From a virus, in IMG/VR virus record IMGVR_UViG_3300010373_000095, positions 1 through 36,020 of that record: a stretch of 36,020 nucleotides of DNA; one strand, 5' to 3'. A program made the translations under genes and the position numbers. Shown here in pieces: positions 1 through 36,020 of this stretch; within the stretch, counting starts at the first letter, position 1, and every line of letters starts with the position of its first letter. Under the pieces are notes generated by a model, which worked only from the letters and a program-made list of their open reading frames with translations, was not told the origin of the DNA and ran no database searches.

Positions 1-168
1 TCGGCCACCGTCGCCGGCCAGTGGATCGGCGTCGTGCTGGACGAGCGCGGCCACATCCTGACGCGCACGGGGCTGACGTACGACACGAGCGACCAGGCGC
101 GGTTCGGGGCGCGGATCAAGTGGTTGAGCCGCTCTCGGCTGCTGCAGAGCGCGCGGGAGGTGGCGTGA
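1..168 (+). CDS. Hypothetical phage protein, 5'-truncated by the window edge
   Basis: The frame is open from base 1 to a TGA at 166-168 and gives the last 55 residues of a protein whose start lies outside the window. The peptide begins with SATVAGQWIGVVLDERG and ends in an Arg/Leu-rich stretch (KWLSRSRLLQSAREVA). The next gene starts two bases after this stop, as in a tightly packed operon. I recognise no family. The frame is chosen because its stop abuts the next start; a longer competing frame (21-203) overruns that start. The mix of charged and hydrophobic residues suits a small soluble early phage protein. Function is unknown. Confidence 0.6.
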   Translation, partial: SATVAGQWIGVVLDERGHILTRTGLTYDTSDQARFGARIKWLSRSRLLQSAREVA

Positions 169-169
169 C

Positions 170-358
170 ATGGCCTACATCACCATCAACAACTACAACG
201 TGACGCCGGAAGTCGATGTGATGAACGACTACGTGCATATCCGGTTTGGCGATCGCCTCAATGGCATCGCGATGAACTACAGCGAGGCCGAACGTCTCGC
301 GCACGCGATGCTGAAGGCTGTGCAGGACGCGCGTAAGGCGCAGCAGGTGGAAGCGTGA
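170..358 (+). CDS. Small hypothetical early phage protein (62 aa)
   Basis: This 62-residue ORF starts with ATG one base after the previous stop. Its stop overlaps the GTG start of the next gene (GTGA), which implies translational coupling. The N-terminal half looks like beta strands (MAYITINNYNVTPEVDV, then DYVHIRFGD). The C-terminal half is a probable helix rich in Ala, Glu and Lys (SEAERLAHAMLKAVQDARKA). There is no signal peptide or membrane segment. I do not recognise the family. The position in a run of small co-directional genes upstream of the recombination cassette suggests an accessory early function such as host takeover or anti-defence, but nothing in the sequence shows it. Confidence 0.7.
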   Translation: MAYITINNYNVTPEVDVMNDYVHIRFGDRLNGIAMNYSEAERLAHAMLKAVQDARKAQQVEA

Positions 359-744
359 ACGCCCTCCCGTGCCAGTCCGACGTCGGCGGCCGACTTCTCG
401 ACCAGATGGCCGACGAGTCGATGCGCGAAGAACGTCGTGTGGCCGCTCTCGACGAGATGGTCGAATCCTCGTACTGGCTGCGCAAGTGGCACCGCGAGGA
501 CGACAGCGAGCGCACGGTCGCGACGTGCTGCGAACTCGGCCTTCTGCTGATGCTGAGCGACGGCCTTCCGTATGGCGACAGTGAGCGCGCGGACGGTCAG
601 CGCGAGGACTTCGCTACCCGCCATTCGATCCTGCGCGATTGCTTCTTCGCGTGGGCCACTGCTGGCAAGCCGTCGCACCTGGATCGCTACCAACAGGCCG
701 GGTGGCGGACGCGCGAGGCGGATGACATGGAGGACGAGGCATGA
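355..744 (+). CDS. Hypothetical early phage protein (129 aa, GTG start)
   Basis: The start is GTG at 355, overlapping the previous stop as GTGA. The stop overlaps the next ATG as ATGA. The protein is acidic and probably helical, with several Trp and Cys residues (YWLRKWHRED, TVATCCELGLLLM). No membrane segment, signal peptide or known catalytic motif is evident. The C terminus (TREADDMEDEA) is strongly acidic. The overlap at both ends makes the reading frame convincing even though the family is unknown. Long antisense frames across the same bases come from high GC and are not supported by any start or stop coupling. Confidence 0.7.
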   Translation: MNALPCQSDVGGRLLDQMADESMREERRVAALDEMVESSYWLRKWHREDDSERTVATCCELGLLLMLSDGLPYGDSERADGQREDFATRHSILRDCFFAWATAGKPSHLDRYQQAGWRTREADDMEDEA

Positions 745-968
745 GCGCGCCGAAGGTGGATGTGCTGGCGTGGTTCGATTCCTACATCGAACGGAACGGA
801 CGCTACGGGGAAGATGGCATTCCGCCGCGCGCCGCCGTGGCCGAGCTGATCGAGGCGGCGAAGCAATCACGGCAAGCGCTCGCATGGGCTGCGGAGATGC
901 GTCCCGATTTCGCGCCGGAATACGAGCTTATGGACGCCGCCCTTGCTCACATCGGAGATGCCGCATGA
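741..968 (+). CDS. Small hypothetical early phage protein (75 aa)
   Basis: This 75-residue ORF is coupled to its neighbours by ATGA overlaps at both ends (741-744 and 965-968). It begins MSAPKVDVLAWFDSYIERNG and continues as a probable helical protein with an acidic C terminus (ELMDAALAHIGDAA). It carries no membrane segment and no Cys/His metal site. I do not recognise a family. It is most likely a small cytoplasmic early protein translated with the surrounding operon. Confidence 0.7.
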   Translation: MSAPKVDVLAWFDSYIERNGRYGEDGIPPRAAVAELIEAAKQSRQALAWAAEMRPDFAPEYELMDAALAHIGDAA

Positions 969-1249
969 GCGCGTCAACCCTCCACCGCCGCGCCATCCGC
1001 GACTACGACGAGATTCGACGCTTGGCCATCGAGACCACCGAGCGCGAAGCCATCACGCGTGATCCGCAGCAGCCGGAGCCGTGCAACTTCTGCGCGCATG
1101 ACGACGCTCCGGCGCCTGTCGATCGCTTCGCCGAGTTGGCGAAGTTGCTGGGCCGCTTCTGGTTGCTGTGGCTGATCGCGTTCACGGGTCTGTGCGTTGT
1201 CTCGGCGCTGCTGGCCGTGGCGCTGGTGGCTGAGATGGTGGCGTCGTGA
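965..1249 (+). CDS. Small membrane protein, C-terminal TM helix (94 aa)
   Basis: The start at ATG 965 is chosen because it overlaps the preceding stop (ATGA). The frame is open further upstream to 572, but that part is a shadow of two other genes. The N-terminal ~65 residues are charged and contain a C-x2-C-x-H-like element (PCNFCAHDD). The last ~28 residues are one hydrophobic segment (WLLWLIAFTGLCVVSALL), so a single-span inner-membrane protein with a cytoplasmic domain is likely. The stop overlaps the next ATG by one base. The function is unknown; superinfection exclusion is a common role for small early membrane proteins but is only a guess here. Confidence 0.7.
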   Translation: MSASTLHRRAIRDYDEIRRLAIETTEREAITRDPQQPEPCNFCAHDDAPAPVDRFAELAKLLGRFWLLWLIAFTGLCVVSALLAVALVAEMVAS

Positions 1250-1698
1250 TGCGCATCGTCAACATCACCTTCTCCGAGGCGTGCGAGTTCGTGCGCAACT
1301 TCCATCGGCATAACAAGCCGCCCGTAGGCCACGTTTTCAGCATCGGCGCATCCGATGGCGCGCAGTTGGTTGGCGTCTCGATCTGCGATCGCCCTGTGGC
1401 TCGCGCACTGGACGACGGTGCGACGCTGGAAGTCATCCGGTGCTGCACATCGCCGGATGCGCCCAAAGGGTGCGCTTCGTTCCTCTACTCGCGTTCGTGG
1501 CGTGCCGCCTGCGCGCTTGGCTGGGCGAAGCTCGTCACCTACACGCTGCAATCCGAGTCTGGCGCATCGCTACGCGGCGCTGGCTGGCGGCTGATTGGCA
1601 CGCTGCCAGAACGTGATGCCGCCGGCTGGAAATCGCGCCCAGGTCGTGCATGGCAACCCGTCGTTGGGCAGTCCAAATTTCGCTGGGAGGTTGTGTGA
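1249..1698 (+). CDS. XF1762 family phage protein (GNAT-like fold)
   Basis: The 149-residue protein matches the layout of the XF1762 family, first annotated in Xylella prophages. It has an N-terminal ITFSEACEFVRNFHRHNKPP, then a GVSICDRPVARALDDG strand-helix, EVIRCCTSP, a Cys/Ser-rich helix, VTYTLQSESGASLRGAGW, and a C-terminal tail ending in WEVV. The order of motifs resembles GNAT acetyltransferases, in particular the phage Mu Mom type, but I recall no proven activity for XF1762 members. ATG 1249 overlaps the previous stop by one base; a GTG at 1246 is an alternative. The gene sits in the early operon between a membrane protein and a small unknown gene. The family call is from memory of the motif pattern. 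Confidence 0.8.
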   Translation: MRIVNITFSEACEFVRNFHRHNKPPVGHVFSIGASDGAQLVGVSICDRPVARALDDGATLEVIRCCTSPDAPKGCASFLYSRSWRAACALGWAKLVTYTLQSESGASLRGAGWRLIGTLPERDAAGWKSRPGRAWQPVVGQSKFRWEVV

Positions 1699-1922
1699 TG
1701 ACCATGCTCGCCGATCTTCACCACCTCAGCGCAGCCGAGTTCGCGGAAGCCATCGCGCCGCTGCAAGCCATGTTCGACGCACACCATTCACGACTCGCCG
1801 CACGCAAGCGCGAGCCGTTCCACCTTTCGTCGGCCACCGCAAGCCCGTCGCGAGACGCGCTAGATCTTCCCTTGGATCGCGCGGTGGCCGGCGACTCCAT
1901 TGACCAAGGAGTTATCGCATGA
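1698..1922 (+). CDS. Small hypothetical early phage protein (74 aa)
   Basis: ATG 1698 overlaps the preceding TGA by one base and is preferred over an upstream in-frame ATG at 1650 that lies inside the XF1762-family gene. The stop overlaps the next start (ATGA at 1919). The protein starts MTMLADLHHLSAAEFAEAIA, a probable amphipathic helix, then has a His/Arg/Lys-rich stretch and a Ser/Pro-rich tail. No family is recognised and no membrane segment is present. A short early-operon protein of unknown role. Confidence 0.6.
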   Translation: MTMLADLHHLSAAEFAEAIAPLQAMFDAHHSRLAARKREPFHLSSATASPSRDALDLPLDRAVAGDSIDQGVIA

Positions 1923-2788
1923 CTGAGCGCATAGCTACCTCTCAGGCCGAGCTTGACCAGGCCATCGCGGACAAGGTGGATCTGATCAAAGTCGATTCGC
2001 CTGCCGGCGTTTGGCTGAAAATCAGCGGCCTCGGATCGTCCCGCGCCGTGCTGCGGGGATCGTCCAGCGCCGTGCTGTGGGGATCGTCCAGCGCCGTGCT
2101 GTGGGGATCGTCCCGCGCCGTGCTGCGGGGATCGTCCAGCGCCGTGCTGTGGGGATCGTCCCGCGCCGAGCTGTGGGAATCGTCCCGCGCCGTGCTGTGG
2201 GGATCGTCCCGCGCCGTGCTGTGGGGATCGTCCAGCGCCGTGCTGTGGGGATCGTCCAGCGCCGAGCTGCGGGAATCGTCCAGCGCCGAGCTGTGGGAAT
2301 CGTCCAGCGCTCACGCGTACGCGAAATCGAAAGTGACGGCCGCGCCGCTCTGTGCTGTGTTCCTGCACGAATCGACCGTGGACGTCTCCGGCGGCGTGAT
2401 CCTCGATCACAGCAACATCAAGGACATGGATACCCGCGCTTGGTGCGACTACTACGGCGTCAAAGTCTCTCGCGGTATCGCCACGGTCTACAAGGCCGTT
2501 AACGATCAGTGGACCACTTCGCGCGGCGTGGATTATTCGCCCGGCGCCAAGCCTAGCTGCACTGATTTCCGCGATACCGACGAATGCGGCGGCGGACTGC
2601 ACTTCGGACCGACACCTCGGCATGCGCGAGTCTATTTCGATTCCGCAACGAAGTTCGTTGCCGCTGGCATCAAGTTGTCCGAGCTTCGTCCTATCACTGG
2701 CGACATGGCGAAATGCAAAGCGCCCCGCGTCGTGAGCGCATGCGTCGAGGTCGATATCGATGGCAAGCCGGTCGAGGTGGCGCCATGA
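1919..2788 (+). CDS. Repeat protein with octapeptide (SSxAVLWG) array and DUF7666-like C-terminal domain
   Basis: The protein has 289 residues. Residues 1-39 form a short N-terminal segment. Residues 40-127 are eleven exact-length octapeptides of the type SS(S/R)A(V/E)L(W/R)(G/E), followed by a degenerate twelfth unit. Residues ~135-285 form a globular domain with VYKAV, SRGVDYSPGAKP, ECGGGLHFGPTP and a C-terminal APRVVSACVEVD. This pattern resembles a domain of unknown function found in many phages (DUF7666-like, from memory). The regular 8-residue repeat with small and aliphatic residues at fixed places suggests a short beta-solenoid, by analogy with other octapeptide-repeat proteins; this is inference. 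ATG 1919 overlaps the previous stop. Repeat number could vary by slippage or recombination. Confidence 0.8.
   Translation: MTERIATSQAELDQAIADKVDLIKVDSPAGVWLKISGLGSSRAVLRGSSSAVLWGSSSAVLWGSSRAVLRGSSSAVLWGSSRAELWESSRAVLWGSSRAVLWGSSSAVLWGSSSAELRESSSAELWESSSAHAYAKSKVTAAPLCAVFLHESTVDVSGGVILDHSNIKDMDTRAWCDYYGVKVSRGIATVYKAVNDQWTTSRGVDYSPGAKPSCTDFRDTDECGGGLHFGPTPRHARVYFDSATKFVAAGIKLSELRPITGDMAKCKAPRVVSACVEVDIDGKPVEVAP
2036..2323 (+). repeat. 24-bp tandem repeat (11 units plus one degenerate), coding
   Basis: From 2036 the sequence repeats every 24 bases, with cores such as GGATCGTCC(C/A)GCGCCGTGCT. Eleven units keep frame and length (2036-2299) and a twelfth (2300-2323) has diverged. Variation is limited to a few positions (S/R, V/E, W/R, G/E), so copies have been exchanged or amplified rather than drifting freely. 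Because the period is a multiple of three, all other frames stay open too, which creates spurious long ORFs on both strands here. Confidence 0.95.
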
Positions 2789-2967
2789 GCATCCTGACTC
2801 GCAGCTGCCGCGTCCAGACGCCCGACGAACGCCGCGCCGCCTGGTCCTTCGCCTACTACAGCGCCGGCCACCACCGCCGCGACCGCAAACCGCGCATCCG
2901 CGTGAAGCCGCGCATCCGAATCATCAACACCGAGCGCGGCGGACACCGCGCAGAGGATTCGCAATGA
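2785..2967 (+). CDS. Small basic hypothetical protein (60 aa)
   Basis: ATG 2785 overlaps the repeat-protein stop (ATGA) and the stop overlaps the ATG of the ERF gene. The 60-residue product is very rich in Arg and His (ERRAAWSFAYYSAGHHRRDR, then KPRIRVKPRIRIIN), so it is basic and could bind nucleic acid. KPRIRVKPRIR is an imperfect short internal duplication. No family is recognised. The frame is open upstream to 2584 within the previous gene, but only the part from 2785 has coupled ends. Placement directly ahead of the ssDNA-annealing gene hints at a DNA-related accessory role, which is inference. Confidence 0.6.
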   Translation: MSILTRSCRVQTPDERRAAWSFAYYSAGHHRRDRKPRIRVKPRIRIINTERGGHRAEDSQ

Positions 2968-3692
2968 GCAACCAAGTCGCAAAAGTCGAACGTGACCAGG
3001 TTCCGGCCGTGGCCGACGTATCGCCGATGTTTGCCATGATCGAGCGTGCCGCGCGCGATCCGGGCGTGGATATCGACAAGCTCGAACGGCTTATGCAGAT
3101 GAAGCGTGACGCCGACGCACTGTCAGCACGCGCTGCATTCGATGCCGCGATGGCAGATTTGCAGCCGGAGTTGCCTGCCATCGGCGAGCGCGGCAAGGCA
3201 GTCGTGCAAGGCCAGACGCGCTATACCTTCGCGCTATGGGAGGACATCAATACGGCGATCAAGCCAGTGCTTATGCGTCATGGCTTCGCGCTAGCCTTCC
3301 GCGTCGATACGAACAACGGCATCACGGTAACCGGCGTGCTGTCACATCGTGCAGGCCATCGCGAGGAAACGAGCATCACGCTCCCGGTAGACGCCAGCGG
3401 CAGTAAGAATGCCGTGCAAGCAGTCGCGTCCAGCGTGAGCTATGGCAAGCGGTACACGGCCGGCGCGCTGCTGAACCTCACCAGTCACGGCGAGGATGAC
3501 GACGCTTACCGCGCAGCCGTTGACACGGTAAGCGAGGCGCAGGAAATCCAGATCGTCGAAATGCTGGAGTCGACGGGAAGCGACAAGGCCAAGTTCCTGA
3601 AGTGGCTGAAGGTCGATTCGATCAGCGCTATTCCCGCGAAGTCGTTTGACGCCGTGATGAAGACGCTGCGTGCGAAGGAGTCCACGAAGTGA
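2964..3692 (+). CDS. erf: ERF family single-strand DNA annealing protein
   Basis: The 242-residue product matches the ERF/Sak-like recombinase family (Pfam ERF superfamily). It has an N-terminal helical lead (MFAMIERAARDPGVDIDKLE), then RDADALSARAAFDAAMADLQ, the aromatic strand RYTFALWEDINTAIKPVL, GFALAFRVDT, and the family signature VQAVASSVSYGKRYTAGALL near residue 160. ERF proteins anneal complementary single strands and act in phage recombination and genome circularisation. The next gene is an exonuclease, so the two form a Red-like pair. ATG 2964 overlaps the previous stop and the 3' end overlaps the exonuclease GTG (GTGA). The C-terminal ~60 residues are helical and may carry interaction sites. 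Confidence 0.92.
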   Translation: MSNQVAKVERDQVPAVADVSPMFAMIERAARDPGVDIDKLERLMQMKRDADALSARAAFDAAMADLQPELPAIGERGKAVVQGQTRYTFALWEDINTAIKPVLMRHGFALAFRVDTNNGITVTGVLSHRAGHREETSITLPVDASGSKNAVQAVASSVSYGKRYTAGALLNLTSHGEDDDAYRAAVDTVSEAQEIQIVEMLESTGSDKAKFLKWLKVDSISAIPAKSFDAVMKTLRAKESTK

Positions 3693-4297
3693 GGATCATC
3701 GACTGCGAACAGGGATCAGACGAATGGTTCGCTGTGCGTCGTGGCGTTCCATCCGCATCCGAATTCGACTCGATCATTACGCCGAAAAAGGGTGACCTTG
3801 CGACAGCGCATGAAGCGTACATTGATCGATTGATTGATGAGTCAATCCGTACGGATGTGAGGCGGAAGTTTCAGGGCACGGCAGACACTGATCGCGGCCA
3901 CGAGCTAGAGCCGGAGGCGCGTGAATTGTATGCCTTCATGCGCAACGTTGAGCCGCAAACTGTCGGATTCGTTTTGCGTGACGCAGGCGATGCCGGATGC
4001 AGCCCGGATTCACTGATTGGTGACGATGGCGGCCTCGAAATCAAGTGCCCAGACGGCCCGCAACATGTAGGTTATTTGCGCGCCGGGACGTTGCCCGACA
4101 AGTACAAGCCACAAGTCCACGGAAGCCTGCTCATCACCGGAAGATCGTGGTGGGATTTCATGTCGTACTGCCCTGGTCACAGGCCACTGATTATCCGCGT
4201 GACGCCGGATGCATACACCGAAAAGCTAGGCGAGATGTTGGACTTCTTCGTGAAGAAGTTGGCCGTCGAGAAACTCAAACTACAAGAGGCTGCATAA
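3689..4297 (+). CDS. YqaJ-type (lambda-exonuclease-like) viral recombinase nuclease
   Basis: The 202-residue protein begins RIIDCEQGSDEWFAVRRGVP, the classic QGSxEW(F/L)xxRxG start of YqaJ/lambda exonuclease-type nucleases. Catalytic residues are visible: HELEPEARELY near residue 71, a PD at 106-107 in SPDSL, and ExK at 117-119 in LEIKCP, i.e. the PD-(D/E)xK set that binds metal. The Q-rich C-terminal motif of the family is seen as YKPQVHGSLLITG. The enzyme would resect duplex ends 5' to 3' to feed the ERF annealase encoded just upstream. The start is GTG 3689, overlapping the erf stop. Length is typical for the family. Confidence 0.92.
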   Translation: MRIIDCEQGSDEWFAVRRGVPSASEFDSIITPKKGDLATAHEAYIDRLIDESIRTDVRRKFQGTADTDRGHELEPEARELYAFMRNVEPQTVGFVLRDAGDAGCSPDSLIGDDGGLEIKCPDGPQHVGYLRAGTLPDKYKPQVHGSLLITGRSWWDFMSYCPGHRPLIIRVTPDAYTEKLGEMLDFFVKKLAVEKLKLQEAA

Positions 4298-4299
4298 CC

Positions 4300-4602
4300 A
4301 TGAGCGATATCGAATTTGTCTCCGGCCTGATCGTCAAGGCGACGCATGAGAAAGCGCCCGAGTACGTCAAAGCTGCGCTGTCCATCAAGCGCGAAGAACT
4401 GATTGCATGGCTGCAATCGCGCAGCGATGAATGGATCAATGTTGAGGTGAGGGAATCGCGGGGCGGCAAGTGGTATGCCGCAGTCAACAACTACAAGCGC
4501 GAAGGTAACCAGGCGCAGCCGGCCAAGCCCCGCGAGCCGGTGAAGAACTGCCCGCAACCCGATCAAGGCGGCTTTGAGGATGATGACATCCCTTTTGAGT
4601 AG
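4300..4602 (+). CDS. Small phage recombination-cassette protein with SSB-like acidic C-terminal tail
   Basis: ATG 4300 follows the nuclease stop by two bases; the frame is open further upstream but that part is a shadow. The 100-residue product has an N-terminal body (FVSGLIVKATHEKAPEYVKA, SIKREELIAWLQSR, GGKWYAAVNNYKRE) and a Pro/Gln-rich linker ending in GFEDDDIPFE and a TAG stop. The ending resembles the DDDIPF tip with which bacterial SSB recruits repair proteins, except for one extra Glu after Phe. Similar short proteins occur beside recombinases in other phages (memory). It could bind ssDNA or recruit SSB partners; neither is shown by sequence alone. Confidence 0.75.
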   Translation: MSDIEFVSGLIVKATHEKAPEYVKAALSIKREELIAWLQSRSDEWINVEVRESRGGKWYAAVNNYKREGNQAQPAKPREPVKNCPQPDQGGFEDDDIPFE

Positions 4603-4663
4603 GCGGAACATGACCGCCCTAAAAACATGCCGAGAGTGAAACGAGACTAACCCGGAGACAACC

Positions 4664-4858
4664 ATGCCTGCCATCACGAAAGGCGAGACGTACAACATCA
4701 CTGTTCCCGGCAACTCCGGGATGGAAGCGCATCGCGCGCACGTTATCGACATCACGCGCAAGGGCCGCGGCTGGACGGTGCTTTACCATACCGATTATCA
4801 GCATGAATCGCGCCGTCTTTCGATGCGCGCTTTTGAAAAGGCATTGACCGCCGTCTGA
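4664..4858 (+). CDS. Small hypothetical phage protein (64 aa)
   Basis: The 64-residue ORF begins MPAITKGETYNITVPGNSG after a good Shine-Dalgarno (CCGGAGACAACC before ATG 4664). The layout suggests a small beta-barrel (GETYNITV, AHVIDITRKGRGWTVLYHTD) followed by a basic tail (SRRLSMRAFEKALTAV). SH3-like or KOW-like folds look similar, but I cannot assign a family. It is separated from the upstream gene by ~60 bases, unlike the overlapping genes before it. Immediately downstream lies the 250-bp structured gap. Confidence 0.65.
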   Translation: MPAITKGETYNITVPGNSGMEAHRAHVIDITRKGRGWTVLYHTDYQHESRRLSMRAFEKALTAV

Positions 4859-4921
4859 TAATGCAGCGAGCGCGGCGCACTCCTTGCGGCTGGCCCGGCT
4901 GTTACCGCGCAGGGCATTTTC

Positions 4922-5070
4922 AGGCTACTGAGTGAAGCGGAATGCGCAGGCTGATGCGCAGCGAGAAGCGGGACGCGGTTGCTACGTACAAGGTCCAGCT
5001 GGCCTAGGTAACCGGATGCACGATGCAACCAAGCCGGAGATCAGTGCCGGCCCGCTTCACTGAGTGGCTT
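4922..5070 (+). ncRNA. Candidate structured RNA (four-helix junction) in the 4859-5106 intergenic gap
   Basis: The 248-bp gap has no convincing gene but strong self-complementarity. A closing helix pairs 4922-4940 with 5052-5070 (18 of 19 positions, two of them G-U, one G-G mismatch). Inside it, TGCGCA at 4943-4948 pairs with TGCGCA at 4955-4960 over a 6-base loop. GGTTGC at 4977-4982 pairs with GCAACC at 5025-5030 and continues after a 2x2 internal loop. GCCGG at 5033-5037 pairs with CCGGC at 5047-5051. All helices nest, giving a compact junction whose last hairpin abuts the closing helix. Upstream, GCGCGG (4870-4875) can pair with CCGCGC (4905-4910). I recognise no known RNA family. It ends ~36 bases before the next start codon, so it could be an independent RNA or a leader. 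The strand is assumed from the operon. Confidence 0.5.
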
Positions 5071-5106
5071 AACTAGCAAATCAGAGCGAATAAGTAGGAG
5101 ATCGAG

Positions 5107-5664
5107 ATGGTGGAATATACCGCAGAGCATGTACTTAATAGGCTGCACGCAATGCAGGGTCACGCATTGACGGTGGCCGAACGAGCCGAACTGTTCGGCC
5201 TCGCATGCGATTATGCAACCCTCCTGCGCGAGCGCGAATCGGCGAAGGCGGTGGTGAAGGACATCAAGCCGGTCGCGTGGCGATGCCGTCAACGCAACGG
5301 CATGGGCCATTGGCGCTATATCGAATACGGCACAAGGCGACCTGACTCGTACGAACTGCGTGAGTGTGAGATTGAAAATGTTTACGACCAGGCCGCTCTT
5401 GAAGACGTCGCGCCGATGCTGGCGAGTGCACGGGTGCCGGAGGACACCCTGCGTCTGGACGCTATTAAGGAGAACTCATGGGATTTGATGTGCTTTGAAA
5501 TGCCCACAGGCGCAGGAGATGCAGATATAGGTTGGCGCGTGATGGAGCATTACAGGGCTGATCCGGAATTGCGCGAAGTCAGTGTGGAATATAGCGACGA
5601 TCCACGAAAGGCCATCGACTCCGCCGTGCTCGCCGCAGCCCCGAAGCCCGAGACGGAGGAGTGA
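5107..5664 (+). CDS. Hypothetical phage protein with C-terminal RLDAIKEN module
   Basis: The 185-residue ORF starts after TAGGAGATCGAG, a clear ribosome-binding site. The N-terminal ~55 residues are helical (AEHVLNRLHAMQG, ALTVAERAELFGLACDY). A middle part has VAWRCRQRNGMGHWRYIEYG, a beta-rich stretch common in small phage proteins. The C-terminal ~70 residues (RLDAIKENSWDL to RKAIDSAVLAA) resemble the C-terminal end of the gene at 6527-7021, where ERLTWFE and LREAIDAAM occupy the same order. Such modules recur in variable early regions of temperate phages. Function is unknown. Confidence 0.75.
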   Translation: MVEYTAEHVLNRLHAMQGHALTVAERAELFGLACDYATLLRERESAKAVVKDIKPVAWRCRQRNGMGHWRYIEYGTRRPDSYELRECEIENVYDQAALEDVAPMLASARVPEDTLRLDAIKENSWDLMCFEMPTGAGDADIGWRVMEHYRADPELREVSVEYSDDPRKAIDSAVLAAAPKPETEE

Positions 5665-5667
5665 GAG

Positions 5668-5907
5668 ATGCGTCCTATTGAATCTCTCACTCCGTTAGGC
5701 CAAGTCATTCGGTACTGGCGAAAACAGAATCGCTATTCGATTGGCGCTATGGCGGAGCTGGCGGGCGTGTCAAAGTCGCATCTCCATCATCTCGAAACTG
5801 GCTACACGACCGATCCGCAATTGAGCACCTTGTCCGCTCTGGCTAAGGTGATGGGGCACTCGGTTGGGTGGCTGGCAAACATTGCTGATAAGAAGGAAAA
5901 GCCATGA
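5668..5907 (+). CDS. XRE-family helix-turn-helix DNA-binding protein
   Basis: The 79-residue protein is essentially one Cro/CI-type helix-turn-helix domain: LGQVIRYWRKQNRYSIGAMA, then AELAGVSKSHLHHLETG as helices 2 and 3, and LSTLSALAKVMGHSVGWLA as helices 4 and 5. This is the HTH_3 (XRE) layout, typically a dimeric repressor or regulator. There is no extra domain for RecA-dependent cleavage, so it is not a full CI-type repressor. It is encoded inside the early + operon rather than at a divergent promoter, so it may tune early transcription or be a second regulator. ATG 5668 comes three bases after the preceding stop, and its stop overlaps the next ATG. Confidence 0.88.
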   Translation: MRPIESLTPLGQVIRYWRKQNRYSIGAMAELAGVSKSHLHHLETGYTTDPQLSTLSALAKVMGHSVGWLANIADKKEKP

Positions 5908-6191
5908 CCACCAACGAACTGTCGGAGAACGCTATGTTGAAAGCCTTTCGTTGCACCGATATGGACCTCTATGCCGCCAAAGACGCGCAGCAGGCAGCCG
6001 AGGTGTTCGAGGAACACACCGGCGACAAGGTGGAGGACGGCTACCCGGACGAGCTTACCGACGCGGAACTGGACGCGGAGCAGCCCGAGTTCGATGAGAA
6101 CGAAAACCGCACCGGTGGCACCACGTCCATCCGGCAGATGCTCGCCGAACACGGCGACGAGCCGGGCTGGCTTGCCGGGAGTGCGTGGTAA
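5904..6191 (+). CDS. Hypothetical acidic early phage protein (95 aa)
   Basis: The start ATG overlaps the XRE gene stop (ATGA). The product begins MTTNELSENAMLKAFRCTDM and is strongly acidic in the middle (DELTDAELDAEQPEFDENEN), ending with RQMLAEHGDEPGWLAG. Similar proteins with KAFRCTDMDLYAA and a C-terminal PGWLAG are familiar from other proteobacterial phages, but I know of no function. The first six codons are nearly identical in DNA to the starts at 6191 and 6488, part of a small repeat family in this stretch. Confidence 0.7.
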   Translation: MTTNELSENAMLKAFRCTDMDLYAAKDAQQAAEVFEEHTGDKVEDGYPDELTDAELDAEQPEFDENENRTGGTTSIRQMLAEHGDEPGWLAGSAW

Positions 6192-6433
6192 TGACCACCG
6201 ACGAACTGCGGGCGAAGTTGTACGAATTGGAGTCGAGCCATGAACGTGAGCATTTTCGGCTATTTCGACGATCCATCACAGCAGTCGGCTGCCTACGATC
6301 CCGGCTTGACAGCGTTGTGTCCGCATTGCCTGCGCGTGCTGGACTTGCCTGTCATAACGATCAGTCTGATGCGCCAAGGCAGTCCGCGCAGTTACTTCTA
6401 CCGCGTGCATCGGAGCTGCCACCTTCGCGCTAA
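6191..6433 (+). other. Probable remnant of an MTTDELRAK-type gene start, overlapped by the next gene
   Basis: ATG 6191 overlaps the preceding TAA by one base and opens a frame of 80 codons. Only the first ~17 residues (MTTDELRAKLYELESSH) look like protein; the remainder lies over the gene at 6240 in another frame and has shadow-like Arg/Ser/Pro composition. The start shares 21 identical bases with the interior of the gene at 6527-7021, so it reads as the cut-off 5' end of a related gene that may have been split by insertion of the 6240-6491 gene. Confidence 0.3.
6199..6219 (+). repeat. 21-bp direct repeat, copy 1 (copy 2 at 6649-6669)
   Basis: CGACGAACTGCGGGCGAAGTT occurs here and again 450 bases downstream at 6649-6669 without a mismatch (quoted as CGACGAACTGCGGGCGAAG plus TT). 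Both copies encode DELRAK in frame. Shorter versions (ATGACCACC(A/G)ACGAACTG) also start the ORFs at 5904 and 6488. The repeats bracket the 83-residue gene at 6240-6491. Confidence 0.85.
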
Positions 6434-6491
6434 CAGTACGGATATCCAGCGAGTGGAATCATCACTGATTGATGCTGAGGAGACTCCATGA
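6240..6491 (+). CDS. Hypothetical phage protein with C-x2-C motif; paralogue of the right-end gene
   Basis: The 83-residue protein begins MNVSIFGYFDDPSQQSAAYD and contains ALCPHCLRVLDLPV, a single Cys-x2-Cys pair, then SPRSYFYRVHRSCH with a Cys and His that could complete a metal site. By eye, 50 of the last 62 residues are identical to the partial gene at 35831-36020 on the opposite strand, and the DNA is similar too. Selection appears to keep the Cys pair and the YFYRVHR segment. The stop overlaps the next ATG. The function is unknown; a small zinc-binding protein is plausible. Confidence 0.75.
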   Translation: MNVSIFGYFDDPSQQSAAYDPGLTALCPHCLRVLDLPVITISLMRQGSPRSYFYRVHRSCHLRANSTDIQRVESSLIDAEETP

Positions 6492-6523
6492 CCACCGACG
6501 AACTGCCGGATGAGAGGGAGTGA
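6488..6523 (+). CDS. Tiny ORF MTTDELPDERE (11 aa), possible remnant or leader
   Basis: ATG 6488 overlaps the previous stop (ATGA). The ORF runs 11 codons to TGA at 6521-6523, three bases before the next ATG at 6527. It repeats the MTTDEL start seen at 6191, and its last codons contain the GAGGGAG that would serve as ribosome-binding site for the next gene. It may be translated only to couple the two neighbours, or be a leftover gene start. Confidence 0.3.
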   Translation: MTTDELPDERE

Positions 6524-6526
6524 GAG

Positions 6527-7021
6527 ATGGCTATTTACTGCAACAAATGCGGCGCTCGCCATGAATGCTCCGTTTGTCCTGTGTGTGCCGGATTCGGCCT
6601 ATCTAACCTTCAAGTGGCCGCAGGCGTAGGAAAATCTTTTCAATCGATCGACGAACTGCGGGCGAAGTTTGAGGCGTGGTATCCCGACGCCATTGGTGAC
6701 GTGCAGCCATTCGAGTGCTACATGAAAGGTTACGCCTCCCGAGACGCCGAGGTCGAGGCGCTTCGATATGGGCTTTCCGAAGCAAGAGACGGATGGTATC
6801 AAGCAAATGGTGTTGCTGATCTTGCAATACAGCACCGAGATGCAGCTGAGTCCGAGGTCGGGGGGTTGAGGAAGGATGCGGAGAGGTTGACGTGGTTTGA
6901 AACTCAGCGTGAGGCATACGGATTTGAAGATGTTCACGAAGGTAATCGATGGACGATCGAAGGTCCATTCAGCACATTGCGTGAAGCCATCGACGCCGCG
7001 ATGCGGGAGGAATCGAAATGA
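6527..7021 (+). CDS. Hypothetical phage protein with N-terminal zinc ribbon
   Basis: The 164-residue product starts IYCNKCGARHECSVCPVCAG, with paired C-x2-C knuckles that form a likely zinc ribbon in the first 25 residues. It is followed by DELRAKFEAWYPDAIGD, a helical segment common in small phage proteins, a helical middle, and a C-terminal module with ERLTWFE and STLREAIDAAM that resembles the end of the gene at 5107-5664. It appears to be assembled from separate pieces. A strong GAGGGAGTGAGAG precedes the ATG and the stop overlaps the next ATG. Its role is unknown. Confidence 0.72.
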   Translation: MAIYCNKCGARHECSVCPVCAGFGLSNLQVAAGVGKSFQSIDELRAKFEAWYPDAIGDVQPFECYMKGYASRDAEVEALRYGLSEARDGWYQANGVADLAIQHRDAAESEVGGLRKDAERLTWFETQREAYGFEDVHEGNRWTIEGPFSTLREAIDAAMREESK

Positions 7022-7284
7022 CCCGCAACGAATGCGAACACGGCCAACTTCGCCGAAGCTGCGAGATATGCGAACTGCGCGCTGAGGCCGAGGAACAATC
7101 GCGCCTGATCGAGAAGCAGGCGGCTGAGATCGCAACGCTGAGGCAGCGGATCGAGTCGGCTCCGGTCGCCATCATGGACACACGCGACGCGCTGGGTATT
7201 TGCGCGCCCACGGAGGAAGACTTCCCGGCGCTGTATGCACTGCAAGGCAAGCGCGTGCGCCTGGTCGTGGAGGATGAGGAGTGA
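7018..7284 (+). CDS. Small hypothetical phage protein, Cys motif and coiled coil (88 aa)
   Basis: The protein starts MTRNECEHGQLRRSCEICEL, with Cys at 6, 15 and 18 and His at 8, suggesting a small metal-binding knuckle. It continues with a heptad-like helix (LRAEAEEQSRLIEKQAAEIA, TLRQRIESAP), likely a dimeric coiled coil. The C-terminal part has MDTRDALGICAPTEEDFPAL and an acidic end. The CEHGxLRRxCExCEL start is common in temperate phages (memory), function unknown. It overlaps its neighbours by ATGA and one base. Confidence 0.72.
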   Translation: MTRNECEHGQLRRSCEICELRAEAEEQSRLIEKQAAEIATLRQRIESAPVAIMDTRDALGICAPTEEDFPALYALQGKRVRLVVEDEE

Positions 7285-7457
7285 TGTGGCAGGTAGAGTC
7301 GAGCGGCCCACATGCCACCCTGGTAGTCCGGCGGCAACGCGGCATCCAACAAGACCTGGCGCGTGATCCAAACGGCCGAATCATCTGGTTCAAGTCGCCA
7401 GCAGATGCACAGATTCACGCCGACAAACTGAATGCGGAGGAGCGGCGCAATGACTGA
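7284..7457 (+). CDS. Small hypothetical phage protein (57 aa)
   Basis: This 57-residue ORF has an ATG (7284) overlapping the previous stop by one base. The sequence begins MWQVESSGPHATLVVRRQRG and includes IIWFKSPADAQIHADKLN, which looks like a small beta-beta-alpha fold. No family is recognised. Coupling to the upstream gene is the main support, together with the non-random strand and helix pattern. Its 3' end overlaps a further tiny ORF at 7450. Confidence 0.6.
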   Translation: MWQVESSGPHATLVVRRQRGIQQDLARDPNGRIIWFKSPADAQIHADKLNAEERRND

Positions 7458-7503
7458 GCACTTCCACCGCATCACCAAGGCCTATGAGGAGGCGATGGGA
7501 TGA
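7450..7503 (+). CDS. Tiny ORF (17 aa), possible coupling peptide ahead of the AlpA-like gene
   Basis: ATG 7450 opens 17 codons (MTEHFHRITKAYEEAMG) that end in a TGA overlapping the ATG of the AlpA-like gene (ATGA at 7500-7503). GAGGAG lies before the end and could recruit ribosomes for the next gene. The peptide may be real or only a translational bridge. Confidence 0.35.
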   Translation: MTEHFHRITKAYEEAMG

Positions 7504-7700
7504 ACGAGATCCTGCTACCGCGCCGCGAAGTAGAGCGCCGGGTGGGGCTGGGCCGCTCGGCGATCTATGCCCGCATGGCCCGCGGCACCTTCCCGAAGCA
7601 GGTGCCCGATATCGATACCGAAACCGTGTGGTGGCTGGAATCGGAGATCGATGCCTGGGTGCAAGCGCGCATCGACGCCAGCCGCAAGCGCGCCGCCTAA
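7500..7700 (+). CDS. AlpA-family regulator / probable excisionase
   Basis: The 66-residue protein shows the AlpA/MerR-like winged-helix layout: LLPRREVERRVGLGRSAIYA (turn and recognition helix), RMARGTFPKQVPD, the aromatic wing TVWWLESEIDAWVQARID, and a basic tail (ASRKRAA). AlpA-type proteins activate or direct phage and island excision, and small proteins of this fold beside an integrase commonly act as Xis. The integrase follows on the same strand after ~220 bases of terminator and repeats. ATG 7500 overlaps a tiny upstream ORF. I favour the excisionase role from position; regulation of int transcription is the alternative. Confidence 0.82.
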   Translation: MNEILLPRREVERRVGLGRSAIYARMARGTFPKQVPDIDTETVWWLESEIDAWVQARIDASRKRAA

Positions 7701-7720
7701 CATGGGTACAAACATGGGTA
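7699..7720. repeat. Direct repeat AACATGGGTA, two copies here and a third at 7895
   Basis: AACATGGGTA occurs at 7699-7708 and 7711-7720 (12-bp spacing) and as AACATGGGTAGG at 7895-7906, followed by a related ATGGTGGGTAGG at 7907-7918 directly before the int start. The copies flank the int leader on both sides. They may bind Int, AlpA or a repressor. Confidence 0.5.
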
Positions 7721-7741
7721 GGCTGACGCAAGACAAGAAAA

Positions 7742-7764
7742 AAGCCGCTATTTCAGCGGCTTAG
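7742..7764 (+). terminator. Likely intrinsic terminator of the early operon
   Basis: AAGCCGCT (7742-7749), loop ATTTC and AGCGGCTT (7755-7762) form an 8-bp perfect hairpin. It is preceded by AAGAAAAA, so it could act on the minus strand as well. The 3' T-run is short, which makes it weak on the plus strand; it lies 40 bases after the AlpA-like stop and ahead of int. Confidence 0.6.
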
Positions 7765-7801
7765 TTCATGCATTGGCGGAGAGAGAGGCCGATTCATGCC
7801 C

Positions 7802-7829
7802 TCCGCAACATTCCGCAACATTCCGCAAA
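7802..7829. repeat. Three direct repeats TCCGCAACA at 10-bp spacing, candidate Int/Xis sites
   Basis: TCCGCAACAT begins at 7802 and 7812, and TCCGCAAAC begins at 7822. The exact 10-bp period puts the copies on the same face of the helix. They sit between the AlpA-like gene and int, where arm-type integrase or excisionase sites, or operator iterons, are expected. Binding is inferred from spacing only. Confidence 0.5.
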
Positions 7830-7919
7830 CCCGCGCCGTTGTGCGGCTTTGAATCCACACCGTCCCGGATCATTCCTGTACGATCCGCACACCGAACATG
7901 GGTAGGATGGTGGGTAGGA

Positions 7920-9077
7920 ATGGGGCGTCCGATCAATCGTCTGTCGGCGCGCCAGGTCGCTACGGCGAAGGCAGGGTATCACGCGGACGGAGGCGGCCTG
8001 TACCTGCAGGTGACGGAGGCCGGCACGCGATCCTGGGTGCTGCGCTACCAGCTCGCCGGCAAGCGGCGGGAGATGGGGCTCGGCCCGATTGCCTTGGTGA
8101 GCCTTCATGACGCGCGCCACGCGGCGCTGGGGCATCGGCAAGCCATGCTCCAAGGCATCGACCCACTGGACGCGCGCAGGTCAGCGCGGGCGGTCACAGG
8201 CATGACGTGGGGTGCCTGCGTGGATGCCTTCATCGAGACGCACCGGCACGGCTGGAAGAACGACGCGCAGGCCGAGCAGTGGGGGCAGTCCCTGAGGGAC
8301 TACGGGCCTGCGCGCGAGGCCGAGGTGGCCCGCATTGACACGCCGGCCGTGTTGGACTGCCTGCGTCCGATCTGGACGGACAAGACCGAAACGGCCACCC
8401 GCGTGCGAGGACGCATCGAGCGCATCCTGGACTGGGCGCGCGTGTCGGGGTATCGGTCGGGCGAGAACCCGGCGCGCTGGCGCGGGCATCTGGACAAGCT
8501 GTTGCCGCGCCCGTCGAAGGTGAAGCGCGCGCAGCACCACGCCGCGATGCCCTATGCCGACTTGCCGGCGTTCATTCCCGATCTATTGGCGCGCCGCGCG
8601 CTGGCCGCCAAGGCGATGCACTTCACCCTACTGACGGCGGCACGCACGGGCGAGGTGACGGGCATGCCTTGGGGCGAGCTGGATCTGGACGCAGGTCTGT
8701 GGACGATCCCGGCCGAGCGCATGAAGGGAGGCGCGGAGCACGTCGTGCCGCTAGTGCCTGCGGTGATCGCACTGCTGAAAGGACTGCCGCGAAACAAGCC
8801 GCCGTTCGCCTTGAGCGAGAACGCGATGCTCTACCTGTTGCAGAAGCGCATGGAAAAGCCCTTCACCGTCCATGGCTTCCGATCCTCATTCCGCGACTGG
8901 GCGGCCGAGAAAACGGACTTCCCCGCCGAGGTAGTCGAGATGGCACTGGCGCACACCATTCGCAACAAGGTGGAGGCCGCCTACCGCCGCGGCGCCCTGC
9001 TGGAAAAACGCCGCAAGCTCATGGAGGCATGGGCGGCGTATTGCGAGACGGCGCCCCAGCCATCGGCCCGCGCCTGA
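7920..9077 (+). CDS. int: Tyrosine-type site-specific integrase
   Basis: The 385-residue product has an N-terminal DUF4102-like arm-binding domain (HADGGGLYLQVTEAG, SWVLRYQLAGKRREMGLG), a core-binding SAM-like domain, and a C-terminal catalytic domain. Catalytic residues are Arg 242 (TAARTGE), His 318 and Arg 321 (HGFR), His 345 (ALAH) and the nucleophile Tyr 355 (AAYRRG), all present. It is the P4-like class of phage and island integrases, which mostly use tRNA genes as targets; a tRNA-like sequence lies 196 bp downstream. ATG 7920 is chosen because homology starts there; the frame is open to 7773 but that leader overlaps terminator and repeats. Confidence 0.95.
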   Translation: MGRPINRLSARQVATAKAGYHADGGGLYLQVTEAGTRSWVLRYQLAGKRREMGLGPIALVSLHDARHAALGHRQAMLQGIDPLDARRSARAVTGMTWGACVDAFIETHRHGWKNDAQAEQWGQSLRDYGPAREAEVARIDTPAVLDCLRPIWTDKTETATRVRGRIERILDWARVSGYRSGENPARWRGHLDKLLPRPSKVKRAQHHAAMPYADLPAFIPDLLARRALAAKAMHFTLLTAARTGEVTGMPWGELDLDAGLWTIPAERMKGGAEHVVPLVPAVIALLKGLPRNKPPFALSENAMLYLLQKRMEKPFTVHGFRSSFRDWAAEKTDFPAEVVEMALAHTIRNKVEAAYRRGALLEKRRKLMEAWAAYCETAPQPSARA

Positions 9078-9273
9078 CTTGTGCGCGTAGGCTGGCGCCT
9101 GACGGCCATCGGATGAGGCCTGACGACTGGGGCTGGACCATTTTGCGGATGCGCGCAACATGGTTCTGTCGGCGGCCGATGATAGTCGCGTCAGATCAAC
9201 GCCGCCAAATTCGTCACCGGTCCGGCATGCGCGGCGCTGGCGAGATTCGTGCGTGGCCTGATAGAGTATCCGC

Positions 9274-9346
9274 GCAGCGATAGCTCAACGGTAGAGCGTT
9301 GCACGTCCAGTGCAAAGGACGGGTTCGACTCCCGGACGCTGCTCCA
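9274..9346 (+). tRNA. tRNA-Gly(UCC)-like sequence, degenerate; probable attP target mimic
   Basis: A 73-base cloverleaf can be drawn: acceptor GCAGCGA with ACGCTGC, D-arm GCTC/GAGC, anticodon stem TTGCA/TGCAA with loop CGTCCAG, T-loop TTCGACT, and an encoded CCA end. The anticodon by position is TCC (Gly). Departures from a working tRNA are visible: position 33 is G instead of the near-universal U, the last acceptor pair is A-A, the first T-stem pair is A-G, and the variable loop has only three bases. It lies just downstream of int, so it could be an att-linked tRNA copy or a phage tRNA that has decayed. The 196 bases between int and this sequence hold no gene I can see. Confidence 0.6.
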
Positions 9347-9348
9347 CG

Positions 9349-9524
9349 TCAGTAGACGTAAATATTGATCGCGCCGTTCTGCCCGGCGCCACCCGCATAG
9401 CCGTTTGTGCCGGCGGCACCGCCCACGCCGACCAATTCAATAATGGCGTAATCGCAAATCGCGCGATCAGCGATCCGCAAAATGCCATCGCGTCGGCCGC
9501 CGCGATCTATAGGAGTTTCTTCAT
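9349..9524 (-). pseudogene. Frameshifted remnant of a glycine-rich tail protein
   Basis: On the minus strand an AAAAGAGGATAG ribosome site precedes ATG 9524, but that frame (MKKLL) stops after five codons at a TAG. The adjacent frame carries EETPIDR near the start and a clear glycine-rich end, VGVGGAAGTNGYAGGAGQNG then AINIYVY, to a TGA at 9349-9351. These are the typical first and last pieces of Gly-rich phage tail or fibre proteins, which usually have a long middle domain missing here. The gene therefore looks shortened and frameshifted. Its 3' end stops two bases from the tRNA-like CCA, so loss may have come with rearrangement at the attachment site. Confidence 0.55.
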
Positions 9525-9539
9525 GGTTCTATCCTCTTT

Positions 9540-10160
9540 TCAGTAGCCGAGTGCGCGCCAGAAACAGCCGCCATTGGCAGTGTCGCTGTACGCGGTGAAG
9601 CTGGCCGTGTTGCCATGCGAGTTGGCAATCCAGACGTGTTGTGGCGTGGAGCTGGATGACGCTGCCGTCACAGAAATGTTCAGGTTGGCGTTGGGAAACG
9701 GGATGGGAAACGTCACCGTGGTCGCCTGCCCCGGTGTCGCCGACAAATTCAGATTGCCCCACTGTTCGATGAAAAAACCGGACGGGCTGTTCGGATCGGG
9801 GTACTGCTTCCAGCCGTTCGCATTCAACGCACTGGCAAAGGCGCTCAATTGCGTGGCGTTGCGCATCTGGCCTGCCGTGATGCCATTCCACGCGTAATCA
9901 CCGATGCCCCATGCTTGCGCCGATGTGCCCTCCTGTCCTCGCAGCAGCCCGCTCAGCGTCGCGCCACTAATGCTGGTGGCATAGATGACCTCGAAGTTCT
10001 GCCGCGTCGCCTGGTCGTTCAACGTGATGACCAGCGCCATACCTGCGGGAATCGACGCGGGAAGATTCGCCGAACCGGCGAGCGTCAGAGAAGTCGCTGA
10101 GCTCGATATCGCCGAGGCAAGCGACGTATTGATGTTGTTTGCATAGATAAAAGCATTCAT
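9540..10160 (-). CDS. Tail fibre protein with gp53-like C-terminal domain
   Basis: The 206-residue protein starts MNAFIYANNINTSLASAISS, a stretch with small beta repeats, then SGLLRGQEGTSAQAWGIGDY, which is common at the N-terminal side of phage fibres. The C-terminal ~85 residues (NGWKQYPDPNSPSGFFIEQW, TVTFPIPFPNANLNISVTAA, ending CFWRALGY) match the gp53-like C-terminal fibre domain. That domain usually forms the trimeric receptor-binding tip or its stem. It is the last intact gene of the late operon. ATG 10160 overlaps the upstream TAA. The receptor is unknown. Confidence 0.8.
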   Translation of the reverse strand: MNAFIYANNINTSLASAISSSATSLTLAGSANLPASIPAGMALVITLNDQATRQNFEVIYATSISGATLSGLLRGQEGTSAQAWGIGDYAWNGITAGQMRNATQLSAFASALNANGWKQYPDPNSPSGFFIEQWGNLNLSATPGQATTVTFPIPFPNANLNISVTAASSSSTPQHVWIANSHGNTASFTAYSDTANGGCFWRALGY

Positions 10161-11221
10161 TACCGCATCCTTCGAGCTTGAATGATGCCACTCGCATTGA
10201 CCGTTCCCGTGGAGAAAATGGCCTCACACACCAAATAGACAGTTGCGGAGCTAGAAATGTTTATTCGACCTGCAGGAACAGAACTTGCAAAAGCGCTGTA
10301 TGAAGGCGTTGCTGCATTTGAAACTTCCGAGAAGGTTCCTGACGCTCCCAAAGTTGCTGATGTGGTGCTATATCCGCAGGCGGCCAAGGACATGACATTG
10401 GTGCTTCCCTGAAGCAGAAATCCACCGGATACATTCCAATCACCAGCCGTCAATGAAATTGATGTGATGTTTGCAGGAGTCGTTGTCGTGAGCGCGACTG
10501 GACTTCCTGTTGCGGAGATGTATTCGCCGACATATCCAGCAAGTGCATTTGAACCATCCGTAAATCCTGTGATAAATGGCTTGAAAATGATTGGGCTTGT
10601 TGAACCCAATAATCCATTCCCTGATGAAACATTGCCATTTACAGAATATTGCAATGCTTGTACAACATTGGATCCCAATCCCGTGATGCTAGTAACGGGA
10701 AGAGCGATTGCATTTGTAAGGTTAAGTGACGATGGCGTACCGAGATTCGGAGTGACAAGGGATGGCGATGTAGCAAGAACAATTGCGCCACTTCCCGTCG
10801 GAGTTACGGCAAGCGCCGATGCAATCCCCGTTCCCAATCCATTAATGCCTGTGCTAACAGGAAGTCCTGCGGCATTCGTTAGCGTCAACGACGACGGTGT
10901 CCCGAGCGAAGACCCGTCAGGAACAGTCACAGTGCCGGTAAACGTGGGCGATGCCAAATGGGCATAGGGCGCCAGAAGCGATGTGACCGCAGAACCCGTG
11001 AGCGTGCCGTTTATGACAGGACTCGCAAGGGTTGGAGATGATCCAAGAACCAAATTCCCTGAACCTGTCGCCGAAGTCGTGCCCGATCCGCCATTCGAGA
11101 CAGTAAGCGGATTCTGAAGCGTCAGGCTGTTGAAAGTGGGCGACGGATAGGTCTGCGCCAATGCGATGACGGGCAGCAGGAGACACGCCGCAAGCAGCGG
11201 CCGGAAAGTCTTGATGAACAT
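10160..11221 (-). CDS. Tail-fibre-like repeat protein with predicted signal peptide
   Basis: The 353-residue protein begins MFIKTFRPLLAACLLLPVIA followed by LAQ, a textbook Sec signal with Ala-x-Ala-like cleavage near residue 22. The rest is a phage fibre-type repeat array: NGGSGTTSATGSGNLVLGSS, TLASPVINGTLTG, and two LGTPSSL(T/N)LTNA units with GLPVSTG. The C-terminal ~120 residues look like a beta-sandwich (DGSNALAGYVGEYISATGSP, ISLTAGDWNVSGGFLLQG). Repeats of this kind occur in tail fibres and appendages. A secretion signal is odd for a virion part assembled in the cytoplasm. It may be a fibre whose hydrophobic start serves assembly, or a secreted phage product. Confidence 0.75.
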   Translation of the reverse strand: MFIKTFRPLLAACLLLPVIALAQTYPSPTFNSLTLQNPLTVSNGGSGTTSATGSGNLVLGSSPTLASPVINGTLTGSAVTSLLAPYAHLASPTFTGTVTVPDGSSLGTPSSLTLTNAAGLPVSTGINGLGTGIASALAVTPTGSGAIVLATSPSLVTPNLGTPSSLNLTNAIALPVTSITGLGSNVVQALQYSVNGNVSSGNGLLGSTSPIIFKPFITGFTDGSNALAGYVGEYISATGSPVALTTTTPANITSISLTAGDWNVSGGFLLQGSTNVMSLAACGYSTTSATLGASGTFSEVSNAATPSYSAFASSVPAGRINISSSATVYLVCEAIFSTGTVNASGIIQARRMR

Positions 11222-11233
11222 GGAAGCTCCTTG

Positions 11234-12130
11234 TTAGGAAATGCAGATGACGCCACCGTTGTTCCAGAGTTGACCTGGATCACCGGGGTTGGTGAGGGGC
11301 AGATTTCCACCGCCAAGCGAAAGCAGTGATGCGGCGGACGTTTCGCTGAAGAATACGGGTGGCGCCGCTGGGTTCGGCGTGATTCCGGGAACGACTGCAG
11401 CTACGCCTCCGTCACTCCAAATGCTACCAGCCGGCAAACTGACAGGAGAGCTTGGCCATGACGCAGGCGCCAACACTTGCAGCACCCCACCGTTATTGAT
11501 CAAGTAGATCTCAACGGTGAAATTGTAGATGAAGGGAAGTGCTAAGCTTCCGTTGGCGATCAATTGTTGCAGAATGGTAAATATCGCAGATTGAGGCGAA
11601 GAAATGTTGAACGTGTAACCTGAAACGGTAATCGACGGAGGATTTTGCAGTACGGCGTAATCCGAACCATTGGCACCATTAAGAAAACGATTGATCCTAT
11701 TCTTGAGCCATTGGATCGAAAAAAACTGTCCGTCGCCTCGATAGAGGTGCCACGTCAATACGCGTTTGTATATGTCATCACTTACCAATGCCGATGACCC
11801 ACTTGATGAGTAAGTCATGGTGTTAAAGGCGCCAGAATTGAAAGGCGCCGAATTGAAACCAGCCAAACGCATAGTTGTTTGTGAGGACAACACGGGGCGC
11901 TTGATGTCATAGACGCCCTGGCCGATCCAATCAAGCAGCGGTCCCGTGATATTGGGCGATGTATAAAGACCCAGCGGCGTGCCATTGAACCAATCAAGAT
12001 AGCCTTGTGCCAAGGAGTTGTAGCTATCTACGAACGCTTGCAAGTCGTCATCATCGGCATACTCTTGGTAGAGATAGCTTTGAATGACAGTCGCGAGTGG
12101 CGTATTGGAAAAGGATTCGATGGGCGCCAT
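11234..12130 (-). CDS. Baseplate/tail protein in the P2 gpI position
   Basis: The 298-residue protein directly follows the baseplate J gene, where contractile phages encode the gpI-like baseplate or fibre-connector protein. It begins MAPIESFSNTPLATVIQSYL and includes DDLQAFVDSYNSLAQGYLDW, TPLGLYTSPNITGPLLDWIG and a WHLYRGDGQFFSIQWLKNRI segment typical of these wedge-periphery proteins. The C-terminal part is Gly/Pro-rich (FFSETSAASLLSLGGG) and may contact the fibres. It has no enzymatic motif. The assignment rests on gene order and layout, not on a catalytic signature. Confidence 0.65.
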   Translation of the reverse strand: MAPIESFSNTPLATVIQSYLYQEYADDDDLQAFVDSYNSLAQGYLDWFNGTPLGLYTSPNITGPLLDWIGQGVYDIKRPVLSSQTTMRLAGFNSAPFNSGAFNTMTYSSSGSSALVSDDIYKRVLTWHLYRGDGQFFSIQWLKNRINRFLNGANGSDYAVLQNPPSITVSGYTFNISSPQSAIFTILQQLIANGSLALPFIYNFTVEIYLINNGGVLQVLAPASWPSSPVSLPAGSIWSDGGVAAVVPGITPNPAAPPVFFSETSAASLLSLGGGNLPLTNPGDPGQLWNNGGVICIS

Positions 12131-12136
12131 GACTGT

Positions 12137-13573
12137 TTAACCCTGTTCCACGGTGACGCCTGTCGCCGAACAGTAGAAGTAACTTTCGGGATCGCCATTG
12201 ATGACACTTGTTCCAGCTGACGGCGATACAACAACGCCATTGATGGTGACCACATTTTGCAGGGTCGTGATGTTGTTCGCCGACAGCACCGAAGCGACGG
12301 CATTCTGGAACACCGCCGTCATTTCAAGCTCGTTGATGGGTTGCCCTACGTAGACCGAATTGATGTAGGCCTGAATGGCCGGTGCAGCCAATTGGTTCAC
12401 CGATGTGCTACCCGTGAAATTCGGCAGGTTAGTGTTCCAAGTGACATTGACGGTCACAACTTGCTGAGGCGGGTTGACGAACACAATCGGGTATGTGTTC
12501 GGGTTCTGGAAAAGCGACACATTCACATCGCGCGGATTGGGCGAAAGGGTGGCTCCGCTCACGTATGCGCCGAAGCCTGAGCCATTGGTCGTCGTCGTGA
12601 TTGTCGTGGCCGTGACTGAGGCTACGGTGTATGAGAGGTTGTAGGCGCTTGGCGTAGCCCCCGTGACGATGACTGTCTGGCCTGCGGTATAACCGTGGTT
12701 GAGGTTCGTCGTGATGACGACAGGATTGGCTGCCGTCATGCCTGTAATAGCGAGTTGCGACCCCTTGAGTACGGACGGGTCGGGCATGCCTTCCAGAATG
12801 GCGTTTGCCACGGCAAAGCTGTCACCGCCGCCGCAAATCACTTGCCAGCCTCCCGATACCTGGTTCACTGAAACAAGCTGCTGCTGCACTCCATCGATTG
12901 CGTAAAGGAGTGTCTTGAGATAGGCCGGCGTTCCTATGGATGCCACTCGTCCGGCAAGCAAAGTGCGCGATCGGTAGCTCTGCACGGATTCCGAGCCGGT
13001 GGCTGGCGTACCCGCCTGAGGATTGGTGACGCTGATACGTGCCGCGTAGGGCGACGGTATCGACGTGACGATCTGCGTCACAGTGTTGGAGGCGATGGGG
13101 AATGTGCCGCTGGCTGTGGCGACAGCGAACAACTGCGGGGTTGAGCCGTTGGATTGGATGACGCCGCCGTCCTGAAGGGCGTACTGGTTGGTGCCGTCAC
13201 TCACCAAGAAACCGGGAGGAAAGACATAGCCGTTCGAGTTCATCGTCGCATCGCTGAAGACGACGAATACACTTCCGTTCACCGGCACGCCTCGCAAGAT
13301 CCCGGCCTGCACACCCAACTGCGCGAGTACGAAAGCATTCGCTCCATAGGGTGTCACACTATTGATCGCATCGACGCGCATCTGATCGAGCATGGCCAGA
13401 GCGCCAGTGTCGGTCGAGGCAATATCCTCGATCAGTGAGGCCGGAAGGTTGGCGGTGTAATCCGGGTTGCTTGCCGCTACTGCGGCGACCAGGGCAGCAC
13501 GCAAGGTAGCTGGTGGCGTTGCGACAGCGCCGGCAGAAGTCATCGTCACGGGAACGGGAGTAGAAGGAGTCAT
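12137..13573 (-). CDS. Baseplate J / gp47-like wedge protein with inserted domain
   Basis: The 478-residue protein has the J-like layout: helical N terminus with LRAALVAAVAASNPDYTANL and PASLIEDIASTDTGALAMLD, then VNGSVFVVFSDATMNSNGYV and FPPGFLVSDGTNQYALQDGG, then SESVQSYRSRTLLAGRVASI and YLKTLLYAIDGVQQ. These are hallmark pieces of baseplate J. Residues ~275-345 (NPVVITTNLNHGYTAGQTVI, VTGATPSAYNLSYTVASVT) form an inserted beta-domain also seen, more weakly conserved, in the sheath and adaptor proteins. It builds the baseplate wedge of the contractile tail. The next gene upstream in the operon is the gp25-like protein, which overlaps it. Confidence 0.9.
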   Translation of the reverse strand: MTPSTPVPVTMTSAGAVATPPATLRAALVAAVAASNPDYTANLPASLIEDIASTDTGALAMLDQMRVDAINSVTPYGANAFVLAQLGVQAGILRGVPVNGSVFVVFSDATMNSNGYVFPPGFLVSDGTNQYALQDGGVIQSNGSTPQLFAVATASGTFPIASNTVTQIVTSIPSPYAARISVTNPQAGTPATGSESVQSYRSRTLLAGRVASIGTPAYLKTLLYAIDGVQQQLVSVNQVSGGWQVICGGGDSFAVANAILEGMPDPSVLKGSQLAITGMTAANPVVITTNLNHGYTAGQTVIVTGATPSAYNLSYTVASVTATTITTTTNGSGFGAYVSGATLSPNPRDVNVSLFQNPNTYPIVFVNPPQQVVTVNVTWNTNLPNFTGSTSVNQLAAPAIQAYINSVYVGQPINELEMTAVFQNAVASVLSANNITTLQNVVTINGVVVSPSAGTSVINGDPESYFYCSATGVTVEQG

Positions 13574-13917
13574 GTCGGTATCGTCGCCGTGAGCGTGGCG
13601 CCGTTATGCGTAACGGCGGTGACGTTGTAAGTCGGTGGTCGAGTGCCTTGCACGCGCGTAATCGTCAGCGCGGCGAAGTACGGCGCGAACTGTTTCTGCG
13701 TCACCATGGTGTAGTAGTCGGGAAAGACCTGCGTCAGGATGGTTTGCTGCTGCGGGATGCCATAGTTCGCGAAGAACGGGGATTCGTTGAGGTTGAGTTT
13801 GAGCACCTGTGCCAGCGTGGTCAGGTATACCGCGTCATTGAATCCGCCCGCATCGGTCTGGACTTGCACCCATTGATAGGTGCCGTCCTCGTTGTAGGTA
13901 CGTCCCCATGTGCGCAT
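13570..13917 (-). CDS. gp25-like baseplate wedge protein
   Basis: The 115-residue protein has a typical W/gp25-like core: MRTWGRTYNEDGTYQWVQVQ, DAVYLTTLAQVLKLNLNESP, FFANYGIPQQQTILTQVFPD and a beta-rich end with PPTYNVTAVTHNGATLT. The LTTLAQxLxLxxxESPFFxNYGIP pattern is that of gp25/W-type wedge subunits, which trigger sheath contraction with J. Its stop overlaps the start of J (ATGA), so the two are co-translated. No other domain is present. Confidence 0.82.
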   Translation of the reverse strand: MRTWGRTYNEDGTYQWVQVQTDAGGFNDAVYLTTLAQVLKLNLNESPFFANYGIPQQQTILTQVFPDYYTMVTQKQFAPYFAALTITRVQGTRPPTYNVTAVTHNGATLTATIPT

Positions 13918-13920
13918 GGC

Positions 13921-14577
13921 TTAGCTACCCGCCTGTGGTGGTCCGGACACGCCCGATCCTGTTTGAACGCCCGTCACCTTGAGCACGGAAAGTTTGATGC
14001 CATTGCCTTCGACTTCGCCTGTGAATGTTGCCGTGCTGTCGCCAGTCACTTCGCCGCTGATGGCGATGCAGCTGCTGTTGATCGTGATGCTGTGTCCGCC
14101 GAAGCTCAGTACGATTCCGTTTTCATTGATGACAAGTGACGAAGTGCCATCCTCGGTCTGTGCTACAACCCCTTGCGGACCCGAGATGAAAGCGGCGTTC
14201 GTGTTGACGGCTGGGAAAGCCTTGCTGGCGCATGGTACGAATACCAGGGCAGATAGGTTGCCCGGCTGCGTGAGGTTGGCCGTGCCGCCGTTCGATCCAT
14301 CGATGCCGGACAGATAGGCATCCGCAGCTATCGTGATGCCGAAGTCTCCGATCTGCGTCGGAACGCGTATCCACCGGCTTTCCGCCTTGGGGATGGTGAT
14401 CTGCGGTAATGGCGTGGCGGTTTCCAGTTCAAACGCCACCGTCACCCACGAGCCCGCCACAGCCACCACGCGGCACGGCAATGCCCGACCCGTGCTGCGG
14501 ATCACCTGCCCTGCGCGTGCCACAGCCAGCGCGTTCTGCGCCGGCTGAATCCACGTCTTGTTGTAGTTGTTCGCCAT
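13921..14577 (-). CDS. Baseplate central spike protein (gpV / Gp138-like), no His-x-His tip
   Basis: The 218-residue protein has an N-terminal OB-like domain (ALPCRVVAVAGSWVTVAFEL), a middle segment with VPTQIGDFGITIAADAYLSG, and a C-terminal beta-helix with SGEVTGDSTATFTGEVEGNG. It ends in GVQTGSGVSGPPQAGS, the standard last motif of contractile-tail spikes. In other spikes a His-x-His pair that binds iron lies just before GVQTG; here the same place reads LSVLKVTGVQTG, with no His. The spike would pierce the outer membrane when the tail contracts. The gene lies between hub and gp25-like genes, as expected. Confidence 0.8.
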   Translation of the reverse strand: MANNYNKTWIQPAQNALAVARAGQVIRSTGRALPCRVVAVAGSWVTVAFELETATPLPQITIPKAESRWIRVPTQIGDFGITIAADAYLSGIDGSNGGTANLTQPGNLSALVFVPCASKAFPAVNTNAAFISGPQGVVAQTEDGTSSLVINENGIVLSFGGHSITINSSCIAISGEVTGDSTATFTGEVEGNGIKLSVLKVTGVQTGSGVSGPPQAGS

Positions 14578-14580
14578 CGG

Positions 14581-15555
14581 TCAGGTTGCCGAGGAAGTGA
14601 CGCAATTCATGACCGTGCACCAGGCCGAGGCGTCCGAAGACCGGAAGTCGCCGACATGGCGCAGTGCAATGACCTGAAACGCGTTCTGGAATGCCGACTG
14701 ATACTTGATGCTGGACGGCATCGATGCCGCTTGTGTACCGATCAGTCCAGCGGAGTTCTGGAAGCCCTGCGGCATCTGGATTTCGCTGCCGACTTGGATA
14801 TCTGCGCGCAGATTCGTGGTCAGCTGCATGGTGTTCGCTTCGATCCACGTCGGTTGGCCGATCATGTCCGTGAAGGCGATAGGGATCGGCGCCGGCTTGT
14901 AGGTATCGTCATAGACAAGGATCTTGCCGCTCTGGATTGTGATGTAGACCTTCACGTTGAACAGGCCGGTTGTGGTTTCGTAGACCTTGGCCGCAATGCC
15001 TTCCAGCGTGGTATCGGTATGCGAGCAATCATGTGCCGGCGTCAGATTGCTGCCGAGGTGGATGCTTACTGGCATGTTCGGGTAGACCGTGGTGAACATG
15101 TTGGTGAGCGCAGTAGCCAGCGGCGTGCTCTCAGGCCAGTGCAGGATGAAATTTCCGGGGCTGTCATCGGTGTAAACCGAAGGCAACAACACGAAATCCA
15201 GCGTCATGTCCGTGCCGATCCAGTTACCGAAAGCCTGGAACACCTGTCCCGTTACCAGCACGCCGGCTTGATTGGCTGCCCGCGTAGCCAGCGGCAAGCC
15301 CTGCGCCATGCCGCCGCGCATCGTCAGGTTCATGCCGGCCAGTTGCGTGGACTGGTTGATCTGCTGCAGCGAGACGCCCTCGATGCGTAGCGACATGCCG
15401 CCGCTAGGCGTGTTGTAGGGCAACACCGGCATGTCGAACTCGACGTTCTGCGCGCCTGGATCGGCGATGCCTTGCTGGCCGTTCGGGTGCGAGGTCCAGT
15501 GCATCGCAGGGGTGTTTGATCCCTGCGGAGTGACGGCGATGTCGTAATACCTCAC
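14581..15555 (-). CDS. Baseplate hub protein (gpD / gp27 / gp44-like)
   Basis: The 324-residue protein starts with GTG at 15555, overlapping the plug gene stop (GTGA). It begins RYYDIAVTPQGSNTPAMHWT and includes NVEFDMPVLPYNTPSGGMSL, then LRIEGVSLQQINQSTQLAGM, a strand-rich start as in hub proteins. The middle (IGTDMTLDFVLLPSVYT, LATALTNMFTTVYPNMPVSI) and end match a hub that surrounds the spike. It lies between plug and spike genes, an order known from simple contractile phages such as Pam3. No enzymatic motif is present. The assignment is by order and general fold features. Confidence 0.72.
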   Translation of the reverse strand: MRYYDIAVTPQGSNTPAMHWTSHPNGQQGIADPGAQNVEFDMPVLPYNTPSGGMSLRIEGVSLQQINQSTQLAGMNLTMRGGMAQGLPLATRAANQAGVLVTGQVFQAFGNWIGTDMTLDFVLLPSVYTDDSPGNFILHWPESTPLATALTNMFTTVYPNMPVSIHLGSNLTPAHDCSHTDTTLEGIAAKVYETTTGLFNVKVYITIQSGKILVYDDTYKPAPIPIAFTDMIGQPTWIEANTMQLTTNLRADIQVGSEIQMPQGFQNSAGLIGTQAASMPSSIKYQSAFQNAFQVIALRHVGDFRSSDASAWCTVMNCVTSSAT

Positions 15556-15830
15556 GGAGTCACCTCAAAATTGCCAGTGTCCGCGCGATAGAGGATGGTG
15601 GACGTCTCGAACACACCACAGGCCAGCAGGATGTCCGTATCCAGCGGCGAGCCCACTAGGGCGCCATTCCAGAGCACGGCGCCGGATTGGTTTGCCAGCG
15701 TGAGATACCAACGTTGGCTGGCGATATTCCACGCCACCGAACCGATGACGCTTGCGCCATCCAGCGTGAATACGGCTTGGAAAGGGGGCGTGGCCGATGC
15801 GTTCGGAAGGAAAGCGACGAATGTCGTCAT
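15552..15830 (-). CDS. Baseplate plug-like protein (Pam3 gp18 / DUF6983 type)
   Basis: The 92-residue protein is beta-rich: TPPFQAVFTLDGASVIGSVA, WNIASQRWYLTLANQSGAVL, WNGALVGSPLDTDILLACGV. The pattern of a central WN...RWYLTL followed by a short ligand-like loop and DxDIL matches the baseplate plug family defined for phage Pam3 (from memory). It seals the central channel above the spike. Its GTGA overlap with the hub and ATGA overlap with the upstream gene support the boundaries. Confidence 0.75.
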   Translation of the reverse strand: MTTFVAFLPNASATPPFQAVFTLDGASVIGSVAWNIASQRWYLTLANQSGAVLWNGALVGSPLDTDILLACGVFETSTILYRADTGNFEVTP

Positions 15831-16561
15831 GGCGAAGTCAACGGGAAGGTCTGCGCACCAGTAAAGGCGCCCGTGGTGGCCGGACCCGTCCAGGCGGACG
15901 ACATAGCCTGCTGGCCTCCAGTGATCTTGGACATGAGCGACGACAGCGCCGAATTCGCCTGCGCGTTAGTGATGAGCGGCAACGCGAAGTCAAGTTGAAA
16001 TTCGGTCTGCGGATTGGCCGTGGTGGCTGGCGTGATGTCGGTCATCGCCAGCATCACGGCATTGTCGTACACGAACGCCGGCGTCATGATCGTGTAGTAG
16101 CCGCCCGCGTTGTTGTGTTGTTCTAACGAGGCCTGTAAGCCTGTCAGGATGGCCGTCTTGGTGAGGTAGTAGCCTTGTCCCTTAGCCGGGCAAATCATGC
16201 GCAGTGAGATGGCCTTGGGCTGCTGGATGATCGCGTTCGCAGCTACCTGTTGATTCGCGAAGGGGTATTGCCCCACGCTGTTGGAGATCAGCGTCCCGCC
16301 CGGCTGCACCAGGAAGCGCGCGAAGTACGGATCATCGCCGGAGACGAGGTTGAGCGCAGTGCTGGCGATGCCGCCGATAGCGCCGGCAAGATTGGCGCCA
16401 GACAAGCCGCCTACGCCGCTGATGTCCCCGATGCCGCTTAGCAGGCCGATAATTGGCATGGGCGAGGTGTAGATGCCGCCCTGCAGGATGATCGGCGAGA
16501 CTTGAAACGCGAGATCGTAGGCCGTCTGTGCAGCGTTGGCGGTGATGCTGCCGAAACTCAT
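15827..16561 (-). CDS. Tail/baseplate structural protein (244 aa), family uncertain
   Basis: The product lies between the tape measure and the plug gene, the position of the tube-end or Dit-like/hub-ring protein in simple contractile phages. The first ~70 residues are Gly/Ala/Ile-rich (PMPIIGLLSGIGDISGVGGL, SGANLAGAIGGIASTALNLV). Then comes a beta domain with GDDPYFARFLVQPGGTLISN, and QPKAISLRMICPAKGQGYY, and TEFQLDFALPLITNAQANSA. The end is a helical Ser/Gly-rich tail. I recognise no catalytic motif and do not assign a fixed family; a ring protein joining tube and baseplate is the likely role from order. Confidence 0.65.
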   Translation of the reverse strand: MSFGSITANAAQTAYDLAFQVSPIILQGGIYTSPMPIIGLLSGIGDISGVGGLSGANLAGAIGGIASTALNLVSGDDPYFARFLVQPGGTLISNSVGQYPFANQQVAANAIIQQPKAISLRMICPAKGQGYYLTKTAILTGLQASLEQHNNAGGYYTIMTPAFVYDNAVMLAMTDITPATTANPQTEFQLDFALPLITNAQANSALSSLMSKITGGQQAMSSAWTGPATTGAFTGAQTFPLTSP

Positions 16562-16562
16562 G

Positions 16563-18551
16563 TCAAGCCACAGCCCCCGCGTTCGTCGAGACGGCCACGT
16601 TCGATCCGGCCTGATTGAAGATGCGAATGTTCACATTGCCCGAGCGACCGATGGATGCAGTCTTTCCACCGGGCATGACGACTTGCGCTCCGGCATCCAT
16701 GCTCGAGCCTCCCTTTTTGCGCGCCATCGACGGATCTTGTTCCATCATGGTTTTCAGCACGCGGCTCATGAAGACCTTCGTTTCGTCAGGAAGGAAGGTC
16801 ATCCAATCGGCGCCGTGCTTTTTGATGTCCGAATCGACCGACGACGGATTCCAGTTCCATGCCGCCAGTTCCTTGCGCAAGTCACCGTGATAGCGCGTCT
16901 GAAGTTGGCCCATGAGCGTTACCGCGCCGAGCGTATTCTGTCGCCAATCGCGAGGGTTCTCGATGCCTAACGCTTTGGATACACCCGGCATGAGTTGGAA
17001 CAATCCTTGTGCGCCTTTCGCCGACATGGCATTGGCATCGAAGCTCGATTCATTGGCAGCCAGCGCATAGAGTGTGCCTTTTGGCAAACCTGCTGCGGCC
17101 TCAAGCTTGCCGAACAACGCCGATGCGTTGCCCTTATTCACATAGGCATGCTTGGCATTGGTAAGAATGGCGTTGTCTTGCATGCCATACATGTTCGCCA
17201 CGGAATGGAAGAACTTGTCGGCCACGCTTCCTGGCTTCGCGATGCCCGTGCCGTTCATGTCGGCTGCGTAGTGGCTTGCCGCCCATTCGGCAATCGCCGA
17301 CTTCTTGGGGTTGGCTGCGAAGGCGGGCGAATTGGCTACGTCAGCCAGAGAGGGTTCTTTGCCCGAACCTGGAGTGTCGAGATGGAAGGCTTTCGCGATC
17401 CATGTCGCCGCACCGCCCAACATCGACAGGAACGCCTTGATGTCGTGCCCCGCTTCCTTCATCGTGGTGAGGAAATCACCACTGCCGAGGTAGGTGGCGA
17501 TGGCGTCCAGACCCTTTCCTACCCGGTCCAAGTTCTGCGGCGTCAGCACTTCGTCGAGTAACTTCTTGCCGTCGCGTTCCAGCGTGGTGAGGAACCCACC
17601 GAGATGCGGGCCAAGCGCGGCCAACTTGCGAGACAGATAGGTTTCAAGATCTGAACCAGCGAGCTTCAACTGGCGCTCGAAACTGTAGAGGCCGTTCACT
17701 TGCCCATTGTTGACGTTGAGACTCGCGGCATCACGCCGGTATTGCGTCAAGGCCAGCAACAGTTCTGTACGGTCGGTGTTGCCGTACTGTCGCGCCAGTT
17801 GGAACGGAATGCCCGATTGTCCGAGGCCGGTCGTCTGATAGAACGCTGTGTTGCGCTGCGCTTCCGGTGTGTGCATCCACCAGTCATGCGCCTTGATCGC
17901 CAGCTTCGCGGCCAGCTCGCCCGCGTCCATGCTGTTGAGGCCTGCGCCAGAGATGCCGCCAAGCGCCCGGCGCATCCACACGTTGCCCACCATGTCGCTG
18001 CGAGCATTGACGATGCTTCCCAGCGTGCCTTCGTCCATGTAGCGCAAGCCGAAGTCCGTCTGGAAGGCTTTCAATTGCCCCGGTGTCATGCCGAGGCCGC
18101 GAGCCGTGCGCTGCGTGCCGACAGCCGATTGCGCGAGTTTGTCCAGACCGAAAGTCGCACCCGTGAACAGACCCAGCCCTGCGACACCTATCTTGGTCAG
18201 GAATCCGCCAATGCCAAACAGCGTGTCACGGACTTCCTTGGCGGCATGCGCCAGTCTCTTCATGGACCGCTCACTGGTGCCGGTCAGGTCGCCGAACTGC
18301 TTCTGCAGCGCCTTGGCGTCGCGCAGGTGCTTGCTCATGTCCTGCACGCCGCCGGAGAGTCGGGCCATGTGTTCGGTCATCGCGCCGAAGCCAGCCGCCA
18401 TCGCTTCCTGTGCCTTGGCCGCGCCTTCGTTCAACGTTTTCCACGACGCCGGCATCTCCTCCAGCTTGTCGGAGAAATCCTTGTACAACTCGTAGAATTG
18501 CTTGAACTGCTGGTCGTTGACATCAATGTCGATGACGGAACGGTTAGCCAT
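16563..18551 (-). CDS. Tape measure protein with lytic transglycosylase domain
   Basis: At 662 residues this is the longest tail protein. The N-terminal ~150 residues are helical (FKQFYELYKDFSDKLEEMPA, AKAQEAMAAGFGAMTEHMAR) with a hydrophobic piece (IGVAGLGLFTGATFGLDKLA). The C-terminal ~150 residues are an SLT domain: GTLYALAANESSFDANAMSA with catalytic Glu near residue 501, AKGAQGLFQLMPGVSKALGI, and LAAWNWNPSSVDSDIKKHGA. It sets tail length and would cleave peptidoglycan during DNA entry. A tape measure fused to a murein hydrolase is known in other phages. It overlaps the chaperone's frameshift product by eight bases. Confidence 0.92.
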   Translation of the reverse strand: MANRSVIDIDVNDQQFKQFYELYKDFSDKLEEMPASWKTLNEGAAKAQEAMAAGFGAMTEHMARLSGGVQDMSKHLRDAKALQKQFGDLTGTSERSMKRLAHAAKEVRDTLFGIGGFLTKIGVAGLGLFTGATFGLDKLAQSAVGTQRTARGLGMTPGQLKAFQTDFGLRYMDEGTLGSIVNARSDMVGNVWMRRALGGISGAGLNSMDAGELAAKLAIKAHDWWMHTPEAQRNTAFYQTTGLGQSGIPFQLARQYGNTDRTELLLALTQYRRDAASLNVNNGQVNGLYSFERQLKLAGSDLETYLSRKLAALGPHLGGFLTTLERDGKKLLDEVLTPQNLDRVGKGLDAIATYLGSGDFLTTMKEAGHDIKAFLSMLGGAATWIAKAFHLDTPGSGKEPSLADVANSPAFAANPKKSAIAEWAASHYAADMNGTGIAKPGSVADKFFHSVANMYGMQDNAILTNAKHAYVNKGNASALFGKLEAAAGLPKGTLYALAANESSFDANAMSAKGAQGLFQLMPGVSKALGIENPRDWRQNTLGAVTLMGQLQTRYHGDLRKELAAWNWNPSSVDSDIKKHGADWMTFLPDETKVFMSRVLKTMMEQDPSMARKKGGSSMDAGAQVVMPGGKTASIGRSGNVNIRIFNQAGSNVAVSTNAGAVA

Positions 18552-18696
18552 AGCCAGGCACTCGCGCTTTCAGCAGTTCGATGAGATAGCGTTCGCGAAA
18601 CTCGCGGGCGCTGCGATACGGCCATTCATGGCGATCAAAGGTTTCCTCGAAACGCCACGTCGCTGCTTCATTCAGGACGGCACCGACAACGCCCCC
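18544..18696 (-). CDS. -1 frame extension of the tail assembly chaperone (GT-type)
   Basis: This frame encodes NEAATWRFEETFDRHEWPYR followed by SAREFRERYLIELLKARVPG and ends at TAA 18544. It has no ATG, GTG or TTG between the G-run and its conserved part, so independent initiation is unlikely. A run of five G (18692-18696) near the end of the upstream ORF would let the ribosome slip back one base from GCG GGG and enter this frame as GGC GTT GTC. The product would be a chaperone of ~230 residues with a C-terminal extension, like lambda G-T. The slip site is inferred from sequence; homologous phages use the same layout. Confidence 0.6.
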   Translation of the reverse strand, partial: GGVVGAVLNEAATWRFEETFDRHEWPYRSAREFRERYLIELLKARVPGYG

Positions 18697-19244
18697 GCAG
18701 CCGGCGAAGGAACGTCCGGCGTCGAGGTCGGCAAGGAAGCGGCGAAGTCCAAAGCCGAGGAGGATGTGATCGATCCCGACAACAGGGAAGCCATCGCTTC
18801 GGCGCCCTTCTTGCGCGTGGCCTTGCGGCTCAGCGCATAGAGGCAGGTAAAAAAAACGATGGCCGATTCCACCTCGCCCCAGTCGTCGGCATCGATAAGA
18901 CCTTGTGCGATAGCGCCATCGACCGGGAGCATCTTCCAGCCGTCCGCCGCAGGGCACAGGATCATCGTCAACCGCTTCAGTTCGGCCAGCAGCGACAATG
19001 CTGCGTTGTCGTCCTCTTCCCCGCTGCGGCCCTCATCCTTGAGGGCAAGCGCCGCAATCCGTGGCCCGGAGTCCATCTGATACATCACGCCCTTGTCGCT
19101 CAAGGCGGCTTTCGTGGCCGCGAGCAGACGGTAATTCGCCTCGAACACCTCGCGTGAAATGGGCGTGTGGTAGGCGTAGATGGTGATTGCCCCATCGTCG
19201 CGCACCGGCAGCACCAGGTTCAGAGCTTCATTGATCGAAGCCAT
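18672..19244 (-). CDS. Tail assembly chaperone (gpG-like)
   Basis: The 190-residue protein lies between tube and tape measure, the standard place of the tail assembly chaperone. It begins ASINEALNLVLPVRDDGAIT and contains VFEANYRLLAATKAALSDKG, then ALSLLAELKRLTMILCPAAD, DDWGEVESAIVFFTCLYALS and an Ala/Ser/Pro-rich end (TPDVPSPAAGALSVPS). The Pro/Ser-rich end is where a -1 frameshift would add the extension encoded at 18544-18696. ATG 19244 is preferred because it overlaps the tube gene stop; the frame is open upstream to 19442 but that is a shadow of the tube gene. It is not part of the virion in related phages. Confidence 0.8.
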   Translation of the reverse strand: MASINEALNLVLPVRDDGAITIYAYHTPISREVFEANYRLLAATKAALSDKGVMYQMDSGPRIAALALKDEGRSGEEDDNAALSLLAELKRLTMILCPAADGWKMLPVDGAIAQGLIDADDWGEVESAIVFFTCLYALSRKATRKKGAEAMASLLSGSITSSSALDFAASLPTSTPDVPSPAAGALSVPS

Positions 19245-19687
19245 CACAGGTTCCACAGATTGTTGTTGACGATGAACGTGCCACGCAGCGTCACGCGCAC
19301 TACCGGATCGGTGCCATCCCATGCGCCCGGATCGATGCTCTGCACCACGCAGTTGTTCAGCGTGATGGCATCGAACGCTTTGCTGTCGGAATAACTCGTC
19401 ACATCGCCCATGCCGGATCCGGCCTGCACTTGTTCCAGCCACTGACTCGCCAGCGACTGCGTGCGCAACAAGCTGATGGAGAGCGAGGCAAACACGTAAG
19501 GTTCGTCCGATTCGACCGCGCCGGTCGCCGTCCCGATCAAGTCCGAGAAATTGCCCTCGAAATTGAGCCGCGCCATTTGCTTGCCCATGTAGGACGCTTG
19601 GACGTTGAGGTTCGTGAAGGCAGGGATGACCACGGAAGTGCGGACACGGTTAAGCGTCCCCTGCGTAACGCGAGGATTGGTTGCCAT
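19244..19687 (-). CDS. Tail tube protein
   Basis: The 147-residue protein follows the sheath gene. It begins ATNPRVTQGTLNRVRTSVVI and includes NLNVQASYMGKQMARLNFEG, LASQWLEQVQAGSGMGDVTS and the end VVRVTLRGTFIVNNNLWNL. The beta-strand pattern and the GxxGDVTSYSDSKAF type centre fit a tail tube subunit of simple contractile phages. ATG 19687 has a good Shine-Dalgarno (CCGGAGATCCCAGC) and is favoured over an in-frame ATG at 19771. It forms the inner tube under the sheath. The position directly before the chaperone and tape measure supports this. Confidence 0.78.
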   Translation of the reverse strand: MATNPRVTQGTLNRVRTSVVIPAFTNLNVQASYMGKQMARLNFEGNFSDLIGTATGAVESDEPYVFASLSISLLRTQSLASQWLEQVQAGSGMGDVTSYSDSKAFDAITLNNCVVQSIDPGAWDGTDPVVRVTLRGTFIVNNNLWNL

Positions 19688-19710
19688 GCTGGGATCTCCG
19701 GTTACGCCAC

Positions 19711-20322
19711 TTACACGGCGCTGAGGTTGAAGGTGATGGACAGGAAGCCGTTCTGGCTCGTCATCGTGCACGACAGGCCGTTGTAGATGCCGTTGCCGTA
19801 ATCGGTCGGATTTTGCGCGACGTAGGTGGCGAAGGGCACGGCCGAGACGACAGCCGATTCAGCGCAGCCATAGGCCACGGCGTTGTTTGCGATCCGCTGC
19901 GCCACCGCCTGCAGCGAGTTGATGCCGTTCTGGTCATAGAGCAACGGTGGCTGCTGGTTCGACCCGTTGATGACGGCGGCGGCCAATGCCTGCTTGGCCT
20001 GGATCTGCACCCAGTCGATGCCATACCAGGACGACGCCTGCTCGCCGTCCATGGTGGTGCCCTTGTAGAGCGCCACGTTCGACAAGCCGCCCTCTGCGGC
20101 CTGCAAGGCGAGGTTGCCGAAGGCCGACAGGATGGCCGTGATCGTGGAGCCGTTGCCCTTCTGCGTCCATTGCGTGATGCCGTAGAGGAAGCGGAAGGAC
20201 ATTGGCGGCAGGATGTTGGCTGGACCGGGGTTGTTGACAAGCCACTGGTAGAAGAACGCCGCTGCCTGCAACTCCGCTGCGGCTTCCGTGGGACTGGGCA
20301 CGACGGCGAACACCGACTTCAC
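19711..20322 (-). CDS. Tail sheath protein (DUF3383-type), part C-terminal to an in-frame TAG
   Basis: The 203-residue ORF (GTG 20322) is the direct same-frame continuation of the gene upstream beyond one TAG at 20347-20349; codons between TAG and GTG read ANVSVYAG. It contains AAAELQAAAFFYQWLVNNPG, SFRFLYGITQWTQKGNG, GTTMDGEQASSWYGIDWVQI, QAKQALAAAVINGSNQQPPL, LLYDQNGINSLQAVAQRI and ends ITFNLSAV. This is the typical C-terminal half of DUF3383 tail sheath proteins as I remember them; intact family members run through this join. Whether it is translated alone from GTG, only by readthrough, or not at all is open. The TAG is discussed under findings. Confidence 0.85.
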   Translation of the reverse strand: MKSVFAVVPSPTEAAAELQAAAFFYQWLVNNPGPANILPPMSFRFLYGITQWTQKGNGSTITAILSAFGNLALQAAEGGLSNVALYKGTTMDGEQASSWYGIDWVQIQAKQALAAAVINGSNQQPPLLYDQNGINSLQAVAQRIANNAVAYGCAESAVVSAVPFATYVAQNPTDYGNGIYNGLSCTMTSQNGFLSITFNLSAV

Positions 20323-20346
20323 GCCCGCGTAGACGCTGACATTCGC

Positions 20347-21024
20347 CTAGGTGGTGGTAACGAAGAAGTACCGCAGTCCCTGCGCAGAACTGTAGTTACC
20401 GGCCAACGTCTTGATGGCCGCGGAATCGTCGGTATCCCACGACGGCGGTAGCAGGTAGGCGTAGAACTGCTGCGGCTGTTCGTTGTTCGTGATCCATGTC
20501 TGCAGCGCCGTGATGGCGGCGGCATCCGACGCCTGCGGCCCCAGCTCGATCACGAACACGCCTACCGATCCGCCCTGCGCGAAGAACGTCGTACCTGCGT
20601 CCAGCAGGAAAGCCGTATCCGGCACGGTGTAGGTGCCGGGCGCCGTTTCCGTGCCTGGGTTGGCAGTCAGCGGATAGGTAAAGGTATCGGTTCCCGTCAC
20701 GGTAGCCGTGTAAGTGCCGTTGTAGGCCGCCGGCACTGCGCCAGCAATCACAACGGTGAACGTCGTCCCCGTGGACAGGCCGAGCGTTGCGCTCGTGGTA
20801 GCGGTAACGACGCTGGACGCCCAAGTGAGACTGTCCAGCGCCACAGCTGGTTGCAGGATGGCCGTCAACGCCGTCAGATTGCCGCAGTACTGCGAAGAGC
20901 CCGCGGTGAGAGTGGTGCCACCGGTCGAGATGAGCGCGCCACTCTGCTGAACCTGCGACGGCTGGGGCGCCTGCGTGACGAAAGTATTAAGGTTGACGAT
21001 GGTCGCCGTTTGAACGTTTGCCAT
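20347..21024 (-). CDS. Tail sheath protein (DUF3383-type), N-terminal part ending at an in-frame TAG
   Basis: The 225-residue ORF begins ANVQTATIVNLNTFVTQAPQ and has LISTGGTTLTAGSSQYCG, then an inserted beta-domain (~residues 63-133: YNGTYTATVTGTDTFTYPL, ANPGTETAPGTYTV), then TFFAQGGSVGVFVIELGPQA, ITALQTWITNNEQPQQFYAY and YFFVTTT. It stops at TAG 20347-20349. The sheath family normally continues without a break into the sequence encoded at 19711-20346, so this is the N-terminal ~half of one ~437-codon gene. ATG 21024 is used because the family start is there; the in-frame ATG at 21111 overlaps the upstream gene. The sheath is essential for contraction. Confidence 0.88.
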   Translation of the reverse strand: MANVQTATIVNLNTFVTQAPQPSQVQQSGALISTGGTTLTAGSSQYCGNLTALTAILQPAVALDSLTWASSVVTATTSATLGLSTGTTFTVVIAGAVPAAYNGTYTATVTGTDTFTYPLTANPGTETAPGTYTVPDTAFLLDAGTTFFAQGGSVGVFVIELGPQASDAAAITALQTWITNNEQPQQFYAYLLPPSWDTDDSAAIKTLAGNYSSAQGLRYFFVTTT

Positions 21025-21041
21025 GCTGGCGCCCCTCCGGG

Positions 21042-21335
21042 TTAGTTGAAGGAGACCGACAGCACCTGCGCCGTGCCGGGCACGATCAGGATGCCGTTGG
21101 CACAGGGCCACACGAGTTCGACGGCGCCCACGGTATTGGGGATGTCCGCGATCAGGTTGGCCGCGACATTGCCGCCCGTGGTGGCCGCGTCATAGGCCGA
21201 ACCTGCCGCACTGCCTGCGATGGTGACGCTGACGCGGTAGAGGGTGCCTGGCGTCGCCTTCACGACGGTGGCTGCCGTGATGTTGAGCACGGAACGGCTG
21301 CCGCCGGGACGCGGCACGATGGGATACTGAGCCAT
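21042..21335 (-). CDS. Small phage structural protein (97 aa), beta-rich
   Basis: The 97-residue protein begins AQYPIVPRPGGSRSVLNITA and continues with ATVVKATPGTLYRVSVTIAG and VELVWPCANGILIVPGTAQV. The strand pattern is that of small beta-sandwich virion proteins. It sits between the neck/gateway-position gene and the sheath. A good GGAGTAAGCAAC precedes ATG 21335. No function is known to me; a minor tail or neck protein is plausible from the order. Confidence 0.65.
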   Translation of the reverse strand: MAQYPIVPRPGGSRSVLNITAATVVKATPGTLYRVSVTIAGSAAGSAYDAATTGGNVAANLIADIPNTVGAVELVWPCANGILIVPGTAQVLSVSFN

Positions 21336-21346
21336 GTTGCTTACTC

Positions 21347-22306
21347 CTACGTTTGGTTGGTTGTGGTCATGGCGGCGGAGAGGATGTACTGACGCGCGTA
21401 GGCATCCGCCGTGCCCTGGTAGTAGGACGCGTCAAAGTCGAGGTTCTTTTTCATCGCGAGCGCGGCGATTTCCGCCTGCGTGCGCTTTTCGTCGTGAATG
21501 ACCGGCGACGTGCAAAAGCCGAAGGCATCCGTCCACGACACATCGATCAGGTTCATTAAGAACTGAATCGACTGCTGATTCGTGAAGCCGTACAACGTGA
21601 GTCGCACCCGGTCGCGCATGAGCTGTTGCGAGGCCCATTGATAGATCGGCGCGTTGCCGGTGCCCGACTCTGGCGTGCCCGGCACTTGGAGAATCGGGAA
21701 GGCCCCCAGCGCTTCCGTGGTGCCCGGTTCGATATGTGCGACGACGTAGGGCGGCTTGATGTTGTCCGGCACCAGATAGGACGGGTAGATCGGCGCCATG
21801 CTGTTTTGCAGCAGCCAGATGGGCAGGCTGTTGGACACGATGGGTCCGACTGGCAAGTCACTAGACGACTGCACCAGTTGCGACGCCATGGCGGGATAAA
21901 CCGCATATCCGCCGTAGTGCCAGAGTTCGGCTTGCTGGTAGAACGATCCGCGATCCGCGAAGGCGATCTGCAGCGACGTTCCGTCAACGGTCCATGTGCC
22001 AATCCAGAGCGTCCCCGGATTGACAGTATTGAACGCCGTGACTTCCTGCTCGGCAGTGAAGATGAAGCGATTCGCGGCGACGGTCTGGTCTTCGTCCTGG
22101 TGTCGATCCGTGATGTAGTGCAGCGATCCGGCGAAGTTTGCCGTGGTGCCGGTGGCGACCCAGAACACATAGCCGTCCTGCGACAGCGAAACCTTCGTGT
22201 ATTGCTGGAACGTAATCGATTGGTTCGCCGACAGCGTGTTGACGCCAGCTTCAAGAACTGCAGCCAGCGGGGGCGGCGCAGCGGTGGCCTCTTCGATCAG
22301 CGCCAT
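21347..22306 (-). CDS. Probable neck / tail-terminator (gateway-position) structural protein
   Basis: The 319-residue protein is encoded just ahead of the small structural gene and the sheath. It includes GVNTLSANQSITFQQYTKVS, DGYVFWVATGTTANFAGSLH, WIGTWTVDGTSLQIAFADRG, and the second part TEALGAFPILQVPGTPESGT, RVRLTLYGFTNQQSIQFLMN and FDASYYQGTADAYARQYILS. A protein with this layout at this position in DUF3383-sheath phages serves as neck or gateway protein joining head and tail; I recall the order more than a named family. It ends with TAG followed after one codon by TAA, so readthrough would add only two residues. Confidence 0.6.
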   Translation of the reverse strand: MALIEEATAAPPPLAAVLEAGVNTLSANQSITFQQYTKVSLSQDGYVFWVATGTTANFAGSLHYITDRHQDEDQTVAANRFIFTAEQEVTAFNTVNPGTLWIGTWTVDGTSLQIAFADRGSFYQQAELWHYGGYAVYPAMASQLVQSSSDLPVGPIVSNSLPIWLLQNSMAPIYPSYLVPDNIKPPYVVAHIEPGTTEALGAFPILQVPGTPESGTGNAPIYQWASQQLMRDRVRLTLYGFTNQQSIQFLMNLIDVSWTDAFGFCTSPVIHDEKRTQAEIAALAMKKNLDFDASYYQGTADAYARQYILSAAMTTTNQT

Positions 22307-22307
22307 G

Positions 22308-22739
22308 TCACTTCGCCGTCAGCCACGCGCGGAAGGAAGCCTGGTAGAGACCGCTGTCGATGAACGCCTGCCGCCTGCTTTCCTGCTTGACCGCCTTCTT
22401 GCGCAGGCTGGTTTTCAGCGTGGTGTCATTCACTTGCTGAGTCGCAGGCAACACGCGGTGCAACTCACCCGAATCCAGCGCATCGCGGAAACGGGCCTCG
22501 ATCTTCCCCATCGCCGGCCGCAGGTTGAGCGAGCCCATGCGCTTACCCATCGCGATGCTTTCGATGGCGCCCGCCACTTCATCGACCAGAACTTCGCCGA
22601 TGAACGCCTCGTTCTCTTCGGTGAAGATGCGCATGATGTGGTAGCGATCTTCCAGGTAGCCCGCGACATCGCCCGTAGTCGTGGCGCCGCCACCGTCCGC
22701 GTAGCTCACATCCACCACGCCGAGATGCAGGACGGGCAT
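22308..22739 (-). CDS. Phage neck/tail completion-position protein (143 aa)
   Basis: ATG 22739 overlaps the adaptor stop (ATGA) and is preferred over an in-frame ATG at 22802. The protein begins PVLHLGVVDVSYADGGGATT and contains GDVAGYLEDRYHIMRIFTEE, FIGEVLVDEVAGAIESIAMG and a basic helical end (KTSLRKKAVKQESRRQAFID, RAWLTAK). The layout (N-terminal strand, central helix, basic C-terminal helix) resembles tail completion or neck proteins of contractile phages. I cannot name a family. It follows the adaptor and precedes the gateway-position gene. Confidence 0.6.
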   Translation of the reverse strand: MPVLHLGVVDVSYADGGGATTTGDVAGYLEDRYHIMRIFTEENEAFIGEVLVDEVAGAIESIAMGKRMGSLNLRPAMGKIEARFRDALDSGELHRVLPATQQVNDTTLKTSLRKKAVKQESRRQAFIDSGLYQASFRAWLTAK

Positions 22740-23413
22740 CACGACACCCCGAAGACGGTGGGGCCAGCTTTCTGCGCATAGGCGAGATAGGCGCGACCCC
22801 ACGGCGTCTTGATGAGATCAAGCTGCTCAAGCGTCATGGTCTTGAAGAATTCCGGCACAACCAGAGACGTGTTCGTGCCTTGGTCGCCCGTGGACTGCAC
22901 GACGCCCGGCACGAGGCCAAGCACATTCCACTGCGTGCGCAATCCGCTGAAGAACGCGAGATTGAATAGACCCAGCGTGGTCGCTGTGCCTGGATTGGCT
23001 TCCAGCGCGTACACGAACGTGCTGGCGGACACCGCTGACGCCGTGAATAAACCATTGAATCCGACCGGCGCACAGCCGACGATCTGCACGGGAAAACTGG
23101 CGCCGAGCGCCACCCCCAGTGAAACCGAAGGCGTGGCCGTCACCAGTCCGTTTGACCACGCGAGACTGGACAGCGCCAGTCCCGTCGCGTCGGGCGCATT
23201 GGCAATCAGCCAGTGCAGCCCGAGGTTGTAGCAGGCCAGCGAGTATTCGATGCCTGGAATCGGCGACACATAGGGCGCGCGATCCACCGCGAAGTTCAGA
23301 GCCCACGTGTAGTAATCCGACGACGCCGGAAGAAAGGCGGATGCGACGCCCTGCGTCTGGCAGAACGTGATGAAGTCCGCCAGGTTCGGCGTCGTCGGAT
23401 TCGTGAATGCCAT
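22739..23413 (-). CDS. Head-tail adaptor-like protein with inserted beta-domain
   Basis: The 224-residue protein begins NLADFITFCQTQGVASAFLP, then DYYTWALNFAVDRAPYVSPI and YSLACYNLGLHWLIANAPDA, the helical arrangement (A-tower, then Y..A.YNL..H.L) of DUF4054-like head-tail adaptors. Residues ~82-152 (WSNGLVTATPSVSLGVALGA, VGFNGLFTASAVSASTFVYA, ALEANPGTATTLG) are a beta-domain inserted into that fold, which recurs in the sheath. The C terminus (FFKTMTLEQLDLIKTPWGRA) is helical. It would form the ring under the portal. Confidence in the adaptor role is from order and helix pattern. Confidence 0.7.
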   Translation of the reverse strand: MAFTNPTTPNLADFITFCQTQGVASAFLPASSDYYTWALNFAVDRAPYVSPIPGIEYSLACYNLGLHWLIANAPDATGLALSSLAWSNGLVTATPSVSLGVALGASFPVQIVGCAPVGFNGLFTASAVSASTFVYALEANPGTATTLGLFNLAFFSGLRTQWNVLGLVPGVVQSTGDQGTNTSLVVPEFFKTMTLEQLDLIKTPWGRAYLAYAQKAGPTVFGVS

Positions 23414-23416
23414 GGA

Positions 23417-23923
23417 TCAGATGCCCGGCAGGACCGCATGGGAATCGCCGTCATTGGCGACCGTGATCTTCATCGACACCTCATTGCCGGTCGGCCTCTC
23501 GCGCGCAGGAACGTCCTGTTTGACCTCCACTTCGGTCAACGAGGCGAGACGCTTGCGCGTGCGCTTGTCGCGGGTGGATGCATCGTGAGCCAGCGCCGAA
23601 CGTGTCGATTCGGCTGCGGAGCGCTTTTCCTGCGCATCGACAACGGCTTCGTGGCCCGCCACGATCTGCGATTCGCTGATGGGACGGTCGGCAAAGAAGA
23701 TGCCGGGAAAGCTTTCCAGCTTGCCATTCACGTCCTTGGCCGGGCGGCCGCCGTACTTCTCCAACTGGCGGATCACCGAATCCTGTTGTGCTAGGCTCCA
23801 GTCGTGGCCGATCACCTGCTGCGTGCCGGAAGGGATCTGCACGAAGTAGGGGCGCGTCTTTTCCAGCACGCGGAAATGGTGGTTCCAGTTCTGTTTCGTG
23901 GTATTGGCGATGTAGAGCGTCAT
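23417..23923 (-). CDS. Hypothetical virion-operon protein (168 aa)
   Basis: ATG 23923 with an AAGGGAAA ribosome site is chosen; the frame is open upstream to 23998 across the terminator. The protein begins TLYIANTTKQNWNHHFRVLE, includes RPYFVQIPSGTQQVIGHDWS, IRQLEKYGGRPAKD and a long charged helix (AVVDAQEKRSAAESTRSALA, DKRTRKRLASLTEVEVKQ). The end, VANDGDSHAVLPGI, is polar. I do not recognise a family. The place just after the capsid genes and ahead of the adaptor suggests a head or neck accessory protein. Confidence 0.65.
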   Translation of the reverse strand: MTLYIANTTKQNWNHHFRVLEKTRPYFVQIPSGTQQVIGHDWSLAQQDSVIRQLEKYGGRPAKDVNGKLESFPGIFFADRPISESQIVAGHEAVVDAQEKRSAAESTRSALAHDASTRDKRTRKRLASLTEVEVKQDVPARERPTGNEVSMKITVANDGDSHAVLPGI

Positions 23924-23974
23924 GTAGGCGTTTCCCTTAAAGAAACGGGCGCCGGTTTCCCGACGCCCGAGCAC

Positions 23975-23996
23975 AAAAAAAGCGCCCTGCGGCGCC
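23975..23996 (-). terminator. Intrinsic terminator after the major capsid gene
   Basis: Read on the minus strand, GCGCC - GCAG - GGCGC forms a 5-bp GC hairpin followed by seven T (A-run 23975-23981 on the plus strand). It lies 28 bases after the capsid stop and ahead of the 168-residue gene. A second hairpin (CGGGCG 23946-23951 with CGCCCG 23964-23969) follows. It likely lowers transcription into the tail genes relative to capsid. Confidence 0.75.
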
Positions 23997-24023
23997 ATCC
24001 GTTTGAAGCTGTGTCGCGTTGAA

Positions 24024-25049
24024 TCAGTACGGCAGGTTCAGCAACAGCAGGCCCTCGCCGCGGATGTTCCAGCCGGACGAGATGCGCAGTTCCTGCACTT
24101 CGGTGATCGCACCGTCCGGGGTCGGCGTCGGAATCTTGCGCGGCGCGGCCATGTCGGCGTACAGCAGGTTCACGGCCTTGGTGTTCGGCTCCACGTCGCC
24201 GAACACGTTCGTGTTGATGCCGGCGATGGTCGGCTGCTCGAACTCGGGAATGGTCAGGATCACCGCATCCGTGCCACCCGCGCCCTTGCCGATCAAGGTG
24301 TCGTCGTAATAGACCTCCACCTTGTCGCCGGCTTCTTCGGCCTGCTTCTCGATGACGCCCAGCGCGGTCGCCGTGCCGGCGCCGGGGCGCTGGTAGCTGG
24401 TGACCTGCACGATATCGGCGTACTGCCACTGCAGCGCCACACGCTGCGGGGCCACGATGACGATGCGGTTGCTGATGTTCGCGCCCGACTGGTACATTTG
24501 CGATTTCAGCGTGACGATCTGGCCCAACACCCACAACGCCATCTCGCCGTTGTCGTAGGTGGGCACCGTATCGTTGCCGTAGCTGTCCGGCGGCAACGAT
24601 ACCTGCGTGGCGCCCGCGGTATTCAGCAGGCCTTCGCCGTTGGCCGGGTTGAAGCCGTACAGCGCCGCCGAACGCATCTGCTGGAAGATGCCCTGCCGCG
24701 CCGCCAGGTCCTGCGCCTGCGGAAGCGACACGCTGTAGTTCGCCGCCGCCGCCATGTCGTGGTGGTCGTAGATCGCGCGGGTGCGAACCAGGTACGTCGG
24801 CGTGCTGTAGTAGGTCGCCGCCAGCGTGGCACTGGGAAGGCTGTTGAAGGATGCCTGCGATGCCTGCGTGTCGGTGCGCAGGTCGAGGCGGTTGATGTAT
24901 ACGTACAGGTCCTCGGTGCCGATCTTCACGCGCGGCTTGCCGCCCATGAAGGCGCCGAGGAAGCCGGACGGCTGCGCCTGCGTGATGATGAGGTCCGGTT
25001 CCGAGAAGCTCGGCGTGACCTTGGCTTGCGCCGGAAAGTAGTTACCCAT
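24024..25049 (-). CDS. Major capsid protein (DUF2184-type)
   Basis: The 341-residue protein begins GNYFPAQAKVTPSFSEPDLI and includes LGAFMGGKPRVKIGTEDLYV, RTRAIYDHHDMAAAANYSVS, LWVLGQIVTLKSQMYQSGAN, RIVIVAPQRVALQWQYADIV and the end RISSGWNIRGEGLLLLNLPY. This is the DUF2184 class of HK97-fold capsid proteins as I recall it. It follows the cement/decoration gene and the protease-scaffold gene, the normal head order. A terminator sits just downstream, as expected for the most abundant virion protein. A good site (CCGAACCC poor, GAGGAGCC present) precedes ATG 25049. Confidence 0.88.
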   Translation of the reverse strand: MGNYFPAQAKVTPSFSEPDLIITQAQPSGFLGAFMGGKPRVKIGTEDLYVYINRLDLRTDTQASQASFNSLPSATLAATYYSTPTYLVRTRAIYDHHDMAAAANYSVSLPQAQDLAARQGIFQQMRSAALYGFNPANGEGLLNTAGATQVSLPPDSYGNDTVPTYDNGEMALWVLGQIVTLKSQMYQSGANISNRIVIVAPQRVALQWQYADIVQVTSYQRPGAGTATALGVIEKQAEEAGDKVEVYYDDTLIGKGAGGTDAVILTIPEFEQPTIAGINTNVFGDVEPNTKAVNLLYADMAAPRKIPTPTPDGAITEVQELRISSGWNIRGEGLLLLNLPY

Positions 25050-25061
25050 GGGTTCGGCTCC

Positions 25062-25670
25062 TCAGATCTGGATGACGGCCACGGCGCCAGCAACCCAAGT
25101 CACCGCGCCGGTGCCCGAGTTGTAGTTGACGACCTTGGAATTGGTGTTGACGGAAAGGACCTTGGTGGTCGCAGGCAGCGCAATCGCCCCACCCGTGCCC
25201 GAAGCGGTGAGCTGCTGCAGTGCCGGGTCCCAGTACAGCGCCTGGTTGACGGCGCCGCCTTCCAGTGAGGCCACCAGCGAAGCTTCTACGGACACCTTGA
25301 TCCGGGCGTTGCTGCCCAGCCGGAAGAAGTTCTGCGTCATGCCGGGCTGTGCGACCTGCACCGAATTGCCCGGCACGATGATCGCGTTGTAGCCCTGCGT
25401 GAACACCGAAAATCCCGTCAGGTTGCCCGCTGCGGTAGCGAGCGTCAGCGACGAGCCGAGCGCGCCTTCGCCGGTAGACGAGACGCTCTCGGTAATCGCC
25501 ATGCCGCCCCAAATGGGCTGGCTGACGCTCGATGCGATCTGGCCAGCCGACAGGTACATGCGGGACGACGGATCGTCCACGAAGTCGCCCTGGTAGTAGC
25601 CCTGCGTGGTGGTGGCGAAGTTGCCGGCCGGTGCCGTGGTGAGGGCCGGGTTGAAGGAAACGTTGCTCAT
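25062..25670 (-). CDS. Capsid cement/decoration protein (Gp24-like)
   Basis: The 202-residue protein begins SNVSFNPALTTAPAGNFATT and has QGYYQGDFVDDPSSRMYLSA, GQIASSVSQPIWGGMAITES, GYNAIIVPGNSVQVAQPGMT, QNFFRLGSNARIKVSVEASL and the end LSVNTNSKVVNYNSGTGAVT. The WGGMAITE and the VEASLVASLEGG segments match structural cement proteins of the Gp24 class that lie upstream of DUF2184-type capsids. It is expected to bind the outside of the shell and stabilise it. It is encoded between protease-scaffold and capsid, with short spacers on both sides. Confidence 0.82.
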   Translation of the reverse strand: MSNVSFNPALTTAPAGNFATTTQGYYQGDFVDDPSSRMYLSAGQIASSVSQPIWGGMAITESVSSTGEGALGSSLTLATAAGNLTGFSVFTQGYNAIIVPGNSVQVAQPGMTQNFFRLGSNARIKVSVEASLVASLEGGAVNQALYWDPALQQLTASGTGGAIALPATTKVLSVNTNSKVVNYNSGTGAVTWVAGAVAVIQI

Positions 25671-25673
25671 GGG

Positions 25674-26531
25674 TCAGGCCCCCTTGTGGTTGCGGTTGAT
25701 GCGGATGCCGACACCCGGAGCCATGAACGGCGCCCAGCAGGCCATGGGATCGCCCGAGAATTCGGTGATCTGGCGACCTGCCGCGTCGGCACGGGTGTGG
25801 GCGATGAGCTTGCCGGTCGGCACCTTGGCAGGATTGCGCGCGGCCAGCTGGGCGTCGGCGTAGATGCGTTCCTCGATCACGCCGAAAGCGTGCGCGTCGA
25901 GCGAGTCCAGCTTGATGTCCTTCGCCGACACGCTGTGCTTCTGCAGCTTGGCCGCGAGTCGCTTGCGGTACGCGATGGGGCTTTCTCCATGCAACGGCGG
26001 GCTCACACTGTCTCCGAACATGTAGGCCACGTTATCGGCGCGGGACTGGGCGAGGCTCAGGGCATCGCGGTCGCTGGCGGACTGCGGAGCGGTGAAGGAT
26101 TGGATGCGGCGATCCATGGCCGCAATCTGCGCACGCAGTTCGCGGTTTTCGCGGGACTGGGCATCGGCGCGCTCTTCATCTTTGCGCTCTTCGGCCCTGC
26201 GCTCCTCCTCGCCATCCTTTTCGGCCTTCTTCAGGTCGCGGTCGGCGTCACGCTCTTCACGCTCTTCCTTCTCGCCGTCGCGCTCGGCTTCCTTTTCGGA
26301 ATCCTTGCGCTCGGCCTTCTTTTCCTGCGCGACCTTGCCAGCGATTTTCTCGGCGGCTTCCTTGTCGTAGCCCTCGCCTTCGACCTTCTTTTCCAGACCG
26401 TCGAAGCTGTCCTCGCGGTCTTCCACTTCGCCCTTGTTGTCCATCGCGTCGAGACGAGCGTGGAGCTCATCGCAGCGCTTCATGATGGCATCCGCCCAAG
26501 CGGGGGCCTTCTCTTCGATTTCGTCAGCCAT
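25674..26531 (-). CDS. Nested scaffold protein, internal start within the protease gene
   Basis: Codon 342 of the large gene is an ATG (26531) preceded at eight bases by GGAG, a usable ribosome site. From here the same frame would give a 285-residue protein of coiled-coil plus C-terminal domain (ADEIEEKAPAWADAIMKRCD) without the Nudix and protease parts. This is the lambda C/Nu3 arrangement, where the nested product is the scaffold. Translation from the internal site is inferred. Confidence 0.5.
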   Translation of the reverse strand: MADEIEEKAPAWADAIMKRCDELHARLDAMDNKGEVEDREDSFDGLEKKVEGEGYDKEAAEKIAGKVAQEKKAERKDSEKEAERDGEKEEREERDADRDLKKAEKDGEEERRAEERKDEERADAQSRENRELRAQIAAMDRRIQSFTAPQSASDRDALSLAQSRADNVAYMFGDSVSPPLHGESPIAYRKRLAAKLQKHSVSAKDIKLDSLDAHAFGVIEERIYADAQLAARNPAKVPTGKLIAHTRADAAGRQITEFSGDPMACWAPFMAPGVGIRINRNHKGA

Positions 26532-27554
26532 TGCTGTTTCTCCGTTTGCGTTGACACCAGAGGGATCGCCGCCCTTGTCCCACACGCCCTCCTCGCAGAT
26601 GGCGAGGTGGTCGAGGTAGGAGGGGCGGCCTTCAATCAAGACCGTCGAACCGTCATCCAGTTGGACGGTCTCAGTCGAACCGGCGTCGCGGAAAACAACC
26701 GCCGGGCTTGTCGATGCGTGCGACGCGCACATGAGTTGCGCCGCATCGTCATCGAACACTTTGGCGATGCCCCAAACTTCATCGCCCTTGATGTAGGGAA
26801 GGAACATCGTGCCGATGGATCGGTCACGAAATTCCCCAGTGTTGAGAATGTTCTTGTCGGGATGCTCGAAGACCAGCGGCAGACCGTTGCACCGCTGCAC
26901 GAACTCTTCGGTCAGGAAGTCTTCCGGTGGCCGATAGACGTACTCGTCCAAGCTGCTGCGATAGCTAGTGCCCGTGCCCGTGATGCGTATATCGAACAGC
27001 CAGACATTTTCGTAATGCTGCGGCGAGAGCAGTTCGCTCTTCGCCATGCGTGAGGCGATGTCCAGTTCGTTGCCGGTGATGCGTTCGATTGTCTCCGCGA
27101 CCTTCCGGTGCATCGGTGACGGAAGCGCATCCGGAGCGAACCAGCCCCAGTTGTCATGTTCTTCGTTAAGGTCGGGCTCGAACGGTTCCGGGACATCCTG
27201 CAGGTAGCAGGTGAAGATGCCGCGACCCTTGGGAATCGCATTGCGTCGAACCGCCCAGCGCAGCCCGTCCGGACAGGTGCCGATTTCTTCCACGCACTCG
27301 CGGCAAGCAGCCTCTTCCGGCGCCTCATCGCCTTCCAGATGACCGCCTGGCTGCGCCCATTCCCCCGTATCAGTCCGCCGCAGCAACAGGTACAGCGGAC
27401 CACGGGCGCGGAACAGGATGCCAGCGCAATCACCGCGGCTCGCTGCATCCGCTGCCACGAATTCCTGGCCCACCGCCTTCGGGATGCCGAGCGTAGAATG
27501 CCCATGCGCCGCCGATTCCATCGCACGATGCTGGCGAGCGCTTACGGATGGCAT
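25674..27554 (-). CDS. Nudix domain fused to DUF2213-type prohead protease and scaffold
   Basis: The 626-residue protein has at least four parts. Residues 1-35 form a helical start (PSVSARQHRAMESAAHGHST). Residues ~40-165 are a Nudix hydrolase with a complete box, GHLEGDEAPEEAACRECVEE then IG (GX5EX7REUXEEXG), starting at residue 71. Residues ~185-340 are a DUF2213-like capsid maturation protease (YVYRPPEDFLTEEFVQRCNG, LPLVFEHPD, AQLMCASHASTSPAVVFRDA). Residues ~345-480 are a highly charged coiled coil (AERKDSEKEAERDGEKEERE) with a capsid-scaffold look, followed by a C-terminal head domain. It divergently faces the moron gene. Nudix activity is probable since the box is intact. Confidence 0.85.
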   Translation of the reverse strand: MPSVSARQHRAMESAAHGHSTLGIPKAVGQEFVAADAASRGDCAGILFRARGPLYLLLRRTDTGEWAQPGGHLEGDEAPEEAACRECVEEIGTCPDGLRWAVRRNAIPKGRGIFTCYLQDVPEPFEPDLNEEHDNWGWFAPDALPSPMHRKVAETIERITGNELDIASRMAKSELLSPQHYENVWLFDIRITGTGTSYRSSLDEYVYRPPEDFLTEEFVQRCNGLPLVFEHPDKNILNTGEFRDRSIGTMFLPYIKGDEVWGIAKVFDDDAAQLMCASHASTSPAVVFRDAGSTETVQLDDGSTVLIEGRPSYLDHLAICEEGVWDKGGDPSGVNANGETAMADEIEEKAPAWADAIMKRCDELHARLDAMDNKGEVEDREDSFDGLEKKVEGEGYDKEAAEKIAGKVAQEKKAERKDSEKEAERDGEKEEREERDADRDLKKAEKDGEEERRAEERKDEERADAQSRENRELRAQIAAMDRRIQSFTAPQSASDRDALSLAQSRADNVAYMFGDSVSPPLHGESPIAYRKRLAAKLQKHSVSAKDIKLDSLDAHAFGVIEERIYADAQLAARNPAKVPTGKLIAHTRADAAGRQITEFSGDPMACWAPFMAPGVGIRINRNHKGA

Positions 27555-27598
27555 GTTTTTAGCTTGACCTTTTGACCGTTTATTTCATGGAGAAACCG

Positions 27599-27988
27599 AT
27601 GAAGCGTCTTTTTCTTGCGCTCGCACTGCTGCCTGCCGTCGCTTTCGCGCAGCAGACTCCGAACCTTTCAGATGAGCAGTTGGCCGCCCTGATCGCCAAG
27701 GCCAGTGCGCCCAACAGCGGCGCCATGCCTGCTTCTTGCGATTCGCCGATGGCGCTTTCGCAGATGATGGAAGCGATTCAGCAGGATGTCGGCGACCGCA
27801 TCGGCGATCAATTGGTGGACATTCGCAATCCGCATACGCTGTACATCAAGCCGGATGGTTATTCGTGTCGCATCGTGACCGTATGGGGTCAAGGCAAAGC
27901 CGTTGAAGGCATCTTCAAGCTCTACCGAAACGCTGTCGGCCGCATCGTTTATTCGTGGAATGGACAGCGCACTGTCACTGCGCCCTGA
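27599..27988 (+). CDS. Secreted hypothetical protein, opposite-strand moron
   Basis: This gene lies against the late operon between the protease and head-morphogenesis genes. ATG 27599 follows GGAGAAACCG. The product starts KRLFLALALLPAVAFAQ, a clear signal peptide with cleavage after AFA, and is then ~110 residues with SCDSPMALSQMMEAIQQDVG, RNPHTLYIKPDGYSCRIVTV and WNGQRTVTAP, containing two Cys that could form a disulphide. Upstream AT-rich DNA has two TTGACC elements, so it may have its own promoter. Its stop region overlaps the convergent head gene by 14 bases. Periplasmic moron roles include superinfection exclusion or host fitness; none is shown here. Confidence 0.75.
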   Translation: MKRLFLALALLPAVAFAQQTPNLSDEQLAALIAKASAPNSGAMPASCDSPMALSQMMEAIQQDVGDRIGDQLVDIRNPHTLYIKPDGYSCRIVTVWGQGKAVEGIFKLYRNAVGRIVYSWNGQRTVTAP

Positions 27989-28787
27989 TCTTCACGCGCT
28001 CCAACTCCGCGCGACCCTTCGCTGTCAGCATGCCGTCCGGAAGGTCGCGCAGGTTTTGCAGGTACACGACGAAGCATCGACAGAACGGCTCCTCGGCGGC
28101 CTGTGTCATCTCGTCGAGGTAGCCGGCGCCCTTGTTGAGCAAGCCTTTCTGCATGGCCCAGCTGCCGCGTAGCGCATAAACCTTGCCGTCCCGTTCTTTG
28201 TGATCGGGACGATAGTCGTAACCCGGCTGGCGCCAGTGCGACCGCCATACCGCCGCAATGGCGCCCGTCTTCTGCGCGATCACGGCGTCGATGGACGACA
28301 TAAGCTTGTGGCCCTGGTCAATGGCGACGCGCCGCTCCTCGAAAGACATCTGGCGCAACGCCTTGGTGATGTCTGACTTGGTATCGCGCTTGTCCGTGAC
28401 GCGAGAGCCGCCTGCAGGCACCGATGACGCCCAGCCGGCGAATCGCTGCAAGGTCTTTTCGATGGCCTGCTCGCGATTGAGCTTGATGAGGTCTGCGCTC
28501 GCCTGAATGCGTCGCGTCAACTCGCTGCGCAACTGCGGCTTGATCTGCGTGATCGTGAACAGTGGAACGCCCGGATGCTTCTTGCGCGTCATCGTGATAC
28601 TGGTGGCGCGCCGGAAGTACATCTCCATCATGCCGCGCATGTGTTCCCGCAACGCTTCCGGCGATGGCGAATCCTTTGCGGCCAGCGAGCGCAACCGACG
28701 CATCCATTCCGAAAGACGATCTGAACCGTCGAATCCGTACTGGATGAAATCGCCCATCGCCAGGGTGAGCAGTTCGCGAAAGGTCAT
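27975..28787 (-). CDS. Phage head morphogenesis (MuF / SPP1 gp7-like) protein
   Basis: The 270-residue protein has a helical N-terminal half (MGDFIQYGFDGSDRLSEWMR, ALREHMRGMMEMYFRRATSI) and a C-terminal MuF-like domain with AVIAQKTGAIAAVWRSHWRQ, PGYDYRPDHKERDGKVYALR and EEPFCRCFVVYLQNLRDLPD. The W...Y.R..H..RDGK.Y and PFCRC pieces are the hallmark of minor head proteins that act with the portal. It overlaps the portal stop (ATGA at 28784-28787), so it is coupled to it. The 3' end meets the convergent moron. Confidence 0.85.
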   Translation of the reverse strand: MTFRELLTLAMGDFIQYGFDGSDRLSEWMRRLRSLAAKDSPSPEALREHMRGMMEMYFRRATSITMTRKKHPGVPLFTITQIKPQLRSELTRRIQASADLIKLNREQAIEKTLQRFAGWASSVPAGGSRVTDKRDTKSDITKALRQMSFEERRVAIDQGHKLMSSIDAVIAQKTGAIAAVWRSHWRQPGYDYRPDHKERDGKVYALRGSWAMQKGLLNKGAGYLDEMTQAAEEPFCRCFVVYLQNLRDLPDGMLTAKGRAELERVKIRAQ

Positions 28788-30226
28788 TCGTGCGAGGACT
28801 CCACCTCGGGCTTGGGCTCACTCACTGGCTGCGGCGGCACGTACTCCGCCATCGCCTGTGCGTCGATCACCAGCGGCGTTGCCTTGAACATGTCGCGGCC
28901 GTTGAACACGCTGGCCAGCCATTCGAGAATGGCGGCCTTATTCTCAGGATCGGCCATCGGTGCAGCCACCTCGAATAGCGCGATGGCCGCCTTGGTCACG
29001 ACGTCGTCGGTCTTTGCCCTCTCACTGTCAGGCTCTACCAGCAAGTTCGGCCACGTCGCCTTGAAGGCGTTCTTCCAACTCGCAAATGCCGTTTCGTACG
29101 GAACGCTGCCGTACTCGTCCGGATACTTGCGCTGGATCGACTCGTAGAACGTCGGACTCCATGCCCGCCGCATCACGATCGTATCGAAGAAGCGATAGAG
29201 CGGATCGACCTCTTTTCGGATGCCGTCCACGAACGCCGCGATCTCCTTCGCGTCCTCCGTGCCTTCGCCGAACCCTTCGGCCAGCGTTTCCTGGTTGATC
29301 ATGCTCGCCGGCATGTCGGCTGCCGTGGCAATGTTCTTCAGGATATTGTTGCGCGCGAACTCCATCGGCTGATGCAGGTTCTGGAAGTTCAGCGATTCGG
29401 CCGTTTCCTCCTTACCCATGCTCAAGACATTCCCCGTCTTGGCGCCCTGCAGGACCATGCGCTTGGCCTGATAGAAGGCGCGTGTGATCTTGTCGATGAT
29501 GGAACCGGGCTGTTCCAGCTTCAGGATCAGCAGTGCAGCCTTCTCGGCCACGGCGTGATCCGTGATCATCGTCTGCACATAGCTGCGCAGCGGATAAAGC
29601 GCGCGCTGATAGACCGACCGGCCTATGAACCCGAACGCGGAACTCGTCCATTCGATGTAGACCGGCTGCTCATTCATCATGATGGCCGCGCGGCTTGGGT
29701 GGTACGCCTTGCCAGCCACCGCAATGCCGGCCGGCTTCATGAAGCTAGGCCTGTTCGGGTCCTGTTCCATGACCAGCGAGCCGGCCGTGTTGAGTGGGTC
29801 CAGAATGTTGAAGCTCAACGTCAACTCGTGTAGCCGATCCAATGGCAGAGGCTTATCCGCCGCCACTTCGTCGCACAGCACGCCACAGGCGGCAATGCCA
29901 TAGACGCGACTCAACGCGTGCGTGTTGCGGATCAGGGTATCGGCACCCACCTCGCCGAGCCGGTTCCATTCCAGTTCAAAAGCTTCGATCAATTCATCCT
30001 CGGGCGCCCCGACGATCTTCAATTCGCGCGCCTGGCTCTGCGCACGCTTGATCGGCGATTCAGCCATCTTCGCGCCGAGCGGGTGATAGGTGTAGATCAG
30101 CTTGCATAACTGGTAGGACGGCGACGAACCAGGCACGATGTCATCGCACATGAGAATGCGCATGAGCCCGCTATTCCCCGGCATACTGCCCGTGCCGAGG
30201 CAGGCGTAGTCTTCGGAATCGCTCAT
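28784..30226 (-). CDS. Portal protein (DUF1073-type)
   Basis: The 480-residue protein has CLGTGSMPGNSGLMRILMCD, DTLIRNTHALSRVYGIAACG, LHELTLSFNILDPLNTAG, PVYIEWTSSAFGFIGRSVYQ, IIDKITRAFYQAKRMVLQGA and RNNILKNIATAADMPASMIN, then EGTEDAKEIAAFVDGIRKEV. This is the DUF1073 portal class found with DUF2184-type capsids. It forms the dodecameric ring at the unique vertex through which DNA is packaged. Large terminase is encoded immediately upstream and the MuF-like head protein downstream. Length is slightly above average. The GLTA stretch and C-terminal Pro/Glu-rich tail look normal. Confidence 0.88.
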   Translation of the reverse strand: MSDSEDYACLGTGSMPGNSGLMRILMCDDIVPGSSPSYQLCKLIYTYHPLGAKMAESPIKRAQSQARELKIVGAPEDELIEAFELEWNRLGEVGADTLIRNTHALSRVYGIAACGVLCDEVAADKPLPLDRLHELTLSFNILDPLNTAGSLVMEQDPNRPSFMKPAGIAVAGKAYHPSRAAIMMNEQPVYIEWTSSAFGFIGRSVYQRALYPLRSYVQTMITDHAVAEKAALLILKLEQPGSIIDKITRAFYQAKRMVLQGAKTGNVLSMGKEETAESLNFQNLHQPMEFARNNILKNIATAADMPASMINQETLAEGFGEGTEDAKEIAAFVDGIRKEVDPLYRFFDTIVMRRAWSPTFYESIQRKYPDEYGSVPYETAFASWKNAFKATWPNLLVEPDSERAKTDDVVTKAAIALFEVAAPMADPENKAAILEWLASVFNGRDMFKATPLVIDAQAMAEYVPPQPVSEPKPEVESSHE

Positions 30227-30229
30227 GTG

Positions 30230-31501
30230 TCAGTAGCCGCTCGCATTGCCCAGCGCGATCGCAGCGCCATAGCAAAAGGTGTCGAGGAGATCGCGCGGGC
30301 CGTCTTTCTGACCCATGCGGAAGCTGCAGACTTGCGAAATCAGGTGATTCCGCGTCTGGCCCTTGTAATTCACGGTTTTGTCGTAGGCGTAGTCGCTGAT
30401 CTTGACCTTGCCCTGATACACGTAGCCGGATACCGAAAGCGCGCGGCCTTCCTTGCCCATTGCCGTGAGATCGCCTTCGATGGCATGCACCGGCAAACCC
30501 CGTCGCTGTCCCTGCTGAATCAGCACGATGCCGATGGCCTTGTCCTCGATCCATGCACCCAAGCTGCCATGGCGGGCGCCACATTCCTTTGCCAACACTT
30601 CCAGGCGCTGAAGGACGCTCGGAAGCCATTCCTCCAGCAATGAACCTTGGATCTGCAACACATCCCAGTCGAGGATGATCAGTGGCGTTCCGTAGAACGT
30701 ATTTCGCGCGTAGAACGTGACGGCGGTGCCATCGTGTTCCACGTTGTCCTTGAGCGCGGTATCGATCACCGCAAACACCTGATCACACCGCGTCGGATAG
30801 GCAACGGGCTTGCCACCCTCCAACAACGACGGCTCGGGGAAGAACGCCGTACCGCTCCAATCCACGAACTCCGCCAGGTATTCCTGCTGGTACACCAGCG
30901 GCGGATATTCATGGATCAGCTTTGCGACGACCTCCGGATCAAGATGCGGATTCGCGGCGGTCGGCGCATGAAACTCGACCCATCCTTCAGCGGGATTGGT
31001 GCAGGCTTCGTAGAAGTAATTGTCTTGGTCGATACCCTTCGGGGTGCCGGCCATGATGATCGAACCGTCGTAGTCCAATAGCGTCGGTCGGATCGATTGG
31101 TCGATAATCTCTTTCAGGCCCTTGGCCTTCAGGCTCGCCTCATCAACGATGACCTTGTGATACTTGCGAGAGCGACCTGCGTTCTCGTCCTCCAGCGTCC
31201 AGAATTCAACCAGACCTCCCGTTCGAAGCTGGATCAACTGATCGATCTTTGACTTCGATTCAATGACAGGCTTGAGCGTATGGATCAGGTTGCCATACGT
31301 GGGGGCGTTGATCTTGTACTTCGGGCCTAGCCATCCGATGCGCTGGCCTTGGAATGACCATTTCGCAACGCGGTTTTCAAGCAAGCTAGTCTTGCCGAAG
31401 CGACGACCGCAGCGAAGCACGATCTTCTTGTGTTGCGAGAAGGCTTGGGCGATGGGCCGCTGGCCTTCATGCAGTTTTTGCAGTGTGACGTTCTGACTCA
31501 C
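30230..31501 (-). CDS. terL: Terminase large subunit
   Basis: The 423-residue protein has the ATPase Walker A near residues 32-39 (GRRFGKTS) and Walker B with catalytic Glu near 118-122 (VIVDEAS), and the coupling motif GSIIMAGTPKG. The C-terminal nuclease half has VFAVIDTALKDN, GSLGAWIEDKAIGIVLIQQG and PRDLLDTFCYGAAIALGN, the three Asp motifs of the RNase H-like nuclease. It cuts and pumps phage DNA into proheads. The start GTG 31501 overlaps the small terminase stop (GTGA). Packaging type (cos or pac) cannot be told from sequence alone. Confidence 0.93.
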   Translation of the reverse strand: MSQNVTLQKLHEGQRPIAQAFSQHKKIVLRCGRRFGKTSLLENRVAKWSFQGQRIGWLGPKYKINAPTYGNLIHTLKPVIESKSKIDQLIQLRTGGLVEFWTLEDENAGRSRKYHKVIVDEASLKAKGLKEIIDQSIRPTLLDYDGSIIMAGTPKGIDQDNYFYEACTNPAEGWVEFHAPTAANPHLDPEVVAKLIHEYPPLVYQQEYLAEFVDWSGTAFFPEPSLLEGGKPVAYPTRCDQVFAVIDTALKDNVEHDGTAVTFYARNTFYGTPLIILDWDVLQIQGSLLEEWLPSVLQRLEVLAKECGARHGSLGAWIEDKAIGIVLIQQGQRRGLPVHAIEGDLTAMGKEGRALSVSGYVYQGKVKISDYAYDKTVNYKGQTRNHLISQVCSFRMGQKDGPRDLLDTFCYGAAIALGNASGY

Positions 31502-31875
31502 GAGATGTCCGAGTCAGGATCGTCAAGCCTTGGTCCTTCTGGATTTGCCTGCTGCTCCGCTTTCCTCGCATTGTCGCATCGTGCAATCAATTGCATGCGC
31601 GTCCAAATGCGTAACTTGTCGCGCTGCACTGCGCCTTGTTCTGTCGATTTGTTATCCGCGATCTCGATGCAAACATCTGCATGCGTTTCGATGAATTCGG
31701 CGCGTGCAATCTTGAATTGCTTAGCGATTTCCTCATCTTCCTGACGCCACCCATTGATGGTGCGCCGCGGAATCCCTTCCTTCCGACAGATAGCGGAAAG
31801 CGTTTCGCCCTCTGCCAACCGATCGCAGATTTTCGGAACCCATTCACTCCGGTCGTACTTGCGCTCGGCAACCAT
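31498..31875 (-). CDS. terS: Terminase small subunit
   Basis: The 125-residue protein begins AERKYDRSEWVPKICDRLAE and has a HTH: ETLSAICRKEGIPRRTINGW, followed by DEEIAKQFKIARAEFIETHA and a helical oligomerisation end (DKLRIWTRMQLIARCDN). The C terminus is acidic and disordered (GPRLDDPDSDIS). Small terminases bind the packaging site and form rings that load the large subunit, which is encoded directly downstream. Coupling by GTGA supports co-translation. The DNA site it binds usually lies near its own gene, but I cannot identify it. Confidence 0.88.
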   Translation of the reverse strand: MVAERKYDRSEWVPKICDRLAEGETLSAICRKEGIPRRTINGWRQEDEEIAKQFKIARAEFIETHADVCIEIADNKSTEQGAVQRDKLRIWTRMQLIARCDNARKAEQQANPEGPRLDDPDSDIS

Positions 31876-31901
31876 GGCTGCGCTGCCTGTTATTCACTGG
31901 A

Positions 31902-32471
31902 TCACGATGCCAACGCCGCAATCACGCGCCCCATGCCGTGATCTTCGATGGGGTCGAGCGAGAAAGATGGCGTGCCGATCTTGGTGAGCGGGCCGGGCAG
32001 CGACAGTTCGGGTGGAACCTGCGTGACAATGTCCAGGCCGTTGCGCGTGGCGAACCACGGCACCTTGTTCGCGGCCAGCAAATCCTGTATTGCGGCATCG
32101 GCGCAGAGCCGGGGCGGCTCGAAGGCGTAGACCGGAACGACGTGACCCAGCTGCGCCAGCACCGCTCCGTAGATGATCGCCATGGCGCCGCCCAAGCTGT
32201 GACCGACGACAGCGGACGGTCGCGGCAGGTCGAGGCACTCCGGCAGGATCGCCGCCAGCGCGCCGTAGAAGCCCTTGTGAATCTTGCCCAGTCCTTCCAC
32301 CGCGATCACGTCGCAGTTGAGGTCGGCCAGCCATGCCGCGAGGTCGTCTGTGCCGCGGAAGACGTGCACGTCACCGTACACATGCATGCGCGAGGCGCTG
32401 TCCGCCTGCCCTACCGTTGGCGCGTCGCTGTAGGCGCGCTGGGCCAGCAGGGCGTAGTCGATGGGGCTCAT
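31902..32471 (-). CDS. Lipase (class 3-like) alpha/beta hydrolase
   Basis: The 189-residue protein has a GHSLGG nucleophile elbow (Ser near residue 92), a Fungal-lipase-like N terminus (SPIDYALLAQRAYSDAPTVG, HVFRGTDDLAAWLADLN), HKGFYGALAAI, and candidate acid and base residues in TRNGLDIVTQVPP (Asp ~147) and DHGMG (His ~178). It resembles a shortened class 3 lipase, without signal peptide. It sits between the lysis genes and the terminase, an unusual place, possibly helping release from lipid membranes or altering host lipids. The start ATG 32471 overlaps the DUF6527-like gene; the long upstream frame is shadow. Confidence 0.75.
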   Translation of the reverse strand: MSPIDYALLAQRAYSDAPTVGQADSASRMHVYGDVHVFRGTDDLAAWLADLNCDVIAVEGLGKIHKGFYGALAAILPECLDLPRPSAVVGHSLGGAMAIIYGAVLAQLGHVVPVYAFEPPRLCADAAIQDLLAANKVPWFATRNGLDIVTQVPPELSLPGPLTKIGTPSFSLDPIEDHGMGRVIAALAS

Positions 32472-32764
32472 GCCCGCACCCATTTCCCTTGGCGCACAAA
32501 ACCATGATCTCCGCATATGCGGCACAGCACGCTGGGCGATAGCGTGAGAGGTTGCTCGCTGATCAAGTCCCACGCGGTGATCTTGCCGTCGAAGCTTTTC
32601 CACCAGGAGCGGCCGACCCAAGGCACAAAGCCATCGCACGGGTTGCCATCCTTGTCTTTGTGCGTGATGCGACAACCCACGATTTCGCCTTCGTAAGTGG
32701 CGAAATGCGCTACGTGCCCGTCTCCAAGATCGAGAGGCTCGCGCGCTGGCGACTGCTCGCTCAC
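32468..32764 (-). CDS. DUF6527-like protein
   Basis: The 98-residue protein starts with GTG 32764 (GTGA overlap). It contains ITHKDKDGNPCDGFVPWVGR, KITAWDLISEQPLTLSPSVL and CRICGDHGFVRQGKWVRA. The end pattern LTLSPSxLCRxCGDHGFxRxGxWV is that of DUF6527 proteins, common in mobile elements and phages, sometimes beside ubiquitin-like conflict genes. It has a C-x2-C plus His set (CRICGDH) that could hold zinc. Its role is unknown. It lies between the lipase-like gene and a putative lysis lipoprotein fragment. Confidence 0.72.
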   Translation of the reverse strand: MSEQSPAREPLDLGDGHVAHFATYEGEIVGCRITHKDKDGNPCDGFVPWVGRSWWKSFDGKITAWDLISEQPLTLSPSVLCRICGDHGFVRQGKWVRA

Positions 32765-33015
32765 GGCTTGCCCGAACTCGCCGCGCTTGCCGGCGCGCTC
32801 TGCGCCGCCTTGATCTGCTGCTCGACCACGCCAGCGACACCGGCCGCGGTCTCGGCCACCACCAGCGCAGCCTGTACCTCCGCTTGCTGGGCGGCCGGCA
32901 GCGGTAGCGTTCCAGCGAGATGGCCCAGCGCGGGCAAGCCCGTGGTGACCAGCGCCTGGATGCTCGACACGTCGACGGTCGGCGCGGCCGATGCGCCATT
33001 GCAGACCGCGGTCAC
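32761..33015 (-). CDS. Ala-rich protein, probably the C-terminal part of a frameshifted lipoprotein
   Basis: The 84-residue ORF opens at GTG 33015 (GTGA overlap with the stop of the gene before) and is Ala/Val/Gln-rich: TAVCNGASAAPTVDVSSIQA, LVTTGLPALGHLAGTLPLPA, QAEVQAALVVAETAAGVAGV. In-frame codons just upstream of the GTG read KQAQAQLDAIHPIV, which continue the theme of the preceding lipoprotein ORF. I therefore think these are two halves of one gene that a single-base change has split, with the GTG start as an accidental or secondary site. See findings. Confidence 0.5.
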   Translation of the reverse strand: MTAVCNGASAAPTVDVSSIQALVTTGLPALGHLAGTLPLPAAQQAEVQAALVVAETAAGVAGVVEQQIKAAQSAPASAASSGKP

Positions 33016-33254
33016 GATCGGATGGATGGCGTCGAGCTGGGCCTGTGCCTGCTTGCCGTGGCGGCCGTGGCCGGATCCGCCTCCAGCGCGGCGTTGAAGG
33101 CGACCAGCTGGGTGTGCACCAGGTTGAGCTGCGGGCAGGCGATCGCGGCGATCTGCGCCGGCGCCAGCGGCTTCGGGGCGTTGCCGGCGCAGCCGGCGAT
33201 CAGGGCGAGCGAGAGCGTGGCGGCCAGGGCCACCAGCAGGGAAATGCGCTTCAT
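33012..33254 (-). CDS. Lipoprotein in the lysis region (N-terminal half of a possible split gene)
   Basis: The 80-residue ORF begins KRISLLVALAATLSLALIAG with a lipobox (LIAGC, Cys ~22), so it would be a lipidated outer-membrane or periplasmic protein. It continues APKPLAPAQIAAIACPQLNL, VHTQLVAFNAALEADPATAA and then an odd basic Ser/Arg/Pro end (SRHRPSSTPSIRS) to TGA 33012. The odd end suggests an early frameshift, since the -1 frame gives KQAQAQLDAIHP. It might be the Rz1-like or spanin-related partner in lysis; the position after the membrane proteins supports a lysis accessory. Confidence 0.6.
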   Translation of the reverse strand: MKRISLLVALAATLSLALIAGCAGNAPKPLAPAQIAAIACPQLNLVHTQLVAFNAALEADPATAATASRHRPSSTPSIRS

Positions 33255-33258
33255 GGGG

Positions 33259-33546
33259 TTACCCCTTGTCGGGTGCGTTGGAGTCGAAGGGCTGCGGAAC
33301 GGTCGGCGGTTTCTCCGCGTCCGGCAGCTTGCCGGTGAGCACGTAGCGCACCTGCGGGTCGTCGAGCAGGAACAGGCCCACCGTCGCGACGCCGCAGATG
33401 GTCTGCAGGATCAGCGCGACCCTGCCTTGGTCGAAGTGGAGCCCGAACAGGCCGAGCGCCGGTATCGCGCTGGCCACAGTCGAGCGCTGGCTGAGCTTGC
33501 CCAGGATGCGCTGCCAGAACGCCAGGGCGCCGTCGCTGAGCTTCAC
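33259..33546 (-). CDS. Small membrane protein, putative holin
   Basis: The 95-residue protein (GTG start, GTGA overlap) has a hydrophobic central part: STVASAIPALGLFGLHFDQG then RVALILQTICGVATVGLFLL, likely two membrane spans with a short loop. The C terminus is Pro- and Asp-rich (KPPTVPQPFDSNAPDKG). Two-span proteins at this position, next to endolysin, are common holins (class II-like). It lies between the coiled-coil TM protein and the lipoprotein. The call is by topology and context. Confidence 0.6.
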   Translation of the reverse strand: MKLSDGALAFWQRILGKLSQRSTVASAIPALGLFGLHFDQGRVALILQTICGVATVGLFLLDDPQVRYVLTGKLPDAEKPPTVPQPFDSNAPDKG

Positions 33547-33803
33547 CGGTTCACCCTCTCTTCCAGCTTCGTGATCCGGCGCTCGTGTTCGGCCTGTTCG
33601 GTCTGCATCGTGTAGATCGCTTGGGTGACGCTGGGCATGTCGGCAAGCGACGACTGCAGCTGCTTGACCTGCTGCGTCAGTACGGCAATGGCCGTCGTCT
33701 GCGTGGTCACCGTGGACGCCAGCCAGCCGATGCAGCCCACCGCGAGCAGCTCCGCGATGATCCGCACCGAGCTGCGGAAGCTGGGTTCGTTCGGCTCGCT
33801 CAC
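33543..33803 (-). CDS. Small membrane protein with coiled coil (lysis accessory)
   Basis: The 86-residue protein starts at GTG 33803 overlapping the endolysin stop. It has one N-terminal membrane span (IIAELLAVGCIGWLASTVTT) followed by a heptad-type coiled coil (IAVLTQQVKQLQSSLADMPS, QAIYTMQTEQAEHERRITKL) and a basic end. The layout resembles i-spanin or XhlA-type lysis accessory proteins. It sits between endolysin and the putative holin in the cassette. A spanin role would need the lipoprotein as partner. Confidence 0.62.
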   Translation of the reverse strand: MSEPNEPSFRSSVRIIAELLAVGCIGWLASTVTTQTTAIAVLTQQVKQLQSSLADMPSVTQAIYTMQTEQAEHERRITKLEERVNR

Positions 33804-34330
33804 GCGGATAGCCCCTGCACGGTCGAAAGCGCGGTCTGCGCGTTGGTAGCGAAGCGCTGGCGGATTGCCTCGTTCACGTCAGGCGTGCCGCGCGCGTAGG
33901 CGCCCGGACCCCAATCGCGGATGTAGTCAGCAAATGCGCCGTCCACATCACCCAGCGTTGGCAGTGGGCGCGGATCACACCACATGTCGTAACGAGCGAT
34001 GCAGCAGGCGAACAAGTCGTCGGTCTGCACCGCGTAGTACATGTCCGCTGGCCATGCGGCGATGGCGCGCGACCGGCAAACTGCGCGCACCTGGCTCGCG
34101 CTGGCCGGATTGCCGAGAAGCAGCCCCATCAACGGCGGCTCATCCTGCCACAGGCCACGACCAGGACCGCCGCCGTCCTGCACGCGCGTTCGCAACCCGG
34201 ATTCCTGCATGGCGTAGGTCAGCAGCAGCCAGCGCGCCACAGGGCTGTCGTACTGCGCCGGAAGCAGCCCCAGCGCCGGCACGATCACCTTCGCCAGCAC
34301 GGTTTGCGGTGTGGCTGGCAGGTCGATCAT
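33800..34330 (-). CDS. Endolysin, lytic transglycosylase/lysozyme-like
   Basis: The 176-residue protein begins IDLPATPQTVLAKVIVPALG and has WLLLTYAMQESGLRTRVQDG with a likely catalytic Glu at residue 43, then GGPGRGLWQ, a pattern of the lysozyme/SLT superfamily. The second part has DMYYAVQTDDLFACCIARYD, CDPRPLPTLGDVDGAFADYI and WGPGAYARGTP. No signal peptide is seen, so release needs a holin. It is the first large gene of the lysis cassette downstream of the late promoter candidate. ATG 34330 overlaps the stop of a tiny TM peptide. Confidence 0.75.
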   Translation of the reverse strand: MIDLPATPQTVLAKVIVPALGLLPAQYDSPVARWLLLTYAMQESGLRTRVQDGGGPGRGLWQDEPPLMGLLLGNPASASQVRAVCRSRAIAAWPADMYYAVQTDDLFACCIARYDMWCDPRPLPTLGDVDGAFADYIRDWGPGAYARGTPDVNEAIRQRFATNAQTALSTVQGLSA

Positions 34331-34398
34331 CGGGCGATCCAGTAGGCGAGCGCGACGAGCGCCCATAGCACCAACGAGGACAGGCACGCGTAGACCAC
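34327..34398 (-). CDS. Tiny TM peptide ORF (23 aa), pinholin-like candidate
   Basis: A frame from GTG 34398 to TGA 34327-34329 encodes 23 residues, VYACLSSLVLWALVALAYWI then AR, nearly all hydrophobic: one membrane span with a basic end. Its stop overlaps the endolysin ATG (ATGA), as real neighbours do in this genome. There is no ATG or strong ribosome site, so the start is uncertain; the same frame is closed just upstream. Confidence 0.35.
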   Translation of the reverse strand: MVYACLSSLVLWALVALAYWIAR

Positions 34399-34517
34399 CC
34401 GCGCGCCGCTTCGAGGTCATCGTCGCGCATGAGGTCTCCAGGGGATGCCGCAGCCCATCGCCGCCCGAAGGCCTTTGTGGGCGTTGTCCCGGTGAAGCGA
34501 TGCGGCAAGGGGAAACG

Positions 34518-34547
34518 AAAAACCCCCGCCGGTGAGGACGAGGGTTT
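34518..34547 (-). terminator. Intrinsic terminator upstream of the lysis cassette (tR'-like)
   Basis: On the minus strand AAACCCTCG pairs with CGGGGGTTT over a 10-base loop (one G-T pair) and is followed by five T in total. It lies between the GIY-YIG-like gene and the endolysin, in a 200-bp gap that is otherwise without a gene beyond the tiny TM peptide. Confidence 0.65.
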
Positions 34548-34572
34548 CGGAAGTGGCAGTTGTGCGAATGCA

Positions 34573-34601
34573 ATTCCGCCACAGTTTCCCGGACAAGTCA
34601 A
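34573..34601 (-). promoter_or_regulatory. Candidate late promoter (pR'-like) before the lysis/structural operon
   Basis: On the minus strand TTGACT (34601-34596) and CGGAAT (34578-34573) are 17 bases apart. The -35 is close to consensus, the -10 weak (3 of 6). Transcription would start near 34566 and meet the terminator at 34547 at once, the pR'-tR' layout used with Q-type antitermination. Confidence 0.4.
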
Positions 34602-35122
34602 TGGCGCCGGAAAAGACGCCTTGGGCGCTTCATGACCACTGTGACCGGATCACGAACATCGCCGACTCGATACGGAGCGTTGATGGGGTAGCCATCCTCA
34701 TCCGTGAGTTTCGGGAGATCACAGCCGGCCAAATACTTCGTTTGCATGCGCCGCTTGCCAACAGAATCGATGTAGGGCGTCATGCTCACGATGCGTACCG
34801 AATCTTGCAGACGTTCTGCAGCAACGTCGCGCAAGTCGGAAATCAGCCCTTCTACATCGATTTCCGTGGCTATCCTGCCCCATGGATCGAACCATTCTCC
34901 GCGCAGCCGGTGTTGCCCGTAAAGCTCGTGCATTTGAGCCTCTCGCATGCCGCCCTCGTATTCGTCCAGCACATCACACGCTACGACGCGGCGGATGTCG
35001 TAGGGGCATCCCGTCTGAATTTCGCTGATCCTCTGCCGAAGGCTTGCTGCGCGACCGAGTTTGACCAGCGTTCGATCTGGCGCGTCCACCAGAATGCTAT
35101 AGATGAAATATTCTGTTTTCAC
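34598..35122 (-). CDS. GIY-YIG-like nuclease-family protein
   Basis: The 174-residue protein starts at GTG 35122 (GTGA with the gene before). It begins KTEYFIYSILVDAPDRTLVK, then LGRAASLRQRISEIQTGCPY and RRVVACDVLDEYEGGMREAQ, MHELYGQHRLRGEWFD. The order YSI..(V)KLG(R)....R...IQTGCPY, ..E...H..(Y)..RGEWF is the T5orf172/Mug113 type of GIY-YIG domain. The first GIY is degenerate here, so activity is uncertain. The C-terminal ~70 residues (DSVRIVSMTPYIDSVGKRRM) are not recognised. It could be a free nuclease or a regulator with that fold. It lies next to the candidate late promoter. Confidence 0.72.
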   Translation of the reverse strand: MKTEYFIYSILVDAPDRTLVKLGRAASLRQRISEIQTGCPYDIRRVVACDVLDEYEGGMREAQMHELYGQHRLRGEWFDPWGRIATEIDVEGLISDLRDVAAERLQDSVRIVSMTPYIDSVGKRRMQTKYLAGCDLPKLTDEDGYPINAPYRVGDVRDPVTVVMKRPRRLFRRH

Positions 35123-35631
35123 GCTATTTCCCTGAGTTGATGCACGTCGCCGCCCTTTCGCAGCGCAAACTCCCACCGGTCCAGCGCGCCCTCGGATTTC
35201 ATCCACAGCCAGCCGGCGCCGATGTTCACCAAGGCGACGAACTCGGCAGGCCGATGCCGCGGGCGCGCCGGCTCGATCCCGTGCACGGCCAGCCGGTAGG
35301 CGCCGAACGCGGCGATGGTGATCCGCTTGGCGTTGCGCTGACCGATGGCGCCTGTCCCGTGCTCCAGTTTGCCGGCCAGCCACTGCACGATCTCACGCTG
35401 CCTGTCGTCCACCTGGAGCGCCAGGCTGTAGACGATCCACGGACCCACGTCGTCGGGGTGGCGCTGCGCCATCTTGAGCGACACCAGCAGCTCCGCCTCG
35501 GCCGTCAGCTTGCGCGCGGAGCACGGTGTACCGCCGCCAGAGTCCGGGCCGCGGTAGGTGGTCGAGCCCAGCAGTCGGCCCAGCCGCTCCATCAGCAGCG
35601 GGCGGTCTTTGTTCCAGAACTCGTTCGACAT
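35119..35631 (-). CDS. Hypothetical protein in antiterminator-like position (170 aa)
   Basis: ATG 35631 overlaps the stop of the gene before by one base; the longer frame from 35733 is shadow. The protein begins SNEFWNKDRPLLMERLGRLL, contains LTAEAELLVSLKMAQRHPDD, VDDRQREIVQWLAGKLEHGT, and IAAFGAYRLAVHGIEPARPR, and ends basic and aromatic (LWMKSEGALDRWEFALRKGG). It is helical with many Arg, which suits nucleic-acid contact. It lies upstream of a promoter-terminator pair and the late genes, where lambda has Q, so a late regulator is plausible. I do not recognise its family. Confidence 0.65.
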   Translation of the reverse strand: MSNEFWNKDRPLLMERLGRLLGSTTYRGPDSGGGTPCSARKLTAEAELLVSLKMAQRHPDDVGPWIVYSLALQVDDRQREIVQWLAGKLEHGTGAIGQRNAKRITIAAFGAYRLAVHGIEPARPRHRPAEFVALVNIGAGWLWMKSEGALDRWEFALRKGGDVHQLREIA

Positions 35632-35834
35632 CACCACCACTCCCGCATCAGATGCGCCGGAATCACCGGCAAGTCGTTGACGTCCATCCAGCACAGCGCA
35701 CGGTCGTGGCCTACCCAGTGACCGCGCACGCACCAGCCCAAGTCGGTCCGGTAGTGCGCAACCTCGCGTTTGTGCCAGCTATCGAGGATCAGGTACTCGC
35801 CCTCGCGCTTCGGCGGATCGGTGTGCCAGGTCAT
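35631..35834 (-). CDS. Small hypothetical phage protein, DUF551-like pattern (67 aa)
   Basis: The 67-residue protein begins TWHTDPPKREGEYLILDSWH and has KREVAHYRTDLGWCVRGHWV then CWMDVNDLPVIPAHLMREW. The W...PP..GEYLI..W.....HYR........H..ALCWMD pattern is similar to the DUF551-type small phage proteins. Four or more Trp residues are notable for its size. ATG 35834 overlaps the upstream gene by ATGA. Function is unknown. Confidence 0.65.
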   Translation of the reverse strand: MTWHTDPPKREGEYLILDSWHKREVAHYRTDLGWCVRGHWVGHDRALCWMDVNDLPVIPAHLMREWW

Positions 35835-36020
35835 GGGCTTTCCGGCGCATCGATCAGTGACGATTCCACGCGCATGATGTCTGCGCTACTGGCGAGCATT
35901 TGGCAGTTTCGGTGCACGCGGTAGAAATAGCTTCGCGGACTGCCGACACGCATCAGACTGATCGTCATGACGGGTAGATCCAGCGGCCGCAGGCAGTGGG
36001 GACATAATGCAGTCAGGCCA
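35831..36020 (-). CDS. Paralogue of the 6240-6491 protein, cut by the window end
   Basis: The open minus-strand frame from the window edge to TGA 35831-35833 encodes 62 residues beginning GLTALCPHCLRPLDLPV and ending SSLIDAPESP. 50 of 62 residues match the last 62 of the gene at 6240-6491, including the Cys pair and SPRSYFYRVHR. Its start is outside the window. It overlaps the next gene (ATGA). It lies in the operon upstream of the late genes, on the opposite strand from its relative, so one copy has been inverted or independently acquired. Confidence 0.75.
   Translation of the reverse strand, partial: GLTALCPHCLRPLDLPVMTISLMRVGSPRSYFYRVHRNCQMLASSADIMRVESSLIDAPESP

Follow-up and report, generated by a model that had tools for sequence, protein, structure and literature searches.

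The window analyzed here, a 36 kb IMG/VR virus record taken as a whole, carries on its minus strand a tail sheath gene (19711..21024, -) whose single frame is broken by a TAG. Translation of 21024-19711 (-) from an ATG at 21024 gave 225 residues, one TAG, 211 residues, and a TAA (19713-19711), that is, 437 codons including the TAG before the final stop. The TAG (20347..20349, -) is codon 226, in the context ACC TAG GCG, and sits inside a CCTAGG hexamer. Upstream of it, the N-terminal piece (20350..21024, -; 225 codons) comprises an N-terminal segment, a beta-rich insert (approximately residues 60-134), and half of the alpha/beta sheath core, whose second half lies together with the C-terminal domain in the C-terminal piece (19711..20346, -; 211 codons). 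The frame stays open for 211 codons past the TAG, and homology is clear on either side of it. The claim of the initial annotation that an in-frame TAG at 20349-20347 (-) divides one sheath gene was thus borne out by the translation and by the homology of both halves. The earliest in-frame start past the TAG, GTG 20322, lies nine codons downstream, at a cost of nine aligned residues, and no clear ribosome-binding site was found for it, which makes translational restart unlikely. No second sheath gene was detected in the window, where the sheath sequences of relatives matched only the 21024-19711 locus in coding frame. CTAG is scarce in the window (19 observed vs 44 expected from its trinucleotides), an under-representation that fits a recent change and an error alike and decides nothing.

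On the plus strand, a tyrosine integrase gene (Arm-DNA-bind_3, Phage_int_M, Phage_integrase) is followed 200 bases on by a tRNA-Gly(UCC) and then by tail genes (7773-9346, +). In most relatives, the integrase lies at the edge of the provirus. The tRNA-Gly may mark an attachment site in an unintegrated genome, but related integrase loci are devoid of the tRNA. This tRNA (9274-9346, +) appears odd, seemingly having G in place of U before the anticodon and a three-base variable loop, and its Rfam score is only 39 bits. A comparison of its sequence with 5 Burkholderiaceae genomes and 10 virus records, made to find the host, gave no match. Next to the terminase genes lies a class 3 lipase-like protein (31902-32999, -). 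One of the head proteins (25674-27554, -), which matches DUF2213 weakly, bears a NUDIX domain fused at its N terminus. Many relatives measure 45-70 kb, and the 36 kb record is therefore probably incomplete.

Sheath identity and fold

The read-through protein matched PHROG 205 ("tail sheath") over residues 16-435 (E 1.2e-23), which covers most of the protein, as membership demands, and the C half alone matched the C-terminal part of the same profile (E 4.5e-19). The alignment to relatives extends over the full 437 residues and is gap-free at the site, except for 6 sequences in the count of 129 described below. By homology, both halves thus belong to one protein, identified as a tail sheath. Gene 36 of Shewanella phage vB_Sb_QDWS (PHROG 205, 440 aa) is the same protein, with 61% identity over the C half and the same gene order between the head and tail genes. 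Unlike the sheath of the window, the PHROG 205 relatives that span the site are all uninterrupted. The gene had been described as a DUF3383 sheath; PHROG 205 and the fold matches uphold the sheath assignment, but a Pfam search of the read-through protein and three relatives at E<=1 gave no DUF3383 match, with one relative showing only a weak, irrelevant match to DUF3218.

A structure model built on 14 sequences (mean pLDDT 72, pTM 0.73) found its best fold matches among tail sheaths in the PDB, namely those of Listeria Lin1278 and of phages Bas63, Sf14, and Pam3, along the whole chain. The E-values reached down to ~1e-6, and the TM-scores were only ~0.4-0.5, so the fold backs the sheath assignment rather than a precise model. 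In the model, codon 226 falls mid-domain, in the loop that links a core strand (219-223) to a short helix (229-232), and a cut there would fall inside a unit that is unlikely to survive splitting.

The beta-rich insert (sheath residues ~60-134; window ~20623-20847, -) is missing from the sheaths of some relatives (e.g., L006, L005) and occurs elsewhere in other phage contigs, at times twice per contig (L002, L042, L065-L072); it is possibly a mobile decoration domain.

The TAG position among relatives

Relatives of the sheath were collected by sheath-query scans of the virus collection, a genome-collection scan, and a capsid-protein scan; those found in isolate genomes belonged mainly to Caballeronia/Paraburkholderia, enterobacteria, and others. 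None of the 129 distinct relatives (213 loci spanning the site) had a stop at the matching position, as was also true of an earlier set (0/106). Many apparent stops that came from antisense or out-of-frame matches were disregarded. Apparent stops in L006, L009, and their duplicates turned out to be an alignment artefact, namely the end of the upstream frame ahead of the sheath start. The aligned residue among the 129 was V in 36, I in 27, S in 13, L in 12, A in 10, T in 8, Q in 6, and a gap in 6, with N, G, P, D, M, Y, and K also represented. Since the residue varies freely, the site is no conserved signal, and the TAG occupies a position under little sequence constraint.

In the collections scanned, from which near copies may be missing, the nearest sheath relative was ~65% identical, which leaves no close sister by which the change could be dated. 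A degenerate 29-base pattern spanning the site retrieved 11 contigs, all of them more distant relatives and none a near-identical contig with the same stretch, and when the major capsid protein and the integrase served as queries for near-identical contigs, nothing exceeded ~81% protein identity.

Recoding signals and stop codons across the window

A recoding site that is probably in use was available for comparison within the same operon. Two minus-strand frames, 18672-19442 and 18544-18957, overlap in the -1 phase, are both homologous to relative L002, and sit between the gene after the sheath (presumed tail tube) and a tape-measure-like gene with an SLT domain (16563-18551). We take this pair to be a tail-assembly chaperone of the gpG/gpGT type, from its gene position and from what is generally known of that family. 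The switch point consists of eight T followed by A (18849..18856, -; U8 in the RNA) in a phase that suits a -1 slip, and 115 of 119 distinct relatives have kept the T-run (>=6 T) at this place. On this conservation, 18856-18849 is likely a programmed -1 frameshift site. Such a conserved slip run is how a used recoding site looks in this phage group, and the TAG shows nothing alike. Of the features expected of programmed readthrough, conservation of the stop among relatives was absent (0/129), and so was a stimulatory downstream RNA structure: stretches of 50 and 90 bases beginning at the TAG showed no more folding than dinucleotide-shuffled sequences (z -0.97 and -0.06).

Reassignment of TAG to Gln (genetic code 15) is documented for crAss-like phages and phAss-1 (PMC10607447, PMC11210395, PMC9523058), and such phages share with the window an in-frame TAG within a structural gene and homology persisting beyond it. 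They differ in scale and in equipment: in phAss-1 and its kin, 37-41 ORFs contain TAG and suppressor tRNAs are encoded (PMC10607447), and 375 of 715 predicted code-15 phages (about half) encode a Sup-CTA tRNA (PMC11210395), whereas the window has a single in-frame TAG among its 45 chosen ORFs and 18 late genes and no such tRNA. The only tRNA in the window, tRNA-Gly (9274..9346, +), has the anticodon UCC and is not an amber reader; the search for a CUA-anticodon tRNA came back empty for the 36 kb, a result to be read with the probable incompleteness of the record and with the fact that about half of code-15 phages lack one (PMC11210395). No report of an amber codon in a sheath gene was found in the literature.

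The 45 chosen ORFs (table 11) end in TGA 34 times, TAA 9 times, and TAG twice. The TAG ending at 21347 is indeed backed up shortly afterwards, by GAG TAA. The TAG at 4602, taken earlier as the normal stop of an early gene, does end an ORF, but that ORF is not clearly a gene because it overlaps another in a different frame. Within the 45 ORFs, the sheath alone contained an in-frame stop, trivially so because ORFs are picked stop to stop, and the comparison of late genes with relatives is consequently the test that matters. This comparison, which covered 18 late genes and counted only breaks with >=45% identity and good flanks, found the window free of any further nonsense or frameshift break. 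Across ~1,385 copies of these genes (some contigs duplicated), the clear nonsense breaks were limited to the TAG of the window and a TAA in L184 and L186. Lone nonsense breaks are accordingly rare in this group, as expected of damaged proviruses or sequence errors.

L184 and L186 have this in-frame TAA in common; it replaces the Gln of relatives in the orthologue of a 244-aa late gene and suggests a damaged provirus lineage.

Origin of the TAG and its rivals

The TAG is very probably a nonsense change that arose recently and is private to this contig, in a sheath gene that is otherwise normal and single-copy; it would be either an inactivating point mutation or a single-base consensus error. 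Between an inactivating mutation in the sampled phage or prophage and a consensus error of the assembly, the odds are roughly even. With no TAG in any relative and no visible decoding machinery, a one-off inactivating change or base-call error is a far better account than a hidden recoding signal. Of the two branches set out in the initial annotation, a lethal point change or sequencing error therefore stands, and reading through, suppression, or recoding found no backing: the codon is absent from relatives, the other tested genes are free of in-frame TAG, a CUA tRNA is absent from the window, and the 3' context is not special.

If the TAG is real, translation would stop at residue 225, midway through the sheath core, and the truncated product would be deprived of half of the core domain and of the C-terminal domain. 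Genomes bearing the TAG should consequently make no working contractile tail unless an intact copy helps. We infer both this loss of sheath function and the recent origin of the TAG. If the TAG is a consensus error, there would be nothing to explain. In nonsense mutations of the structural genes of phages and decaying prophages, one stop breaks one gene and the downstream frame remains open, as here, and the TAA of L184 and L186 is a comparable lesion in a different late gene. The present case differs from known nonsense mutations in that it involves one contig, for which a real mutation and a consensus error are about equally likely. As a counterpoint, a single lesion amid intact late genes could mean that the sheath is still made somehow.

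The leading rival along these lines, which we consider improbable, is that a real TAG is decoded, through suppression or readthrough, with the help of a host that suppresses amber codons or of a suppressor tRNA encoded beyond the sequenced part of the genome, yielding full-length sheath. In its favor, the 211 codons past the TAG are intact and homologous, and the many residues seen at the position in relatives, Gln included, imply that almost any amino acid could be inserted there. The other tested late genes are likewise unbroken, and the contig is probably incomplete. Against it stand the lone tRNA-Gly(UCC), the absence of the TAG from all relatives, the downstream RNA that is no more structured than shuffles, and the one in-frame TAG in ~45 genes set against the many ORFs of phAss-1-type phages (PMC10607447). 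No positive evidence thus favors suppression, be it by the host or by a tRNA encoded beyond the 36 kb. A quantitative obstacle is that the sheath is required in many copies, and leaky readthrough could hardly meet that demand. A more specific version, in which a temperate myophage makes its sheath, and hence its lytic growth, dependent on an amber-suppressing host or an unseen suppressor tRNA as a one-codon control of late expression, is more doubtful still.

A functional stop, with a sheath that assembles from two separately made pieces, is extremely unlikely: each piece is a long open frame, but the cut separates core elements of one domain, the second piece would have to begin at the poorly equipped GTG 20322 without its nine aligned residues, and relatives, for which the initial annotation had envisaged two separate genes as an alternative, have a single one, such as the 440-aa gene 36 of QDWS. 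Hardly any credence attaches either to a phage that reads TAG as sense throughout (table 15 or similar), because the two TAG terminators among 45 ORFs that might suggest it are of a rarity common at ~60% GC, and the single in-frame TAG, its absence from the other tested late genes, and the dense coding under table 11 contradict it.

Were the TAG decoded, it would constitute a single-codon switch on a structural gene. The case shows how a lone stop in one assembled phage contig can be judged: the relatives, the codon use across the whole window, and the comparison with a recoding site that is likely genuine together favor an ordinary private lesion or error.
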